Source: Treponema sp. (GTDB taxonomy: Bacteria > Spirochaetota > Spirochaetia > Treponematales > Treponemataceae). Taken from it: DNA of 64,000 nt. The DNA lies in assembly GCA_016281495.1 (NCBI GenBank), contig JAEEIU010000018.1, forward strand, positions 1-64,000, read 5' to 3'. Positions 1 through 64,000 of the stretch are shown piece by piece (the stretch's first letter is position 1; each line of letters opens with the position of its first letter). The translations under genes and the position numbers were made by a program. Under the pieces are notes generated by a model, which saw only the letters and a list, made by a program, of their open reading frames with translations, did not search any database and was not told the origin of the DNA.

Positions 1-492
1 ATAAACATCAACCCGAACCACAACCAGGTACTTCAAAAAAAATGCAAACCGTTGTATGATTATGTAAGGTATGTTTCCAGAGTAAAGGAAAACAAGAAGA
101 AGGGAATGAGCCTGAGGGAAGCCGTAGATGATGCAATTGAATGGGCGATTAACGAGGATCTTCTGGACGGTTTCTTCAGGATTCAAAAGGAGGAGATTTT
201 GGCAAACTCTTTGACGGAATTTGACGAGGAAGAATTCATCCGCGACATCCACCAGGAAGGCTACGACGAAGGATTTTCCAATGGCATCTCCCAGGGCATC
301 CAACAGGGTATCTCTCAAGGTATCTCCCAAGGTATCTCCCAGGGCACCAGACAAAAGGCCATGGAAGCTGCCAGGAATGCGCTGAAAATGAATCTTTCCA
401 TGGAGCAGGTTGCCCAAATCACGAATCTTTCTCAGGAAGAAGTTCGTGAACTTGCTAGAGGTGTTGTACCCGAAGTGGGACAATGCAGTTAA
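1..492 (+). CDS. Rpn-family PD-(D/E)XK nuclease/putative transposase, C-terminal part (5' end outside window)
   Basis: The reading frame is open from base 1, so the TTG start in the ORF track is not the real start and the gene begins upstream. The visible part begins with the INPNHN...LQKKCKPLYDY stretch that follows the nuclease core in Rpn proteins. It then has a charged linker, a run of GISQ-type tetrapeptides and a C-terminal helix pair (MEAARNALKMNLSMEQVAQ...). The same tail is found in the Rpn genes near 21 kb and 60 kb of this window. The family is known as recombination-promoting nucleases once annotated as transposases; the catalytic PD-(D/E)XK motif lies outside the window, so activity cannot be judged. 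Confidence 0.85.
   Translation: MNINPNHNQVLQKKCKPLYDYVRYVSRVKENKKKGMSLREAVDDAIEWAINEDLLDGFFRIQKEEILANSLTEFDEEEFIRDIHQEGYDEGFSNGISQGIQQGISQGISQGISQGTRQKAMEAARNALKMNLSMEQVAQITNLSQEEVRELARGVVPEVGQCS
283..354 (+). repeat. 12-bp in-frame tandem repeat (GISQ units) in the Rpn gene
   Basis: Six 12-bp units of the form GGYATCTCYCAR encode GISQ, GIQQ, GISQ, GISQ, GISQ and GTRQ. The period is a multiple of three, so changes in copy number would keep the frame and only alter linker length between the nuclease part and the C-terminal helices. Confidence 0.85.
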
Positions 493-681
493 ATGGGTGA
501 TTAGGGAAGATAGAAGGTATTTCACAGTACACCTAAAAAAAAGTCCTCCGGCTCTACACTTTAACCTTTTTTTAACATTTTTTGTAACATATTGTTGATT
601 ATTTCGTTTGATTGTTGTACATTTAAACTGATGTACACTTAAAATGGCGTGGAATATGCTGTTTTTAAAGGGGGAATTTAC

Positions 682-1725
682 ATGAAAAAGATAACTAAGA
701 TATGTGCAGTAGTAGCAGCCTGCCTGGCTGCCATCGGACTTACGGGATGTCCACACGCACAGGATTTTTTTAAGAGTTTTGGAAAGGACGATTTGTACGG
801 AACCTGGATGACGCTGGAATTTAATCCAACCACAGGGAACCGAGAGGATTATTACATTAATACTACAAATGGTGACCCTTATGTCATCACATGGAAGTTT
901 GACGGAAAGTCAGAAAATATGTTCAACGGTAATGGAGGAAATTTCTGGCAGCATTTGATTCATTATAATCCCTATAGTGCTTCGGAAAAGGTTCATGTTA
1001 ACGATGATGGAACTTATACTTTTGGTACCAAGGCTAGAGAAACATTCTGGTATGGTGAATATGCTATAAAGGGTAATTCAGGTTACAGTAAGGGCAAGCT
1101 TTATCTGTATTATGAATGTGGTTATGAGTTGCCTCTTAATGGAAGCGGAGTTTCACTTGAAACTCTTAAGACATGGAAAGTTAATGATTATCTGTCTCAT
1201 GCTGGATTGAATGGGTTGACCGATGAAAAACTGTCAGATGGATTCACTGACTCACATAGACATACCGCTGATAACGGTGTGGAATATTATCTTAATAATA
1301 ATGTAACTGTTCAGATTAGGGAAGTTGGTGGCCAGAAACAGTGCAGTGATATAGAGTATTTCCGTTTTAACTTGAAGGATGGTTCTGCATCAGGTTACAC
1401 TCGTTTGATGGCAACTAGCTTGGATACGACTGGTGATGAAGACGATATAATCGGTGGTATTTACAGCCAATGGGCTTCAGGTCCAGGAACTGGACTATCA
1501 GGTCAATATAACGGAGGACATAAAGTTCATAGTGGTAACTCTTGGACAGGTCAAAGCACACGCTATATGGGACGCATTTCGGTAACCAGTACGCCGGAGA
1601 ACCCTGATTGGCTTTATTCAATCACCAAGACTAATGCTCAACTGTTCAATCTTGATGATACTGCAAATGATTTTACCAATTATTCAGATCCTAATGCAGA
1701 AGTAAATGCTAGGGCCGAAGAATAA
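682..1725 (+). CDS. Hypothetical lipoprotein
   Basis: The start at 682 is preferred to the ORF-track start at 649 because it gives a typical signal peptide (MKKITKICAVVAACLAAIGL) and is preceded by a GGGGGA ribosome site. The signal ends in a lipobox (LTGC), so the protein is probably lipid-anchored. The mature part of about 320 residues is rich in Gly, Asn, Tyr and Asp, with no transmembrane segment and no family I recognise. The pattern of aromatic and polar residues suggests a beta-rich fold. It stands alone between an Rpn gene and a strong terminator. An inverted repeat, GTACAT-N8-ATGTAC at 617-636, lies just upstream and could be an operator. Function unknown. Confidence 0.75.
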   Translation: MKKITKICAVVAACLAAIGLTGCPHAQDFFKSFGKDDLYGTWMTLEFNPTTGNREDYYINTTNGDPYVITWKFDGKSENMFNGNGGNFWQHLIHYNPYSASEKVHVNDDGTYTFGTKARETFWYGEYAIKGNSGYSKGKLYLYYECGYELPLNGSGVSLETLKTWKVNDYLSHAGLNGLTDEKLSDGFTDSHRHTADNGVEYYLNNNVTVQIREVGGQKQCSDIEYFRFNLKDGSASGYTRLMATSLDTTGDEDDIIGGIYSQWASGPGTGLSGQYNGGHKVHSGNSWTGQSTRYMGRISVTSTPENPDWLYSITKTNAQLFNLDDTANDFTNYSDPNAEVNARAEE

Positions 1726-1756
1726 ATAATCCCACAGCCAACATAATTAACAATAA

Positions 1757-1792
1757 CCCCCCGACGGACTGGTTCTGCCGGGGATTTTTTTT
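1757..1792 (+). terminator. Rho-independent terminator
   Basis: A CCCCG...CGGGG stem with a 15-base loop region is followed by eight T residues, just downstream of the lipoprotein gene. Confidence 0.8.
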
Positions 1793-1846
1793 GTTCTGGT
1801 TCAGGTGGCGGGGAATATAAAATTGTTCAATAATATAGATAAAATG

Positions 1847-1875
1847 TTGAAAAATCGGGAATTTGCCGATATAAT
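1847..1875 (+). promoter_or_regulatory. Sigma-70-type promoter for the surface-protein operon
   Basis: TTGAAA is followed after exactly 17 bp by a perfect TATAAT. Transcription would start near 1882 and leave a leader of about 100 nt before the gene at 1984. The next three genes have no room for other promoters between them (3 bp gap, then a 4 bp overlap). Confidence 0.65.
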
Positions 1876-1983
1876 TATGATGGGGGTGCGATGTACTTTC
1901 CCCCTGTGTACTTGAAATAATCTTTAGAATTGTTTATAATGCTCTTTTAGAGATTTTGGTGTTTTTAATATTTTTAAAGGTAT

Positions 1984-3918
1984 ATGTTTAATCGGAGAAA
2001 GGCCTGTATCCTTGTGGTGCTGGCGGCTATCAGTTCTAATTTACTCTTTTCCTATGAGTTGACTTTTAAGCTGACTCCGGGTGCTTTTTTTCCGTTTGTT
2101 TCGGGCGGGCAGAATTTTGACACTGTTGGCTTTAACGGTTTCTTTGACACCGGCCTTAACTTGAACAATGTCCTTAATGCAGGAACTGAATTCGGCTTTT
2201 TTGTAGTTCCAAAGCAAAACTCCTCTGAGCTTCCCGAAGACGCATCCAAAAACATAGTAATGGTTCCCGTAGGCTTGCATCTGGAGGGCAACTGGTTCGT
2301 CAAGTCCAGGATGGAAGTGAGTGCCGGTCTTGCAATGGGGGTCGGTATGGCCATGAACGGCAGGCTCACGGATTATGCGCCTTGGGCAAGGGCCTATGGT
2401 GGTGCGGCGTTCAGGATTAATCCGCAGTGGTCTGTGGGACTTGAAGCCTCTTTCTTTGCGTATCAGTCTCATGCCCTGTTCGGCATGCCTTCTATTGGTG
2501 GTCCTTCAATCGGGCTGTCCGTTAAATTCAAGCTGGATACAGAGAAAATCTCCGGCAAGGTAAATGCCTCCATCGAGCAGGAGGAAAGCCTGTTCCCGCT
2601 CATGTCAAAACTTTACAAGGAAAATCCGTTTGGCACTGTTTATGTAGAAAACAACGAGTCGGCTGAAATTCGCAATGTAAAGGTTTATTTCCGTACGGAG
2701 AACTTTACTGCATCTGATCTTCTGTGCGGTGAGATTGATTCAATCAACAAAAGGGAGACTGCCGAGGTTCCGCTTGTGGCTGACTTTAACGAGCGCATCA
2801 TGATGTTCAGTGAGTCAGGAAACATTCCGGGTGAGATTGTAGTTGAATATGATCTTCTTGGACAAAGGCGTACTTCTGTAGAATCCGTGGTTGTCTCGGT
2901 ATACAACAGAAACCAGGTGCGATGGTATGACCCGAATGTTCTGGCCGCTTACAGTTCAACTACGTCTCAGGAAGTTCTGGACATAGCCAAATATCTGGTG
3001 GGTGTAGGACGAAACCAATTGCGCTCAGGATTGAACCGCAACCTTCAGTTTGCAATGTACTGTTACGAGGGAATCAGGCTTCTTGGAATTGAATGCAAGC
3101 CGGACAATTCTACTCCATATTCAACCAGCCATATGGACGGAGAGGTCCTTGACTACATCCAGTATCCGTTCCAGACGCTTCTCTATAAATCGGGTGATGT
3201 TGATGATATTGGCATCCTCTTTATGACAATGCTTGAGGCTACGGGAATCCATGCGGGATTTATTCCTCTGGAGAATGACTTTATCGTATTGATAGATTTG
3301 AGCATGAAGGCATCCCAGTTAGGAAATTACTTTGACGGAAAGGACCGTGTGGTTGTGATGGACGGGGCAGTGCTGGTTCCAGTGGCAATGTCCACGCTAA
3401 GGGAAGGTTTTGTAAACAGCTGGTACAATGCCGTAGAAGAAATCAAGCAGGCAGCGGATAACGAAGAGGAAATAACGTATTATTCAATTCTGGATGCATG
3501 GGAATATTATCCTCCTGCTTCTGTTTCCAGCGGTGGCAATTCAACTGAAAAGCCTCTGGAAGATTCCCTTATTACTGCTGTTGAAACTGACATGGCAAGA
3601 TATGTTACCACTGAATTCGGTCCACAGATTGCGGCCATGCAAAATCAGCTTGCCTCAAAGGGAATTTCTGTGGAACTGCTGAACAAGCTGGGCCTTCTTT
3701 ATGTTCGTGCGGGAATGTATTCAAGTGCAGTTCCTGTGTACGAGAGGTCTGCCGCCATGGGTTCGGTAGCTGCCATGAACAATCTGGGTAACATAGCAAT
3801 ACTGCAAAAGCGTTATCAAGAGGCAAGGATTTGGTATGAGAGGGCATTGAACCTTGAGCCCAATAACAGCACAGCACTTCGTGGTTTGAATCAGGCATTG
3901 GGATATTTGGAGGACTAG
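1984..3918 (+). CDS. Secreted beta-barrel/transglutaminase-fold protein with TPR tail, catalytic residues lost
   Basis: The protein has a signal peptide (about 1-23), then a Gly/aromatic-rich outer-membrane barrel-like part (about 25-190), a beta-sandwich-like middle, a transglutaminase-like core (about 340-450) and a C-terminal TPR segment (about 560-640). It is a paralogue of the next gene and aligns along its whole length. Where the paralogue has GGDCDD, this protein has SGDVDD, with Val at residue 406. The matching PGHIFMAFD segment is replaced by ENDFIVLID, so both Cys and His are gone. It is therefore probably a non-catalytic partner or scaffold. It is the first gene of an operon, 3 bp before its active-looking paralogue. 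Confidence 0.75.
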   Translation: MFNRRKACILVVLAAISSNLLFSYELTFKLTPGAFFPFVSGGQNFDTVGFNGFFDTGLNLNNVLNAGTEFGFFVVPKQNSSELPEDASKNIVMVPVGLHLEGNWFVKSRMEVSAGLAMGVGMAMNGRLTDYAPWARAYGGAAFRINPQWSVGLEASFFAYQSHALFGMPSIGGPSIGLSVKFKLDTEKISGKVNASIEQEESLFPLMSKLYKENPFGTVYVENNESAEIRNVKVYFRTENFTASDLLCGEIDSINKRETAEVPLVADFNERIMMFSESGNIPGEIVVEYDLLGQRRTSVESVVVSVYNRNQVRWYDPNVLAAYSSTTSQEVLDIAKYLVGVGRNQLRSGLNRNLQFAMYCYEGIRLLGIECKPDNSTPYSTSHMDGEVLDYIQYPFQTLLYKSGDVDDIGILFMTMLEATGIHAGFIPLENDFIVLIDLSMKASQLGNYFDGKDRVVVMDGAVLVPVAMSTLREGFVNSWYNAVEEIKQAADNEEEITYYSILDAWEYYPPASVSSGGNSTEKPLEDSLITAVETDMARYVTTEFGPQIAAMQNQLASKGISVELLNKLGLLYVRAGMYSSAVPVYERSAAMGSVAAMNNLGNIAILQKRYQEARIWYERALNLEPNNSTALRGLNQALGYLED

Positions 3919-3921
3919 GGT

Positions 3922-6900
3922 ATGAAGCGTTCATCTAAGAAATACAGGAATCCGGAAAAGAAAGCCCGCAAAGACCGCTCCAAGAAAATGCTTGCCACTG
4001 GAATGATGATCTGTCTGGGTAGTCTTCCGGTCTGGTGTGATGACGAGGTCCTTCTTACCATTTTCCCTTCTGCCTCTAAATCTGTTGGTTCTTATGCTGA
4101 TGTTCAATATGATTTTGGTGTGGGTGGAAAGCTCACATGGCGTAGGAACGGAAACCTGGACTTGTTTGTTGAAGGTGATTATAAAAGCCTTGCGCTTCCG
4201 AATGTCTCTTCTGCCACATTGCTGAATGGAGGTGTGGGGGCAGGATACCATCTTCCCATAAATGACCGCTGGGGCGTGAACATGAGCGCTCAGGTGGGTG
4301 GATACCGTGCCTCAAAATCAGACGGTGTATTGACTGGCCTTTCCGGTGGAATCAACATTTCCATGACATATAGAATCAATCCGACAGTATCTGTGGAAAC
4401 GGGTGCCGTTGCAAACCATTATGTCGCCAAGCCGGAACCTCTTTTGACTGATGTTGGTGCCTCCGCAGGCCTTACGATTAACCTTACCAAGGCATTGTCA
4501 GACGCAACTAACGTCAAGATGGAGACAAAGGAAATCCTTCCTGTGTTCCCGGTTCTCTACTCATGGTACAAGAACAATTCTTTTGCCAGCGTGGGAATCA
4601 CAAACGAGGAAGACGCGGACATCGAGAATGTTCACATAAGCTTCTATCAGCCGCAGTACATGAGCCAGCCCAATCTGTGTGCAACAAAGGAAAAGCTTGG
4701 CAAGGGAGAATCCTTTGACGCAGAGCTTACCGCCTTCTTTAACGAGCGCATGCTTGACCTTACGGAAAAGACCAACACAGAGGCTTCCGTAATAATTGAA
4801 TATTCATATCTTGGTCAAAAGAAAAAGAAGACCATATCAATGGTGGTTCCGGTATACGGACGCAATTCAATGAGCTGGGACGATGACCGCCGTGCATCTG
4901 TATTCGTATCTTCCAAGGACCCTGCTGCACTTTTGTTCTCCAAGTACATTTCTTCTGTAGTACGTGACAACATACGCATGGGTATCGCGCCGAACATTCA
5001 GTATGCAATGGGAATTTTTGATACCCTTGATCAGTTCGGAATCAACTATGTCATTGACCCGTCTTCCGCTTACTCTGACAATGTAGGTTCTTCTTCAATC
5101 GACTTCCTGCAGTTCCCGTATCAGACTTTGACATATCGTGGCGGTGACTGTGATGACCTTTCAATTTTGACATGTTCGCTTTTTGAGGCTGTTGGTATAA
5201 AGACTGCATTCATCACGATTCCGGGGCATATCTTTATGGCGTTTGACTCCGGCTTGACTATGGCGGAAGCTGCCCAGTCATTGATGAACGCAAACAATCT
5301 GATTGACCGCGACGGCGAGGCATGGGTACCGCTGGAAATCACATTGACCAACGAGGGATTCAGCCGTGCATGGAGGACAGGTGCAAGGGAATGGAATCAG
5401 GCATTCAAGGATGGAACAGCTGCCTTCTATGCAATGGAAGACTCCTGGAAAATCTATGACCCTGTAAGTGTCCCTGGTGCAAGCGCTTCATTCACTCTGC
5501 CGGAGAAAGAGGTTGTCGCAAGGCTTTTCCAGCACAGCATGGACCAGTGGGTTGCCCGGGAGATTTCTCCTGTTGTTGCCAAGTACAATGCCATTCTTGC
5601 TTCTCATGATTCTGTGGAGGTCAGAAACGAACTTGGTGTTCTTTACGGACGCTACGGTCTTTTTGTTGAGGCTGATGATCAGTTCAAGAGGGCAAGACGA
5701 AAGGGGTATAAGCCTGCGCTTTTGAATACTGCCAACGTTTATTTTGCACGCAAGCAGTACGAGATAGCCCTGGAATGGTACAGGAAGGTTCTGGAGACGG
5801 ACAAAAACAATGACCTTGCCATGCTTGGTATAGCACGCTGCCAATATGAGCTTGAAAATTATGATGAATGTGATGCCGCGTTTGACATTGTGCGAAACAG
5901 GAATCCTGCTCTTGCTGCTGAATATACATATCTTGGAGCATTTGAAGAGACTGTAGGCCGAAGCTTCTCTCTTGCAGATCGCATTTCCATGACAAAATGG
6001 GATACCGGAAAAACTTCTACCGGCATATTGAATACGGGTGATGATTCTGAGTCTGAAGATGGATATGTCGGCGAGGACTCAAACGGATTTGTCATTGCGG
6101 ACACAGACACTTCTGATTCCAATACCGTAGTTATCGGTAATGCAGATTCTCTTCTTTCTCAGCTTGCGGGTATGAGTGATCCAAACGGGATGCTCAGGCC
6201 TGATGCCATTATACCGGATGACAAAAAGAAGAAAGAGGTTCTTGAAGATCCTTATGCGGAAATGGATGACTACGCAAATCTTGTGGAAGAACTGCCGGGC
6301 CTTATTGCACAGCTAAGGGTTCCGGAAACAAAACTTGACGGCACAAAACCTGTCATGGTAAGTGAGACAAGAATTGCAAGCGTTAACCCGACACCTGTGG
6401 ACAACGGCATTGAAGAAGTCCGCACGACACCAGAAAAGCCGACAGAGCCAAAGAAAGACCTGTCATCCCTTATAACAAAATCCACGCTTGAGTCACGTCC
6501 AAGCACCGAGCCGACAGTAGAGGCCACACTGGTCACCGTAACACCGACAGTCGCAGTTACACAGCCAACAGTACAGGAAACACCAGTCACAGTTGCAACA
6601 ACAGCACCCGTGACACAGCCAACGGTCGAGACAACACCGGTCACCGTCACACCAACAGTAGCGGTAACACAGCCGACCGTAGAGGCCACACCGGTTACCG
6701 TTGCAACAACAGCCCCAGTTACACAGCCGACAGTCGAGGCAACACCAGTAACCGTTGCAACAACCGCACCAGTTACACAGCCGACAGTCGAGGCAACACT
6801 AGTAACCGTAACACCGACCGTAGCGGTTACCCAGCCTACAGTACAGGCAACACCAGTAACCGTCACACCAACAGTCGCCGTGACACAGCCAACCGTAGAG

Positions 6901-8901
6901 GCCAAACCGGTCACCGTTGCAACAACCGCACCCGTGACACAGCCCACAGTAGAGGCAACACCAGTAACGGTCACACCGACAGTCGCCGTAACACAGCCGA
7001 CCGTCGAGGCAACACCAGTAACCGTAACACCGACAGTCGCAGTATCACAGCCAACAGTGCAGGAAACACCAGTCACCGTAACACCGACAGTCGCCGTAAC
7101 ACAGCCGACCATAGAGACAACACCGGTTACCGTTGCAACAACAACACCCGTGACACAGCCGACAGTTCAGGCCACGCCAGTTACCGTTGCAACAACAGCC
7201 CCAGTAACACAGCCCACAGTCGAGGCCACACCGGTCACCATTGCAACAACAACACCAGTGACACAGCCGACCGTAGAGGCCACACCAGTTACCGTAACAC
7301 CGACAGTAGCAGTTACACAGCCAACAGTAAATACAACCCCAGTCACAGTTGCAACAACAGCCCCAGTGGCACAGCCGACCGTAGAGGCAACACCGGTCAC
7401 CGTTGCAACAACAGCACCCGTGACACAGCCAACGGTCGAGGCAACACCAGTCACCGTCACACCGACAGTCGCCGTGACACAGCCGACAGTACAGGCAACA
7501 CCAGTCACAGTTGCAACAACGGCTCCAGTAACACAGCCAACGGTAGAGGCAACACCTGTCACCGTTGCAACAACAACACCAGTGACACAGCCGACCGTAG
7601 AGGCCACACCGGTCACAGTTGCAACAACAGCCCCAGTTACACAGCCTACAGTACAGGCAACACCGGTAACGGTCACACCAACAGTCGCCGTAACACAGCC
7701 AACGGTAGAGGCAACCCCAGTCACAGTTGCAACCACAGCCCCAGTGACACAGCCGACCGTAGAGGCCACACCAGTAACCGTAACACCAACAGTCGCGGTA
7801 ACACAGCCGACCACGCCTCAGTTTACGACGCAGGAAATCGTTATCAGGGACACAGACACCGTGCTTGCTGAACTTGGAATAGACAAAGACGACCTGATGG
7901 ATGAATATGAGATGGACGAGGACGAGGCCTTCTTTGCCTCACTTTTGGACGAAACGGATGATGAATTTGATGACAGCCCTGTAGGTGCACTTCTTGCCGA
8001 GGAAAAGGCAACAGAAAAGCCTGTGGTCATTGGACCCGTCTTTAAAAACGTGCAGGAGGATTCAACTCCAAAGACAGAGACAGTTCAGCCGGAAGAAACC
8101 ATTCAACCGGGCGAAAAAATGGCATATACAGAGGTTCTCCCCACAGTGGAAAGGGCCGCTCCAAGATATACGGCGACTGCATCTTCAAAATGGGCACCAG
8201 AGGAAGTTTACACCGCAAAAATCATTCCCGGCATGAAAACCTACGAGGAAGAGATGAGTACCTACTCCGAGGATAAAAGCTACCTTTACGAGGACAACAA
8301 CGGCCTGCTTTCTGAGGACACCGCGGAGGCCATTGCACTGGAAAAGGCACAGGCGCTTTTGGATGAAGAAGAACGTAAAAAAAATGAATACGCAATAGAA
8401 AATTGGGAGAAATTGGCATATAATAATACAGTAGACGGTACTGATCCTCTGTTCTCCTATCTTGCGGATAATGTCCTGGAAGAGATTCAAAATACAAGCA
8501 TTGTGGACAAAATCCGTGAGCAGGGTAATATGTCTCCGGCAGAAAAGCTCGCCAAGGAAAGACAGTCAAGCCTTCTTGCCAAGATGGAGGAAGTGCTTGA
8601 AAACGACAGGAAGTCCAAGGCAAGCCCAGTTGAAGACACGGATGTTGAAGAAGAAAACGAAACCATTGCCCAACTTACTGAAGAAGAAAACCCGGATGCC
8701 ACGGGCGGCATAATTCAGGCAAGTGATGTGAATAATGAAGATGAAAAAAAGAAGGGTCCTGGAAAATGGCCATATGTTGCCGGTGGAGCAGGACTGTTAG
8801 GATTATTTGTTATCTTCCTGATTGTATTCTGGAAGAAAAAAGATGATGACGAAGATGATGATAAAAAGGACTCGCTGGAGAAGCAGGGGGTAAATGTATG
8901 A
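3922..8901 (+). CDS. Very large surface protein: barrel-like domain, transglutaminase-like core, TPRs, Thr/Pro/Val repeat, C-terminal TM
   Basis: The start at 3922 has GGAGG eight bases upstream. Domain order is: signal sequence with a long basic n-region (to about 39), barrel-like domain (about 40-190), transglutaminase-like core with GGDCDD (Cys410) and PGHIFMAFD (His436), TPR units (about 560-660), an acidic linker, 24 repeats of 18 residues (864-1295), a second acidic low-complexity region, and one transmembrane helix near residue 1620 followed by a Lys/Asp-rich end. Transglutaminase-like folds include cysteine proteases and cross-linking enzymes; the reaction here is not known. The Pro/Thr/Val repeat probably forms an extended stalk. 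The gene overlaps the next one by 4 bp. Confidence 0.8.
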   Translation: MKRSSKKYRNPEKKARKDRSKKMLATGMMICLGSLPVWCDDEVLLTIFPSASKSVGSYADVQYDFGVGGKLTWRRNGNLDLFVEGDYKSLALPNVSSATLLNGGVGAGYHLPINDRWGVNMSAQVGGYRASKSDGVLTGLSGGINISMTYRINPTVSVETGAVANHYVAKPEPLLTDVGASAGLTINLTKALSDATNVKMETKEILPVFPVLYSWYKNNSFASVGITNEEDADIENVHISFYQPQYMSQPNLCATKEKLGKGESFDAELTAFFNERMLDLTEKTNTEASVIIEYSYLGQKKKKTISMVVPVYGRNSMSWDDDRRASVFVSSKDPAALLFSKYISSVVRDNIRMGIAPNIQYAMGIFDTLDQFGINYVIDPSSAYSDNVGSSSIDFLQFPYQTLTYRGGDCDDLSILTCSLFEAVGIKTAFITIPGHIFMAFDSGLTMAEAAQSLMNANNLIDRDGEAWVPLEITLTNEGFSRAWRTGAREWNQAFKDGTAAFYAMEDSWKIYDPVSVPGASASFTLPEKEVVARLFQHSMDQWVAREISPVVAKYNAILASHDSVEVRNELGVLYGRYGLFVEADDQFKRARRKGYKPALLNTANVYFARKQYEIALEWYRKVLETDKNNDLAMLGIARCQYELENYDECDAAFDIVRNRNPALAAEYTYLGAFEETVGRSFSLADRISMTKWDTGKTSTGILNTGDDSESEDGYVGEDSNGFVIADTDTSDSNTVVIGNADSLLSQLAGMSDPNGMLRPDAIIPDDKKKKEVLEDPYAEMDDYANLVEELPGLIAQLRVPETKLDGTKPVMVSETRIASVNPTPVDNGIEEVRTTPEKPTEPKKDLSSLITKSTLESRPSTEPTVEATLVTVTPTVAVTQPTVQETPVTVATTAPVTQPTVETTPVTVTPTVAVTQPTVEATPVTVATTAPVTQPTVEATPVTVATTAPVTQPTVEATLVTVTPTVAVTQPTVQATPVTVTPTVAVTQPTVEAKPVTVATTAPVTQPTVEATPVTVTPTVAVTQPTVEATPVTVTPTVAVSQPTVQETPVTVTPTVAVTQPTIETTPVTVATTTPVTQPTVQATPVTVATTAPVTQPTVEATPVTIATTTPVTQPTVEATPVTVTPTVAVTQPTVNTTPVTVATTAPVAQPTVEATPVTVATTAPVTQPTVEATPVTVTPTVAVTQPTVQATPVTVATTAPVTQPTVEATPVTVATTTPVTQPTVEATPVTVATTAPVTQPTVQATPVTVTPTVAVTQPTVEATPVTVATTAPVTQPTVEATPVTVTPTVAVTQPTTPQFTTQEIVIRDTDTVLAELGIDKDDLMDEYEMDEDEAFFASLLDETDDEFDDSPVGALLAEEKATEKPVVIGPVFKNVQEDSTPKTETVQPEETIQPGEKMAYTEVLPTVERAAPRYTATASSKWAPEEVYTAKIIPGMKTYEEEMSTYSEDKSYLYEDNNGLLSEDTAEAIALEKAQALLDEEERKKNEYAIENWEKLAYNNTVDGTDPLFSYLADNVLEEIQNTSIVDKIREQGNMSPAEKLAKERQSSLLAKMEEVLENDRKSKASPVEDTDVEEENETIAQLTEEENPDATGGIIQASDVNNEDEKKKGPGKWPYVAGGAGLLGLFVIFLIVFWKKKDDDEDDDKKDSLEKQGVNV
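6511..7806 (+). repeat. 24 x 54-bp coding tandem repeat (two alternating 18-aa types)
   Basis: There are exactly 24 uninterrupted units of 54 bp (1296 bp). Type A encodes PTVEATPVTVATTAPVTQ and type B PTVEATPVTVTPTVAVTQ. By my reading the order is B A B A A B B A B B B A A A B A A B A A A B A B. Synonymous codons vary between units more than the protein does, so the array is not a recent amplification. Because the repeat has few stop codons in other frames, it creates long false ORFs on the opposite strand. Confidence 0.95.
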
Positions 8902-11900
8902 AGCGAATAATAGGCAGGATTTCATTTTTATTTATTTTGATTTTGAGTCTTGGACTTATAAGCTGTGATTCCTGGATGACTGGAGACAATTTTTTTGACC
9001 AGATTGCAGATGAAGTAAAATACGCCAACGCAGAAAAGATAAAGGTTTTTATCCGCTACCCCAACCGCAACATGGGTGAAACAAGCCCCAACGGAAGCTC
9101 AAACCAAAAGGTGGACATACCCTTTACCGTTACAGCCGTAGACTCAAGCAACTACGCATTTTATAAATGGGCCGCTTTTAAAACCCAAGATTTTCCTACA
9201 ACCCAACAGCATAACATACTTTACACAAATGAAACTGCCTATGAACAATATAAAGATAAGGAACTGGGCACGGATGAGGTTGTTTTTGAAGACCCAAGGG
9301 AAGCAATAACAACAGTAAGGGTTCTTCACGAAAGAAATGACGTATTTATAATGCCTATATGTGTCCGCCGTCCTTATCTTGTCAGTTCCAATCCCTCTAA
9401 TGGACAGCAGAACGTTGTAAAGAATCAGGCAATTTCTCTAGTCTTCTCCCAGCCTATGAAAATAGGAGACTTGATTAATGTGAACGATCCTGAGAATGCG
9501 CCGTTGGAAGGTAATCTAAGAGATTATAAAGTAAATGAAGATGATGATGAACCTAAGATACATGTTTCTTATGTACAAGGTTATGGTACAGAGAATGTAA
9601 GCTATTATGATGATCTTATAACAAGACTTTGTGACTCAACCGGTGCTGTCAACACAAATGCAGGCTTGAAACTGAAGGCTACACTCCATCCCTCTCATAA
9701 AACTCTTTTGATAAGAACTCCAGATGGTTTGTATTGGCCTTCTGGAGCTACCATAAGTGTAAGGGTAAGTCGAGATGTTAACTGTGAGGTTGGTGATAGA
9801 GAATATGAAATGGCTGATGACGAAGAGTTCATCTTTAATGTTGGTACGGGAATGGATGATGCAAATCCAACAGTTGGAGAACTGGAAGTTGGGTTTAAGG
9901 AACTTAAGCGAAATCCTGCAACAGGTACAAATTATGAACGTGTTTCATCGAACTTGAATGTTAGGGCATATATTCTTGACAAGACAAAGAGCACTGATAT
10001 TAATGAAACTGAGGCATCTGTAAGTACGGTTTATTGGTTATTATATTATATGGCCGCACCTTCTAGCTCTCTTGAAGCTCCGGATGGAGTAGGATCTTTT
10101 AAGACAGATGGTACTCATAGTTATTCATCTGGTGCTGACTTTAGTGATAATCCTAAGGCTAACCTTACTTCCTCACAGAGGAGTTCTGGTCTTGTATTCT
10201 CAATCGACAAAGATCACTTGCCTGGCTATGATGGTCTTTTTAAGCTTCTTGTTTATGGACAGGATAATGCAGGAAATACTGGAAATCACAGTACCATTGC
10301 CCCTGTGCATAGTACAAATACTACTGCGGCTGAATCAAAATACATTTACTTTATTAAAGATACTCAAGCTCCGAATATCAGCGCATCCCAGGTTGTTGCT
10401 ACTTCAACAGGTGATTCCGCTCCTTACGGATGGTTCAATTCCACTACCATTTCCAATATCACCATAAAGCCTAGCAGCACTAGTCCAATCAAGGATTCGC
10501 CAAATGTCAATAACAGGTATAGGTCAGACAAGGTATGGTGGATTTTCTATATGGGAAGTGAAACTGGTGCTGAGGCTTGGGACACTTTAGTAAAGATGGA
10601 GGACAATACAGGTACAGGCGGATGGGGAGCATGGCACGAGGTTACAGATGACGGCAACTCTTTGTCTGAGTTGATAGGCTCAACACTTAATTCTAGTTCA
10701 ATAACCGAAGGTAACGTACCTCTTTATGTCAAGTTCAGGGATGATGTAGGAAACATATCAGATTTGACGGAGCTTGAAAATGTAATTAAGTTTGATGGAA
10801 CTGCACCTGTACTGGGAGACTTGAGCTGGACTTCTAAGAATTCTTCTGCCCCGGGAATTGCAGATTCCAATGTTCTTGGAAATCAACAGCTTGTTGTTCC
10901 GTTTACTGAGAATCTTTCCGGAATCAAGAAAATAAAGGTAACTGTGGTGGATCCAGTTGGCGATGAGTATGAAACACCTTTCCGTAACACGAATTTTGCA
11001 ATAAGAACATCTCCATCCGGTGAGTTACTTCCAGGAAGCGCAGATGCTACCGATGGTACTTCTTATATTGTTAACACTCCTGTATCAACAACCTTTACCT
11101 CTCTTTATATAGATAACCTTAAGATCTCAGAGAGTTCAACTCTTGCTGAAGGAAACTATACCGTAAAAGTCAAGCTCTTTGATGCGGCTCTTAATGAAAC
11201 GGCAGAAAAGGAAATCCAGCTTTATGTGGACAGAACGAACCCTGAAATAACTGAGATGTATTTTGATGGAGTAAAGAATGACTCTATTAATAACTATTAT
11301 GCTGGTAGTATCTTGCTCAATCCTGAAACTACATATACTACAAGCAGCACCGGCAATACTCTATTCATAAAGATGACTGAAACAGGATCCGGTATTCAAA
11401 AAATTGATATTCCATATGGATTTGCAACAAATCCATATGCTCCTTCTAGTTCAGCATCTCAGACACCACGTGGTATAATTCCAACAACAAGTACCAAACT
11501 TTTTGTATCTACTAATGGTGGTACCTCTTATACCGAGGTTCCATGCTCTGTAGACACAGCTTCAAAATGTCTGACCATAGCACAGGACAATGCAATCAGG
11601 GGAACAGATGTACTGCTTAAGATAACCAATATTACACTCTCTGGTACTCCTGGTACTGTTGAGGCTCTTGTTGGTGCAGTCTTGAGGGATTATGCCGGAC
11701 ATGCAAATTCTGCCGTCAAATATGCAGCTGTTGCGGAAGATTATTCAGCTCCAGAAGTATCATCAGTTTCAATTGGTGACTCCGGAAAACACCTTAACGG
11801 CAGTAATGCACTAGTAAACGATACTGGCATAAGTGCACAATCAGGTTATACTGATACTCCGATTGTCAATATTGTGGCCCGCCTTAACGAATATGCAACT

Positions 11901-14900
11901 GATTCCGCCGTGACAACATGCTCTGGTTTAAGAAAGATAGTTCTTGAAGGAGCAAGCTTTACTTCAAATACCGAAATTGAGGTATGTCAAAATATCAGTG
12001 TAAGCTATAACAATTACCCTGTAAATTCTTGGCGATATATACACTCTCTTGGAACAAAGGACTCAGTTGAGGAGTGCCCGTTTGCCTATTCAATTCCAAC
12101 TGGCGATACTACTAGCGGAGGAGGTTTCTATATTGTAGACGACCATACCGCCGTGCTAAGGATTCCTCTTAACATCACAGCTGACTATCCGTTTAGCATC
12201 AGGTATGTCAAACTCGATGATACAGCCTCGGATGGTGAAAAGACGGTTAAAATCAGTTTCTTTGATACTGCAAGACAGCTTGAGACAACCGCTTCAAATC
12301 AAACGACCATGAAAATAACATACTGTGCCACCGCGCCGACAATCAAAGTAAACGATGCTTCTGGCACTGACCCTGAGGCAATAACGGCTGCCAACATTCA
12401 GACTCTTGTGCCCAAAAACAACGGACTTCAGGTTTATGCGGATGCGACAAGCAATAAGGCTTGGGTATATTCACATGACACTCAGAACAACAGAAACGGT
12501 ACAAATACGACTCCTTCGGGAAGCGGTGTATATATAAGTAAAGAAAATTGTCCTTATTTTAACCTTAAGATTACATCAAGCGATGTGGCAAAGCCAAAGG
12601 CATATGCCTGGACTTATGACAGTGCGGACATACCTGCATCAGAATCATCAGAATGGAACTCCACTGACTCATCTTACAGGGTGAATGTCACCTTCCCGAC
12701 CTCGGGCGATATTTCAGGTACTCCAGCGGAACATGACCTTTATCTTCATGTGGCGGACTATGCCGGAAACGTAACCACCAAGCAGATGAGCACATTCAAA
12801 TGGATAAACGAGACTGTGCCCAGTGCATGGCCAAAGAGAAATACAACCGGAGATGGCGGAACGAAGATGGAGCCCGGTGTTTACTATCTTGAAGCCAGCG
12901 GTTGGTATACGTATGGGGGTAAAAATGATCCTAAATTTACTGTTACTTTCCCTGCCGGAACAACTGGAACAAAGAAGATTTACATTCCTGCAAGCTGGTT
13001 CGACAAGGTTTGTACCAACGGTGCCCCAATTTACGGATATGCCTTGGGAACTCATACTCGATTAGGCGACGGACATGCAGATATCGATTGTGCCAAAGTT
13101 GATGGAACTGGCCCCTATCTTGAGCTCCCGGATAGCTTCTATATCTCTGACAACAATAAGGAGATTTATTTCTACGTCTATGATGCCGTCGGCAATGACC
13201 TTACTTGTGTAGTCAATGTTGTTGTGGACAACACCCCACCTCTCATGCAGGTTAATGTATCTCCTGCTGGGGCAGGAAAACTGAAGTGGGCGGAAGAATC
13301 TTCTATTGTTGAATTGTCATCTGCCACTACGAACTATGAAAGCTGGCGCTTTGGATTTGCAAATTCAGGTAATGACACCGGTGATGTTTTTGCTGTACAG
13401 GGTGGAAATACATTGTTTAGCAGAGATACTTTAACCAAGGGCTTCTCAGCTGCGAATCCTATTGTGCTATATTCAACTTCTAATGCCCTAAAAGTAATGC
13501 TGTATACAACAACTACGGATATCTTGGAATATAAGTACTCAATTAATGATGGAACTGCTACAACGGTGCCATATACTTCGGATCATGAGTACATTTCTTC
13601 AATAACTATTCCTGGTACACCGGGTGAAGAACAAAAAATCAGATTCTATGCCATAGATAGGGGTTCTAATGTCACGAATCTTTATTTCAGGGTGTATGTT
13701 GATAACCAAGGTCCGACAGTAAGCTTGACGAATGCGACAAACATCTATACAAATCCAACTGATCACAAGAACTACATTGCCAGTATAAATGAAGCCACAG
13801 CTTCCACAGCTACGATTACAATCACTGATGAACTTGTCGGTTTCGGATCAGGCGAAAAGACTTTAACCTATAACAGTGCCAAATTGCTTGATTATTTGAC
13901 AGTAGATACTACTGCCAATACACTTAAACTTAAAACAACCTATCAAGCTGATGCCTTGGGTAACGCAAATACAGCTTCAATATCATACAACGGAAGCTCC
14001 AGCTGGGCATTGGATAATGCGGCTCCAATTGTTAGTGTACAAGAAGGCTCCATGACAGACTGTATCAGAATCGGTACAACACTCTACTTTAAGGGCAGCA
14101 GTGCAAAACTCAGACTTAATATCGTTGAGACAGGTTCTGGACTTCATAATGATTCCTTGAAGAATAATGCTGAGATTTCAATGTCTACCTACAAGACCTC
14201 AGACAATAAGATTGTTCTATCGAGTGGAGTTGTAAAGGATAATGTTGGAAATACTGACGTATATACACTTGTCAACGATATTATTCAGGATGCAAGTTTG
14301 CCAGTAAAACCTGCTTCTATACAATCTGTCTCTACCAATTCCGGTGGAAATTCGTATCGGGACGGAAATACGGTTTATTTCAATGATTCAACTAATTCCA
14401 TTACACTGAATCTTTCTGGTGCTAGTGATAGTGGTGGAAGCGGCCTTGTAGGATATTCAATTTCCGGTAATGGAGTCGAAGTAACTGAAACCGATTCCGG
14501 CTCGGTAACAATTGAACCGACAGGAGAAGACTTCCCTTCATCTACATCTATCATAATTTATTCAAAGGATGGTGTAGGAAATGTCAGTGACTCTGGATTG
14601 ACAGTTACACTCATAAAGGATGAGGAGGCCCCGGAGATAGATGATGTCACATATCCGACTGAGGGTGTTGTTGTAGTGGGCGATAAGATATACTTCAAGG
14701 GCTCTCCAACCATAACGCTTAGTATAAGTGACGATGGATGTGGCCTGGACGGAAATTCATGGGGTAACGGAAAGACAATAACTATCACTGATACATATTA
14801 TGATTCAGATAACCATACCCTCAAGATTCCAATCAATACGATTTATGATAAGCTCGGAAATTCCAGCGAATATGTCCTGAGTGATAAAATATACAGGGAT

Positions 14901-16832
14901 GATTCTGCTCCGGACATTCAGCCAGCCAACTTCGAAGTTCAGGGTACGACCCCTTATGTTGGAATGATAAATGTAAATACTTCTACACAGGTATCCTGGT
15001 ACAAGGGCGATTTCAAGGTTTGCATCAAAAACAGCGAGACTAGCGGTTGTGGTCTTGCATACTGGCAGATCGGAACTTCTTCTAACAAGGGAGCCGACAA
15101 TTATGTTTCAGGTACGGCAGAAAATGAATTCCTGGCACTTCCAAACTTAACATCAGTTTCAGTGCTTTACATCTATGTTGAGGACAAGCTTGGAAACTAT
15201 CGTGTTAAAAAGCTCAGTACAATTAATACCAACTATGCGGACCCCTGGCTCAAGAACCCGGGCGGAACAGTAACTCCTCCGGTAATAGGCGATGTTACAG
15301 GAATAACTGCTACAGTTGGCGCAAGCACAAGTTCAAATTATATCCATAGGGACGGAAACAGCGCTTACTACAATGGAGCTGCAAGTGCCGTAACAATCTC
15401 CATGACTGTTCCGAATACAAACATAAAGGGCTATAATCTTACCGGAAGCAATGCTGATGCCATAAGCACGACTTTGACACCGACCTTAAGCGGAGATTCA
15501 ACTGAAATATCAATCTACGCCTTTGATTATGCAGGAAACAGCAGTACGCCGCTTACCCTTACATTTATAAAGGATGCTGATGCTCCTACGTTTGAAATGG
15601 CGACTCCCGGATCTTCTGTAACCTCAGCCAAGGCCCCAAACGGATTTACCGTAAACACCTATACTTCAGGCACAACACAGCTTAGCTTTACAATTTCGGA
15701 TGTTTCTGGACTTGCGGCCTATGCCCTTGTTCACAACGAAGGAGATGGTAATGACTATTCAGGTTACACTGGATCCCTGGACTGGATAAATACAACAGGT
15801 ACTTCAATTACGCTGACATTGCCTGATACCTCTCATTACAACACAAATTACATGCTTCTCTTAAAGGATAAATTGGGTAATGTTACCAAACCTGATGGTA
15901 CAGGTACAAGTGCTTATTCAGCTGCAGCTGTGAAAAACGGTTCTAACGGATGGTGGTGTAGTGAACCTGCAACAAAGTCTTTCTCGGCAGGCAGCAAAAT
16001 TGATGGCAACAATCTTGAGGTTGAATTGAACGGTGTTGATTTCGCTGTATCAAAAATAGCGGTAACTGCAACAGGAGTGACAGGAATAAGCGGCGGTAAA
16101 GTAAAATTCAAGGATACTGACGGCAGCTATAAGGAAATAGACTGTTCTTACAATGGCGGTACAATAACTATTTCTGGTGGTAAATATCTGAGCTATGATG
16201 GATCAATCAAGTTCACTCTTACCGGTGGTGAAGGACTTGCAGTTCCGACTTCAATCAAGCTGAATGGCAGCGTGGAGATTACGACAATAGGCACTCTGTC
16301 ATTCTTTGCAGGTTACAACAGGTTCAAGTTCGGAGGAATGGACAGGACAGAGCCTAAGGCAGAGAAAACACAGGAAGCACCGGTCAGGTTGACGAGGAAC
16401 ATATCTGTGGGAGACTTCTTTGCGGCCATGGACAGCCCTGCATATGCGGAATCAGATAATAGGGTGGCATTCAGCGTCGGAAAGAACATGGATGCCGTTG
16501 TGGAAGGCAAAAAGCAGAAGGAAACTGTAACTGTTCAGGAAGAATTTGGTTATAATAATGTGGCCTCTGATGCGGAAAATCTGCCCTTGCAGAACCTTTC
16601 ATGGCATGCCCCGGATGGCCCGATACTTGAGGATGCAGGACAGGAAGAAGAGGCCCTTGCCTTGAACCTTAGCCCTGAATTCAATTCTTCCAACCAGGTC
16701 TTGAGTGCAAGCGATGCAGGAAATCCACAGGAAGAAAGCCACGGCTGGAATCCCGCTCTGGTTGTTTCCCTGCTGGCAATGCTTGCACTGGGCCTTGTCG
16801 CCCTGTGTGTAAGAAAAAGACCAGTCAGGTAG
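8898..16832 (+). CDS. Giant (2644 aa) multi-Ig-like surface lipoprotein
   Basis: The ATG overlaps the stop of the previous gene (ATGA). The N-terminus has a signal peptide ending in LISC, a lipobox. A Big_5-like domain (SSNPSNGQQNVV..., about residues 160-310) is followed by about eleven Ig-like units. Each unit starts with a DxxxP-type junction, for example DTQAP, DGTAP, DRTNP, DNTPP, DEEAP and DADAP. The end carries an acidic linker, one transmembrane helix (about 2614-2635) and a basic tail. A lipid anchor at one end and a membrane helix at the other is unusual. The protein is probably an extracellular stalk or adhesin working with its two operon partners; no ligand can be named. Confidence 0.8.
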   Translation: MKRIIGRISFLFILILSLGLISCDSWMTGDNFFDQIADEVKYANAEKIKVFIRYPNRNMGETSPNGSSNQKVDIPFTVTAVDSSNYAFYKWAAFKTQDFPTTQQHNILYTNETAYEQYKDKELGTDEVVFEDPREAITTVRVLHERNDVFIMPICVRRPYLVSSNPSNGQQNVVKNQAISLVFSQPMKIGDLINVNDPENAPLEGNLRDYKVNEDDDEPKIHVSYVQGYGTENVSYYDDLITRLCDSTGAVNTNAGLKLKATLHPSHKTLLIRTPDGLYWPSGATISVRVSRDVNCEVGDREYEMADDEEFIFNVGTGMDDANPTVGELEVGFKELKRNPATGTNYERVSSNLNVRAYILDKTKSTDINETEASVSTVYWLLYYMAAPSSSLEAPDGVGSFKTDGTHSYSSGADFSDNPKANLTSSQRSSGLVFSIDKDHLPGYDGLFKLLVYGQDNAGNTGNHSTIAPVHSTNTTAAESKYIYFIKDTQAPNISASQVVATSTGDSAPYGWFNSTTISNITIKPSSTSPIKDSPNVNNRYRSDKVWWIFYMGSETGAEAWDTLVKMEDNTGTGGWGAWHEVTDDGNSLSELIGSTLNSSSITEGNVPLYVKFRDDVGNISDLTELENVIKFDGTAPVLGDLSWTSKNSSAPGIADSNVLGNQQLVVPFTENLSGIKKIKVTVVDPVGDEYETPFRNTNFAIRTSPSGELLPGSADATDGTSYIVNTPVSTTFTSLYIDNLKISESSTLAEGNYTVKVKLFDAALNETAEKEIQLYVDRTNPEITEMYFDGVKNDSINNYYAGSILLNPETTYTTSSTGNTLFIKMTETGSGIQKIDIPYGFATNPYAPSSSASQTPRGIIPTTSTKLFVSTNGGTSYTEVPCSVDTASKCLTIAQDNAIRGTDVLLKITNITLSGTPGTVEALVGAVLRDYAGHANSAVKYAAVAEDYSAPEVSSVSIGDSGKHLNGSNALVNDTGISAQSGYTDTPIVNIVARLNEYATDSAVTTCSGLRKIVLEGASFTSNTEIEVCQNISVSYNNYPVNSWRYIHSLGTKDSVEECPFAYSIPTGDTTSGGGFYIVDDHTAVLRIPLNITADYPFSIRYVKLDDTASDGEKTVKISFFDTARQLETTASNQTTMKITYCATAPTIKVNDASGTDPEAITAANIQTLVPKNNGLQVYADATSNKAWVYSHDTQNNRNGTNTTPSGSGVYISKENCPYFNLKITSSDVAKPKAYAWTYDSADIPASESSEWNSTDSSYRVNVTFPTSGDISGTPAEHDLYLHVADYAGNVTTKQMSTFKWINETVPSAWPKRNTTGDGGTKMEPGVYYLEASGWYTYGGKNDPKFTVTFPAGTTGTKKIYIPASWFDKVCTNGAPIYGYALGTHTRLGDGHADIDCAKVDGTGPYLELPDSFYISDNNKEIYFYVYDAVGNDLTCVVNVVVDNTPPLMQVNVSPAGAGKLKWAEESSIVELSSATTNYESWRFGFANSGNDTGDVFAVQGGNTLFSRDTLTKGFSAANPIVLYSTSNALKVMLYTTTTDILEYKYSINDGTATTVPYTSDHEYISSITIPGTPGEEQKIRFYAIDRGSNVTNLYFRVYVDNQGPTVSLTNATNIYTNPTDHKNYIASINEATASTATITITDELVGFGSGEKTLTYNSAKLLDYLTVDTTANTLKLKTTYQADALGNANTASISYNGSSSWALDNAAPIVSVQEGSMTDCIRIGTTLYFKGSSAKLRLNIVETGSGLHNDSLKNNAEISMSTYKTSDNKIVLSSGVVKDNVGNTDVYTLVNDIIQDASLPVKPASIQSVSTNSGGNSYRDGNTVYFNDSTNSITLNLSGASDSGGSGLVGYSISGNGVEVTETDSGSVTIEPTGEDFPSSTSIIIYSKDGVGNVSDSGLTVTLIKDEEAPEIDDVTYPTEGVVVVGDKIYFKGSPTITLSISDDGCGLDGNSWGNGKTITITDTYYDSDNHTLKIPINTIYDKLGNSSEYVLSDKIYRDDSAPDIQPANFEVQGTTPYVGMINVNTSTQVSWYKGDFKVCIKNSETSGCGLAYWQIGTSSNKGADNYVSGTAENEFLALPNLTSVSVLYIYVEDKLGNYRVKKLSTINTNYADPWLKNPGGTVTPPVIGDVTGITATVGASTSSNYIHRDGNSAYYNGAASAVTISMTVPNTNIKGYNLTGSNADAISTTLTPTLSGDSTEISIYAFDYAGNSSTPLTLTFIKDADAPTFEMATPGSSVTSAKAPNGFTVNTYTSGTTQLSFTISDVSGLAAYALVHNEGDGNDYSGYTGSLDWINTTGTSITLTLPDTSHYNTNYMLLLKDKLGNVTKPDGTGTSAYSAAAVKNGSNGWWCSEPATKSFSAGSKIDGNNLEVELNGVDFAVSKIAVTATGVTGISGGKVKFKDTDGSYKEIDCSYNGGTITISGGKYLSYDGSIKFTLTGGEGLAVPTSIKLNGSVEITTIGTLSFFAGYNRFKFGGMDRTEPKAEKTQEAPVRLTRNISVGDFFAAMDSPAYAESDNRVAFSVGKNMDAVVEGKKQKETVTVQEEFGYNNVASDAENLPLQNLSWHAPDGPILEDAGQEEEALALNLSPEFNSSNQVLSASDAGNPQEESHGWNPALVVSLLAMLALGLVALCVRKRPVR

Positions 16833-16835
16833 TGT

Positions 16836-16960
16836 GTCATTGCCGGACTTGCTGAATGTCATTGCCGGACTTGATCCGGCAATCTGCCGATGTACTTGCT
16901 AGGCAACGTAAAGATTATCGGGTCACGCCCGATAATGACAAGGCGGCCCGATAATGACGG
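16836..16960. repeat. REP-like palindrome cluster
   Basis: The interval holds ATTGCCGGA-CTTGA-TCCGGCAAT (16861-16883), ATTATCGGG-TCACG-CCCGATAAT (16914-16936) and partial copies on both sides. They follow the GTCATTnCCGGACTTGATCCGG pattern of extragenic palindromes that many bacteria carry. They may stop or stabilise the very long operon transcript. The rest of the gap up to 17100 is A/T-rich with no gene visible. Confidence 0.75.
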
Positions 16961-17100
16961 GTTTTGGCTGAATTTTAGTAAAAAAAGTGGAAAAAATGGA
17001 GATTTTTTTAAAAAAATTGCTGAAATAGGTGGTTTTTTTTGAAAAAAGTATTATACTGATATAGTAAAGGATGGTTTACAAGACATCCACGGAGGTTTTT

Positions 17101-17535
17101 ATGAAAAGAGGATTGGCTTTTGCATTTGTCGCACTTCTTTCAGTTTGTTTTGCGTTCGCTGAGGGTTCTTATGTAGTAAAATCAGTGAAGGGTTCTGTTC
17201 GCTATGAGGTAAGCTCTGGAAAACTGCAAAACGTAAAGGTAGGACAAACTCTTTCTTTGTCAACATATCTTAACGTAGGTCCAAATGCCAATGTAGTTTT
17301 GACTATTGACGGAAAGGATGTTACAATCAACGGCATGAAGAAGGATACATTGGACAAGCTTTTGCCAAGCAATTCCCTTAAGAACAGCGGATCTGGTGCC
17401 GGTGCAAATGTAGCAAGCGCCAAATCAGGAAGCAAGTCTGGTGTAAATACAGCATCTCAGCGTGCAGACATCAAGTCTGAGGAATTGGATTGGGGTGAGG
17501 ATGCGGCCGAAGAAGAGGCAGATGATACCCTCTGA
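17101..17535 (+). CDS. Secreted FecR-like domain protein
   Basis: The ATG at 17101, behind CCACGGAGG, is preferred to the ORF-track start at 17071. A clean signal peptide (about 1-20, ending in AFA) follows. The next 65 residues have the FecR-like layout: VKGSVRYE, then VKVGQTLSLSTYLNVGPNANVVLTIDG. The remaining part is Ser/Gly-rich and ends acidic. FecR-like domains are extracytoplasmic beta domains that often sense or transmit signals. The next gene is a CHASE2 adenylate cyclase whose sensor faces the periplasm, so this protein may be its partner, although a terminator lies between them. Confidence 0.7.
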   Translation: MKRGLAFAFVALLSVCFAFAEGSYVVKSVKGSVRYEVSSGKLQNVKVGQTLSLSTYLNVGPNANVVLTIDGKDVTINGMKKDTLDKLLPSNSLKNSGSGAGANVASAKSGSKSGVNTASQRADIKSEELDWGEDAAEEEADDTL

Positions 17536-17593
17536 TTTGTCCGGATATTTTTTGAACCCTCTGTTTAGGGGCTGATTCAAAATCTTTATTCGA

Positions 17594-17640
17594 AATCCTG
17601 TGTGACAGGGGGTCTCTTCTGTTCCGCAGGATTTTTTTTT
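17594..17640 (+). terminator. Rho-independent terminator
   Basis: AAATCCTG pairs with CAGGATTT around an inner ACAG/CTGT stem and is followed by nine T residues. It lies between the FecR-like gene and the cyclase gene. Confidence 0.75.
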
Positions 17641-17702
17641 ACAGGATTCCCGGTTTTTAAGTGATTCGGGGCCTGATTTTTGTTTTTTAAAAGGTTAGGA
17701 GA

Positions 17703-20549
17703 ATGAAAGACAATAAAAAGCGACTGGGAAATTTCTTTTACCTGCTTCTTCCGATTCTGGTTGTAGCGGCAAGTTCCCTGTTTGTGTTTACCAAGACAGA
17801 CAGCAAAATCAATGACATTTTTATGCGTGCCCTTCCGTCTTTGACCGAAAGCGAAAAGGTGCTTCTTGTCAACATAGATGACATTTTGATTGACGAAACC
17901 GGTGTGTGGCCTTTGACCCGTAACATCTACGGAGACATGATAATCAAGATGAAGGAGCTTGGTGCGGAAGCATTCATTTCCGACTTGAGCTTTGTAGACA
18001 ACAGTCCTATGCAGGTCAATCAGGAATACCTGAACGATGACCTTCCCCGCTATGTGGACGATGACTTTAACGAAATAAACGGTAACGTGGACTATGCCGT
18101 AAGTTCTCTTGTGGACGGTTCCGTGGAGATGGCCGATGCAGGAGACCTTCTTGATCAGGTTATCGAAAGCAACGATTCAATCAAGGACCGCCTTAAGATT
18201 TCAATTCTTTCGGCAACAAAAAACTACGACATAGACCTTGCCAATGCGCTCAAATTCTTCGGCAATTCATACCTCACCCTCTGGATGCAGGTAGGTTACG
18301 ACATGAGCGATGTTGACATGGTGTATCTGAACGACCAGCTTGCCCTGAACAATGTGGTTTCCGACGATGACACGCTTACCCCGGAATACTATTCAATTCA
18401 GCCTGCAATAGATTTGCTCGTAAAGAATTCCGCTTCAACCGGTTTTGTAAACGCAGACCCTGACTCTGACGGATATTTGCGCCGCCTGAACCTTGTTGCA
18501 AAATTCAGGGGACGCTATTACGGACAGCTGGTATTCGTACCGATCCTTCACCACTATGGAGATCCGCAGGTTATCGTAAGCAATTCTTCAATTACCCTAA
18601 AGGATGCAAAGATTTCTGACACGGAGACCCGCGACATCGTGATTCCCCGCAGTGAGGATGGTACCGTACTCGTAAAATTCCCCAAGAAAAAATACATAGA
18701 CTACAATCAGGTTTCCGGATGGAACATTTACAGGCTCCAGCTTTTGGAAAAGACCCTTGTGCGTAATCTGCGTAACATGGACAGGGACGGATATTTTACT
18801 GTGTGGGATGGAGAAGAAACCCCAACGGATGCCTACAGCAATGTTGAATACATTCGTGAGGAGCTCTATTCCGGTGAGTCAGAGGATTTTACACATGAAA
18901 TGTACAACGATTACATGGAACAGTTCCTTGTGGTCGCAGACGAATATTTGAACGGCCCCTACGAGCAGCTTCTTTTGGATATGCCGGAGGTTGACTCAGA
19001 ATGGGCGGATAACATCAGGAGCTATTTCAACAGTTCACGGAATCTTCTTGCAGACCTTAAGGTTTCCCGCAAGGACATGACGGAAGTCTTGAAGGATGCC
19101 CTCTGTATCGTGGGTACAACAGCCTCAAGTACAACGGATTACGGACTCATCACATATCAGGAGCAGTATCCAAACGTCGGTGTTCACGCATCAATGGCAA
19201 ACCAGCTTTTGAACAGGGAATTTGTTGATGATGCACCGTGGTGGGTGTCACTCGTAATTGCCCTGATTGTCTGCTACTTCTATGTCTTCATCTGCTTTAA
19301 GATTAAGACACCGGGACGCAAGCTTCTTCTTGGTCTGGCAGTTTTGATTCTTGCCGTGGGTGGACTCCTTCTGGCATTCATCATGACAAAGAAATATCTT
19401 GGCGTAATTGTTCCAATGGTTTCCATGGGAATCACCTTTGTTGCAATGACCGCAATCAGTTTGATCAGCACAAACAAGGAAAAGAAATTCATTCAGGATA
19501 AATTCGGCGCCTATGTTGCCCCGGAGATTGTTGATGAGCTTGTAAAACATCCGGAGACCGCAACGGTTGGTGGAGACAGCAAGCACATTACGGCCCTGTT
19601 CAGTGACGTAAAGACATTCTCTGGATTTACCGAGACCGTCAACAATGTGGCCACAAAAGCCGTCATGGAGCACAATCAGGATATCCGCGACGGAAAATTC
19701 CCCATGGAAGACGTGCTTACTGACGATGAGGTTGCAATGCGTGGTGCTGCCAAGGGAGCTGAAAAACTTGTTGCCTATCTAAACGATTACCTGGGTGCCC
19801 TGAGCGATGCCATCATGAAGGAGCATGGAACTATAGATAAATACGTCGGTGATGAGATTGTGTCCTTCTTTGGAGCCCCTATTGATGACCCGAATCATGC
19901 ATGGAACGCCTGTGTTGCGGGTATACGCATGCTGCAGGCCGAAGCCCAGTACAACAAGGAACATGAGTCAGAGCTTCCGATCAACGTAAAGACCGGAAAG
20001 CCATTCTTCCTGAACTCCCGCGTTGGAATCAATACCGGAGACATGGTTGTCGGTAACATGGGTACTTCACGAAAGCTCAACTATACCGTCATGGGAAACA
20101 ACGTAAACCTTGCATCCCGCCTGGAAGGAACCAACAAGGCATATCAGTCATGGATCATGTGTTCGGAAAGCACATGGAAGGAAGCCACTGCCACAAAGCA
20201 TGACGACGAGCTTATCGGACGCCGCTTTGACTGCGTACAGGTTGTCAACGTGGTTCAGCCGGTTCCCATCTACAATATCCTTGGCTTAAAGAGCGAGCTG
20301 CCATCCGAGCAGGTAGAGGCCGCCGAAATCTTCAACAAGGGTATAGAATGGTACCTTAAGGGAAATGAAACCCCGGACATGCCCAAGGATCCAGAAGATT
20401 TGAAGAAGGCATATCAGTTCTTCAAGCAGGCACTGGAATGTTACCCCAACGACCGCTCATCCGAGGTATTCATGCAGAGGTGCATGTTCTTCGTCCAAAA
20501 CGGCCTCCCCCCACGCTGGGACGGTGTCTATACCATGACATCAAAGTAA
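17703..20549 (+). CDS. CHASE2 sensor adenylate cyclase (class III)
   Basis: An N-terminal membrane helix (about 10-30) leads to a large periplasmic CHASE2 domain (about 40-500), three further membrane helices (about 510-590) and a cytoplasmic class III cyclase domain (about 625-860), with a short TPR-like tail. Metal-binding aspartates are Asp635 (ALFSDVKTF) and Asp717 (KYVGDE). The base-selecting residues are Lys713 and Thr795 (NYTVMG), the pair seen in class IIIb adenylate cyclases, so cAMP is the expected product. About 45 extra residues (NNVATKAVMEHNQD... to ...AKGAEK) lie between the first metal Asp and the helix before DKYVGDE; most cyclases lack them. AGGTTAGGAG precedes the start. Confidence 0.85.
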   Translation: MKDNKKRLGNFFYLLLPILVVAASSLFVFTKTDSKINDIFMRALPSLTESEKVLLVNIDDILIDETGVWPLTRNIYGDMIIKMKELGAEAFISDLSFVDNSPMQVNQEYLNDDLPRYVDDDFNEINGNVDYAVSSLVDGSVEMADAGDLLDQVIESNDSIKDRLKISILSATKNYDIDLANALKFFGNSYLTLWMQVGYDMSDVDMVYLNDQLALNNVVSDDDTLTPEYYSIQPAIDLLVKNSASTGFVNADPDSDGYLRRLNLVAKFRGRYYGQLVFVPILHHYGDPQVIVSNSSITLKDAKISDTETRDIVIPRSEDGTVLVKFPKKKYIDYNQVSGWNIYRLQLLEKTLVRNLRNMDRDGYFTVWDGEETPTDAYSNVEYIREELYSGESEDFTHEMYNDYMEQFLVVADEYLNGPYEQLLLDMPEVDSEWADNIRSYFNSSRNLLADLKVSRKDMTEVLKDALCIVGTTASSTTDYGLITYQEQYPNVGVHASMANQLLNREFVDDAPWWVSLVIALIVCYFYVFICFKIKTPGRKLLLGLAVLILAVGGLLLAFIMTKKYLGVIVPMVSMGITFVAMTAISLISTNKEKKFIQDKFGAYVAPEIVDELVKHPETATVGGDSKHITALFSDVKTFSGFTETVNNVATKAVMEHNQDIRDGKFPMEDVLTDDEVAMRGAAKGAEKLVAYLNDYLGALSDAIMKEHGTIDKYVGDEIVSFFGAPIDDPNHAWNACVAGIRMLQAEAQYNKEHESELPINVKTGKPFFLNSRVGINTGDMVVGNMGTSRKLNYTVMGNNVNLASRLEGTNKAYQSWIMCSESTWKEATATKHDDELIGRRFDCVQVVNVVQPVPIYNILGLKSELPSEQVEAAEIFNKGIEWYLKGNETPDMPKDPEDLKKAYQFFKQALECYPNDRSSEVFMQRCMFFVQNGLPPRWDGVYTMTSK

Positions 20550-20560
20550 TTTGAGTAGTT

Positions 20561-20588
20561 ACACGGGCTCTTTCGAGGGCCCGTGTGA
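20561..20588. terminator. Bidirectional hairpin between convergent genes
   Basis: ACACGGGCTC...GAGGGCCCGTGT forms a strong stem in the short gap between the cyclase gene and the opposing Rpn gene. There is no long T run. Read on the minus strand it begins TGTCACACGG, the same tip as the structured repeats at 21486, 50089 and 59552. Confidence 0.55.
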
Positions 20589-20593
20589 CAAAC

Positions 20594-21406
20594 TTATTCC
20601 GAATTAGTTTGTGCCAGTTTCTTTACTTTTTCAAGAGGCAGATCGACAGCTTGTGCTATCTGTTCGTGGGTACCGAGGTTCATTGCCAGGAGGTTTTTGG
20701 CATTTTCAATCTTGGTTTTTTCAGCTCCCTTTTCCATTCCTTCCCTAATTCCCTCACGGCGTACGTCATGGTCATGCAGACCCCAGGAAAGGTAGGTCTG
20801 CCTGAGTTCTTCAATTTTCTTCTTTCTTTCCACCATAGCATCCAGCCTCCTTGTAAAGTTTGATTCCGCCTTATCCGTTTGAATGAACTTGAGGAATGCC
20901 CTTAACCCCTCGTTCTCCACCTTTTCATATGCAGTACAGTTAAACACTTTGAGTGTAGCTGCATCATTAAGGTTCACACCGGAATCCTCCTGGCATATCC
21001 TCCTTACATTATAGCATGGAATTTGTTTTTTGAAAGGGTCAAAACGACACAAAAATATGACAATACTTTCCTTCAGGTCCTCGTAGTTCTGGCCCTTTAA
21101 AAGTGAATCCATGTCCATCATGCTCTGGTAATAGCGGGACCTTTTTCCGATGTCATGTTCATCCCTGTTCTGGATTTCCACATCGTAGATCCTATTCCCA
21201 TCCTCCACGTAGACGTCGAGCCTTATTCCATGCGATGTATACAGCGGATCAAATCTCTTCTGGGGCTCAGGATACTTTATCCATTTGATTTTTACTCCCA
21301 GAAGGCATTCCAGGACCTCCCTGCAAATCTCTTTGTCCTGCATCACAATACCAAACATGAAGTCATCATGATAGGTAAGTGCTTCAAATGGTTTTAATGT
21401 TTTCAT
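20594..21406 (-). CDS. Rpn-family recombination-promoting nuclease/putative transposase, full length
   Basis: At 270 residues it has the layout expected for the family. The N-terminus (FEALTYHDDFMFGIVMQD) is followed by the PD-(D/E)XK core RLDVYVED...YDVEIQ, and then by the coiled C-terminal tail with IENAKNLLAMN...EQIAQ...KVKKLAQ. Catalytic Asp (LDVYV) and Glu-x-Gln (VEIQ) are present, so it may be active. Escherichia coli Rpn proteins are DNA endonucleases that raise RecA-independent recombination. This is the only intact copy of the four in the window. It faces the cyclase gene and is flanked by TGTCAC-tipped repeats. Confidence 0.88.
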   Translation of the reverse strand: MKTLKPFEALTYHDDFMFGIVMQDKEICREVLECLLGVKIKWIKYPEPQKRFDPLYTSHGIRLDVYVEDGNRIYDVEIQNRDEHDIGKRSRYYQSMMDMDSLLKGQNYEDLKESIVIFLCRFDPFKKQIPCYNVRRICQEDSGVNLNDAATLKVFNCTAYEKVENEGLRAFLKFIQTDKAESNFTRRLDAMVERKKKIEELRQTYLSWGLHDHDVRREGIREGMEKGAEKTKIENAKNLLAMNLGTHEQIAQAVDLPLEKVKKLAQTNSE

Positions 21407-21485
21407 TTGGAATCCTCCGTACTATCTAATTAGCACACAAACTGTGGTTTTTAACAATTTTGGGGAGAATTTTTTGATTTTTTTT

Positions 21486-21627
21486 TGTCACGCGGATTCG
21501 AGATTCCTACGGAATCTCCCTTTTGGGGTGGAGAATTAGAGTGATTCTCTTGAGAATTCTGCAGCCAAAGAGCCAACTAACAAACTTCTTTAAAGATTTT
21601 GCGTAGCAAAACCGAATCCGTGTGACA
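21486..21627. repeat. MITE-like 142-bp element with terminal inverted repeats and internal hairpin
   Basis: The left end TGTCACGCGGATTCG (21486-21500) is the imperfect inverse of the right end CCGAATCCGTGTGACA (21612-21627). Next to the left end is a hairpin GAGATTCC-TAC-GGAATCTC. No protein is encoded. The left end with its hairpin recurs at 50089 and, with another stem sequence, at 59552 on the minus strand. It fills most of the 334-bp gap between the Rpn gene and clpP; the remainder is A/T-rich and must hold the clpP promoter, although I see no clear -35/-10 pair. Confidence 0.65.
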
Positions 21628-21740
21628 ATCATTTCGCTTTGCTCTTCTTTACTAATTTGAAAAATTTTAGTATATTATAGGATAACTATTATTTTTTTCG
21701 GGAATGAGGCTTCTTTTTTGTCTCCTTCCCTGGAGATTTC

Positions 21741-22352
21741 ATGAAATATTCGATTTCTAACATTCGCTGTGACGAAGAAGACGAAGAAAAGGGTAAAAAA
21801 GAACAGGCACCTGATCCGCTGATGGAAAAATTCATAAAGACAAGACAGATATTGCTCAGTGGTGAAATTAACGAGGAAAATGCCGAAAAAACCGTACGTC
21901 AGCTTTTGATTCTTGAGGCCGAAAGCGATGAGCCGATTTATATCTACATTGACAGCCCTGGTGGTGATGTTGATGCAGGTTTTGCCATTTTTGACACAAT
22001 CCGCTTTGTGAATGCACCGGTCTATACCATTGGATGGGGACTTGTTGCCAGTGCGGCGGCCTTGATTCTGCTTGCTTCACCTAAAGAAAGGCGCTTAAGT
22101 TTACCACACAGCCACTATCTTATTCATCAACCGTCATCCGGAATGAAGGGTGTGGCAACCGATATCGAGATTCATGCTGCCGAAATTGCCAAGACAAAGG
22201 CTAAGCTCAACGAGATTATCTCTGAGGAAACCGGAACAGATTTGGAAAAGGTTTCTGCGGATACAGATCGTGACTACTGGCTCAATGCAGAGGAGGCTGT
22301 GAACTACGGTCTTGTCAGCAAGGTCATTGCTAAACGGTCTGAGCTTAAATAG
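21741..22352 (+). CDS. clpP: ClpP-family ATP-dependent protease subunit
   Basis: The protein has 203 residues, near the usual ClpP length. The serine-protease triad is visible as Ser104 (GLVASAA), His129 (YLIHQP) and Asp174 (SADTDRDYW); the Ser-His spacing of 25 matches Escherichia coli ClpP. IDSPGGDV supplies the oxyanion-region loop. The N-terminus (RQILLSGEI) differs from housekeeping ClpP (RIIFLG), so this is probably the second, divergent ClpP that spirochaetes often carry, working with a ClpX or ClpA unfoldase encoded elsewhere. CTGGAG precedes the ATG. Confidence 0.88.
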   Translation: MKYSISNIRCDEEDEEKGKKEQAPDPLMEKFIKTRQILLSGEINEENAEKTVRQLLILEAESDEPIYIYIDSPGGDVDAGFAIFDTIRFVNAPVYTIGWGLVASAAALILLASPKERRLSLPHSHYLIHQPSSGMKGVATDIEIHAAEIAKTKAKLNEIISEETGTDLEKVSADTDRDYWLNAEEAVNYGLVSKVIAKRSELK

Positions 22353-22367
22353 GCTTTTTGATTCTTT

Positions 22368-23315
22368 ATGACTTTTGACCTTTCAGACGAATTATTAGGC
22401 GACATCATTTTCTCTATGGAAGATCAGGGCGGAAGCTGGTATGTTGATTCAGCCGATGGCCAGATTGCTTCCGAGGACATGATGCGTGAGGTAGTTCTGG
22501 AGGAAGGCAATGAAAGGAAAGAGGATTTTTACCCGCTGCCGTTGTGGACTAGTGACGACGGTTACGGGTTGATGGAGGAGTTTACCAAAGATTTGCATGC
22601 GCCGGATGCCCGCAAAGATTTAAGGCAGGCAATCTCAGGCGGAAGGGGGGTATTCAGGAATTTTAAAAACGTATTAAAAACGTATCCGGAAGTCGAACGG
22701 AAATGGCATTTGTTCAAAGATGAAAAAATGAAGGAAAAAGTTCGAATATGGTACAATGACCTGCGTGAGTCATGGAACCTAGAGCGTCTTGAGGAAGCTG
22801 AATTCAGTGAGCCAGATACGGACGAGATAGTTCAAAATGACTTTGTGTTTAGTGAATATGATTCTTCCAGGGACAGGAATGATATTGAGCGCGGGTTTAA
22901 TCAAATGACAGAAGAATTTGTCAAGGAGTTGGCAGTTCAGTATGATGATGATCTGGGCAATGCATTGTCTTCTTTATTCAAGCGTAATGTCCGTGCGTCA
23001 GAAAACTGTGAGAAATCAGGATTTGTGTGCAGAACGCTTTCCGATGATTTTGCAGGCTGTCTGCTTACCGACTTTTGTCCGTCCCAGACAAAGAAAACCG
23101 CAGAGATTTTGTATTTCTTTGTCAACCGCGATTCCCGAGGGCTGGGTATAGGTAAAAGTTTGCTTTTAAAAAGCATGGCCTTTCTTAAAGAGCAGGGAGT
23201 CAGCCGGATTGTGATTGCAACCACTTCTGTGTCCGAGACGATGAAGCCTTTGCTGGATGAAAATGGTTTCGAAAAAATTGGTCCGGGCTATGTTGCAGAT
23301 TTATCTTCATTTTAA
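22368..23315 (+). CDS. UPF0158-GNAT acetyltransferase fusion
   Basis: Two parts are visible. Residues about 1-140 match the UPF0158 layout: DFYPLPLWTSDDGYGLMEEF, then AISGGRGVFRNFKNVL and ERKWHLFKDE. Residues about 220-315 look like a GNAT acetyltransferase, with the acetyl-CoA loop NRDSRGLGIGKSLL followed by a LLDENGFEKIG motif B-like end. UPF0158 proteins usually stand alone and have no known function, so the fusion suggests a link to acyl transfer. The gene follows clpP by 15 bp without a clear ribosome site and may be translationally coupled. Confidence 0.75.
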   Translation: MTFDLSDELLGDIIFSMEDQGGSWYVDSADGQIASEDMMREVVLEEGNERKEDFYPLPLWTSDDGYGLMEEFTKDLHAPDARKDLRQAISGGRGVFRNFKNVLKTYPEVERKWHLFKDEKMKEKVRIWYNDLRESWNLERLEEAEFSEPDTDEIVQNDFVFSEYDSSRDRNDIERGFNQMTEEFVKELAVQYDDDLGNALSSLFKRNVRASENCEKSGFVCRTLSDDFAGCLLTDFCPSQTKKTAEILYFFVNRDSRGLGIGKSLLLKSMAFLKEQGVSRIVIATTSVSETMKPLLDENGFEKIGPGYVADLSSF

Positions 23316-23326
23316 GGAGTTATGAA

Positions 23327-24175
23327 ATGGCTTACAATAATCATGCCGTAAACGAAAATCAGATTGCATCTTTTTTGGTGGATGCAGTGAAAAATGTAGA
23401 GGGCTCTTCTGTTGCAGAAATTGAGTCACTCAACGAAATTGCAAAAATGTTCAAGAAAAATGTTCCATTCTCAAAAAGAAAGTATGTAGGCGCTTATTTA
23501 CTTAAGCTGGCAACAGGTGGACGTCGCTTTAGCCGTGACCGCAATGACAGGAACGATCGTTTTAACCGTGACAGGAATGAGCGTCCAGAGCGCAGAGAGA
23601 GAAGTGAAAGAATTGAACGTGATGATCACCCGCATACACCACGTGTTCAGATAGATCCTTCAATGGCAACTACAATTTTCGTAGGCATTGGAAGAAACCG
23701 CCGTGTATTCCCTCGTGACCTTCTTGGCCTTTTGGTTAGTGTTGCAGGCCTTGACCGCGAGCGTGTTGGAGAAATCCGTGTATTTACAAGCTACTCATTT
23801 GTTCAGCTTTATACCGAAGACTGCGAAAAGACAATTGCTGCCCTCAACGGATATGACTATCGCGGAAGAAAGCTTTCCGTAAGCTATTCAAGAAAATCAG
23901 ATGAAGCATCAGAAGAAAGCTCATCAGAATCAAAGTCTTATGAAAGTGAATCTTCAGGTTTGAACGAGGAAGCAATCCCTTCAAACGTAACAAATACAGC
24001 ACATGCCGATACATCTGCAAACAACGAGATGGACAGGCTTGCCGCAGAGCAGAGTGAATTTGCCGCACGCCAGACAGCTGTTTCATCAGGAACCGCTAAC
24101 GATGAGAACATCCAGCCGTTCTTTGAGACAACTGATGACGGACAGGTTAAGTCACGTTTTGGAAATTCAAACTAA
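23327..24175 (+). CDS. RNA-binding protein with DbpA-type C-terminal RRM, no helicase part
   Basis: An N-terminal helical part (about 1-65) leads to a basic Arg/Asp-rich linker (RDRNDRNDRFNRDRNERPER). A DbpA-like RNA-binding fold follows (about 110-190), with TIFVGIGRNRRVFPRDLLGLL, EIRVFTSYSFVQL and LNGYDYRGRKLSVSYSRK. The last 90 residues are Ser/Glu-rich and probably disordered. In DEAD-box helicases this RRM-like domain sits behind the motor; here the motor is absent. The protein may bind structured RNA such as rRNA or act as an RNA chaperone. It follows the UPF0158-GNAT gene by 11 bp, with a GGAG site before ATG. Confidence 0.75.
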   Translation: MAYNNHAVNENQIASFLVDAVKNVEGSSVAEIESLNEIAKMFKKNVPFSKRKYVGAYLLKLATGGRRFSRDRNDRNDRFNRDRNERPERRERSERIERDDHPHTPRVQIDPSMATTIFVGIGRNRRVFPRDLLGLLVSVAGLDRERVGEIRVFTSYSFVQLYTEDCEKTIAALNGYDYRGRKLSVSYSRKSDEASEESSSESKSYESESSGLNEEAIPSNVTNTAHADTSANNEMDRLAAEQSEFAARQTAVSSGTANDENIQPFFETTDDGQVKSRFGNSN

Positions 24176-24862
24176 GTGATTGATGTTGTTCGTACAGGAC
24201 CGTTACAGGTGAACTCTTGTGTGGTTCATCTTGACGGTTCTTTTGTATTCATAACAGATCCCGCCGCATGCCCGGAGTCCAGGGATGAGGATGCCCTGAC
24301 GGGTTTCCTTGAAGAAAGGAATCTGGAGCCTGTGGCGCTGTTTCTTACACACGGACATTTTGACCACGTTTCGGGGCTTAAACCAATAAGGAAACGTTGG
24401 CCGGATGTTCCCGTCTTCATTCATGAGGCAGATTCAAAAAGCATAGGACCTGACAGCGAGGTGGAACAGGGAAAAGCACTGCGCTATATTGGACTAAGCT
24501 CATTCATACCCGCATGCACAGACTTGCCGCCAGCCGATGATTTCCTCAAAGACAACCAGACATTGGGCACGTTAAAATTCAAGAGTCTTTCACCAAAAAC
24601 TTTGGCCGCATTGAACAAGTGGAAGGTCATATCAACTCCAGGACATACTCCCGGAAGCGTGTGCCTTTACAATGCCGACGAAAAGCTTTTGATATCAGGT
24701 GACACTGTATTCTACCAGTCATGGGGAAGGACAGATTTCCCTGGTGGAAGTGAAAGTCAGATTCAGGACAGCCTTTCAAAACTCTACAGGAAACTTCCGC
24801 CCGATACTCTTGTTTATCCCGGACATGAATACTACGGTTTTAAGATAAGCGAGAATTTTTAA
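24176..24862 (+). CDS. MBL-fold metallo-hydrolase (glyoxalase II-like)
   Basis: The GTG start directly touches the stop codon of the gene before it, so translation is probably coupled. Zinc ligands follow the glyoxalase II/MBL pattern: THGHFDHVSG (HxHxDH), STPGHTPGS, ISGDTVF and YPGHEYYG. At 228 residues it is the usual size for stand-alone MBL hydrolases that act on thioesters or related small molecules. The substrate cannot be told from sequence. It ends 14 bp from the convergent GntR gene. Confidence 0.85.
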   Translation: MIDVVRTGPLQVNSCVVHLDGSFVFITDPAACPESRDEDALTGFLEERNLEPVALFLTHGHFDHVSGLKPIRKRWPDVPVFIHEADSKSIGPDSEVEQGKALRYIGLSSFIPACTDLPPADDFLKDNQTLGTLKFKSLSPKTLAALNKWKVISTPGHTPGSVCLYNADEKLLISGDTVFYQSWGRTDFPGGSESQIQDSLSKLYRKLPPDTLVYPGHEYYGFKISENF

Positions 24863-24876
24863 TTGTTCAGTATTAC

Positions 24877-25554
24877 CTATTTCTTAAAATACTCAGGATA
24901 TTTCTGCTGAATCTCCGATGCATCAATGTGAACCCTGTTTATATGATGAAGGAATTCCTCCCTTGTTTTCTTTGCGTTCTTTTTCTTTATTGCATCAAGG
25001 ATTGCATGGTGTTCGCTTATGATTCTGGAGGCATTTGAGCTGTGGAGTCCCAGCGTGCGGAAACGGTTGTGGTGGATGTTCATAAGCTGGACCGTATAAT
25101 AGCACAGCATTCTGTCCGTAATCTGATACATGGACCTGTGGAATGCGTTGTCAAATTCCATGAACTTTTCGAAGTTTTCTTTTTTATAATAGAATTCCTG
25201 TAGGACTATGTTTTCTTCCAGTGCGTCGATGTCTTTTGCCGTTGCCTTTTCGCATGCCAGCTCTGTAACTGCTGATTCTATGTTTGCGCGGATAAAGCAT
25301 GCCTCATCAACAAGCTGCATGTCTATAAGGCTAACAAGGCTTCCCCTTTGAGGCAGGATTTCCACTATCTTTGTCTTGGCAAGTTCCTGCAAAGCCTCAT
25401 GTACTGGAGTTCTGGATATTGAAAGGTTGGTGGCTATTTCCTGCTCGCTGATCATGCTTCCGGGCTTAAGCTCAAGATTCTCTATGTTTTCCTTTATGAT
25501 CCTGAGCGCATAGTCATGATTTGATTCTTTTCCGTTTTTTTCTGCAATTTTCAT
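24877..25554 (-). CDS. GntR-family (FadR/FCD subgroup) regulator, probable uronate-locus repressor
   Basis: The N-terminal winged helix is clear (SEQEIATNLSISRTPVHEALQEL), and the all-helical FCD effector domain follows (about 80-215) with the expected Asp/His metal-site pattern (DNAFHRSMYQ...HHAIL). FCD regulators often bind sugar acids. The gene is divergent from a carbohydrate transporter. The palindrome ATACTAGTATAC lies in the shared gap and again over the promoters of uxuB and uxaC, so this protein is the best candidate for the regulator of the uronate regulon and of its own gene. The effector is not known. Confidence 0.85.
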   Translation of the reverse strand: MKIAEKNGKESNHDYALRIIKENIENLELKPGSMISEQEIATNLSISRTPVHEALQELAKTKIVEILPQRGSLVSLIDMQLVDEACFIRANIESAVTELACEKATAKDIDALEENIVLQEFYYKKENFEKFMEFDNAFHRSMYQITDRMLCYYTVQLMNIHHNRFRTLGLHSSNASRIISEHHAILDAIKKKNAKKTREEFLHHINRVHIDASEIQQKYPEYFKK

Positions 25555-25587
25555 ACAAGTAGAATAACCTTGATTTTTTTCGTTGTC

Positions 25588-25603
25588 AACTAGTGTACTA
25601 GTT
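25588..25603. promoter_or_regulatory. Probable GntR operator, gntR-proximal
   Basis: AACTAGTGTACTAGTT is a 16-bp palindrome sharing the CTAG half-site of the operators at 25706, 34597 and 41353. It lies 34 bp upstream of the regulator gene and suggests autoregulation. Confidence 0.55.
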
Positions 25604-25659
25604 TATATCCTGCTAGTTATAAAAAAAGTGAAAATTTTTGAAAATTCGCAATATTTTCC

Positions 25660-25688
25660 TTGACAAGAGAGTTTTTTGATGACACAAT
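25660..25688 (+). promoter_or_regulatory. Promoter of the transporter operon
   Basis: A perfect TTGACA is followed after 17 bp by CACAAT, a weak -10. The GntR palindrome at 25706 lies about 10-20 bases past the predicted start, where a bound protein would block transcription. Confidence 0.5.
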
Positions 25689-25705
25689 AATAATTGAATA
25701 TTAGG

Positions 25706-25717
25706 ATACTAGTATAC
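25706..25717. promoter_or_regulatory. Probable GntR operator, transporter-proximal
   Basis: ATACTAGTATAC shares its core with the perfect palindrome before uxaC and the sites before uxuB. It lies between the promoter and the first permease gene. Confidence 0.65.
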
Positions 25718-25759
25718 AAGTGTTCTACAATGTAAATAAAAAGCAGGAGACAGGCTTAT

Positions 25760-26659
25760 ATGAATAAGTACATGAAAAAGTATTGGCAGTATTATGTCAT
25801 GATGCTGGTTCCAATAGTCTATTACCTGGTAATCCGATACATACCGATGCTGGGAAACATCATTGCATTCAGGCGTTATCGTGCAGGTCACAGTATCTTT
25901 GGTGATGAATGGAGCGGCCTTAAATACTTCAAGCAGTTCATCGGAGACAAGACTTTCTGGAGGGCATTCAAGAATACTCTTGTCCTTAACATATCTTATC
26001 TTTTGTTCAGGTTCCCACTTACGCTTTTGTTCGCTTTGCTTCTTAATGAGATCAGGAGCCGCATGGCAAAAAAGATGGTTCAGACCATTTCATATCTGCC
26101 TCACTTTATCTCAATGATTATCGTAACGGGTATGATCCGTGAGCTTGTTTCCACTACAGGTCCAATTAATGCATTGCTCAAGTGGCTTGGACAGGAACCG
26201 ATTTCGTTTATCTCAAGTCCGCAGTGGTTTGTTCCCATATTTGTAATTTCCGGAATATGGCAGAGCCTTGGATGGGGTACTATCCTTTATCTGGCCGCCA
26301 TCTCCAGCATTGATCCTTCTTTGTATGAGGCAGCAGAGGTAGACGGTGCAAATCATTTCCAGCGTGTCCTTCATATAACGATTCCGAGCATCATGCCTAC
26401 CATCGCGACTTTGCTCATCCTTGACATCGGTAGCCTTATAGGTTCAGGTGCCGCTTTTGAAAAAGTATTCCTTTTGTACAATCCAATGACATACGAGACG
26501 TCGGACATCATCTCGACCTTTGTGTTCAGGCTTGGTCTTGGTTCCGGCAACTATAGCTATGCAACCGCAGTAAGCCTTTTTGAAGGTGTCCTGAATTTGA
26601 TTCTGCTTACAACTGCAAACAGGGTTTCCCGCAGGGTCACTGGAACTGGATTGTGGTGA
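25760..26659 (+). CDS. Carbohydrate ABC transporter permease (CUT1, LplB type)
   Basis: This 299-residue inner-membrane protein has six predicted membrane segments. The EAA motif typical of binding-protein-dependent permeases is visible (YEAAEVDGANHFQRVLHITIPSIMPT, about 195-220). The N-terminal GNIIAFRRY segment is usual for LplB-type sugar permeases. With the next gene it forms the membrane channel. CAGGAGACAGG precedes the ATG. Context points to uronides or oligogalacturonides as substrate, which is inference. Confidence 0.88.
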   Translation: MNKYMKKYWQYYVMMLVPIVYYLVIRYIPMLGNIIAFRRYRAGHSIFGDEWSGLKYFKQFIGDKTFWRAFKNTLVLNISYLLFRFPLTLLFALLLNEIRSRMAKKMVQTISYLPHFISMIIVTGMIRELVSTTGPINALLKWLGQEPISFISSPQWFVPIFVISGIWQSLGWGTILYLAAISSIDPSLYEAAEVDGANHFQRVLHITIPSIMPTIATLLILDIGSLIGSGAAFEKVFLLYNPMTYETSDIISTFVFRLGLGSGNYSYATAVSLFEGVLNLILLTTANRVSRRVTGTGLW

Positions 26660-26669
26660 TAAGGAGGTT

Positions 26670-27572
26670 ATGATGAAAACACAAACTTTAAGATCTGTAC
26701 GTGTTCGTGATTCTGCTTCATATAAGGTGTTCCGTTTCTTTAATGCAATCGTCATGCTGTTTGTATGTGCGGTAACTCTTTATCCTTTCCTTTATCTTGT
26801 GGCTCAGTCCTTTTCTTCTGAGACTGCCATCATGCAGGGTAAGGTAACGATTTTTCCCGTTCATTTTAACGTGGCTACCTATGTGTCCGTCTTAAAGAAG
26901 GGCGAGTTCATGCACAGTTACAAGAACACGCTTGTCTACACATTGATTGGAACGACTGCCTCCATGGTCTTTAGCTGTCTTTTGGCATATCCCCTTTCTA
27001 AACAAAAGCTGTGGGGAAACAAGTTCATCATGAAGCTGATCATCTTTACCATGTACTTTGGCGGTGGTTTGATTCCGAACTATATTTTGATGCAGCGTCT
27101 CGGTCTTGTTAACAAGGTTGCGGGCTTTATCATTCCTTCTCTGTTGAGCACATATTACATCATCTTGATGAGGTCTTTCTTCAGGAATGTTCCAAAGGAT
27201 CTGGAAGAAGCGGGAGAAATAGACGGCCTTACGCCTATGGGAAACTTAATTCATGTTGTCCTGCCTCTTTCCATGCCGATTATTGCGACGATGATTTTGT
27301 TCAATGCCGTAAACTACTGGAACAACTGGTACAACGCATTCCTTTATCTGGACAAAAAGGACATGTGGCCTGTGGCATATTACCTGAGGACAATCATCAA
27401 CGGTGCATCTACAAGTGCGGATCCTGGAGAAGTAAGTGCGGAGAAAATGCAGATTGCGGCAAACATCAAGTCATGTTCCATGGTATTGATGACGCTTCCA
27501 ATCATCTGTATTTATCCGATAATTCAAAAGTATTACGTTCAGGGCATGATGCTCGGTGGCGTAAAAGAGTAG
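26670..27572 (+). CDS. Carbohydrate ABC transporter permease (CUT1, LplC type)
   Basis: The second permease has six membrane segments and an EAA motif (LEEAGEIDGLTPMGNLIHVVLPLSMPI). It starts 10 bp after the first permease. AAGGAGG lies two bases before the first ATG and five before a second (26673), so the second ATG may be used. The C-terminal half (PIIQKYYVQGMMLGGVKE) is the normal LplC ending, so the protein is complete. No ATPase gene is in the operon, as is common for CUT1 systems sharing an MsmK-type ATPase. Confidence 0.88.
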   Translation: MMKTQTLRSVRVRDSASYKVFRFFNAIVMLFVCAVTLYPFLYLVAQSFSSETAIMQGKVTIFPVHFNVATYVSVLKKGEFMHSYKNTLVYTLIGTTASMVFSCLLAYPLSKQKLWGNKFIMKLIIFTMYFGGGLIPNYILMQRLGLVNKVAGFIIPSLLSTYYIILMRSFFRNVPKDLEEAGEIDGLTPMGNLIHVVLPLSMPIIATMILFNAVNYWNNWYNAFLYLDKKDMWPVAYYLRTIINGASTSADPGEVSAEKMQIAANIKSCSMVLMTLPIICIYPIIQKYYVQGMMLGGVKE

Positions 27573-27580
27573 CGGTTATT

Positions 27581-27600
27581 GTCCGGGGCTTGTCCCGGAA
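27581..27600 (+). other. Intercistronic hairpin between permease and binding-protein genes
   Basis: TCCGGG-GCTTG-TCCCGGA forms a short strong stem 10 bp after the permease stop. Such stems between transporter genes often protect the binding-protein message and raise its level; no T run follows. Confidence 0.5.
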
Positions 27601-27643
27601 ATATATATAGGTTTAATGAGTATAAAAACTCAGGAGGTTTATA

Positions 27644-29347
27644 ATGAAAAGGAGTTTAGGAATTTCATTGCTGGTTGCCGGTGCACTGTTGCTTGCAAGC
27701 TGCGGTGGAAAAGGTAACGACAAGAAAGCTGAGACTGCAGCAGAGCCGGTTGCACTTGACTATCAGTTTGGAGTAAATCAGGCATTCCATTCTGACACAC
27801 CTGTAACTTATTCAATTTCTTTCAGCGATGCATCATGGTATCCGATGGTTGACACATGGAAGACAGAGGGTGTTTTCAAGAAGATTAAGGATTTGACAAA
27901 CGTTGATCTTGACATCACTTCTTATGACAGCGGTGACTATAACCAGAAGATTAACCTTGCAATCAACTCTGGTTCAGCAACTTACATCATTCCAAAAGTT
28001 TACAGCGAAGATCAGTATGTTGCAGGTGGCGGTGTTGTAGCAGTTTCTGATTACACACAGTACATGCCGAACTTTACTGCATTTGTAGAAAAGTACAACA
28101 TGCAGCCAGATTTGGACACAATCAAGCAGAGCGACGGAAAATTCTATCGCCTTCCAGGTATGCATCAGGCAGCTTTGCAGGACTATACAATCATGGTTCG
28201 CGATGACATCTTTACAGCAGCAGGATTTGACGTACGTGAACTTGAAAAGGACTGGACATGGGAAAAACTCCATGACGTTCTTGTTGAAGTAAAGAAGTAC
28301 ATGGTTTCTCAGGGCCTTTGCAAGCAGAGCGACTACATTTGGTCTGACCTCTGGTGCGGTGAATCTGGAAAGGGACAGGGCGGTAACCTGCTCAAGCTGA
28401 TGGGTTCATCTTACAAGGTTCTCTCTGGATGGGCTATCGAAGGCTCAAACGGCGGTATCAAGTGGGATGCATCAAAGAAGGAATTCTATTCTTCTTCAAT
28501 CAGCGATGACTTCAAGAAATTCATCACAGTTGCAAACAGCTTCGTAAAGGACGGAATCCTTGATCCGGAAACATTTACTCAGAGCGATGAAGTTGCACAC
28601 AACAAGTTCTACAACGGAAAGACAGTAATCATGTCTACAAACCGCTCACAGCTTGCAAACGACATCATCGGTGTACAGAAGATTCTTGGCGACGGACCAA
28701 AGTGCTATGTTACAGCTTATCCAAGCGGAACAACAAAGGACCTTGCAGAAACTTCACGTCTTGAATGTGGTGTAATGATTTCACAGAAGGCACGCGAGGA
28801 ACTTGGCGAAGAAGGATTCATCAAGATGATGCGCTTTGTTGACTGGCTCTTCTATTCTTCAGATGCTTACAGCCTTATCAAGTGGGGACCTGAAGGTGAG
28901 ACATGGCAGTGGGCAGATGTTGGCGGAAAGAAAGTAAAGCAGCTTCTTCCTGGATACAAGTGTGGTGGTCTTGGTATCAGCGGTGGAGATGATGATGTTG
29001 ACATCCGTCTCCAGTGGGGATATGCCGGCGGTAACTACTACTATGGTCACTCAACTGCAGAATCAACAGACAACTTTACTCCAGACGTACAGGATCTCTA
29101 TGCACGCTATGGAAAATACAAGACTGTTGCTACTGTTGACCCTGTTGCAAAGCCGTCAGAAGATGAGCGCGAACAGCTCAACCTGTGGGCAACTCCACTT
29201 ATTGACAACATCAATACTTGGACACTCAACTTTGTAACTGGAAAGAAAGATGTTAACAAGGATTGGGATGAATATGTTGCATCTTGCAAGAACTTGAACA
29301 TCGACAGCATTGTTGAAATGACAAACAAGATCTACAAGGCACAGTAA
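27644..29347 (+). CDS. Extracellular solute-binding lipoprotein of the ABC transporter
   Basis: A signal peptide ends in LLASC, a lipobox, so the protein is lipid-anchored. The 567-residue mature part has the family 1 binding-protein look of LplA/YtcQ proteins, which are larger than maltose-binding proteins: YNQKINLAINSG, then FYRLPGMHQAAL and YTIMVRDDIFTAAG, with many aromatic residues for sugar stacking. AGGAGG precedes the ATG. It is third in the transporter operon and is followed by uxuA, supporting uptake of uronate-containing sugars. The exact ligand is not known. Confidence 0.88.
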   Translation: MKRSLGISLLVAGALLLASCGGKGNDKKAETAAEPVALDYQFGVNQAFHSDTPVTYSISFSDASWYPMVDTWKTEGVFKKIKDLTNVDLDITSYDSGDYNQKINLAINSGSATYIIPKVYSEDQYVAGGGVVAVSDYTQYMPNFTAFVEKYNMQPDLDTIKQSDGKFYRLPGMHQAALQDYTIMVRDDIFTAAGFDVRELEKDWTWEKLHDVLVEVKKYMVSQGLCKQSDYIWSDLWCGESGKGQGGNLLKLMGSSYKVLSGWAIEGSNGGIKWDASKKEFYSSSISDDFKKFITVANSFVKDGILDPETFTQSDEVAHNKFYNGKTVIMSTNRSQLANDIIGVQKILGDGPKCYVTAYPSGTTKDLAETSRLECGVMISQKAREELGEEGFIKMMRFVDWLFYSSDAYSLIKWGPEGETWQWADVGGKKVKQLLPGYKCGGLGISGGDDDVDIRLQWGYAGGNYYYGHSTAESTDNFTPDVQDLYARYGKYKTVATVDPVAKPSEDEREQLNLWATPLIDNINTWTLNFVTGKKDVNKDWDEYVASCKNLNIDSIVEMTNKIYKAQ

Positions 29348-29359
29348 TAGAAATTAAAT

Positions 29360-29398
29360 ATCCTGCGGATGTTCATCAAAAGTGAATGTCCGTGGGAT
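29360..29398 (+). other. Intergenic hairpin after the binding-protein gene
   Basis: ATCCTGCGGATGTTCA pairs imperfectly with TGAATGTCCGTGGGAT around a 7-base loop. No T run follows, so it may be a partial terminator or an mRNA-end stabiliser before uxuA rather than a full stop. No GntR operator is seen in the 187-bp gap, so uxuA may rely on read-through. Confidence 0.5.
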
Positions 29399-29534
29399 TA
29401 TTTACGGAAAATGGAAGTGCCATTTTCTGACTTGAATCTGATTCCTGTTCCGTGTAGAATAGAGTGCGTTTCTTATGATTCAAGTCTGATGATGACATTT
29501 TTTCGAATGAGCGTGAACAAGTGAGGTTTTTATT

Positions 29535-30641
29535 ATGGAAATGACATTGCGGTGGTACGGAACCGGTTTTGATTCTGTTACGTTGAAACAGATACGCCAG
29601 ATTCCGGGTGTACACGGTGTTATCACGACTTTATATGATTCTGTTCCAGGAGATGCATGGGAACTTTCTGCAATCCAAAAGATAAAAAAAGAAGTTGAAG
29701 ATGCCGGATTAAAGATTGCCGGAATTGAAAGCGTAAACATTCACGATGACATAAAGATTGGCGGCGGCGACCGTGACAAATATATAGAAAATTACATCAA
29801 GACACTGGAGCACTTGGGACAGGAAGACATCCACATGGTGTGCTACAACTTCATGCCCGTGTTCGACTGGACAAGAAGCGAGCTTGCACGTGTGACTGAG
29901 GACGGTTCAACTGTTCTTGCATACAACTCAAAGGCTGTGGAGGCAATCAAGCCGGAAGAGATGTTCAATTCAATCGACAAGGATTCCAACGGTTTCATTC
30001 TGCCAGGATGGGAACCTGAACGCATGGCACGCGTAAAGGAACTCTTTGCAATGTACAAGGACATCGACAATGAAAAGCTTTTTGAAAATCTGGTTTACTT
30101 CCTCAAGGCAATCATGTCTGTGTGTGACAAATACAACATTGACATGGCGATTCACCCGGATGATCCCGCATGGCCTGTGTTTGGACTTCCACGAATCATT
30201 ACATGTCAGGAAAATGTTGTCCGCATGCTAAAGACAGTGGACAATCCGCATAACGGACTTACATTCTGTACAGGCTCTTACGGAACCAACCGCAAGAACG
30301 ACCTCTGCGAGATGATCAAGGCTGCAAAAGGTCGCATTCACTTTGCACACATCAGGAACCTCCGCTTCAACACAGCGATTGATGATCCCGTTCAGGATTT
30401 CCAGGAGTCGGCACATCTTTCTTCCTGCGGCACTTTCGACATGTTCAAGATTGTACGCACCCTTTACGAAACTGGCTTTGACGGAGTTATCCGACCAGAC
30501 CACGGACGCATGATTTGGGACGAAAAGGCAATGCCTGGTTACGGTTTGTATGACCGTGCTTTGGGTGCAACATATTTACAGGGTCTCTGGGAAGCATGTG
30601 AAAAAATGATTGACCGTAGCGGAGTTGCACTTTATAAGTAG
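29535..30641 (+). CDS. uxuA: Mannonate dehydratase
   Basis: The 368-residue protein begins MEMTLRWYGTGFDSVTLKQIRQIPG, the conserved UxuA opening. It contains IAGIESVNIHDDIKIG and the metal-ligand segments MAIHPDDPAWPVFGLPRI, TFCTGSYG and VIRPDHGRM. It removes water from D-mannonate to give 2-keto-3-deoxygluconate in the cytoplasm, the step between UxuB and KdgK. GTGAGG precedes the ATG. It lies directly behind the transporter genes, and the later pathway genes lie 4-17 kb downstream. Confidence 0.93.
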   Translation: MEMTLRWYGTGFDSVTLKQIRQIPGVHGVITTLYDSVPGDAWELSAIQKIKKEVEDAGLKIAGIESVNIHDDIKIGGGDRDKYIENYIKTLEHLGQEDIHMVCYNFMPVFDWTRSELARVTEDGSTVLAYNSKAVEAIKPEEMFNSIDKDSNGFILPGWEPERMARVKELFAMYKDIDNEKLFENLVYFLKAIMSVCDKYNIDMAIHPDDPAWPVFGLPRIITCQENVVRMLKTVDNPHNGLTFCTGSYGTNRKNDLCEMIKAAKGRIHFAHIRNLRFNTAIDDPVQDFQESAHLSSCGTFDMFKIVRTLYETGFDGVIRPDHGRMIWDEKAMPGYGLYDRALGATYLQGLWEACEKMIDRSGVALYK

Positions 30642-30679
30642 GTGTTGGGGCTGTTGGATTATTCAGCTGGAGAAGAAAA

Positions 30680-31213
30680 ATGATAGTGCTTGTAACCGGG
30701 GCATCCCATACAGGAAAAACTCTGCTTGCACAAAGGATTCTGGAAAAATGCAGCTTTCCTTATCTTTGCATTGACCATTTGAAGATGGGGCTTATCCGAA
30801 GCGGCTGTACAAAACTTACTCCAGAAGATGACGACGAGCTTACGGATTACCTTTGGCCTATAGTCCGTGAGATGATTAAGACTGCAATCGAAAACAAACA
30901 GAACCTTGTTGTGGAAGGCTGCTATATTCCAGCAAATTGGCGTTGTGATTTTGACACACAGTATCTGAATGAAATCCGCTTTGTGTGCCTTGCTTTAAGT
31001 GAATCATTCATATCTCAAAACTTTGACACGATGTGCTCCCATGCCTGTGACATAGAAGATCGTATGGATGACAGCGGCTTTACCCAGGACTTTGTTAAAA
31101 AAGAAAATGCCGCATTCATCAAAAGGTTTACGGAAGCCGGTGAAAAAGTGACCGTAATTGATGAAGCATATGAATCAGTCTTGGATGATGTGGTCAGGCA
31201 TATTGTGAAATAA
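30680..31213 (+). CDS. P-loop kinase-like protein
   Basis: A Walker A motif opens the protein (VTGASHTGKT, residues 5-14). A CIDHLKMG segment follows, then a beta strand ending VVEGCYIPANW, which resembles the Walker B/acceptor region of small-molecule kinases such as 2-phosphoglycerate kinase- or adenylate kinase-like enzymes. At 177 residues it is a single NMP-kinase-sized domain. The substrate is unknown. It lies between uxuA and the HipA-like gene; GGAGAAG precedes the ATG. Confidence 0.7.
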   Translation: MIVLVTGASHTGKTLLAQRILEKCSFPYLCIDHLKMGLIRSGCTKLTPEDDDELTDYLWPIVREMIKTAIENKQNLVVEGCYIPANWRCDFDTQYLNEIRFVCLALSESFISQNFDTMCSHACDIEDRMDDSGFTQDFVKKENAAFIKRFTEAGEKVTVIDEAYESVLDDVVRHIVK

Positions 31214-31214
31214 A

Positions 31215-31346
31215 GAGCCGATAAAATTGGCTGAATCATTCAAGAAATATGAAAAAGAGCCTATAAAATGGTAAAATGAGCCGAAAAATTGCGAAAAATG
31301 CTTGCATTTAATTGCAAATGAGCCTATAATCTGTAAATAGAGGCTC
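31215..31346. promoter_or_regulatory. Helically phased GAGCC operator array before the HipA-like gene
   Basis: GAGCC(T/G)ATAAAAT-type repeats begin at 31215, 31257, 31278 and 31320, with intervals of 42, 21 and 42 bp (four, two and four helical turns). An inverted copy, AGGCTC, starts at 31341, again 21 bp on. GAGCCT (31320) and AGGCTC (31341) form a palindrome enclosing the -10 box. The protein encoded 6 bp downstream ends in its own winged-helix DNA-binding domain, so the array is probably its autoregulatory operator. Confidence 0.7.
31302..31330 (+). promoter_or_regulatory. Promoter of the HipA-like gene, inside the operator array
   Basis: TTGCAT is followed after 17 bp by a perfect TATAAT; the fourth GAGCC repeat abuts the -10. 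The predicted start near 31337 leaves a leader of only about 15 nt, with no Shine-Dalgarno sequence before the ATG at 31352. Confidence 0.65.
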
Positions 31347-31351
31347 AAAAT

Positions 31352-32824
31352 ATGGAATATTTGCTTTACAAGAAAAACATTCCCATCCTCCAGTTTGAAG
31401 AAGACGATGCGCATTACATCACCGCCATAAAAAAGGTGTTCAATGTGCTTCATCTTCCGCCCCATCTTTTTACCGACGGCAAAGCTTCTGCCGAAAACGA
31501 ATATGGCCTCTGTCAAAAACTTGAAGATTTCTTCAACTACCGGATAATTCCCTATTACCGCAGGGGCTTTAGGGAAATGCTTGAGGAACTTGAAATTCAT
31601 TCAGGGGAGGAGCTTGCAAAAAAAAGCTTTTACCTGAGTCTTTCGGATCAGTATTGGGTGTGCCCGCTTGATCAGTTTGGAAAAATCTGGTGGGAGGACA
31701 TTAACTTCTTTGCCAACGAATATGACAGTGCAATCGGACTCAGGCTCATGACGGCATCTGGTGCGCTCAACAAAAATTCCTCTTCATATTCTCCGGACAC
31801 CACGACAGGAGGAGAACTTCCCAAACGCTGGATACGCAGGGATGGCATGAACTATCTTGAAAAGGCCGGTACAGGAACCGAACAGCAGGAACCTTTAAAC
31901 GAAGTACTCGCAAGTGAAATATGCCGCCGCCTCAAAATAGCGCATGTTCCGTATGAGCTGGAAATCCGTGACGAAAACTATTATTGCATTTGCCCTGACA
32001 TCGTGGATCAGAATACGGAAATGGTTCCCCTTGATTCAATCTATCAGGACATTCATCTAAAAGATGGAGTAAAATATGAGTTTGCAAAACTTGTGGAGCG
32101 ATGCGATGCCCTTGGAATCCCAAACGCAGAACAGGACCTGCTAAAAATATTCCTGCTGGATTATATAATCGCAAACGTGGACAGACATTCCTATAACATC
32201 AGCTTCCTGCGCAATTCAGACACTCTGGAGTGGATTGGCGTTGCCCCGGTTTATGACTCAGGAAAATCAATGTTCATCAACAAGCTGGACTTTGAGATAG
32301 AGGCGACATCCTCGTTCAGAATTGGAGCCAAACCGTTTGAAGAAACTCAGGCCGAACAGTTTAAAAATCTCCCCATGGAAAAGATTGCACATCTTGTTGA
32401 TTTTTCTTTGCTAAAGGACATTGCAAAATGGTACAAAAGTTTTCTTGCTCCGTTACGCCGTTTGTCCGATGCAAAAAAAGCCGCCCTGGTAAACGCACTT
32501 GAAGAGCGCATAAATGAGGCAAAGATTCTGCTGGCTCAAAAGCAAAAGGAAAAACAATATTCACTTAAACATGACGGGCCGTTATATGTCGGAGGATATG
32601 AACTGGGGTCAGATCAAAAAACAGTACGCAAGTCAAAACCAAAGTCCGCGGAAATAGTCTACGCATCTCTTGTACAGGACCCCACCCAAACAAAGGAAAT
32701 CCTTTCCGAACGTCTGGGCCTCTCGCGTGCAACCATAACCCGTGCCCTTCAAAAACTCCGTGAAGAAGGCAAAATACTCCGCAATGGTTCCAACAAAACA
32801 GGACGCTGGGAGATTGTGGGGTAA
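31352..32824 (+). CDS. HipA-like Ser/Thr kinase with fused C-terminal HTH
   Basis: The middle of the protein has the HipA kinase signature: the catalytic loop DYIIANVDRHSYN, with Asp277 as probable base, and the metal-binding VYDSGKS segment, with Asp302. Nucleotide-binding residues would lie around 160-185. The N-terminal 130 residues are not the usual HipA N-domain. The C-terminal 65 residues form a winged helix-turn-helix (TQTKEILSERLGLSRATITRALQKLREEGKI). HipA toxins phosphorylate aminoacyl-tRNA synthetases and are held by a separate HTH antitoxin, HipB; no hipB is nearby, so this protein may regulate itself through the array just upstream. Target unknown. Confidence 0.8.
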   Translation: MEYLLYKKNIPILQFEEDDAHYITAIKKVFNVLHLPPHLFTDGKASAENEYGLCQKLEDFFNYRIIPYYRRGFREMLEELEIHSGEELAKKSFYLSLSDQYWVCPLDQFGKIWWEDINFFANEYDSAIGLRLMTASGALNKNSSSYSPDTTTGGELPKRWIRRDGMNYLEKAGTGTEQQEPLNEVLASEICRRLKIAHVPYELEIRDENYYCICPDIVDQNTEMVPLDSIYQDIHLKDGVKYEFAKLVERCDALGIPNAEQDLLKIFLLDYIIANVDRHSYNISFLRNSDTLEWIGVAPVYDSGKSMFINKLDFEIEATSSFRIGAKPFEETQAEQFKNLPMEKIAHLVDFSLLKDIAKWYKSFLAPLRRLSDAKKAALVNALEERINEAKILLAQKQKEKQYSLKHDGPLYVGGYELGSDQKTVRKSKPKSAEIVYASLVQDPTQTKEILSERLGLSRATITRALQKLREEGKILRNGSNKTGRWEIVG

Positions 32825-32845
32825 ATCCTCTTATGGTAAAACAAA

Positions 32846-32874
32846 TAGACCTTTTGAAGTGTCTGTGTTATAAT
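32846..32874 (+). promoter_or_regulatory. Promoter of the lipoprotein gene at 32902
   Basis: TAGACC is followed after 17 bp by a perfect TATAAT, 28 bp before the ATG. Confidence 0.5.
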
Positions 32875-32901
32875 TTTAAAATATAAACCTTGGAGGTGTT
32901 T

Positions 32902-34557
32902 ATGAAAAAAGTTTTGTTTGTGCCGGCACTCATTTTGTGTCTGTTTGTTTCTTGTAAGAAGAATGAGGTTGCGGAAAAGCAGGTGGATGAATCTCCCGCT
33001 CAGATTGTGGAGCCTGTTCAGGCAAGTGCTGAATTGACACAGGAAGAAAAAGACGCGCAAAAAGTTGATCAGATATTGAACGACCCCAACCTGACTGTAT
33101 ATCAAAAAATTGAATCCCTAGGTTATCAGGTAATGGACATGCTAAAGTTCAATTACCGAAAGGAATCTGATGACCTCGTATCATGGCGTGAAAGGGAAGT
33201 CAAATATGACATGAACGACAAAAAAGTTTCAAAGGAAAAACTTATGTCTACTGTCTGGACATTGAACAAAGATGTAGCTGATTCTGTTGTTCTTGTTTTT
33301 TATTCAGATGACTTTTTTGCAATCGGTGACGAAACGTCTGGACCTTCTGCATTCGGTAAATATGATACGGATGGTGGTGTCCTGACTCTTAAATCTTGCA
33401 GTTATGATCCGAGCATAGGCTTTTACAATAAAATCTTTGCCAAGGATGAAGTAATCTGCCGGCTTAACTATACGACCAGGGATTATTATTATGGTAATGA
33501 GCTTCTTTTAAATGGTGTGAAATTTTTCCCTGAAGGTTCTCAAGCTCAAAAGGAAAACGGTGTGTATGCTGATCTTGAAGGATATACGGTTGACGTAATA
33601 AAATCCATGAAAGTGATGAGCGGGAATGTAAAGTTTCATACCAAGCCATCTGCTGATTCAAAAACACAAAACGTAGAAATGTATTCGGAAATGTTCCCCG
33701 AAAAACCTGAGGCTAAAACAGATATGCTTAAACGTGGAACAGTCATCACCACTTATGGATTAATGCACGTCTCTGAAATGATAGATGGAGTACAAGGTCG
33801 ATGGTATTATGTTTCCGTACCCAAAAATGATGGTGAGCAGTACGGCTGGATTTTCGGCGCTTATTTTGTAGATTACGATGCGGCAAGGCAGGTTGAATAT
33901 AAAGAGATTTTGAATGCCGAATTCAATTCATCGCTAAAAGAAGGTTATGATCCATTTGCAAACAAACGCAAATTGGATTTGTCTGATTCCTCAAAGTATA
34001 AAGTACATGACATAGGCCTGTTCATGTTTTTTTCTTACGATGGATTTAACACTAAAGTGTATGATTCGCCTGAGTTGAAAAATGAAATATATACTCTCCA
34101 AAAATGTGATGAAGTAAACTTTACGCGCTATGTCACGGTTATTGCAAGCGGAAAGACGAGTGTTGAAATGGAGACAACTTCCGGTCAATACGGTTTTATA
34201 GAGATGGGAAATCCATATAAAGATGGTCAGTTTGAACATGTTGAAACACTTTCTGTGGATGGAAAAGATGTTGAAGTTCTGACGCTGGATGGATCTTTTG
34301 AAGTGTCTGATGGTATATTCATAAAATCACTGCCCTCGGAAAAATCAGAAAACCTGCATGAAATTACACATGAAGAAGGGGGCCGTTATCATAAAACTTC
34401 TGCAATCACTGCTGACTACAAGTGGGTAAAAATTACTATAGACGAGTGGACAGGATGGGTTCCCGCAGATTCATTGAGCGTAGATAGGGGTGGTCCTATA
34501 ATTGACACTCCGATAAACATGATAGAATGGGAACTTGAAGGGTGTAATCTGATATAG
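32902..34557 (+). CDS. Hypothetical lipoprotein with SH3-like segments
   Basis: The ATG at 32902 behind TGGAGG replaces the TTG of the ORF track. A short signal peptide ends in LFVSC, a lipobox. Three parts of the 551-residue protein resemble bacterial SH3-like folds: about 230-310 (KFHTKPSAD...YYVSVPKNDGEQYGWIFGAYF), about 370-435 (KVYDSPELKNE...GQYGFIEMG) and about 465-535 (FIKSLPSEKSE...KWVKITIDEWTGWVPADSL). SH3b domains often bind peptidoglycan, which would suit an envelope lipoprotein. It has its own promoter, between the HipA-like gene and uxuB. No role is established. Confidence 0.7.
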   Translation: MKKVLFVPALILCLFVSCKKNEVAEKQVDESPAQIVEPVQASAELTQEEKDAQKVDQILNDPNLTVYQKIESLGYQVMDMLKFNYRKESDDLVSWREREVKYDMNDKKVSKEKLMSTVWTLNKDVADSVVLVFYSDDFFAIGDETSGPSAFGKYDTDGGVLTLKSCSYDPSIGFYNKIFAKDEVICRLNYTTRDYYYGNELLLNGVKFFPEGSQAQKENGVYADLEGYTVDVIKSMKVMSGNVKFHTKPSADSKTQNVEMYSEMFPEKPEAKTDMLKRGTVITTYGLMHVSEMIDGVQGRWYYVSVPKNDGEQYGWIFGAYFVDYDAARQVEYKEILNAEFNSSLKEGYDPFANKRKLDLSDSSKYKVHDIGLFMFFSYDGFNTKVYDSPELKNEIYTLQKCDEVNFTRYVTVIASGKTSVEMETTSGQYGFIEMGNPYKDGQFEHVETLSVDGKDVEVLTLDGSFEVSDGIFIKSLPSEKSENLHEITHEEGGRYHKTSAITADYKWVKITIDEWTGWVPADSLSVDRGGPIIDTPINMIEWELEGCNLI

Positions 34558-34596
34558 AAAAAGTGCTGGAAAACTGAAAAAATAGTGGATTTTTTT

Positions 34597-34620
34597 ATAC
34601 TAGTATGCTAGAATACTAGT
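34597..34620. promoter_or_regulatory. Probable GntR operator over the uxuB promoter
   Basis: ATACTAGTATGC is followed directly by CTAGAATACTAGT, giving two overlapping half-palindromes of the same family as the sites at 25706 and 41353. A -10-like TATACT (34596-34601), with CTGAAA 16 bp upstream, overlaps the first site, so binding would block RNA polymerase. Confidence 0.6.
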
Positions 34621-34649
34621 AGGAGAATTTCTGTTATTAGAGGTTGATT

Positions 34650-36260
34650 ATGAAACTTACAGTTGAAGGAATAAAGGACACATCTGATTGGAAGGCCAAG
34701 GGATATTCGCTTCCTGAGTTTGACAGGGAAAAGGTCATGGAGGCTACCAAGGCCAACCCGTTCTGGATTCACTTTGGTGCGGGAAACATTTTCCGTGCGT
34801 TCCAGGCGAATGTTGTTCAGGAACTTTTGAACAAAGGTGTGCTTGACCGTGGTCTTGTGGTTGCAGAAGGATATGACTACGAGATAATCGAAAAGATGTA
34901 CCGTCCCCACGACAACATCGGTGCTCTTGTTACCTTGAAATCAAACGGATCGGTTGAAAAAACTGTGGTCGCTTCGATTATGGAATCGTTGGCTGCCGAC
35001 AGTGCAAACAAAAATGACTGGAACAGGTTGTGTGAGATATTCCGTTCTCCTTCACTTCAGATGGTTACGTTCACAATCACCGAGAAAGGCTATCTCTTAA
35101 AGAATGCAAGCGGAGTGTTCATGCCGGGTGTGGAAGATGATTTTGCTTCGGGTCCTGTTTCGCCAAAGAGTTACATCGGCAAGGTTGTGAGCCTGCTTCA
35201 TGAACGTTATTCAAATAGTACGCTTCCAATCGCAATGGTAAGCATGGACAATTGTTCCCACAACGGAGACAAGCTCAAGGCCGCGGTGACAGAGTTTGCA
35301 TCTGAATGGGAAAAACGTGGCGTGTGCAAGGTTGGATTCCTTGACTATGTGAACGACCGCAGCAAGGTGACATTCCCATGGACGATGATAGATAAGATTA
35401 CTCCACGTCCTGATTCAAAAATAGAAAAGATTCTTTCTGACGATGGCATAGAGCAGCTTGAACCAGTAATCACAAGCAAGAAAACTTATGTTGCTCCATT
35501 TGTAAATGCAGAGGAATGCCAGTATCTTGTTATAGAAGACGCATTTCCCAACGGCCGTCCTGAACTAGAAAAAGCCGGACTATATTTTACCAATCGTGAA
35601 ACCGTGGACAAGGTGGAAAAGATGAAGGTATGCACATGCCTTAATCCACTTCATACATTCCTTGCTGTTAGCGGATGTCTTTTGGGCTACACCCTGATTG
35701 CCGATGAAATGAAGGATGCTGATTTGCTCCGTCTTGTAAAACGCCTTGGCTATGACGAGGGGCTTCCTGTTGTCGTGGATCCAGGAATCATCAAGCCGCG
35801 TGATTTTATTGACGAGGTAGTGAATGTGCGAATCCCCAATCCGTTCATGCCGGATACTCCACAGAGGATTGCCTGTGACACTTCTCAAAAACTTAGCATC
35901 CGTTTTGGCGAGACAATCAAGAGGTATATGGAGCGTTCAGACTTGTCCCTTGAAAACTTGAAGGTGATTCCAATGGTGTTTGCACTGTGGCTCCGTTATC
36001 TTATGGCAGTTGATGATAATGGAAATGCCTTTGAGCTCAGTCCCGATCCGCTTTTGGATGATGTGCGAAAATATGTAGCCGATGTAAAGCTTGGAGGAGA
36101 GGCAGAGTCTGCATGTAAGGCGGTTGAACCCCTGCTTCATCGTGCGGAAATATTCGGTGTGGACCTCGGTGAATGTGGCCTTGAGCAAAAAGTAAAGGAA
36201 TACTTTGCATTGTTGATTGCCTCAAAGGGTGCCGTCCGTTCAGCAATAAAGAATCTTTAG
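34650..36260 (+). CDS. uxuB: D-mannonate oxidoreductase (fructuronate reductase)
   Basis: The ATG at 34650 follows GAGGT and is preferred to the TTG at 34644. The protein belongs to the mannitol-dehydrogenase superfamily: an N-terminal nucleotide-binding part (FWIHFGAGNIFRAFQANV, then VVAEGYD) and a C-terminal catalytic part with CTCLNPLHTFLAV and the Lys/Asn/His region used for the C2 carbonyl. At 537 residues it is the long form common in Firmicutes and spirochaetes. It reduces D-fructuronate to D-mannonate with NADH, between UxaC and UxuA. Its promoter carries the GntR operator. Confidence 0.88.
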   Translation: MKLTVEGIKDTSDWKAKGYSLPEFDREKVMEATKANPFWIHFGAGNIFRAFQANVVQELLNKGVLDRGLVVAEGYDYEIIEKMYRPHDNIGALVTLKSNGSVEKTVVASIMESLAADSANKNDWNRLCEIFRSPSLQMVTFTITEKGYLLKNASGVFMPGVEDDFASGPVSPKSYIGKVVSLLHERYSNSTLPIAMVSMDNCSHNGDKLKAAVTEFASEWEKRGVCKVGFLDYVNDRSKVTFPWTMIDKITPRPDSKIEKILSDDGIEQLEPVITSKKTYVAPFVNAEECQYLVIEDAFPNGRPELEKAGLYFTNRETVDKVEKMKVCTCLNPLHTFLAVSGCLLGYTLIADEMKDADLLRLVKRLGYDEGLPVVVDPGIIKPRDFIDEVVNVRIPNPFMPDTPQRIACDTSQKLSIRFGETIKRYMERSDLSLENLKVIPMVFALWLRYLMAVDDNGNAFELSPDPLLDDVRKYVADVKLGGEAESACKAVEPLLHRAEIFGVDLGECGLEQKVKEYFALLIASKGAVRSAIKNL

Positions 36261-36271
36261 GCGACTTGTAA

Positions 36272-37054
36272 ATGGCTGAGGAAAAAATTACTCAAGTATA
36301 TGAAGCATTAAAAAATCTTGAGGAAATGCTCTGTAAGGAAAATCCAAAAGCCAAACTAAAATTCTCACCGTTGATGACTGCTGTGGGTATAGGGGCTGTG
36401 GATGTGGTAGAAAAACTCATTGCATCCGGTGCCGATGTAAGCGAAAAAATGTCAAACGGAATTACAGCTCTTCATGTTGCCAGCGTAAAGGGTGATGCGG
36501 ATATGGTGCGGCTCCTTTTGAAACATGGCGCAAATGTCAACATGACCAATGACAACGGTTTTTCTCCCCTCAGCTATGCAATCGTCATGAAAAGGGATGA
36601 AGTAACGGATATTCTCACCAAGGCCGGTGCAAATCTGAATATCCCGATTGCAACAAAAGTCAACGGAGAGAAAATCACATTCAATCAAAAACTCAATGAA
36701 TATATTTCACAGTTTACGCTGCAGGGTAGGGGAAAGCCGTCTGCAATCTACAAGGCCACGGAAATCTACAATGGACATTTTGCCATGAGCAAGCAGACCT
36801 TTTCTAAAATACGGAATGAAAGGGGAGAAAACTATCATCCGGAAAAGAAAAATGTCTTCCTCCTCGCAATAGGAATGCACCTTACGCTTTTGCAGACCGA
36901 AGACCTTCTTTCCAGTGCCGGGTATGCCTTTGATTCCTCAAGCAAATTCGACATGGTGGTAAAACGTTTTGTCGAAGAACGCAACTTCAACATGGGAAAA
37001 CTCGAAGAAACCCTCTACAATGAAGTCGGAGAAACTTTCTGCAAATATAATTAA
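36272..37054 (+). CDS. Ankyrin-repeat protein with a shared C-terminal helical (HTH-like) domain, copy 1
   Basis: Residues about 28-130 hold three to four ankyrin units (FSPLMTAVGIGAVDVVEKLIASGADV, NGITALHVASVKGDADMVRLLLKHGANV). Residues about 155-260 form a separate domain with FAMSKQTFSKIRNERGENYHPEKKNVFLLAIGMHLTLLQTEDLLSSAGYAF. From memory, this domain also occurs at the C-terminus of macro-domain and other bacterial conflict-type proteins; its function is unknown and it looks HTH-like. There is no signal peptide, so it is cytoplasmic. It follows uxuB by 11 bp and has a neighbouring paralogue. Confidence 0.75.
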   Translation: MAEEKITQVYEALKNLEEMLCKENPKAKLKFSPLMTAVGIGAVDVVEKLIASGADVSEKMSNGITALHVASVKGDADMVRLLLKHGANVNMTNDNGFSPLSYAIVMKRDEVTDILTKAGANLNIPIATKVNGEKITFNQKLNEYISQFTLQGRGKPSAIYKATEIYNGHFAMSKQTFSKIRNERGENYHPEKKNVFLLAIGMHLTLLQTEDLLSSAGYAFDSSSKFDMVVKRFVEERNFNMGKLEETLYNEVGETFCKYN

Positions 37055-37055
37055 A

Positions 37056-37074
37056 AGTCGCCTGGTATGCGACT
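37056..37074 (+). repeat. AGTCGC hairpin after ankyrin copy 1
   Basis: AGTCGC-CTGGTAT-GCGACT is a short stem with A-rich flanks. An almost identical hairpin follows the second ankyrin gene, so it was duplicated with the gene or acts as a shared 3' element. Confidence 0.55.
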
Positions 37075-37110
37075 AAAAACCTGAATAAATGGATTACAAT
37101 TTTCTCTAGT

Positions 37111-37944
37111 ATGTCAGGACTAGAGAAGTTTTTTGAGCTGTCTGTCATTGGTGAACTTGTAACCAAAAAAGGCATGTTCAGTAATATACAAAAATTTGAT
37201 TTCCTTTCCCAATGCTCACCACTTGTGATTGCGATTGTAAAGGATGATCCAAAGATGGTAAGTGTGCATCTTGAAGCAGGGGCAGATCCAAATGAATGTG
37301 ATGATGACGGATTTACTCCCCTGATGGCCGCTGCAATTTTTTCAAGAAAGGAAATCATTAAGCTTTTACTTGATTGCGGTGCTGATGTAAACGCAAAGAC
37401 TAAAGACGGACACACGGCTCTTGTATATGCCAGTTTCTTTTCCGACAGTGAATGTGTGAAAATGCTGGTCGATGCAGGGGCAGACTTGAGTACTCCCCGA
37501 TTCAGGCATGACAATTCAATTAAAACATTTCCTGAGGCCCTTAGCTTTTACATGAGGGAATACACTGAACAAACCAGACAGGACATTTCAAGCATCTACA
37601 AGAATACCGAGATTTCTGAAAAGAGTTATGCACTTACCAAACAGACCTTTTCAAAAATCAACAGGAACATCAACAGCAATAAAAAACAAAATTACCATCC
37701 CAAGAAAAATACAATACTGCTTCTGGCCTTTGGAATGAGGCTTAATCTTGAGCAAACTGAAGACTTGCTTTTGAGCGCCGGATACAGCCTGGACGAAAAC
37801 AGCCGCTTCGACATGATTGTCCGCAAATCCATAGAAGAAAAAAAATATGACCTGGGAAAAATCAACGACATCCTCTTTAAGGAAACTGGACGGACAGTCT
37901 TCAGATTCTGGGAAAAGGATGATGGGAGAGAAGTTGATGAATGA
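37111..37944 (+). CDS. Ankyrin-repeat protein with the shared C-terminal domain, copy 2
   Basis: A paralogue of the gene before it with the same layout: ankyrin units (about 30-130, with ADPNECDDDGFTPLMAAAIF and GADVNAKTKDGHTALVYASF), a linker (MREYTEQTRQDISSIYKNTEI) and the C-terminal domain (YALTKQTFSKINR...NYHPKKNTILLLAFGMRLNLEQTEDLLLSAGYSL). The C-terminal part is more conserved between the copies than the ankyrin part, as expected if the ankyrin face picks different partners. There is no ribosome site before the ATG and no signal peptide. Function unknown. Confidence 0.75.
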   Translation: MSGLEKFFELSVIGELVTKKGMFSNIQKFDFLSQCSPLVIAIVKDDPKMVSVHLEAGADPNECDDDGFTPLMAAAIFSRKEIIKLLLDCGADVNAKTKDGHTALVYASFFSDSECVKMLVDAGADLSTPRFRHDNSIKTFPEALSFYMREYTEQTRQDISSIYKNTEISEKSYALTKQTFSKINRNINSNKKQNYHPKKNTILLLAFGMRLNLEQTEDLLLSAGYSLDENSRFDMIVRKSIEEKKYDLGKINDILFKETGRTVFRFWEKDDGREVDE

Positions 37945-37992
37945 CAAGAAGGGTAGCCTTGCAGTCGCCTTGAGGTAAACGGAAAGATAAAA

Positions 37993-38010
37993 AGTCGCCT
38001 GTTAAGCGAC
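37993..38010 (+). repeat. AGTCGC hairpin after ankyrin copy 2
   Basis: AGTCGC-CTGTTAA-GCGAC matches the hairpin after copy 1, with the same flanking A residues. A run of T follows after six bases, so it may end transcription. Confidence 0.55.
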
Positions 38011-38079
38011 CAATTGTTTTTATAATAGATGTATTATTTATGTAAACTTATAAAATAATACAATCAAAGGAGGATTGTT

Positions 38080-38496
38080 ATGAAAATGAGAAATAAGGTA
38101 ATTTCGGTTTGTGCTTTACTTTTGTTGTTGGTTCACAGTGGTGCGATGGCAGAGGTTCACGCTTATCTCTACAATTTACATGCAGAAGCAAAATATGTGG
38201 GTAAAAATGTAAGTAATGAACAGATGGATGAGGCGGTTGCGAAAGAGGTTAAAAGTGGTATGCCAGGATGGACCTATAATGGTAAGGTTGGAAAACTATC
38301 TAAAGCAGAAAAAGAGATATTTGAAAGGGCTTTGTGCCAGTATGATTTGTCTTCTGGTGATGTGTATCTGGTAGTGATATTTCTGAATAATTATACACAA
38401 GCGTATAGGGTTTATGTAAGGATTAATTCGGTAAAAAGTGATGGCGGATTCAATTATTATTATTCTGAAATAACATCATGGAATAAGAATTATTGA
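38080..38496 (+). CDS. Small secreted protein of unknown function
   Basis: AAAGGAGG precedes the ATG. A signal peptide (about 1-24, ending in GAMA) leads to a 114-residue mature protein rich in Tyr and Lys, ending in alternating aromatic and polar strands (YRVYVRINSV, FNYYYSEITSW). No known family is recognised. It starts a run of three small or exported genes with lower GC than the metabolic genes, suggesting accessory origin. Confidence 0.65.
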   Translation: MKMRNKVISVCALLLLLVHSGAMAEVHAYLYNLHAEAKYVGKNVSNEQMDEAVAKEVKSGMPGWTYNGKVGKLSKAEKEIFERALCQYDLSSGDVYLVVIFLNNYTQAYRVYVRINSVKSDGGFNYYYSEITSWNKNY

Positions 38497-38579
38497 TATA
38501 AATGAACAAAGTATTTCTTTGTGAAAACAATATATCAATGATTTATTCATGTTGGATGAAAAGGATGGAGGTAATGGAA

Positions 38580-39005
38580 ATGAAAAAGATTTGTTTGGTT
38601 GTGATGGCGGTATTGTCTGTTCTTCTGGTAAGTTGTATTACTTTTTCTCAGAAGAGTATATGGGTTTCAAATGATAAAATTAATTTGGATATTCTGAAAA
38701 GCGATCAACGAAAGATACGCGAGAATAGTGGTGAAATTAAGACATGGAATTGCTATAAGCTTTCGAAACAAGATTTTGATAAACTTTGGAATTCTTCTCC
38801 AAAAGTGACGATTTATCGAGGGGTGGAATGGTATCCATTTGATCCAGAAGAAGAATTTATTGAAAGTTATAATTCTTCAATACAAAAATTAATGCTCCAA
38901 TATGATGTTTTATGTAGTGACTTAGAAAAGTACGATGATGGTGATGGGTATTTTTACTTTACATTTGTTGTTAATAGGAAAACAGGACAAGTGAGAGTAT
39001 ATTAA
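38580..39005 (+). CDS. Small hypothetical lipoprotein
   Basis: The ATG at 38580, eight bases behind GGAGG, gives MKKICLVVMAVLSVLLVSC, a signal peptide with lipobox; the ORF-track start at 38502 adds an unlikely leader. The mature part of about 120 residues has no family I recognise. It contains alternating Trp/Tyr-rich segments and a C-terminal strand FVVNRKTGQVRVY. It follows the small secreted protein and precedes a transglutaminase-like barrel protein, and may belong to the same exported set. Confidence 0.65.
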   Translation: MKKICLVVMAVLSVLLVSCITFSQKSIWVSNDKINLDILKSDQRKIRENSGEIKTWNCYKLSKQDFDKLWNSSPKVTIYRGVEWYPFDPEEEFIESYNSSIQKLMLQYDVLCSDLEKYDDGDGYFYFTFVVNRKTGQVRVY

Positions 39006-39069
39006 TATGAGAAAATTGTTTGTTTATAGAAAGGCTTGATTGAGTTATGGAAAGGAGATGCAAGCAAAT

Positions 39070-40365
39070 ATGAATGATAATATGAAAACAATAAAGAAAA
39101 TCATTATTGTGGCGTTTATGGCAATATGCTGTTCATTGGCTTTTGCGGATGCATTTACTGATGCTGTACAAGATTTGGGAGTATATGCGGCTTGTGTTGG
39201 AACTTATTCTGCAAGTGAAGCTGGTGGAGGATGGTATGATGATCCTCATGATTATTATAGGCCTCAAGATGTGGCAGCCAGACTTGCTAATGAATCAGGA
39301 GATAAGACAAAAACCAATACGTTTTATGGAATTTGTTTTAACTATGCAGAAGCAGCATTTGAATATGTAAATAGATATGTAACATGGTATCAATCTAAGG
39401 GAATGTATGAGCGTCAGTTTTGGATTGCTGGTGTACAACAGAATCCTAATCAACTTGAACTTATGAGCCTTGGAGATAAAAACAATTATAGCCGCATGCA
39501 GAATGGGGTTCCCGTGAAGACATATTCAACAAGTTTAAGGGATGTAAAAACTCATGGAGGAGCAACTTATCATGCATGGATTTGGATTGAGCGTGAAGAT
39601 GGCGTTTGGTTTTGGGTTGATCCTACTTGGACTGATAATCTTGGTTATGTTGTTTATGGTTATGTTAATAATGGTGTGGAAATCCAATGTCGTCCTGATA
39701 AATGGTATTGCCAGGTTTATCCAAGTTCATTAGACAGTCTTCCTCTTCCTCCTGCGATGGGTCCAAAAAAAGCACCTAGTAAGACAGCCAATTCAACAAA
39801 TAGATCAGAAACAATCAACGATGCTGCCACAGATTTGATTGTAAAAGCCATACTTGAACCTGTCGATAAGGGCTTAAGAGATACGTTTATCAATGTTGAT
39901 TACAGTCTTATGGATTCATATTGGGGATTGATTTTTTCTACGGATTTTCCGTTTTCTGCTATTTCGGATGGGGGCATAAAACCGAATAAAATGGGATATG
40001 GTCTTGATCTGTTTTATTTTGTAGAAAATGGGGCAGTCATAACTGGTCTTGAATATCTCATAAACCGTCAAAATGAAAATAACATGCATTCTTTGATTCT
40101 GGATATTGATTTTACAAGAAGATTCACAGGCAATATTGCATGGTACCTCGGTGGTGGAGTAGGTTTGCGTTTTGATTTTTCAAATGATACATGGCTTCCT
40201 CGAGAGCAAGAAGGGCTTGTAGGTCATTCATGGTTTGCCTGGGAGGTGGAGACGGGCCTTGTATTAAACTTCTATAACTTTTTTTCAAAGCTTGGAGTCT
40301 CATATAACAATGTAATTGGATTTTCTGCATCTGTGGGAGTCGGACTTGCGATAGAGTCGTATTGA
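39070..40365 (+). CDS. Secreted transglutaminase-like protein with C-terminal beta-barrel
   Basis: The ATG at 39070, behind AAAGGAG, is chosen over 39040; it gives a signal peptide ending in LAFA. The N-terminal half has a complete Cys-His-Asp set: Cys89 (GICFNYAEAAF), His168 (TYHAWIWIE) and Asp184 (FWVDPTWTD). The C-terminal 170 residues are alternating strands ending in a Tyr, like an outer-membrane barrel (LYYFVENGAVITGLEYLI-type strands, then FSASVGVGLAIESY). Domain order is the reverse of the large proteins at 2-9 kb, but the combination is the same. Substrate unknown. Confidence 0.75.
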   Translation: MNDNMKTIKKIIIVAFMAICCSLAFADAFTDAVQDLGVYAACVGTYSASEAGGGWYDDPHDYYRPQDVAARLANESGDKTKTNTFYGICFNYAEAAFEYVNRYVTWYQSKGMYERQFWIAGVQQNPNQLELMSLGDKNNYSRMQNGVPVKTYSTSLRDVKTHGGATYHAWIWIEREDGVWFWVDPTWTDNLGYVVYGYVNNGVEIQCRPDKWYCQVYPSSLDSLPLPPAMGPKKAPSKTANSTNRSETINDAATDLIVKAILEPVDKGLRDTFINVDYSLMDSYWGLIFSTDFPFSAISDGGIKPNKMGYGLDLFYFVENGAVITGLEYLINRQNENNMHSLILDIDFTRRFTGNIAWYLGGGVGLRFDFSNDTWLPREQEGLVGHSWFAWEVETGLVLNFYNFFSKLGVSYNNVIGFSASVGVGLAIESY

Positions 40366-40482
40366 AACCCGTCGCCGCATAAGGGACTAACATCTGAAAA
40401 TTGAATGTTATATTTTTCTCAATTACATGAATCACAGGTCAAATACTTTTTATGTAAAACCCCTTAGGCAGCTGCAATCACC

Positions 40483-40511
40483 TTGAGTGAATGATTGGCT
40501 TGTGATAGAAT
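40483..40511 (+). promoter_or_regulatory. Promoter of the PARG-like gene, giving a leaderless transcript
   Basis: TTGAGT is followed after 17 bp by TAGAAT. Only six bases separate the -10 from the ATG at 40518, so the transcript should start at or next to the start codon. No ribosome site is present. Confidence 0.6.
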
Positions 40512-40517
40512 AAAACC

Positions 40518-41318
40518 ATGGACTTTAGAAAAATCAATTACGATGTCATGAACGATACGATTGACTTGTGCACCAAGCTGGACTATCTTAAAAAATCGAT
40601 TAAGGATTCAATAGACAGGGAGCGCATTGTCTTTCAGGATGATAAAGTTGAATCGGGTTCTATCGTGGCGAACAAGAACATGAAAATCATGGTTTCCGGC
40701 AGACGGACTTATGAGGCGGCGGAACAATACAAGGGTAAAAAAATCTGCTGCCTGGATTTTGCCAACAACCACAATGTAGGTGGCTCACCCTGGTCTGCAG
40801 GTGCTCAGGAAGAATCGATGTGCAGGATTTCAACCTTGTATCCCTGCATTTTTGCAAAAAAGGAAGAATATTATGACAGGCACAAAAAGAGTTTCGAAGT
40901 CGGACTGATGGACGAAATGGGTAATGATGATTTGATTTACGTTCCCGATGTCGTCGTGTTCAAGACGGATGATTTTGCTCCCAAGCTGAAGGATGAATCG
41001 GAATGGTTCAAGACGGATGTAATTGTGTCTGCTGCCCCTCAGTTGGGATGGAATTATGACGAGAAAAAATACAGGACGGTAATGGAAAGCCGCATTAAAA
41101 GAATCCTTGATGTCGCTTCACATGAAAAGGTTCAGGCATTGATTCTTGGGGCATTTGGCTGCGGTGCCTTTAATAATCCACCGGAAATTGTGGCTGACAT
41201 TTTTGCAAATCTGATACGGAACTATGATTTTGAAACCGTGGAGTTTGCGGTTTTCTGTTATAAGGATACAACAAATTTTGATGTTTTCGAAAGGCGTTTT
41301 AAAGATTTGACTGTATAG
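40518..41318 (+). CDS. TIGR02452/bacterial PARG-like macrodomain hydrolase
   Basis: The protein (266 residues) has the microbial poly(ADP-ribose) glycohydrolase layout: LDFANNHNVGGSPWSAGAQEESMCRISTLY holds the Gly-rich loop and the catalytic QEE (Glu98, Glu99), and ILGAFGCGAFNNPPEIVA forms the second ribose/phosphate loop. The usual third Gly of the GGG loop is Ser here. The family removes ADP-ribose from proteins or nucleic acids, in stress or conflict settings. It stands alone with its own promoter, 2.5 kb after the ankyrin pair whose C-terminal domain is known with macro domains. Confidence 0.8.
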   Translation: MDFRKINYDVMNDTIDLCTKLDYLKKSIKDSIDRERIVFQDDKVESGSIVANKNMKIMVSGRRTYEAAEQYKGKKICCLDFANNHNVGGSPWSAGAQEESMCRISTLYPCIFAKKEEYYDRHKKSFEVGLMDEMGNDDLIYVPDVVVFKTDDFAPKLKDESEWFKTDVIVSAAPQLGWNYDEKKYRTVMESRIKRILDVASHEKVQALILGAFGCGAFNNPPEIVADIFANLIRNYDFETVEFAVFCYKDTTNFDVFERRFKDLTV

Positions 41319-41329
41319 GCAATTTACTC

Positions 41330-41366
41330 TTGAATGTTGTTTTGGGTTTGTGGTATACTAGTATAC
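41330..41366 (+). promoter_or_regulatory. uxaC promoter with overlapping GntR operator
   Basis: TTGAAT is followed after 18 bp by TATACT. The perfect 14-bp palindrome GTATACTAGTATAC (41353-41366) covers the -10 and the start region, the best copy of the operator in the window. Binding would directly prevent transcription of uxaC. Confidence 0.7.
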
Positions 41367-41376
41367 GAGGTTATTT

Positions 41377-42816
41377 ATGAAAGCTTTTCTTGATGAAAAT
41401 TTTGTTTTAGAAAACGAGTATGCTCAGATTTTGTACCACAAATATGCCAAAGGTGAAGCTATTTTTGACTTTCACAACCATCTCTCACCCAAGGAAATCT
41501 ATGAAAACAAGAGTTTGGGAAACCTTGCAAATGCATGGCTTGATCACGACCACTACAAATGGCGCGCGATGAGGGCCTTTGGTGTAAGTGAAGAATTGAT
41601 CACAGGCCACATCAACAAAGATGGCAGCGTTAAATCTGATGAAGAACGTGGCGGTCCTGATGCGGTTCAAAAGGCAGACTATGAGCGTTACCTTGCTTTC
41701 GTAAAGACACTTCAGGGATGTGTTGGAAATCCCCTTTACCACTGGAGTCATCTGGAACTTGCACGTTATTTTGGAATTACCGAACCTGTTACGGAAAAAA
41801 ATGCTCGTGAAGTTTGGGATAAATGCAATGCGCTTCTTTCCCAGCCTGATTTTGGTCCTCGTGGTCTCCTTAAAAAAATGGGTGTCCGTGAACTTTGCAC
41901 TACCGACGATCCACTGGATAATCTTGAATGGCATAAGAAACTTGCAGAGGAATGGAAGGATGTAAAGGTCCTCCCGTCGTTCAGGCCGGATGTAATCGTC
42001 AATGCGGAAAGCCCTGATTATCCGTCGTATATTTTGCGCTTACAGGAAATGGATGGAAAGCGTATCATGGAGCTGTCGGATATGATGGAAGCAGTTTCAC
42101 GTCGCATGGATTTCTTTAAGGAAAATGGTTCCCTTGTGAGCGACCATTCTCTTGAAAATGATTTTTATCTTCCGGCAAGCTATCAGGAAGCAGGTTATAT
42201 TTTTCAAAAGGCATGGATTGGAAAAAAACTTTCACATGACGAACTTGCAAAATACAAGGGATGGGTTTTGATTGAACTTGGAAAACTATATGCGCAAAAG
42301 GGTTTTGTAATGCAGATTCACATAGGGGCGCTTCGCGATCAAAATGCCGCTATGTTTGATGTGGCGGGAAAAAACATCGGTGAAGACAGCCTGCATGACT
42401 TTAACTTTGCACCACAGATTGGAGCAGTGTTGAACGCAATATATTCTGCTTCCCCAAATGCACGGACGATACTCTACAACCTGAATCCAAAAGACAATGA
42501 GGCTCTTGCAACTATGGCCGCCAATTTCCGAAACTGTCAGTTTGGACCTGCATGGTGGTTCAATGATCACAAGGACGGAATTGAGGAACAGATCCGCGTG
42601 TATGCCAGAACTTCAGTTTTGTCACGTTATGTCGGAATGCTTACGGACAGCCGCAGTTTCCTTTCTTATCCAAGACATGAATATTTCCGCAGGATATTGT
42701 GTAACTTTATCGGCAATCTTGTTGAATCAGGTGAGTTCCCGTGGCAGGAAGAATCTTTGGGCGAAATGGTAAGGAACATTTGCTGCAAAAATGCGGAGGA
42801 GTTCTTTAGGGCATAA
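41377..42816 (+). CDS. uxaC: Uronate isomerase
   Basis: The protein has 479 residues, the usual UxaC length. The metal-site opening FDFHNHLSPKEI, the CTTDDPLDNLEWH segment and the C-terminal MLTDSRSFLSYPRHEYFRRILC block are all present. It interconverts D-glucuronate with D-fructuronate and D-galacturonate with D-tagaturonate, the first intracellular step of uronate use. GAGG precedes the ATG. No tagaturonate reductase (uxaB) is seen here, so the visible set favours the glucuronate branch unless UxuB also takes tagaturonate. Confidence 0.93.
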   Translation: MKAFLDENFVLENEYAQILYHKYAKGEAIFDFHNHLSPKEIYENKSLGNLANAWLDHDHYKWRAMRAFGVSEELITGHINKDGSVKSDEERGGPDAVQKADYERYLAFVKTLQGCVGNPLYHWSHLELARYFGITEPVTEKNAREVWDKCNALLSQPDFGPRGLLKKMGVRELCTTDDPLDNLEWHKKLAEEWKDVKVLPSFRPDVIVNAESPDYPSYILRLQEMDGKRIMELSDMMEAVSRRMDFFKENGSLVSDHSLENDFYLPASYQEAGYIFQKAWIGKKLSHDELAKYKGWVLIELGKLYAQKGFVMQIHIGALRDQNAAMFDVAGKNIGEDSLHDFNFAPQIGAVLNAIYSASPNARTILYNLNPKDNEALATMAANFRNCQFGPAWWFNDHKDGIEEQIRVYARTSVLSRYVGMLTDSRSFLSYPRHEYFRRILCNFIGNLVESGEFPWQEESLGEMVRNICCKNAEEFFRA

Positions 42817-42836
42817 GGGTGAAGGAGTGTTGAATT

Positions 42837-43628
42837 ATGGAAATCAAACTGAAGGATTTTGATAATGGAAAGGCATTTGATTTTGGAAAGACTTCCGGGG
42901 ACTATGCGAAATTCCGTGACATTTATCCTGATGCCTTCTATCAGAAACTTGCGGAACTTAAGCTTGGTGTAAAGGGACAAAAAGCATTGGATTTGGGAAC
43001 AGGTACCGGTGTCATTCCACGAAACATGTACAAGTACGGAGCGGATTGGACAGGAACCGACATTGCGGAAAACCAGATTAAATTTGCACGTGAGCTTTCG
43101 GAAAAAGCAGGATACAAAATCGACTATCTTGTCTCACCTTCAGAAAAACTTGATTTCCCGAATGGTTCGTTTGATGTCGTTACGGCGTGCCAGTGTTTCG
43201 GATATTTTAACAAGGATGTGATACTTCCAAAGATTCATGACTGGCTCAAGGATGGAGGGCATTTTGCCGTTTTGTTTATGGCATGGATTCCCGCAGAAAG
43301 TGAGATTGCCACAAAAACCGAAGAGCTTGTTTTAAAATATAACCCGGACTGGAATGGCGGTAGATGGAAAAGAAATCCCGTTGAATTTCCTGACTGGGCG
43401 GAACCGTATTTTACTATGGAAGATGGAATCGGCTTTGACGTGCCTGTTACCTTTACGCGTGAGTCATGGCATGGCAGGATAAAGACATGCCGTGGTATTG
43501 GAGCGTCTTCTTTAAGTGCGGAAAAAATTGCGGAATGGGAAAAAGAACATCTTGCATACATGGCAACTCTTCCGGAACAGTTTGACATAATTCATTACGT
43601 TACGATTTTGAATTTAAGGAAAAAATAA
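42837..43628 (+). CDS. Class I SAM-dependent methyltransferase
   Basis: Motif I is clear (ALDLGTGTGVIPRNM, about residue 50), followed by the acidic residue of motif II (WTGTDIAENQI) and a motif IV-like stretch (NGSFDVVTACQCFGYF), all typical of small-molecule methyltransferases. The C-terminal part has Trp-rich segments that would shape the substrate pocket. The substrate is unknown. AAGGAG precedes the ATG; the next gene, an acetyltransferase, starts after one base. Confidence 0.82.
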   Translation: MEIKLKDFDNGKAFDFGKTSGDYAKFRDIYPDAFYQKLAELKLGVKGQKALDLGTGTGVIPRNMYKYGADWTGTDIAENQIKFARELSEKAGYKIDYLVSPSEKLDFPNGSFDVVTACQCFGYFNKDVILPKIHDWLKDGGHFAVLFMAWIPAESEIATKTEELVLKYNPDWNGGRWKRNPVEFPDWAEPYFTMEDGIGFDVPVTFTRESWHGRIKTCRGIGASSLSAEKIAEWEKEHLAYMATLPEQFDIIHYVTILNLRKK

Positions 43629-43629
43629 A

Positions 43630-44205
43630 ATGGATGAAAATGTCGCGGCAAAAAGAAAATGGAATTTTGATTCAAGCCTGGAATTGAAAACCGAACGTCT
43701 TACTCTCAGGCCGATGCGTGTTGGAGATGAAAAGGCTGTTCATGAATATGCGGGTGACCCTGAAATCACGATGATGTTCTGGCTTCCCAACGATACCTTT
43801 GAGGAAACCGTTGACTTTGTAAAAAAGAATGCTGCGGCATGGGAATCTCCTGATCAGACCAATTTTGAGTTTGTAATTTTATATGAGGGAAAAATAATCG
43901 GCGGATGTGACTGTGATTTGGGACATAGTGAGGATCATTCATACGGAACGCTCGGATGGATACTGAACAAAGAATACAGGAAACAGGGTTTTGCGTCAGA
44001 GGCGGCCAGTGCGGTTGTAAAATTTGCATTTGAAAATCTTGGCATAAACAGAATCCTTGCACAATGCGACTGTAATAATGCGGCTTCGTTTGGCGTGATG
44101 AAAAAAATCGGAATGAAGCTCATCAACGACAAGGGAACTCGCACATATCCAAAAACAGGAATTACATCGGGTGAATTCACCTGTGAAATATTAAAAGAAA
44201 GCTGA
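43630..44205 (+). CDS. GNAT acetyltransferase, RimJ/RimL-like
   Basis: The 191-residue protein begins with the LKTERLTLRPM segment common to RimJ/RimL-type acetyltransferases. It has the acetyl-CoA loop RKQGFASEAASAVV and the motif B end CDCNNAASFGVMKKIGMK. It starts one base after the methyltransferase stop and is almost surely co-transcribed with it. Members modify N-termini of ribosomal proteins or small molecules; the target here is unknown. Confidence 0.82.
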   Translation: MDENVAAKRKWNFDSSLELKTERLTLRPMRVGDEKAVHEYAGDPEITMMFWLPNDTFEETVDFVKKNAAAWESPDQTNFEFVILYEGKIIGGCDCDLGHSEDHSYGTLGWILNKEYRKQGFASEAASAVVKFAFENLGINRILAQCDCNNAASFGVMKKIGMKLINDKGTRTYPKTGITSGEFTCEILKES

Positions 44206-44212
44206 GGAAGAA

Positions 44213-45100
44213 ATGAAGAGGATTGTTCAATTTGTAATCTGCATTTCAGTAATGCTTTGTGCTGCTTGTTCAAGTTTGGATTACGTAGTAAAAGACAAGA
44301 CACAGAATATTGCAAAACTGCAAACTTGTGCTGATTACAATTCAGAACCAGTAAACTTTGAAATAAAACATCTGGTGGATGAAAAACAGTCTGCAATAAT
44401 CAGGAAGTATTTTAAGGAGAATGCTGGATTGGATCTTGATGCATTGGCTTCTTCAAATAAAACAACTTGGGAAAAGGCTGTTGAGCTCGCTGTCTTTGTT
44501 GCAAAAAACATTCCGCACGACAATCAAAAGGAATGGCTGGACGACCGCTGTGCAATACCCCTTTGGGAATATTCGCGCAGGGTTACGACAGGATTTAACT
44601 GCAGGTGGCACAGCATTATCTTGAGCGAACTGATGCTTTCTGCAGGAATAAAAAACAGGTTCATCACATGTCTTCCTGAGGACAAGGATGATGGCGACTG
44701 TCATGTCGTGAATGTTGTATGGCTTACGGAATTGAACAAGTGGGCCATGATTGATTCAGACATGGTTGAATATGTTGTTGATGAAAATGAAGTCCCACTT
44801 TCTCTTTCCGAGATGCGGGATGAAATTATTGCGGGCAGGGAACTTAATGTAAGGGTTCTTCCTGGTTTTGAGGATTCATGGGTGGCACAGGAAAGCGGCA
44901 TCAAATACATGCAGGCATATTGGGCAAAAAATCTGTATTGGTTTGCGGCACACACAACTTACGGGTTTAATCTTGAAGGAACAAACCGGCCTTCTCAGGA
45001 TCTTTATTCAGCCTTGATTCCACCGGGATATGACTGTTCGGCCATGTATGACAAGGGGCATGAAACTTCTAATAAAAATGCATTTTGGGACATTAAGTGA
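44213..45100 (+). CDS. Transglutaminase-like lipoprotein
   Basis: A signal peptide ends in CAACSS, a lipobox. The mature protein has a Cys-His-Asp set in the right order and spacing for a transglutaminase-like fold: Cys130 (GFNCRWHSIILSELMLSAGI), His164 (DCHVVNVVW) and Asp181 (AMIDSDMVEY). It is a single-domain version (295 residues) of the activity seen in the large surface proteins at 2-9 kb and at 39 kb. GAGGAAG precedes the ATG. It follows the acetyltransferase gene by 7 bp and precedes the aldolase by 21 bp. Confidence 0.75.
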   Translation: MKRIVQFVICISVMLCAACSSLDYVVKDKTQNIAKLQTCADYNSEPVNFEIKHLVDEKQSAIIRKYFKENAGLDLDALASSNKTTWEKAVELAVFVAKNIPHDNQKEWLDDRCAIPLWEYSRRVTTGFNCRWHSIILSELMLSAGIKNRFITCLPEDKDDGDCHVVNVVWLTELNKWAMIDSDMVEYVVDENEVPLSLSEMRDEIIAGRELNVRVLPGFEDSWVAQESGIKYMQAYWAKNLYWFAAHTTYGFNLEGTNRPSQDLYSALIPPGYDCSAMYDKGHETSNKNAFWDIK

Positions 45101-45121
45101 TAAAAAAGAGGTAAATGGAAT

Positions 45122-45760
45122 ATGAACGAGACATTGAAGAAAATCGGAGAAACTGGAATCATTCCGGTTGTTGTTTTGAATAGGGTGGCAGATGCGGAAC
45201 CTTTGGCAGAAAGCTTGATCAAGGGCGGGCTTCCGTGCGCGGAGGTTACCTTCAGGACTGATGCGGCAGAGGAAAGCATTCGTGCCATTGCGAAAAAGTT
45301 TCCGGAAATGTTCGTGGGTGCAGGAACTGTGCTTACGGTGGAACAGGCGGACAGGGCGGTTGATGCGGGTGCAAAATTCATAGTCAGTCCCGGCTTGAAT
45401 CCAAAGGTTGTTGAACACTGCCTTAAGAAAAATTATCCCATTACACCTGGAATCATGACGCCGTCTGAATTGGAAATTGCATTGGGCTTTGGACTTGACG
45501 TTGTAAAGTTCTTCCCTGCAGAAAATGCGGGGGGACTTAAGATGATAAAGGCCATTAGCGCTCCATACACGATGATGAAGTTCATGCCGACCGGTGGAAT
45601 CAATACGACAAACGTGCGAGACTATCTTGCCTGTGACAAGATTCTTGCATGCGGAGGAAGCTGGATGGTAAAGGGCGACCTGATAAATGCCGGAGATTTT
45701 GCAAAGATTCAGGAACTTACAAAAGAAGCGGCGGCTATCGTAAAGGAAATCCGTGGGTAA
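45122..45760 (+). CDS. eda: KDPG/KHG aldolase
   Basis: The 212-residue protein has the class I aldolase features: AEVTFRTDAAEESI (Glu base), FVGAGTVLTVEQ, SPGLNPKV and the Schiff-base lysine in VVKFFPAENAGG, then MPTGGIN for phosphate. It splits 2-keto-3-deoxy-6-phosphogluconate into pyruvate and glyceraldehyde-3-phosphate, the last step of the uronate route. AAGAGG precedes the ATG. The next gene supplies its substrate. No GntR palindrome is seen directly upstream. Confidence 0.92.
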   Translation: MNETLKKIGETGIIPVVVLNRVADAEPLAESLIKGGLPCAEVTFRTDAAEESIRAIAKKFPEMFVGAGTVLTVEQADRAVDAGAKFIVSPGLNPKVVEHCLKKNYPITPGIMTPSELEIALGFGLDVVKFFPAENAGGLKMIKAISAPYTMMKFMPTGGINTTNVRDYLACDKILACGGSWMVKGDLINAGDFAKIQELTKEAAAIVKEIRG

Positions 45761-45768
45761 GTGGAAAG

Positions 45769-45897
45769 TGTCATGCTGAACTTGATTCAGCATCTTAACA
45801 TGCAATAGTAGGATTCCGAATCGAGTTCGGAATGACGGTATCAAGTTCGGAATGACGGTATCGAGTTCGGAATGACGGTGTCAAGTTAGGAATGACG
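45769..45897. repeat. REP-like palindrome with four 20-bp tandem units
   Basis: ATGCTGAA-CTTGA-TTCAGCAT is followed by GATTCCGAATCGAGTTCGGAATGAC-type repeats; AGTTCGGAATGACGGTATCR units start at 45824, 45844, 45864 and 45884, an exact 20-bp period. The reverse strand gives the well-known false peptide MLNQVQHD. It lies between eda and kdgK and could form hairpins in the shared message. Confidence 0.85.
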
Positions 45898-45917
45898 AAT
45901 AATATGGAGGATAGAAT

Positions 45918-46937
45918 ATGAAGGTTGTAACTTTTGGTGAGATTATGTTAAGGCTTGAGCCTGAGGGATATTTCCGTTTTGTTCAGGTGGACAAGATGAC
46001 TTCGACATTTGGTGGGGGAGAGGCTAACGTGGCGGTGTCGCTTGCAAATTACGGGCTTGATGCATATTACGTTACCAAACTGCCAAAGCATGAAATCGGT
46101 CAGGCGGCGGTGAACAGTCTTAGGCGTTACGGTGTCCATACAGAATACATAGTGCGTGGCGGCGACCGTGTTGGAATATACTACAATGAGCGTGGTGCAA
46201 GTCAGCGTGGGTCAAAGTGCATTTACGACAGGGCACATTCTTCGATTGCGGAAGCTGTTCCCGAGGATTTTAACTGGAAGGAAATCTTTACTGACTGCAA
46301 GTGGTTCCATCTGACGGGCATTACTCCGGCATTGGGTGGCAACATGGTAAAGATTTGCATTGAGGCATGCAAGGCCGCAAAGGAAGCAGGTGCAACCGTA
46401 AGCTGTGACTTGAATTACCGCGGCAAGCTCTGGACTCGTGAACAGGCCCGTGAAGCGATGACGGAAATCTGCAAGTATGTTGACGTGTGCATTTCGAACG
46501 AAGAGGATGCAAAGGACGTATTCGGAATTGAAGCGGAAAACACGGACATTAACGGCGGCAAACTGAACAAGGAAGGCTACAAGTCAGTAGCAAAACAGCT
46601 TGCTGACAAATTCGGATTCAAGAAAGTTGCGATTACACTTCGCACTTCAATCAATGCAAACAGGAACAATTGGGCTGCCCTTTTGTACGACGGAAAGGAT
46701 TACTGTTTCTCTAAGGAATATGAAATGTACATCGTGGACCGCGTTGGTGGAGGAGACAGTTTCGGTGGCGGTTTGATCTATTCCCTCTTGAACGGAAAGT
46801 CAACACAGGATGCCGTGGAATTTGCCGTAGCTGCGAGCTGCCTTAAGCATACCATCGAAGGCGACTTTAACATGGTGAGCGTGGACGAAGTGGAAAAACT
46901 CTGCAAGGGAAACGGTTCCGGAAGAATACAGAGATAG
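45918..46937 (+). CDS. kdgK: 2-keto-3-deoxygluconate kinase (PfkB family)
   Basis: The protein (339 residues) has the PfkB opening FGEIMLRLEPEGYFRFVQ, the substrate-site FGGGEANVAVSLANYG, and the C-terminal catalytic motif DRVGGGDSFGGGLIY, where the Asp is the base. It phosphorylates KDG to KDPG with ATP, directly before the aldolase step. GGAGG precedes the ATG. It is the last uronate gene and is followed by a strong terminator. Confidence 0.92.
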   Translation: MKVVTFGEIMLRLEPEGYFRFVQVDKMTSTFGGGEANVAVSLANYGLDAYYVTKLPKHEIGQAAVNSLRRYGVHTEYIVRGGDRVGIYYNERGASQRGSKCIYDRAHSSIAEAVPEDFNWKEIFTDCKWFHLTGITPALGGNMVKICIEACKAAKEAGATVSCDLNYRGKLWTREQAREAMTEICKYVDVCISNEEDAKDVFGIEAENTDINGGKLNKEGYKSVAKQLADKFGFKKVAITLRTSINANRNNWAALLYDGKDYCFSKEYEMYIVDRVGGGDSFGGGLIYSLLNGKSTQDAVEFAVAASCLKHTIEGDFNMVSVDEVEKLCKGNGSGRIQR

Positions 46938-46958
46938 AACCTGCCGTTTAAAACAGGT

Positions 46959-47001
46959 AAAGCCCGGTCGGTTGCATGAACACTGTGCCGGGCTTTTTTT
47001 T
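46959..47001 (+). terminator. Rho-independent terminator after kdgK
   Basis: AAAGCCCGG pairs with CCGGGCTTT and is followed by a run of T. It separates kdgK from the convergent CPBP gene. Confidence 0.85.
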
Positions 47002-47014
47002 ATTGAGGTGGCGG

Positions 47015-47830
47015 CTACTCAAGGATGTGGCCGATGTGCCTCTTTTCAAAGAACATGTCGCGGTTGGTCAGGACTATGAGTGTGGCTGCGACAACGACGA
47101 CTATGGTTTCAACGCATTTGGTGTTTTGCGTCATGGCGATTTTTTCCTGCATGAAGTTTATGAACAGGTGGAAGATAATGCTTGCAAGCATGCTGCGCCC
47201 GTTCTTGACATAAACCCATGTCGTGATGAATCCCATCGGTGCAACTGAAATCAGGAAGTTGAGCATGTAGAGTACATTCATCTGCCTTATCTCATAGTGG
47301 TAGGTTCCGGGAATCCAGAAGAGCGGAAGATGCCACAGCGCCCAGATAAATCCAAAGATGATTGATTCCTTGAACCATGAATGATACTGTGCGATTGAAT
47401 CTTCTCCATAACCGCGCCATCCCACTTCCTCAAGGACTGCCGCAAGGAAGATTGTTGCAAATGCCGACAGGACACCTACGCCCGTAAACGAAAAGTCCTT
47501 GGTGAAAGAGAACTGGTCGAGCGATTCTCCAAAAGCGGTGGAAAGTAAAATTGAACATGCCACGATTGCAGAGAAAAGAAGTACCGCAGCGATGATGTAA
47601 AGCGGCTTAAGTTTCCAGAAGTTGAAAATCTTTCGCTTGAAGTCTTTTTTGAGTGCGTCACTCTTTGACGTGAACACCGTGATTATTGCAACCGTTGCGG
47701 GACACAATCCTCCAAGTACCATTCCCAGTGTGTTGGTGAGTCCGTCGTTGAACAGGATTGCGAAAAGCCAAAAGGCCCATGTTGTTGCGAATACTGTAAT
47801 ATAAAATCTCTTTGGTTTGTAAACGTACAT
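47015..47830 (-). CDS. CPBP-family intramembrane metalloprotease
   Basis: This integral membrane protein of 271 residues has about seven to eight helices. The conserved motifs are EEVGWRGY (EExxxR), FIWALWHLPLFW (first His) and SIIFHLFINF (second His). In bacteria this CAAX-protease-like family processes peptides or acts in bacteriocin immunity. The gene is preceded by AGGAGAAA. It lies downstream of, and on the same strand as, an XRE regulator, with a REP-like element between them. Confidence 0.85.
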   Translation of the reverse strand: MYVYKPKRFYITVFATTWAFWLFAILFNDGLTNTLGMVLGGLCPATVAIITVFTSKSDALKKDFKRKIFNFWKLKPLYIIAAVLLFSAIVACSILLSTAFGESLDQFSFTKDFSFTGVGVLSAFATIFLAAVLEEVGWRGYGEDSIAQYHSWFKESIIFGFIWALWHLPLFWIPGTYHYEIRQMNVLYMLNFLISVAPMGFITTWVYVKNGRSMLASIIFHLFINFMQEKIAMTQNTKCVETIVVVVAATLIVLTNRDMFFEKRHIGHILE

Positions 47831-47848
47831 ATTATTTCTCCTAATGAA

Positions 47849-47936
47849 TTGTCATGCTGAACTTGATGGCCTTCGGCGGCTTCGCACAGCATCTTGTCGT
47901 GAAATGTTGGGATTCCGGAGCAAGTCCGGAATGACC
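47849..47936. repeat. REP-like palindromes between XRE regulator and CPBP gene
   Basis: ATGCTGAACTTGAT...CAGCAT is followed by GATTCCGGAGCAAGTCCGGAATGAC, the same family as at 45769 and 16861. The XRE stop codon lies just beside it, so it sits in the 3' leader between two co-oriented genes. Confidence 0.8.
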
Positions 47937-47937
47937 G

Positions 47938-48819
47938 TCAGACAATCTGTGCTTCGCTCTTCCAGCCATTGAGTTCCACGATAAGGTCTGTCTTGACCTG
48001 CGGATCATCCTTCTCACGTTTTCCTGAAATGACCTTTGCGTTTGAATCCACAAAGCGTGTGGAACGTCCCGCATTCTTGAGGTAATAGTTCTGTCCTTCT
48101 GCAAAACAGATTTTTGAAACAGCATGGAAATGGTTCAGGTCGATTTTTCCCTTTACACCGTTTACTTCCAGCCTGATGTTTGAGTTAGTGTTCAGTTCGA
48201 CATGACCAGAGGCATTTGTGACAAAAACATTTTTTGCCTTGCCGTCAAATTCAATTGAATCAAACACTATGTCGCGGACTTTAAGGTTTTCAAGTTCGGC
48301 GTTAAGCTCAATGTCTGCCACAAACTTTACCGGAATGCGCACAAGGATAAAGAGGTTTTCGAGCGAGGCAAGATCAGACAAGTCCGAGGTATGCTTTACG
48401 ACAACATCCATGTTCCTCTTGTCTTCCTCAATCTTAACTTTGACCTGCTGCTTGATAAATGAAAGCTTGTTGGATGCGGCAATGACCTGGATTTTCTCAT
48501 CGCTGGTCTTTTCGATGATGAGCTCATGTGCCGTTCCAATCTTGAGGTCGATTTTCTTGGGGCTGTCCAGATCGTATTCTGTACGGCTGTCGTAAAGAAA
48601 TTCATTTTTTGAAATGAGGCTTTTTTCTTCGCTTAAAAGTGAATCGATTGATTCATTAAAGATTGAAGAAATGGCAAGGAGATTTTCGATGTCCGGAATC
48701 CCGTTGCCATTCTCCCATTTTGTGATGGCCTGACGGCTCACGTGAATTTTTTCAGCGAGCTGTTCCTGTGAAATGTTCTTCTGCTTTCTTAGCGTCTTAA
48801 GTTTTTCTGCAAAATTCAT
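47938..48819 (-). CDS. XRE-family regulator with C-terminal DUF4097-like beta domain
   Basis: The N-terminal 65 residues are a textbook Cro/CI helix-turn-helix (LRKQKNISQEQLAEKIHVSRQAITKWENG). The remaining 220 residues are repetitive beta strands (NLKVRDIVFDSIEFDGKAKNVFVTNASGHVEL) like the DUF4097 beta-helix, normally found in envelope-stress or bacteriocin-related proteins. Both on one chain suggests a cytoplasmic regulator with a sensing or oligomerising beta domain. No membrane helix is present. GAGGTG precedes the ATG. It may control the CPBP gene behind it. Confidence 0.78.
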   Translation of the reverse strand: MNFAEKLKTLRKQKNISQEQLAEKIHVSRQAITKWENGNGIPDIENLLAISSIFNESIDSLLSEEKSLISKNEFLYDSRTEYDLDSPKKIDLKIGTAHELIIEKTSDEKIQVIAASNKLSFIKQQVKVKIEEDKRNMDVVVKHTSDLSDLASLENLFILVRIPVKFVADIELNAELENLKVRDIVFDSIEFDGKAKNVFVTNASGHVELNTNSNIRLEVNGVKGKIDLNHFHAVSKICFAEGQNYYLKNAGRSTRFVDSNAKVISGKREKDDPQVKTDLIVELNGWKSEAQIV

Positions 48820-48975
48820 ATTACACCTCTCTTATGATGTTTTGTTTCCGGAAGCTGGTCCCCCGGTCTTTTCACCAACATCATAAGGTGGCCTGCCTGA
48901 TTTTACCAGAAAGTACTGTTTACAAAAGCAAATTTTCCCGCTACTTATCGTAGCATTTTGATGTTTTTACGCAAA

Positions 48976-50061
48976 TTATCCCAAATAATCCGCAGTAAAG
49001 GCATCGATGTCGGGATATCGCTTTGGTTTTATGCCGGCCTTTTTGTATTCCTCCAGGAATGAATCTAAAAGCAAGTCGAATTTTTGTGCGGTTTCATTCA
49101 GGTCATCGGGGTTGTAGGTTTCCAATCCGTCGTACTGTGCGATGTCCGTCATGCCGTAAAGCTCTTCTGCCATGCCGGTGAAATTGACAAGGCTCGTGTA
49201 TGCAAGATGCCTGTTCCCTGTGGAGGCGGCAAGGTGCATTTTGTTCCTCCAGTTGGAAAACATTTCCTCATAGGCTCCGGGAAGAACGTCGGCTGCCTTT
49301 TGCTTTTCGCATTCAAGTGATTTCTTAGCCTCATCAAATGTTGCGGTGCATTTTCCCATGAGATTGCACAGTGAGGATTTGATGTCTTCTATTTCGTTGG
49401 CAGAGATTACAGCTTCAATCAGATTTGTTAAATCCGATGGCCTTTTTTTCATTTCCGAAAGTTCTTCATAAATCCGCTTTGAGCTTTTTTTGAAATAGGT
49501 CTTGTTCAGCATGGCTAGGCTGTTTTCAAGGACAATCACCGTGGCACCGCTGTATTTCCTGCATTCCGGAAGTGCCGTGGATGTAACTGCCCGAGCGAAA
49601 AATGACTGCGCCTCCTTTAGCGATGATTCAGCTTTTTCAAAATCATCATTGGAGAAGGGTTGGTTGAGTTTTTCCCTTACGCTGTTACGGAGCGATTCAA
49701 GCTCTGTGCGGTACTTTTCGTCAGCGCAATATACTATGCGGCAGTCCATGAGTTTCCCGATGTTGGGGTGATTGTATTCCGCGTCGTTTTTGAGCGAGTC
49801 CCAGTTCGTGCAATAGATGTCATGTCCTACGTTCAGATCGTCCTGAATGAAACAGCTTGAAAGTTGCCATCCCCTGTCATCATTTATGAGTATGAGCAGG
49901 TCCAGGTCGGATTTCGCATGAACGTCTCCCGTGGCAAAAGAGCCGTATATTCCAATTAGTGCAATTGAGCCGGGGCAGATTTTCTTTTCCCTTTGAAGGA
50001 CAGCATCAATTATCTTTTGGTTTCTTTCTTCAAGTGGCTTTATATTGATTTCAGATTCCAT
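48976..50061 (-). CDS. Nucleotidyltransferase-domain protein
   Basis: The ATG at 50061 behind GGAAGA is chosen; the ORF-track GTG start at 50094 lies inside a repeat element. Residues about 35-60 carry the polymerase-beta-type motif GIYGSFATGDVHAKSDLDLLI, with the two metal Asp residues. The rest (about 120-360) is helical, with a C-terminal part resembling the substrate-binding half of aminoglycoside nucleotidyltransferases or MNT-HEPN-like fusions. It may add a nucleotide to a small molecule, RNA or protein. Function not settled. Confidence 0.75.
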   Translation of the reverse strand: MESEINIKPLEERNQKIIDAVLQREKKICPGSIALIGIYGSFATGDVHAKSDLDLLILINDDRGWQLSSCFIQDDLNVGHDIYCTNWDSLKNDAEYNHPNIGKLMDCRIVYCADEKYRTELESLRNSVREKLNQPFSNDDFEKAESSLKEAQSFFARAVTSTALPECRKYSGATVIVLENSLAMLNKTYFKKSSKRIYEELSEMKKRPSDLTNLIEAVISANEIEDIKSSLCNLMGKCTATFDEAKKSLECEKQKAADVLPGAYEEMFSNWRNKMHLAASTGNRHLAYTSLVNFTGMAEELYGMTDIAQYDGLETYNPDDLNETAQKFDLLLDSFLEEYKKAGIKPKRYPDIDAFTADYLG

Positions 50062-50088
50062 GTTTTCTTCCATATCAAAAAATATTTT

Positions 50089-50123
50089 TGTCACGCGGAT
50101 TCGAGATTACTAACGTAATCTCC
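50089..50123 (+). repeat. Structured repeat, copy 2 (conserved tip + hairpin)
   Basis: TGTCACGCGGATTCGAGATT is identical to the left end at 21486. The hairpin is GAGATTAC-TAAC-GTAATCTC, where the first copy has GAGATTCC-TAC-GGAATCTC. A C-G pair has become A-T on both sides, so pairing is kept. No right end is seen within 100 bp. The remaining 70 bp to the GH120 stop hold no gene. Confidence 0.7.
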
Positions 50124-50194
50124 TGAAAAAAAGAGTGGAGGAAGATTTCTCAAATGTATTGAAAAACTTGCTCCACCCTTGAAAAGTCCTATGT

Positions 50195-52240
50195 TTATAG
50201 AACATTGATTTCGTCTGAAAGTTCCGCAAATGGTCCCGGCACGACATGGCTTCCGCGGTGGTTTCCGAAGAAGTCCCTGTTGAAGATGATGTCGCTTCCG
50301 TCGCGGCTTTCAAACCTCTGCTCAGGCTCAAATGCACATCCGAGTTTTTCCGTCGTTATGACACCGGTCGTAAAGTCTCCTATCAGGCTGGAAAGGTTTG
50401 TGGTCAGAAGGCCGTTCTTCAGGCTGATTTTTGCCTTTCCCTTTGCCACAAGATTTTCACCGTCATGCTTTGATACCGTGGCTCCGTTAAGGTATGCGTT
50501 GCCGTTTACCCATACAGGAAGATGTCCGAAGTGTGCGGTTGCAAGTTTTCCCATGTCAGGTTCCTTTCCAAAGTTGAAGAGTGAGATCCATTCGTCGTAG
50601 CTGGGGAAAATGTCGAAGGGGGCGGTTCCAACAACCTCGTAGTCTGCGTCTGTGGGCTTCTTGTCCTTGTTCTTTATCGCGTTCTGCTGAACGAAGATAT
50701 TGTTGTAGATCCTGTCGTCGCCGTGCAGTATCGTCATGAATCCCGCAACCTCTGTCCTGTGGCGGATGTGGTATGGAGTATAGCGCGGTTCCCTCTGGTC
50801 GTTTACGATGCTGTCAACTCCAGAATTAATCAGGCTGAATGAGCCTAAAATCAGGTTGTGCACCACACCGATTCCCTCACTTGGAATTGTGATTGAGGTT
50901 TTTGAAAGCAGGAGGTTGTTGTCGATGAGTGTTGGTCCGTGTCCTACTTCGATGAATACGTCGGTGGAGAACATTGCGCCCTTTGCCTGCTCAAATCCGT
51001 CCGGCCTCTGGTTATTGTACATGAGGTTTTGGGTAATCCTTGCGCCCTGTGCCTCCCAGTCAAGCCATACGCCCATGATGGTGTCGTGGATGTGGTTCCT
51101 CTGAATCAGGACGTCGATTGCGGCATGAAGCTTGATTCCTGCTGTTTCCGCTCCTCCAAGCTGCTGTGAGTTGCAGATGTGGTGGATGTGGCAGTCTTCT
51201 ATTGTAGAGAAAACGGCACCCATGCGTCCGACGATACCGGTCTGCTCGCAGTGGTGTACATGGCATCTTCGCACGATGTGGGATCCGATGTTTTCTTTTG
51301 TCCATCCGTGGTACTGTCCGCGGCAAACGGCGTCACGTTCCATCTGTGTGGGACTCTTGAGCCTCTTGGTGTAGAAGTACATGTCGTTTTCCCTGTCACG
51401 GTATTTTCCCAGGGAGATTCCACAACAGCGTGCATTGCAGACTTCCAAATCCTCCAGAATCCATCCCTTGCTCCAGTGCGGTCCGATGAGTCCGTCCTGA
51501 TATGAGGCGGGTGGGGCCCATGTGGTTGCTCCGTTGCAGATCTTGAATCCGCTCACTGTAATATAGTTGAGTCCGTTTTTCTTTGGCATGAAGCAGTTGC
51601 GCCTTGCAAGAACTTCAACTTCCTGCTTGTTGGGGTCCAGCCCCTTGAAGTTGCAGTAGAAGACGGTGTAGCGGCCTTCCTTTGTGTCCTTGTCCCATGC
51701 GTTTACGACGTATTCGGTTTTTTCTCCCTTGGGTTCCGGGGCCTCTCCTTCCTGCTGGCAGAACCACTTGAACTGAGATTCCTTTTGGTTCCATGCGTAG
51801 GGATCAGGCTTTCCCTCAAGGCATTCTTCTAGTGTGGTTGTCTCGTACATCATGAGGCCGTTCAATACTACGGAGCCTGTGTGCCTTACCGTGGGGGCAA
51901 AGTACCAGTCGCCGCAGACGTATGTGGTGTAGGGGTTGTAGCCGCCAAAAATGCCGTTGTCTATCTTTGCGGTCCAGACGTCGCCCTTGTATTTTTTCCA
52001 TCCCTTGAGTACTTCAGAGCCGCTGATTACTGCACCGAGCGGTTTTTCCGACTTGTATGTGATGCGGTTTTCTTCCGTGCCTCCAAAGCGCGGGACCACC
52101 TGTTCGCGGTAGATTCCCGGAGCCACACGTACTTCATCTCCAGCCTTTGCAATGGCAGCCGCCTCATTGATTGTCTTGAATGGAAGCTCCTTTGTTCCAT
52201 TTCCGTTTTTCTTCGTTTTTGCATTGACGAAATAAACCAT
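50195..52240 (-). CDS. GH120 beta-xylosidase, cytoplasmic
   Basis: The ATG at 52240, with AGGAGGA upstream, is preferred to 52285. The 681-residue protein is a right-handed parallel beta-helix with the GH120 layout: YREQVVPRFGG, FGGYNPYTTYVCGDW, GLIGPHWSKGWILED and ETAGIKLHAAIDVLIQRN. Recalled comparison with Thermoanaerobacterium XylC places the nucleophile at Asp394 (WLDWEAQG) and the acid/base at Glu431 (DVFIEVGHGP), with a short insertion between them. There is no signal peptide, so it would cleave imported xylo-oligosaccharides to xylose. This fits the uronate genes, since glucuronoxylan contains both sugars. Confidence 0.82.
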   Translation of the reverse strand: MVYFVNAKTKKNGNGTKELPFKTINEAAAIAKAGDEVRVAPGIYREQVVPRFGGTEENRITYKSEKPLGAVISGSEVLKGWKKYKGDVWTAKIDNGIFGGYNPYTTYVCGDWYFAPTVRHTGSVVLNGLMMYETTTLEECLEGKPDPYAWNQKESQFKWFCQQEGEAPEPKGEKTEYVVNAWDKDTKEGRYTVFYCNFKGLDPNKQEVEVLARRNCFMPKKNGLNYITVSGFKICNGATTWAPPASYQDGLIGPHWSKGWILEDLEVCNARCCGISLGKYRDRENDMYFYTKRLKSPTQMERDAVCRGQYHGWTKENIGSHIVRRCHVHHCEQTGIVGRMGAVFSTIEDCHIHHICNSQQLGGAETAGIKLHAAIDVLIQRNHIHDTIMGVWLDWEAQGARITQNLMYNNQRPDGFEQAKGAMFSTDVFIEVGHGPTLIDNNLLLSKTSITIPSEGIGVVHNLILGSFSLINSGVDSIVNDQREPRYTPYHIRHRTEVAGFMTILHGDDRIYNNIFVQQNAIKNKDKKPTDADYEVVGTAPFDIFPSYDEWISLFNFGKEPDMGKLATAHFGHLPVWVNGNAYLNGATVSKHDGENLVAKGKAKISLKNGLLTTNLSSLIGDFTTGVITTEKLGCAFEPEQRFESRDGSDIIFNRDFFGNHRGSHVVPGPFAELSDEINVL

Positions 52241-52360
52241 AACCGAAAAATCCTCCTGTTTCGTTCCGGGGTCAGAAAAAAGCAAGACACAGCCGCCCCA
52301 GTAAACGATATTATAACACAGGATTTGGGAAGAGGAAAGTTGAAAGTTGAGAACTGAGAG

Positions 52361-52389
52361 TTGAAATTCTTGCCTAAATTTAGTATGAT
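52361..52389 (+). promoter_or_regulatory. Promoter of the Na/Pi transporter gene, near-leaderless
   Basis: TTGAAA is followed after 17 bp by TATGAT. The ATG at 52399 is nine bases past the -10, so transcription would begin within about three bases of the start codon; no ribosome site is visible. Confidence 0.6.
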
Positions 52390-52398
52390 GTATTCAAT

Positions 52399-54051
52399 AT
52401 GAACATTATTGCAACAATCCTTCAGCTGGTGGGAAGCCTTGCCTTTTTGCTCTTCGGCATGAAAATGCTCAGTGACGGTATTCAAAAGAGTGCCGGCTCA
52501 AGATTGCAGGCCGCCCTTGGATTTATGACCGGCAACAGAATGCTGGCCTTCATTACGGGTTTGGTGCTTACGTTCATCATTCAGTCTTCCGGAGCCACTA
52601 CAGCAATGGAAGTAAGCTTCGTAAACGCGGGGCTCATGACCGTAAAGCAGTCTGTGGGCGTAACCCTGGGCGCTAACGTCGGTACCACCATAACCGCCTG
52701 GCTTGTGGTCTTTTTCGGCTTTAACTTTAAGATTTCGTCGTTTGCCATACCGATTTTCGGGCTGGGATACATAATCACCCTCTTCAAGAAATGGAAGAAG
52801 CAGGCCCTTGGTGAGGCAATCATGGGCTTCGGAATGCTCTTCATCGGTCTTAGCTGGCTGTCCGATACGATTGACCCGGACAACGGCACCCTCAACTTCC
52901 TGAGGCATTTTGCTGATTTTGGCGCCTGGAGCATTTTAATCGGAATTGTCGTGGGTATGCTGATAACTGCCTTGATTCACTCTTCATCAGCGGAAAGTGC
53001 GATCGTCATCACCATGGCATACAACAGGCTCATCCCCTGGGAATTTGCGGCGGCCCTGGTCATCGGAAGCAACATCGGCTCCACAATTGACGCTGTCCTT
53101 GCCTCCTTAAAGTCATCGGCTCCTGCAAAACGTGCGGCCCTTGTTCACGTCCTCTTTAACGTCGTTGTGGTTCTTGCGGCCTGCGTATTCTTCAACCCCT
53201 TCCTGAACCTGATAGACTTTATCGTTCCGGGAACCCCTGAGACCAACATCACCTATCACATAGCGGCCCTTCATACGGTGCTAAAGACGATTACGGCCCT
53301 CTTGTGCCTTCCCTTTACCGGACAAATCGCATGGCTTACGGAAAAGCTCATTCCCGAAACCGAGGATGCCGTTCCGACTGAATATGTATTTGAATTCAAC
53401 GAGACCGGCGGCCGTGAAAATGCGACCTCCTACATCGTTCGTGTGGAAAAAGAGATTCAGGACATGACGGTGCTTGTTACAAAAATGTTTGAGGGTGTAT
53501 CCAGTGGATTTAAAAACCGCGATGACAGTTTTATCGATAATAATATAGAAGAACTTACACGTCAGGAAGATTTTGCCGACCAGATGAAGGAACAGATTAC
53601 AAAGTACCTCATCAACTGCTCGCACTTGCCATTGAGCACGCATCAGATACGCAGCCTGAGCATAATGCAGCAGATAGTTGACGAACTTGAGGAAATGACC
53701 GACGACTGCTACAACGTGGCGCTCCTTCTTAAAAAATCGATTGACAACAAGATGGAGTTTGCACAGGAAGACATGGACCGTCTGGAACCGTATCTTGACC
53801 TGGCACGTCAGAGCATGTATTTTGTAAGCACGAACATCAACCAGCATCTGGACAAGGACAAGCTTTTGATTGCAAAGGAAATTGAAGCCCAGATTGATGT
53901 GTTCAGGCATAACCTGAAGCGTGTTGCACGAAAGCGTCTTGAAGCCGGTGCAAATGTAAAGACCGAGTTGCTTTACATCGACATTGTACGAAAGATAGAA
54001 AAGTTTGGAGACAGGGCCTACAGTATTGCAAATTCCCTGTCTGAGTTCTGA
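52399..54051 (+). CDS. Na/Pi cotransporter family protein with PhoU-like C-terminus
   Basis: The N-terminal 310 residues are a membrane domain with the two inverted QSS repeats of the NptA family: FIIQSSGATTAMEVSFVNAG and ALIHSSSAESAIVITMAYN, together with GANVGTTITAWL and GSNIGSTIDAVLASL. The last 220 residues are helical and resemble PhoU (RVEKEIQDMTVLVTKMFEGV, then MQQIVDELEEMTDDCYNVALLLKK). It probably imports phosphate with sodium, with the PhoU-like part regulating flux. It is divergent from the GH120 gene. Confidence 0.88.
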   Translation: MNIIATILQLVGSLAFLLFGMKMLSDGIQKSAGSRLQAALGFMTGNRMLAFITGLVLTFIIQSSGATTAMEVSFVNAGLMTVKQSVGVTLGANVGTTITAWLVVFFGFNFKISSFAIPIFGLGYIITLFKKWKKQALGEAIMGFGMLFIGLSWLSDTIDPDNGTLNFLRHFADFGAWSILIGIVVGMLITALIHSSSAESAIVITMAYNRLIPWEFAAALVIGSNIGSTIDAVLASLKSSAPAKRAALVHVLFNVVVVLAACVFFNPFLNLIDFIVPGTPETNITYHIAALHTVLKTITALLCLPFTGQIAWLTEKLIPETEDAVPTEYVFEFNETGGRENATSYIVRVEKEIQDMTVLVTKMFEGVSSGFKNRDDSFIDNNIEELTRQEDFADQMKEQITKYLINCSHLPLSTHQIRSLSIMQQIVDELEEMTDDCYNVALLLKKSIDNKMEFAQEDMDRLEPYLDLARQSMYFVSTNINQHLDKDKLLIAKEIEAQIDVFRHNLKRVARKRLEAGANVKTELLYIDIVRKIEKFGDRAYSIANSLSEF

Positions 54052-54079
54052 TAGAAAAATAAAATTGGTGGTGGGAAAA

Positions 54080-54826
54080 ATGAAAAAAATACTTGCATGC
54101 TCTCTTATGGCACTCATGCTTTTTGGCTTTACATCATGTTCAAAGAAAAAGGAAAAGCGTTCTGCTCCGGCTGATTCTGATTTTCAGCAGGGAACTAACG
54201 TGTCTTCCGATGGCGAGGAGATTGTCAACTGGACTAACGAGCAGGGGTGCATCTGCGTCCTCTTTGGCGAAGGCTTTAACAGCGGAGAAGTATATGAGGA
54301 AATGCTGAACCGCCTTTCTTCCGTGTACGGCCTGGATTCCAACGGAGGGCTTTTGTATCCGATACTTTTCCCCGATGACCTTAAGGGCAAGATAGGCAAC
54401 CTTTATTCCCATCTGAATGACGTGGACATGCGTGGCCTGATTCTGCTGGGTGCTCCGGCTGGCACACACAATCAGCTTGCAAAATACATGGATCAGGATG
54501 GCGGAAGGACTTTCCCCGTGTTTTCTTTTTTTCCGCTGGATGACGTTTTGGGGCAGGAATATACATGCGACATTGTTCTGGAGTACGAAAGGAACGCCCA
54601 GGAACAGGTTGATTCAACGGAAGTGGAACAGAAGATAGACAAGGATGCGGAAGACATTGCATTCAAGGCAGTGCGTTACATGGCTCTGCTGAACGGTCCA
54701 CTTCCTATGAACGACCAGCTTAGGGAACACATTCAGAATATAGTGGGAGACAAGCAGATTAAGCGCTACGTTGACCATGACACAGGAATTCAGTCCATGA
54801 ACCATTATGTGCTGGAGCAGAAATAG
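54080..54826 (+). CDS. Hypothetical lipoprotein
   Basis: The ATG at 54080 gives a signal peptide ending in FGFTSC, a lipobox; the ORF-track start at 54005 lies inside the transporter gene. The mature part (about 225 residues) alternates strands and helices (GCICVLFGEGFN, MRGLILLGAPAGTHN), which loosely suggests a periplasmic-binding-like fold. I assign no family. The stop overlaps the GTG of the next gene by one base, so the two are translationally coupled. Confidence 0.7.
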   Translation: MKKILACSLMALMLFGFTSCSKKKEKRSAPADSDFQQGTNVSSDGEEIVNWTNEQGCICVLFGEGFNSGEVYEEMLNRLSSVYGLDSNGGLLYPILFPDDLKGKIGNLYSHLNDVDMRGLILLGAPAGTHNQLAKYMDQDGGRTFPVFSFFPLDDVLGQEYTCDIVLEYERNAQEQVDSTEVEQKIDKDAEDIAFKAVRYMALLNGPLPMNDQLREHIQNIVGDKQIKRYVDHDTGIQSMNHYVLEQK

Positions 54827-55530
54827 TGGCGTTACCCGGTAGCTTTGAACAGTGCCAGTGCGGCATTCTGGGGGCGGAAGAAGACGTGCTTGCCCTTGCC
54901 CAAAAGAAAGAAGCCAACGCCCTTGTTGTTGCAGATTCTCACGGAAACACTCCAAGACTCAAGTCGATAATCGAACAGTGGGGAACGGATTCCGATGCAT
55001 TGATTTTTTGCGGGGACGGAATCAGGGACTTGTGTGCCATACTGGGAAATGCGGTTGAAGACAGGTCCTTTTCGCTTTGCATTCCACCGGTAATCGGCTT
55101 TGTGATGGGAAACAATGATTTTGACAGCTTTGTTGCGGTAAATCCACTCAGAAAGGAAGATGAAAGCCAGCCATATTATGTCGAGGTAAAGGTTCCTCCG
55201 GCATTGTGCATGAATATATGCGGAACGAATGTCTTTGTATCTCACGGCCACTATTACGGCGTTTACGGAAGTCCTGTTGCCCTGTGTGATGCGGCAAGGG
55301 AAAACGGTGCGACTCTGGCATTGTACGGACACACCCATGTCCCGAATGCAAGCTATATTGATGATGTGTATGCGGTAAATCCGGGAAGCTGTTCACTCCC
55401 AAGGATGGGTGAGCCTCCGACTTTTGCACGCCTGTTCTTTGCGCAGGGCAGGAAGATTCCGTTCTGTACGTTCTTCAAGCAGCAGGGTGGAAAATACGTT
55501 CCATACAAGCCGCTTGTAAGCCTTTGGTAA
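54826..55530 (+). CDS. YfcE/MJ0936-type metallophosphodiesterase
   Basis: The GTG start overlaps the preceding stop codon. All calcineurin-like metal motifs are present: VVADSHGN (DxH), FCGDGIRDL (GD), VMGNNDFD (GNND), VSHGHYYG and LYGHTHVPN (GHTH). The family hydrolyses phosphodiesters of small molecules. About 35 extra N-terminal residues precede the first motif. Its real substrate is unknown; the coupling with a lipoprotein gene is unusual. Confidence 0.85.
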   Translation: MALPGSFEQCQCGILGAEEDVLALAQKKEANALVVADSHGNTPRLKSIIEQWGTDSDALIFCGDGIRDLCAILGNAVEDRSFSLCIPPVIGFVMGNNDFDSFVAVNPLRKEDESQPYYVEVKVPPALCMNICGTNVFVSHGHYYGVYGSPVALCDAARENGATLALYGHTHVPNASYIDDVYAVNPGSCSLPRMGEPPTFARLFFAQGRKIPFCTFFKQQGGKYVPYKPLVSLW

Positions 55531-55545
55531 AGGTTAAACGCAGTC

Positions 55546-57027
55546 CTAGCCGATGAGTGACTTGTTCTTCTTTGTGACAGGCTCGCTCGTTACGTCAACT
55601 CCCAGCTTCTTGAAAATCTTTCGGTCAACTTCACTAAGCATTACGGTTGTATGAACCTGACATCCTGACAATTCGGGAAGATGCTCCAGAGCCTTCTTGC
55701 AGTTTTCGTCGCTTAATGAAAGCATTGCGAGTGCGACCAGAACTTCGTCGGTGTGGAGCCTTGGGTTTTTGCCGCGGAGGTATGACACCTTCATGTTCTG
55801 GATTGGTTCTATCATGCGGGCGGGAATGAGCTTTACGCTGTGGTCGATTCCAGCCAGATGCTTTATTGCGTGAATGATGAGTGCAGCGCTTGTTCCCAGA
55901 AGGTCAGAGGTTTCGGATGTTACGATCGTGCCGTCGTTCAGTTCCATTGCAGAGCAGGGGAGGCCTGATTTTGCACCGCGTTCCTTTGCGGCAACCGTTA
56001 CCTTCCTGTCTTCGGTGGTAATCTTTGCCTGCTTCATCAAAAGTTCAATCTTGTTCACTTCGTCTTCGGTGGCCTTTCCTTCGGCAAGCAGGTTGAGCGT
56101 GTTGTAATATCGGCGGATGATTTCCTGCTTTGATGCAAAACAGCATGCCTCGTCGTCAACGATGCAGTAGCCGGCCATGTTTACGCCCATGTCTGTGGGA
56201 GACTTGTACGGGTTTTCGCCGTAGATTCCCTCGAATATGGCGTTGAGCACAGGGAAGATTTCTATGTCGCGGTTGTAGTTTACAGTTGTCTGACCGTATG
56301 CGTCCAGGTGGAACGGGTCGATCATGTTCACGTCGTTAAGGTCTGCCGTGGCGGCCTCGTATGCAAGGTTTACCGGATGCTTTAACGGAAGGTTCCAGAT
56401 GGGGAATGTCTCAAACTTTGCGTATCCAGCCTTGATTCCGCGCTTGTTCTCGTGGTAGAGCTGGCTTAGGCATGTTGCCATTTTTCCGCTTCCGGGACCA
56501 GGTGCCGTGACGACAACCAGAGGCCTTGTGGTTTCGATGTAGTCGTTCTTGCCGTAACCTTCGTCGCTGTCGATGAGGGCCACGTTTGTGGGATAGCCTT
56601 CGATTGTATAATGGTAGTAGGTCTTGATGTTCATCTTCTTGAGCCGTGAACGGAATGCCTTTGCAGCTTCCTGGCCCTTGTAGTGCGTGATGACGACGCT
56701 GCCCACCATGAGTCCGCGGTTCTGGAATTCATCCCTCAGGCGCAGTACGTCCTTGTCATAGGTGATGCCCAGGTCTCCGCGCACCTTGTTCTTTTCGATA
56801 TCCACCGCAGAGATGACTATTACGATTTCCGCATAGTCCGCCAGCTGCATGAGCATTTTGAGCTTTGAGTCGGGCTGGAACCCCGGCAGTACGCGTGAGG
56901 CATGGTAGTCGTCGAAAAGCTTTCCGCCGAATTCCAGATACAGCTTGTCGCCAAATTTGGCAATGCGTTCCTTAATGTGTTCTGATTGAATCTTAAGATA
57001 TTTGTCGTTATCGAATCCCGTTTTCAT
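55546..57027 (-). CDS. DUF1846 (UPF0371) family protein
   Basis: The 493-residue protein is full length for the family: MKTGFDNDKYLKIQSEHIKERI at the start, VVVTAPGPGSGKMATCLSQLYHE with a P-loop-like glycine run, and MGVNMAGYCIVDDEAC. Structures exist for the family but no reaction has been shown. It faces the phosphodiesterase gene with 15 bp between stops. A near-perfect promoter lies 11 bases before the ATG and there is no ribosome site, so the message is probably almost leaderless. Confidence 0.88.
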   Translation of the reverse strand: MKTGFDNDKYLKIQSEHIKERIAKFGDKLYLEFGGKLFDDYHASRVLPGFQPDSKLKMLMQLADYAEIVIVISAVDIEKNKVRGDLGITYDKDVLRLRDEFQNRGLMVGSVVITHYKGQEAAKAFRSRLKKMNIKTYYHYTIEGYPTNVALIDSDEGYGKNDYIETTRPLVVVTAPGPGSGKMATCLSQLYHENKRGIKAGYAKFETFPIWNLPLKHPVNLAYEAATADLNDVNMIDPFHLDAYGQTTVNYNRDIEIFPVLNAIFEGIYGENPYKSPTDMGVNMAGYCIVDDEACCFASKQEIIRRYYNTLNLLAEGKATEDEVNKIELLMKQAKITTEDRKVTVAAKERGAKSGLPCSAMELNDGTIVTSETSDLLGTSAALIIHAIKHLAGIDHSVKLIPARMIEPIQNMKVSYLRGKNPRLHTDEVLVALAMLSLSDENCKKALEHLPELSGCQVHTTVMLSEVDRKIFKKLGVDVTSEPVTKKNKSLIG

Positions 57028-57037
57028 ACGGAATTTT

Positions 57038-57066
57038 ATTATAATTCAGATTGGAAAAAATGGCAA
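57038..57066 (-). promoter_or_regulatory. Promoter of the DUF1846 gene, near-leaderless
   Basis: On the minus strand TTGCCA is followed after 17 bp by a perfect TATAAT. The start codon is 10 bases past the -10, leaving about four bases of leader. Confidence 0.65.
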
Positions 57067-57080
57067 GTCGGAGAAAAACT

Positions 57081-57194
57081 ATAAAAATGTGTAAAAACAG
57101 GGGTAAAAATGCTATAAAAATGTGTAAAAATAGGCTAAAAAATCAATAAAAATGTGTAAAAATGGTTCTAAAACCCTTTATTTTTGTGTAAAAA
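57081..57194 (+). promoter_or_regulatory. Phased 32-33-bp repeat array before the AAA/DUF4143 gene
   Basis: ATAAAAATGTGTAAAAA occurs at 57081, 57114 and 57146, with a fourth partial copy ending at 57194. The core TGTGTAAAAA starts at 57088, 57121, 57153 and 57185, giving steps of 33, 32 and 32 bp, about three helical turns. Spacers also carry TAAAA tracts. The array fills the divergent gap between DUF1846 and the ATPase gene and ends 18 bp before the ATG. Confidence 0.75.
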
Positions 57195-57211
57195 TCACAT
57201 AAAATATAAGC

Positions 57212-58510
57212 ATGTACAGAAAGGCGCTGATGAAACTGGCACAATGGAAATCCTCCTCCCATAGAAAACCTCTTGTTTTGCGTGGGGCACGTCAGGTTGG
57301 AAAAACCTGGCTTATGAAAGAATTTGGCCGATTAAATTACGAAAAGACTTTTTATTTCTCGTTTGAAAATGACAGCGAACTTGCAAAAATATTTGCAACA
57401 AATAAAGACCCCTATAGAATAATTTCGCTTTTGGGAACAATTAAAAATTCAAAAATCGAAAAAGAAAAACATCTGATTATTTTTGATGAAATTCAGGAAT
57501 GCCCAAATGCACTTAATTCGTTAAAATACTTTTGTGAAGATGCCAATGATTATCATGTAATAGCCGCAGGAAGTCTTCTTGGAACTTTTCTTTCAAGACC
57601 TATGAGCTATCCGGTTGGAAAAGTGAATCTGCTGAATGTTTATCCTATGGATTTTGAAGAATTCTTGGGAGCTGTTAATCAGCCACTTTTAAAATATTTG
57701 GAAGAAACTCCACCGGAAGAAATAATTTCCCTGCAGCATACGAAGCTTATTGAACAGTATCATGACTATCTGATAGTTGGCGGGCTTCCTGAATGTGTTT
57801 CAAGCTGGGCGGAAGAAAAAAATTCTGGGACAGTTATGCAGATTCAAAAAGAATTGTTGGCTTTGTATGAGAACGATATAACAAAGCATAACGGAAAAAT
57901 TGATGCAGGCAGAATTCTGCTGGTTTTCAGAAGTATTGTAACACAGCTTGCTAAAGAAAACGAAAAGTTTATTTACGGTTGTGTAAAGCAAGGTGCGCGT
58001 GCCCGCGAATTTGAAGTGGCTATAGAATGGCTTGTAAGTGCGAGTCTTGTACTTCGTGTTTATGATGTAAAAAAGCCTGAGCATCCGATAAAAGTTTTTG
58101 AGGATTTTTCAAGTTTTAAACTCTTCTTTTTTGATGTCGGATTGGCAAAATGTGCTGCTGAAGTTCAAAATAAACAGATTGTACTGGATTCTGATTTTCA
58201 GTTCAAAGGTGCGCTTACGGAAAACTATGTTCTGCAGCAGTTTCATGCGAATCTTGAAAATGATGTACATTATTATTCTCCTGCTCAGAATTACGAGGTA
58301 GATTTTCTTTTGCAAAACGAAATGCAGATAATACCTGTTGAATGTAAAGCCGGTGGAAACGTAACTTCCGCGAGCTTTAAGCGTTATCGCAGGGAGCAAA
58401 AGCCAGAGCTGGCAATAAGGTTTTCCCAGCTCCAATACAAAGAACAGGACGACATGATAAATGTTCCGCTGTACCTGGCAGACAAAATAAACGAAATTGT
58501 TTCAAAGTAA
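57212..58510 (+). CDS. AAA-family ATPase with DUF4143 and C-terminal nuclease-like domain
   Basis: The N-terminal ATPase part has Walker A (RGARQVGKTWL, about 25-35) and Walker B (HLIIFDEIQECP). The DUF4143 part follows (about 220-430) and contains a PD-(D/E)XK-like segment, YEVDFLLQNEMQIIPVECKAG. The family is widespread in gut bacteria and archaea with unknown function and is often found near toxin-antitoxin or mobile genes. There is no clear ribosome site. The 3' end overlaps the convergent vsr gene by nine bases. It begins the accessory island. Confidence 0.85.
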   Translation: MYRKALMKLAQWKSSSHRKPLVLRGARQVGKTWLMKEFGRLNYEKTFYFSFENDSELAKIFATNKDPYRIISLLGTIKNSKIEKEKHLIIFDEIQECPNALNSLKYFCEDANDYHVIAAGSLLGTFLSRPMSYPVGKVNLLNVYPMDFEEFLGAVNQPLLKYLEETPPEEIISLQHTKLIEQYHDYLIVGGLPECVSSWAEEKNSGTVMQIQKELLALYENDITKHNGKIDAGRILLVFRSIVTQLAKENEKFIYGCVKQGARAREFEVAIEWLVSASLVLRVYDVKKPEHPIKVFEDFSSFKLFFFDVGLAKCAAEVQNKQIVLDSDFQFKGALTENYVLQQFHANLENDVHYYSPAQNYEVDFLLQNEMQIIPVECKAGGNVTSASFKRYRREQKPELAIRFSQLQYKEQDDMINVPLYLADKINEIVSK

Positions 58511-59035
58511 GTTCCCGCTGATTTCGAGGTAGGGGTCGCCGGATTCTTCCAGCCATTGCATGATCTGGTTCTTGACGTTTTCTATCCTGCGGCGGGAGTT
58601 TTTGCCTCGGATGGCACATTCCCAGACAAGGCACACGCGCCAGCATTGGTCCTGGTAGTACTTTATGACCTGTTCGTCACGCTCCCTGTTGCACCTGAAT
58701 TTATTGCTCCAGAACTCCTGGTTGGACGAGGGAAAGCGGAAATAACGACAGCCTTCGTGTGCATACGTCGCATTTGCGCCGTTCGCATGAGAGGAAGCTA
58801 TTGGATGTCGGCTGGAGTCCCAGCCGTGCGCGTGCCAGAAGCAGCCGTTTATGAAGACTACGGCGTAGTAGCGGGGGAAGATTAGGTCGGGTTTCCCGGG
58901 GTAGCGTTTGTCGCAGATGCGGTACCTGAACCCTGCCCTGAACAGAGCGGAGCGGATCTGCTTTTCCGGCCTTGTGTCCTTTGACCGAATGTGAGACATC
59001 GCCTTGTGCCGTGATTCCGGAGATAAAACGTCCAT
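58502..59035 (-). CDS. vsr: Very short patch repair (Vsr) endonuclease
   Basis: The 177-residue protein matches Vsr: MSHIRSKDTRPEKQIRSALFRAGFRYR, then KRYPGKPDLIFPRYYAVVFINGCFWHAHGW (catalytic Asp and zinc-site Cys/His) and SNQEFWSNKFRCNRERDEQVIKYY...WRVCLVWECAI. It has about 20 more residues than usual between the HAH and FRFPSS segments. Vsr nicks beside T:G mismatches made when 5-methylcytosine is deaminated and normally accompanies a cytosine methyltransferase, which is not in this window. It starts 10 bp after mutT and is probably co-transcribed with it. Confidence 0.88.
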   Translation of the reverse strand: MDVLSPESRHKAMSHIRSKDTRPEKQIRSALFRAGFRYRICDKRYPGKPDLIFPRYYAVVFINGCFWHAHGWDSSRHPIASSHANGANATYAHEGCRYFRFPSSNQEFWSNKFRCNRERDEQVIKYYQDQCWRVCLVWECAIRGKNSRRRIENVKNQIMQWLEESGDPYLEISGNLL

Positions 59036-59045
59036 GGGGGAGATT

Positions 59046-59450
59046 CTATAACATTTCCGTGATTTTATCCAGAATGAGTTCGTCGGCGGGGAGCCATTTT
59101 ACTGAATGGAGGGTTTCCCGCGTGAGCCAGAGTGCGTTTTCGTGCTCCAGGAGCTCAAGTCTGCCAGATTCAAGGGTGCAGAGGATGCAGTGCATGGTCA
59201 GGTGGAATGCTGGGTAGTCGTAGTCCACGGTGCCGATGATTTTCTGCGCGTGAACCTGGGCCGAAAGCTCTTCCCTGATTTCGCGCTCGATGCACTGTTC
59301 TGGGGTTTCGCCTTCTTCGATTTTACCGCCGGGGAATTCCCACCAGCCCTTCCAGTCGCCGTAGCCGCGTTGGGTTGCAAAGATTTCCCTTTTGCCGCTT
59401 TCCGCATTTGTGCGCAGGATGACCGCCCCGCTGACGGTTATGGTTTTCAT
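59046..59450 (-). CDS. Nudix hydrolase, MutT-like
   Basis: The Nudix box is complete (GGKIEEGETPEQCIEREIREELSAQV, about 35-60). The 134-residue length and FATQRGYGDWKGWWEFPGG opening are typical of MutT-type 8-oxo-dGTP diphosphatases. It would clear oxidised dGTP before it is built into DNA. GGAGGACAACG precedes the ATG. Downstream vsr on the same strand makes a two-gene mutation-avoidance unit. Confidence 0.87.
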   Translation of the reverse strand: MKTITVSGAVILRTNAESGKREIFATQRGYGDWKGWWEFPGGKIEEGETPEQCIEREIREELSAQVHAQKIIGTVDYDYPAFHLTMHCILCTLESGRLELLEHENALWLTRETLHSVKWLPADELILDKITEML

Positions 59451-59518
59451 CGTTGTCCTCCATCCGTACCAAGCATATCAGTTCTTGTGGTAAAGTCAAG
59501 ATAGAATGTGATTTGACG

Positions 59519-59552
59519 TTGTTGCTTAAGCAACATGCGAAGCCGCGTGACA
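59519..59552 (-). repeat. Structured repeat, copy 3 (same tip, different hairpin)
   Basis: On the minus strand the tip TGTCACGCGGCTTCG is followed by TGTTGCTTAAGCAACA, a perfect stem whose sequence differs from the hairpins at 21500 and 50103. Tip conservation with stem replacement suggests the shape matters. It lies between mutT and an Rpn remnant; the rest of the gap has only simple repeats. Confidence 0.65.
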
Positions 59553-59610
59553 ACAATCTTTTTTCAATTACTATCCAGCAAGACACAAAGCCAATCAGTA
59601 AGACAATCTC

Positions 59611-59650
59611 AATTCTTAATTCTTAATTATGCATTCTTAATTGTTAATTG
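59611..59650. repeat. AATTCTTAATT simple repeat, left flank of Rpn remnants
   Basis: AATTCTTAATTCTTAATTATG and related units form the mirror image of the heptamer array at 60260, so the two Rpn remnants are bracketed by inverted simple repeats. It overlaps the stop region of the left remnant. Confidence 0.7.
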
Positions 59651-59827
59651 TTCCGCCAGTTCCTTTACTTTTTCCAGTGACAAACCGACACCCTGTGCAA
59701 TCTGTTCGTGGGTCAGAACATTCATGGACAGAAATTTTCTGGCATTTTCCAACGCATTTCGTTGGATGCCCTGTTCAATTCCTTCCTGTCTTGCCCGTTC
59801 CATTATGTCCCTGTCGTGTAAATTCAT
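59627..59827 (-). pseudogene. Rpn-family C-terminal fragment
   Basis: Only the coiled tail is left (MERARQEGIEQGIQRNALENARKFLSMNVLTHEQIAQGVGLSLEKVKELAEQ). It closely matches the last 50 residues of the intact Rpn protein at 20594. The nuclease core is absent, so it cannot be functional as a nuclease. Recombination between Rpn tails could produce such stumps. Confidence 0.75.
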
Positions 59828-59870
59828 AGCTAAGTAATCACTCCTGAATTTCTTATTCGCTTTGAGCTTC

Positions 59871-60414
59871 TCAACTTCTTTCTTTTATCTTAATCCTATC
59901 AGCAATTTCCTGCACTTTTTCCAAAGGAAGTCCGATTGCCTGAGAAATCTGCTCAATAGTGTTAACACCCATTCGTAAGAAGTTTTCGGCGGTTTCTATG
60001 GCTTTTTGGGAGGCACCTTGGGCAAGACCGGCAGTAAGGCCTTCTTCGTACGCATCTTCTTTTTCATCATCTATCGTCTGTTGCCAAGTCATGTACTGCT
60101 TCCTCCATTTCATGTTTTTCTTGGCGAAACTAACCTTCTCCTCAATGGATTTGGTCAGCTCGCTCTGGACGCAATGTTCCTTCAGGTACTTGAAGAAGTT
60201 CTTTGCCTCTTCTCCTTTCATATTAGCATATTCCGACGCATTGAAAAAGACCTTTTTCTAATTAAGAATTAAGAATTAAGAATTATGAATTATGAATTAT
60301 GAATTATGAATTATGAATTGGAAGTTCCGGCTCGCTTTCCATTATCTTACAGAAGAGGAAATTGTTGGCAAAGGTCAATTCCTCCCACGACGGTGACTTT
60401 TTCTTTTTGGGCAT
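59871..60414 (-). pseudogene. Broken Rpn-family gene with catalytic core deleted
   Basis: The ORF track misses the N-terminal piece: minus-strand 60414-60304 encodes MPKKKKSPSWEELTFANNF and on to CKIMESEPELP, the usual Rpn opening, then runs into a stop inside the heptamer repeat. After the repeat, 60257-59871 encodes the C-terminal third (FFNASEYANMKGEEAKNFF to KVQEIADRIKI). The region that should hold the PD-(D/E)XK core is missing, so the gene is dead. The heptamer array marks the deletion or insertion point. Confidence 0.78.
60260..60319. repeat. Heptanucleotide microsatellite at the Rpn break point
   Basis: Three AATTAAG units are followed by five AATTATG units and a partial copy. A 7-bp period is not a multiple of three, so unit gain or loss shifts frames, but the flanking gene is already broken. 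Confidence 0.9.
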
Positions 60415-60790
60415 AGGTGCCTCCTGTGTAATGATATTGAGGAATCTATAAATTCCACTAATATATATATGGTGCAGGACTTAACGTTTTTAACAAAAAA
60501 TCGGGGATAATTTTTAAAAAAATTTAAGAAAACGTGAAAATCGGTAAAGTCGTTTTTGGGGAATTTGTTTTGCCAGATGCTGTTGTCCACAAAGACATTT
60601 GAAATAACACACACCACACCACTTTCCCTGTGGAAAAACAGCAAAACCGCTTACACCGCACAAATGTATGCTTGCTACGAACCCCGCCTCTATTACAGCC
60701 TTTTCTCGGTTAACATTGAATTATCCATTTAATGTAAATGGCACTTGCCTTCCAATATCCAGTTCATACACATAAAAAGGAGAAAAAACA
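60415..60790. other. Long intergenic stretch without a convincing gene
   Basis: Between the Rpn remnant and the phased array there is A/T-rich DNA with a small GGAAT-CTATAA-ATTCC hairpin (near 60440). The minus ORF 60375-60644 overlaps the Rpn start region in another frame and looks like a chance ORF. I see no other gene or RNA structure. Confidence 0.5.
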
Positions 60791-60861
60791 TACGATGTTT
60801 TAAAAAATTCGTACGGAGAATTTCAAAAAACATACGGAGTTTTTACCTAAAACGTACGGAG
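60791..60861 (+). promoter_or_regulatory. Phased 21-22-bp TACGGAG array before the UPF0175 gene
   Basis: TACGATG (60791) and TACGGAG (60812, 60833, 60855) are spaced 21, 21 and 22 bp, two helical turns each. Every unit is followed by a T-rich or A-rich tract. The array ends 25 bp upstream of the -35 box, so a bound protein would sit on one face just behind RNA polymerase. Confidence 0.7.
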
Positions 60862-60885
60862 AATTTTTGGGGTAGGGGGGAGATT

Positions 60886-60913
60886 TTGTATGGCCAAGGT
60901 TTTGTGGTATAAT
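60886..60913 (+). promoter_or_regulatory. Promoter of the UPF0175 gene
   Basis: TTGTAT is followed after 16 bp by a perfect TATAAT; AAGGAGG lies 9 bases before the ATG at 60940. Confidence 0.6.
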
Positions 60914-60939
60914 AGGGAAAATTAAGGAGGCTGGAACAA

Positions 60940-61173
60940 ATGGCTGAAACGGGCTTAATTGATTCTTATATGGAAAATCTGCCGGAAAATGATGATGACC
61001 TCAAAAAGATGGCTGTTGAGCAATTTACCAGTCATCATGTTTCTATCGGGAAATGTGCCCAGATGGTCGGGACGACAGAAGAAGATTTTATAAAGTATCT
61101 GGGACAGAAAGGAATCTCTGTTTTCCATTATGACAGCAGGGAAGAATTTGAGGTAGAGCTTGAGAATGCGTAG
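60940..61173 (+). CDS. UPF0175-like small protein, antitoxin type
   Basis: The 77-residue protein matches the UPF0175 pattern over its last 55 residues: HHVSIGKCAQMVGTTEEDFIKYLGQKGISVFHYDSREEFEVELE. The family is thought to include antitoxins with a short DNA-binding helix pair, normally encoded beside a PIN-type (DUF3368) toxin. No such toxin follows here; the next gene is a DNA methylase on AT-rich DNA. It may be an orphan antitoxin or a regulator. Eight G residues overlap and follow the stop codon. Confidence 0.72.
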   Translation: MAETGLIDSYMENLPENDDDLKKMAVEQFTSHHVSIGKCAQMVGTTEEDFIKYLGQKGISVFHYDSREEFEVELENA

Positions 61174-61198
61174 GGGGGGGCAAACATAATTTTTCAAA

Positions 61199-61227
61199 TT
61201 GCTTTTCCTTATAAAATATAATATAAT
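61199..61227 (+). promoter_or_regulatory. Promoter of the methylase-HerA operon
   Basis: TTGCTT is followed after 17 bp by a perfect TATAAT. The leader to the ATG at 61358 would be about 124 nt and is very A/T-rich. Confidence 0.55.
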
Positions 61228-61357
61228 AAAACTTGTAAAGCGTATCTGTGGAAGATATGTTAAGCTCATATCCCTCTGGAACGATTTTATATAAGATTGT
61301 ATATTTGTATATAGAATATTATATTTGATTATTACTATATTAGGTATAGAGGTAACA

Positions 61358-62230
61358 ATGAATTATTCACCTTTACGGTATCCTGGAGGGAAATCTAAAC
61401 TTTATAATTTTGTAGAGTCGATTATCTCTGCTGGAAATAATACTATCTATACATATGTTGAACCATTTGCAGGTGGAGCAAGTATAGCTCTGTCATTGTT
61501 GCTAAATAGAAAAGTTGAGAATATAATTATTAATGATTTGAATAAAGGAATATATTCTTTTTGGAAATCAATTTGTACAGATACTGATGGCTTTTTGGAA
61601 TTGCTCAATAAAACCCCTGTTGATCTAAAGAATTATTATAATCAAAAAAAAATATATCAAACCTCAAAAAAGTATTCATTGGAATATGGTTTTTCAACAT
61701 TTTTTCTAAATCGCACTAATTATTCTGGAATCTTAGATAGTGGCCCCATTGGAGGACTGTTGCAAAATGGGAATTACAAAATAAATGCCCGGTATAATAA
61801 AGAATTATTAGTTGATAAAATACTAAAGATTGCAAAATATAAAAAAAATATTAAAATATATAATAAAGATATTCTAAAGTTTAATACTCAGATTGTACAA
61901 TCATTATCAAATGCATTTATTTACTATGACCCTCCATATTACGTAAAAGGAAAAAAATTATATACAAATTTTTTGACTCATAATGATCATATTAATATCC
62001 ATAATTCAATAAAATCTGTACAACAACCTTGGATATTAACATATGACAATGCTAACGAAATTGCAGATATATATAATGATTTTAAAGCGTTTGAGTTCAA
62101 TTTATATTATTCTGTAAATTCAAGAAATGCTCGTAGGGCTGTCGAATTGATGTATATGAGTAATTCAAATTTCATTAATAATATTCCAACTGAAATTTTA
62201 AATACAATAAATCTTAAAGAGAGGCAGTAA
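61358..62230 (+). CDS. DNA adenine methylase (Dam/MTase D12 class)
   Basis: The ATG at 61358, behind AGAGGT, replaces the TTG of the ORF track. The protein (290 residues) opens with SPLRYPGGKSKL, the usual Dam-class start. It has the SAM motif VEPFAGGASIAL and the catalytic motif IYYDPPYYVKG (DPPY), so it should methylate adenine N6. The target-recognition part lies between them (SGILDSGPIGGLLQNG). The region is about 30% GC by eye, well below the rest of the window, which suggests transfer. A HerA-like gene starts two bases after the stop, implying one system. Confidence 0.87.
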   Translation: MNYSPLRYPGGKSKLYNFVESIISAGNNTIYTYVEPFAGGASIALSLLLNRKVENIIINDLNKGIYSFWKSICTDTDGFLELLNKTPVDLKNYYNQKKIYQTSKKYSLEYGFSTFFLNRTNYSGILDSGPIGGLLQNGNYKINARYNKELLVDKILKIAKYKKNIKIYNKDILKFNTQIVQSLSNAFIYYDPPYYVKGKKLYTNFLTHNDHINIHNSIKSVQQPWILTYDNANEIADIYNDFKAFEFNLYYSVNSRNARRAVELMYMSNSNFINNIPTEILNTINLKERQ

Positions 62231-62231
62231 T

Positions 62232-64000
62232 ATGAACATTGTAAATCAAGTAACAAATGAGGATTCATTAATCAAACTCGTACAAAAAGGAAATGAGGTT
62301 GGAAAGATATACTCTATTGACTATGAAAACGCTCTTGTATTAACAAATGATAGGTGGAGAAGAAATGTTAATGGTGTTCCTCAAAATTCTTTTTTGATAG
62401 CCACAAATATTTATCCAGAAGATTATGCAAATCAAGATGAATTTGATAAGGAAGTAATTTTACTTAGGGTTATTGGTTCTTATAAATTACCACAAGATGA
62501 TGACAACATTAGAACTAAATTGGATTCAATTCAAGATTCAAGATCGTTTTATGATATTGAAGAATTTGATAAATTGACAAGAAATGTACTTCAATTTAGT
62601 GGTTTGCAATGTCGTGTTCTAGGAACTTTTTATATGAAAAACCAAGAATTACAACTTGGTTCTGATATTGAGAATTTTTCTGCTTCAATGACACAAAGAG
62701 TTTATTTACCTAAAGGAGATTCGTTAAAGACAATAGTAAATTATGTTGATCCGATTCGAAAGAATAAATCAAAAGAAGATTTCAAGGCTCTGGGAATAAA
62801 AGAGAATGTTGAACCATTTAAAATCGGAACTGTACGCTACACATCTTCAGATAGGTTACAAAGAAGTGCTGATGAAATAAAAGTTCCTGTTGAGATACAA
62901 CCTTCAGATTTCTTAGCGAGAAGAACTGCAGTTCTTGGAATGACAAGAACTGGTAAATCCAATATGGTCAAACAAACAGTTTCTGTTGTAAAAGATATTT
63001 CCAATAAATCAAAGCTCCCAATTGGACAATTGATATTTGATATAAATGGAGAATATGCAAATGCAAATGGGCAGGATAAAGGCTCTATTTCTGACATTTT
63101 TAGAGATGATTGTATTAGATATCGTATGATGAAAACAGAAGGGTTCAAATCTTTACTTATAAATTTTTATGAACAATTGGAAGAAGGATTCCAAATTATA
63201 TCTGATAATATCAATGAAGAAAAAATTAGTTCTGCCCAAGATATAAAAACTTTTGCTAACGGAATGTCGTTCGAAAAACCAGAGGCAGGTGATAGGAGTG
63301 GACAAAATCGTTACGATGTCAAAGTTGCAATATATATGTGTCTCTTAAAAATTGCAGGCTTTGAAACACCTGATGATACTAATGTTACTTTTTCTGCTAA
63401 TCCTAAAATTAAATGTATACAGATATATGGAAAGACTATCAAAGATTATGCGGCAGAACAAGGAAAGACTCAAACAGAAATTGAAGAATCCTTAAAAAAA
63501 CTGAAAGAACCAAATACAATAAAAGGAGCATTATATTGGTTTATACAACTTCGGGAGAATGCTCAAGAAATAGTCAACGGATTAAATGCTGATAAGAAGG
63601 AATCTGGAAGTAAAAAGTTATGGTATGAAATTTTGCCATCATCTTCTAAGGATAAATTGTGGCTTGATGATGTTGATGTTTCTATGATGAATATGATTGC
63701 AAAGAAAAATTCATCAGGCGTTCCAATGTTTGGTTATAAGGCTTTAATTACTTCTAAGGATTATCATACGTCAGATAGAAAAACAGATATGAAAAATGAA
63801 ATATACGAATCATTAAAAGAAGGTAAGATTGTTATCTTAGATATGTCTGTAGGAAAGGCTAAATTGAGAGAAAAAATTAGTAAAGATTTAGCTCAGTATA
63901 TTTTTAATACATCTATGAATTTGTTTACCCAAAATATTACTCCTCCAAATATTATGATTTATATTGAGGAGGCTCATAACTTAATTGGTAAAGGCATGGA
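62232..64000 (+). CDS. HerA-like (DUF87-type) ATPase, 3' end outside window
   Basis: This gene is absent from the ORF track because it runs off the edge; translation is open to base 64000. An N-terminal beta-rich part (about 1-220) precedes Walker A (LGMTRTGKSNMV, about residue 240). Then come LIFDINGEYANANG, a helical insertion and the Walker B-type IYIEEAHNLIGKG near the edge. HerA proteins are hexameric DNA translocases paired with NurA-type nucleases or, in defence systems, with SIR2, DUF4297 or methylases. Here the partner is the adenine methylase one base upstream. Further members would lie outside the window. Confidence 0.85.
   Translation, partial: MNIVNQVTNEDSLIKLVQKGNEVGKIYSIDYENALVLTNDRWRRNVNGVPQNSFLIATNIYPEDYANQDEFDKEVILLRVIGSYKLPQDDDNIRTKLDSIQDSRSFYDIEEFDKLTRNVLQFSGLQCRVLGTFYMKNQELQLGSDIENFSASMTQRVYLPKGDSLKTIVNYVDPIRKNKSKEDFKALGIKENVEPFKIGTVRYTSSDRLQRSADEIKVPVEIQPSDFLARRTAVLGMTRTGKSNMVKQTVSVVKDISNKSKLPIGQLIFDINGEYANANGQDKGSISDIFRDDCIRYRMMKTEGFKSLLINFYEQLEEGFQIISDNINEEKISSAQDIKTFANGMSFEKPEAGDRSGQNRYDVKVAIYMCLLKIAGFETPDDTNVTFSANPKIKCIQIYGKTIKDYAAEQGKTQTEIEESLKKLKEPNTIKGALYWFIQLRENAQEIVNGLNADKKESGSKKLWYEILPSSSKDKLWLDDVDVSMMNMIAKKNSSGVPMFGYKALITSKDYHTSDRKTDMKNEIYESLKEGKIVILDMSVGKAKLREKISKDLAQYIFNTSMNLFTQNITPPNIMIYIEEAHNLIGKGM

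Follow-up and report, generated by a model that had tools for sequence, protein, structure and literature searches.

HipA is held inactive by HipB. In the HipBA modules of E. coli and Shewanella, several operators in the promoter are bound cooperatively, with HipA serving as co-repressor (PMC3920265). Single-gene members of the family have also been described: YjjJ/HipH of E. coli is a HipA-family kinase whose own HTH was proposed as a cis antitoxin, and HipL (kinase-HipS-HIRAN) carries a C-terminal DNA-binding domain (both PMC8262856). YjjJ/HipH already combines a HipA kinase and an HTH in a single gene, and the gene reported here is not new in kind. A search of the text of Gerdes et al. (PMC8262856) turned up neither a winged helix nor a C-terminal HTH. 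No paper was found on the DNA motif, the HipA kinases with a fused C-terminal winged helix or the linker repeats treated below, which is weak evidence as only open-licence literature was covered.

The stretch of DNA analyzed here (the window) comprises 64,000 nucleotides of a Treponema sp. contig (JAEEIU010000018.1) and belongs to a draft genome of ~3.2 Mb with one copy of the kinase gene. A gap of 138 bp separates the end of a P-loop gene at 31213 from the ATG of the kinase at 31352, and gap and kinase gene hold the following features.

31215 to 31225, plus strand: operator site 1, GAGCCGATAAA, conserved among homologues
31257 to 31267, plus strand: operator site 2, GAGCCTATAAA, conserved among homologues
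31278 to 31288, plus strand: operator site 3, GAGCCGAAAAA, 21 bp beyond site 2 (this spacing is the best conserved)
31302 to 31307, plus strand: -35 box TTGCAT, 17 bp before TATAAT
31320 to 31330, plus strand: operator site 4, GAGCCTATAAT, with the -10 box inside
31325 to 31330, plus strand: -10 box TATAAT, within operator site 4
31339 to 31343: Shine-Dalgarno-like AGAGG, overlapped by the inverted half-site
31342 to 31346, minus strand: inverted GAGCC half-site (GGCTC), present in part of the homologues only, role uncertain
31352 to 32824, plus strand: HipA-like Ser/Thr kinase of 490 aa, ending in a fused winged helix (wHTH)
about 32645 to 32818, plus strand: the wHTH, residues ~432-488 of the kinase

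The operator sites, which can be written as GAGCCGATAA, lie 42, 21 and 42 bp apart. The four GAGCC copies that an earlier note on this DNA had reported at this spacing were recovered at 31215, 31257, 31278 and 31320, as was its perfect TATAAT (31325-31330) between the site at 31320 and the GGCTC at 31342-31346. The inverted copy, said to follow after another 21 bp, actually starts 22 bp after the fourth site; this distance, the Shine-Dalgarno overlap and its absence from about half of the relatives make it the least secure element of that claim. When the gap itself is modeled as a first-order Markov chain, four GAGCC in 138 bp have a probability of 2e-5, and any GC-rich 5-mer occurring four times in the same gap has one of 0.014 under first-order composition. 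No HTH protein or hipB-like gene adjoins the kinase, in agreement with the earlier note, as the upstream neighbor encodes the P-loop protein and the downstream neighbor a putative lipoprotein. The P-loop gene and the kinase are flanked by uxuA and a mannitol-dehydrogenase-type gene (29535-36260 of the window), a cluster for sugar-acid use. In one relative (L005), the kinase directly follows uxuA without the P-loop gene.

By all features tested, the gene product is a HipA-family kinase. It matched Pfam HipA_C with 2.7e-9 and 37.4 bits (cut-off 30.5), and its C terminus matched HTH_24 with 9e-7. The catalytic loop Asp and Asn (D277 and N282 in ANxDRHxxN) and the metal-binding Asp (D302 in PxxDxG) are invariant in 24 homologues. 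The folds of kinase and wHTH are predictions: the AF2 model was matched by Foldseek to the HipA structures 4pu4 and 3dnv (E ~1e-8, TM 0.5-0.56 by target) and to CtkA (E 1e-8), with the wHTH block modeled at pLDDT 78-92 and the linker at 408-429 disordered. Pfam, AF2 and Foldseek thereby agree on the HipA-like kinase with a C-terminal winged helix that had been read from the sequence. The kinase core also matched PADLOC models of phage-defence candidates (PDC-M03A, E 5e-17).

The kinase is neither a HipBA module nor HipH/YjjJ nor HipL. The HipA kinase fold is common to HipBA, but the window kinase has no hipB and has a C-terminally fused winged helix as its DNA reader; the palindromic TATCCN8GGATA of HipBA is opposed by the direct, asymmetric GAGCCGATAAA. 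In YjjJ/HipH, the HTH is N-terminal instead of C-terminal, and the window kinase reached only 29.9 bits with the NCBIfam YjjJ model, whose cut-off is 401. HipL ends in a HIRAN domain, whereas the window kinase ends in a winged helix and has no HIRAN match. Among solved kinases, CtkA of Helicobacter pylori comes nearest in sequence (E 0.0098) and ranks with the best in fold, but it is a 325-residue chain without wHTH. Regulation is proposed to resemble that of a TA operon under autoregulation, except that the DNA reader is fused to the kinase.

Homologues of the kinase were found by tblastn in 46 of 274 genomes of the same family, and the upstream DNA of each available full-length homologue was examined with its orientation corrected. 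GAGCC(G/T)ATA, usually in 3-6 copies, was present upstream in 20/20 full-length Treponema-family homologues with the fused wHTH, while the array element occurred upstream in 0/28 homologues without this wHTH. This was the check the earlier note had proposed for fused-HTH homologues, and they do keep their upstream repeats. Chance origin of the array is therefore untenable. Two more members of the wHTH kinase clade, truncated at contig ends, also had upstream sites. The consensus of 86 sites, AAAWTGAGCCGATAAA, is longer than GAGCC. Kinases with the wHTH form one clade (55-96% identical) and those without it another, so that the 20 represent one evolutionary association rather than 20 independent ones, and the perfect association within kinases could reflect a single origin. 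Long hairpin leaders lie between array and kinase start in four relatives (L014, L018, L050 and L063; e.g., CCCGTTCTGAAACTTCAGATTCTGAACGGG and AATAACAAAATCCATCCATGGATTTTGTTATT). Three wHTH-less kinases (L028, L029 and L031) lie directly 3' of a gene whose end resembles an ATPase/PD-(D/E)XK protein, a possible two-gene unit.

The 24 distinct spacers between sites measured 21-22, 30-33, 40-44 or 52 bp. A period of 10.25-10.5 bp gave a mean resultant of 0.86-0.87 and a phase near zero (p = 5e-6 against simulated uniform spacings, shared ancestry ignored), and phasing persisted with the period left free between 8 and 13 (p = 2e-4, without ancestry correction). Sites are thus spaced by whole helical turns (about 10.5 bp each), and the 21-bp register is a special case of this rule. 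The helical register suggested earlier thus holds as conserved phasing over whole turns (21, 31-32, 42 and 52 bp), but not as multiples of 21 bp; a strict 21-bp register as a general rule is ruled out by the spacings of 31-32 and 52 bp. The middle pair, the only one to which the 21-bp rule applies, is the most constant feature of the array.

In 20/22 arrays, the best sigma70-type promoter (TTG-N16-18-TATAAT-like) had a GAGCC site between -35 and -10; no TTG-type promoter was found in two arrays (L013 and L440). The last site occupies the promoter spacer in the subclade of the window (TTGCAT-17-TATAAT here, TTGACA or TTGATA in relatives), and the next-to-last does so in the other subclade (TTGATT-17-TATTAT or TATCAT). 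The overlap of site and promoter was retained while its position shifted by one site between subclades. The TTGCAT of the window is a poor -35 match; close relatives have TTGACA, TTGATA, TTGATT or TTGACT.

The best explanation, to which we assign a probability of roughly 0.8, is that a single-gene HipA-family kinase represses its own promoter through its own C-terminal wHTH on the AAAWTGAGCCGATAAA sites. The winged helix would bind these repeated sites, with several kinase copies on one face of the DNA, whole turns apart and probably cooperative. Kinase bound at the site between or over -35 and -10 would block RNA polymerase, and the outcome would be steep negative autoregulation in which the wHTH takes over the DNA-binding job of HipB in cis. 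Binding by the wHTH, repression, cooperativity and a limitation of growth by the kinase are all inferred. The earlier interpretation of a single-protein regulator that reads its own operator is supported on these terms, its DNA binding and toxicity likewise being inferences.

The array is a dedicated autoregulatory operator, with binding and repression inferred, and no other array was found in the genome. Besides the array, the genome of the window contained nine GAGCCKATAWW sites against six for the reversed control, none of them clustered, and a regulon elsewhere in the genome was ruled out with single sites at background. Across the 274 family genomes, paired sites were located upstream of these kinases, inside Fic-wHTH genes (G127 and G251) or, in isolation, within coding sequence (G045, G073 and G101). 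The pair in G084 lies upstream of a kinase cut by the contig end, and that in G234 is probably upstream of a kinase that would lie past the contig end.

Another regulator might bind the array while the fused wHTH serves otherwise; there are no binding data, and data from a single genome cannot identify the binder. This is nonetheless unlikely: among kinases the sites follow the fused wHTH exactly, and the motif also lies beside related wHTH domains on unrelated enzymes in other phyla. Moreover, this genome has only one other A1-type wHTH, on a Fic protein, and it differs in recognition helix, linker repeat and specificity group. Activation, with the wHTH recruiting polymerase from upstream sites, is likewise improbable. 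Phased sites at about -60 to -140 are typical of activators too, and spacing alone cannot tell repression from activation, but the core promoter is overlapped by one site in nearly all arrays, a geometry that usually marks repression.

Treponemes are flagellated, and the sigma28 -10 consensus is GCCGATAA, so the sites could be read as a run of FliA-type -10 elements, i.e., flagellar promoters. The 10-mer is present in a list of FliA promoters (PMC4203485). However, TAAA-N14-16-GCCKATA was properly spaced in 2/22 arrays only, neither the helical spacing nor the GAGC that precedes the -10 part is accounted for, and the motif accompanies wHTH genes in non-flagellated Bacteroidota as well. The sigma28 promoter reading was rejected since the spacing does not fit, and very little credence remains for it. 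The variable copy number (1-6) and the 12-bp tandem copies elsewhere would allow a mobile or tandem repeat in decay, with no part in regulation. This is barely credible, as the sites hardly vary whereas the spacers between them diverge and gain or lose whole turns.

The motif is not confined to kinases, a point the earlier note had overlooked, and it also accompanies related wHTH domains on other enzymes. An A1 profile recovered homologous wHTH domains across Spirochaetota and other phyla, and Fic proteins with a closely related wHTH (SRATVTR helix) have the same DNA motif alongside. When one genome per species was scanned for two copies of TGAGCCGATA, at least 117 loci were obtained, and 29 among those listed hold a wHTH homologous to that of the kinase. 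With a looser form of the pattern, 0/120 viral-contig loci had a homologous wHTH. Phage origin was rejected on the absence of such a wHTH from these 120 matches and on phage and plasmid kinase matches of <40% identity and <=83% query cover.

Two layouts were observed. The first consists of promoter or intergenic arrays, e.g., at the Fic-wHTH genes found in Mucilaginibacter and Parapedobacter, where the sites are spaced by 21+10 or 31 bp. In the second, found in Fic and Schlafen/AlbA genes of several phyla, an in-gene 12-bp tandem, (GAGCCGATAAAT)n, encodes EPINEPIN immediately before the wHTH. Fic-wHTH and SLFN_AlbA_2-HATPase-wHTH proteins share the homologous C-terminal wHTH with the kinase, some of them with GAGCCGATAAAT DNA, but they are other enzymes and their repeats are usually part of the coding linker rather than the promoter. 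The kinase linker has no tandem repeat; its repeats sit in the promoter. AlbA proteins with the SRATVTR helix (L341-L343) had been predicted to carry arrays, and this failed, as they have a single AAATGAGCCTGTAAA before the wHTH. Tandem repeats of four residues (12 bp) directly before the wHTH were seen in Fic and Schlafen/AlbA genes across phyla (L341-L420 and L441-L470). Seven frames of 73-90 aa (L376, L378, L398, L399, L413, L416 and L441) contain only a linker repeat and a wHTH and are orphan cassettes or broken genes.

Loci chosen by the motif are biased toward EPIN, and an unbiased set of 80 wHTH proteins was picked from 296 Spirochaetota genomes by wHTH similarity only. Adjacent units of the linker were identical at >=10/12 positions in 68% of 60 testable genes, against 2.5% after codon shuffling, and the 12-bp period was also present in 23/30 further loci from other genomes. 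Recognition helices went with particular repeats: ATISR with NDTV/NETV, RTIER with VGLN, GVEW with NCGE/KTRE, NMKKL with KITQ/KVTV, and RAVAK with KSSQ. The correlation of helix and repeat (Mantel r = 0.42, p = 2e-4) remained when the rest of the wHTH was accounted for (partial r 0.31, p = 5e-4); relatedness is only partly controlled in both, and the relation partly reflects ancestry.

Codon use within the repeats was constrained, with Thr written as ACT in 20/27 genes (8 expected) and Val as GTA in 17/31 (8.4 expected). Linker and own promoter shared 14-29 bp in 4/60 genes, and the permutation p of 5e-5 rests on these four. The longest is a Schlafen/AlbA gene (L353, G317:C37) whose promoter sequence AATGTCGGTTTGAATGTCGGTTTGAAT is identical to its NVGLNVGLN linker DNA over 29 bp; shorter identities were found in L369 (20 bp), L374 (15) and L344 (14). 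Over 453 bp, through the wHTH and the 3' flank, a Fic gene (L199, 6729-7181) shares 98% identity with an AlbA gene (L286). This identity begins exactly at the first GAGCCGATAAAT, before which the two are unrelated, and judged from this boundary the pair may represent an effector swap at the linker repeat. The linker period, the relation of helix and repeat, codon constraint, promoter sharing and the L199/L286 boundary together favor a role of the repeats as DNA, although they may instead act in the protein or in recombination.

These observations suggest a portable cassette of wHTH plus operator common to different enzymes, with binding inferred. Whether the kinase is an instance of a portable winged helix that moves together with its operator, coded in most carriers as the linker repeat, stands at even odds. 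On this interpretation, the operator lies in the coding repeat before the wHTH, and reader and site would therefore swap together onto new enzymes. The code from helix to repeat would be readable from the genes, and the operator of the Treponema kinases would be the one placed in the promoter.

For the Treponema kinases, the locus offers a testable account of how an orphan HipA-family kinase could be controlled without HipB, by its own wHTH and a phased ladder of operators. If the wider pattern is true, many wHTH enzymes would have the DNA they bind spelled out in their linker, and DNA-binding specificity could be read off that linker. It would also explain why linkers contain 4-residue repeats and why effector domains are exchanged so easily.
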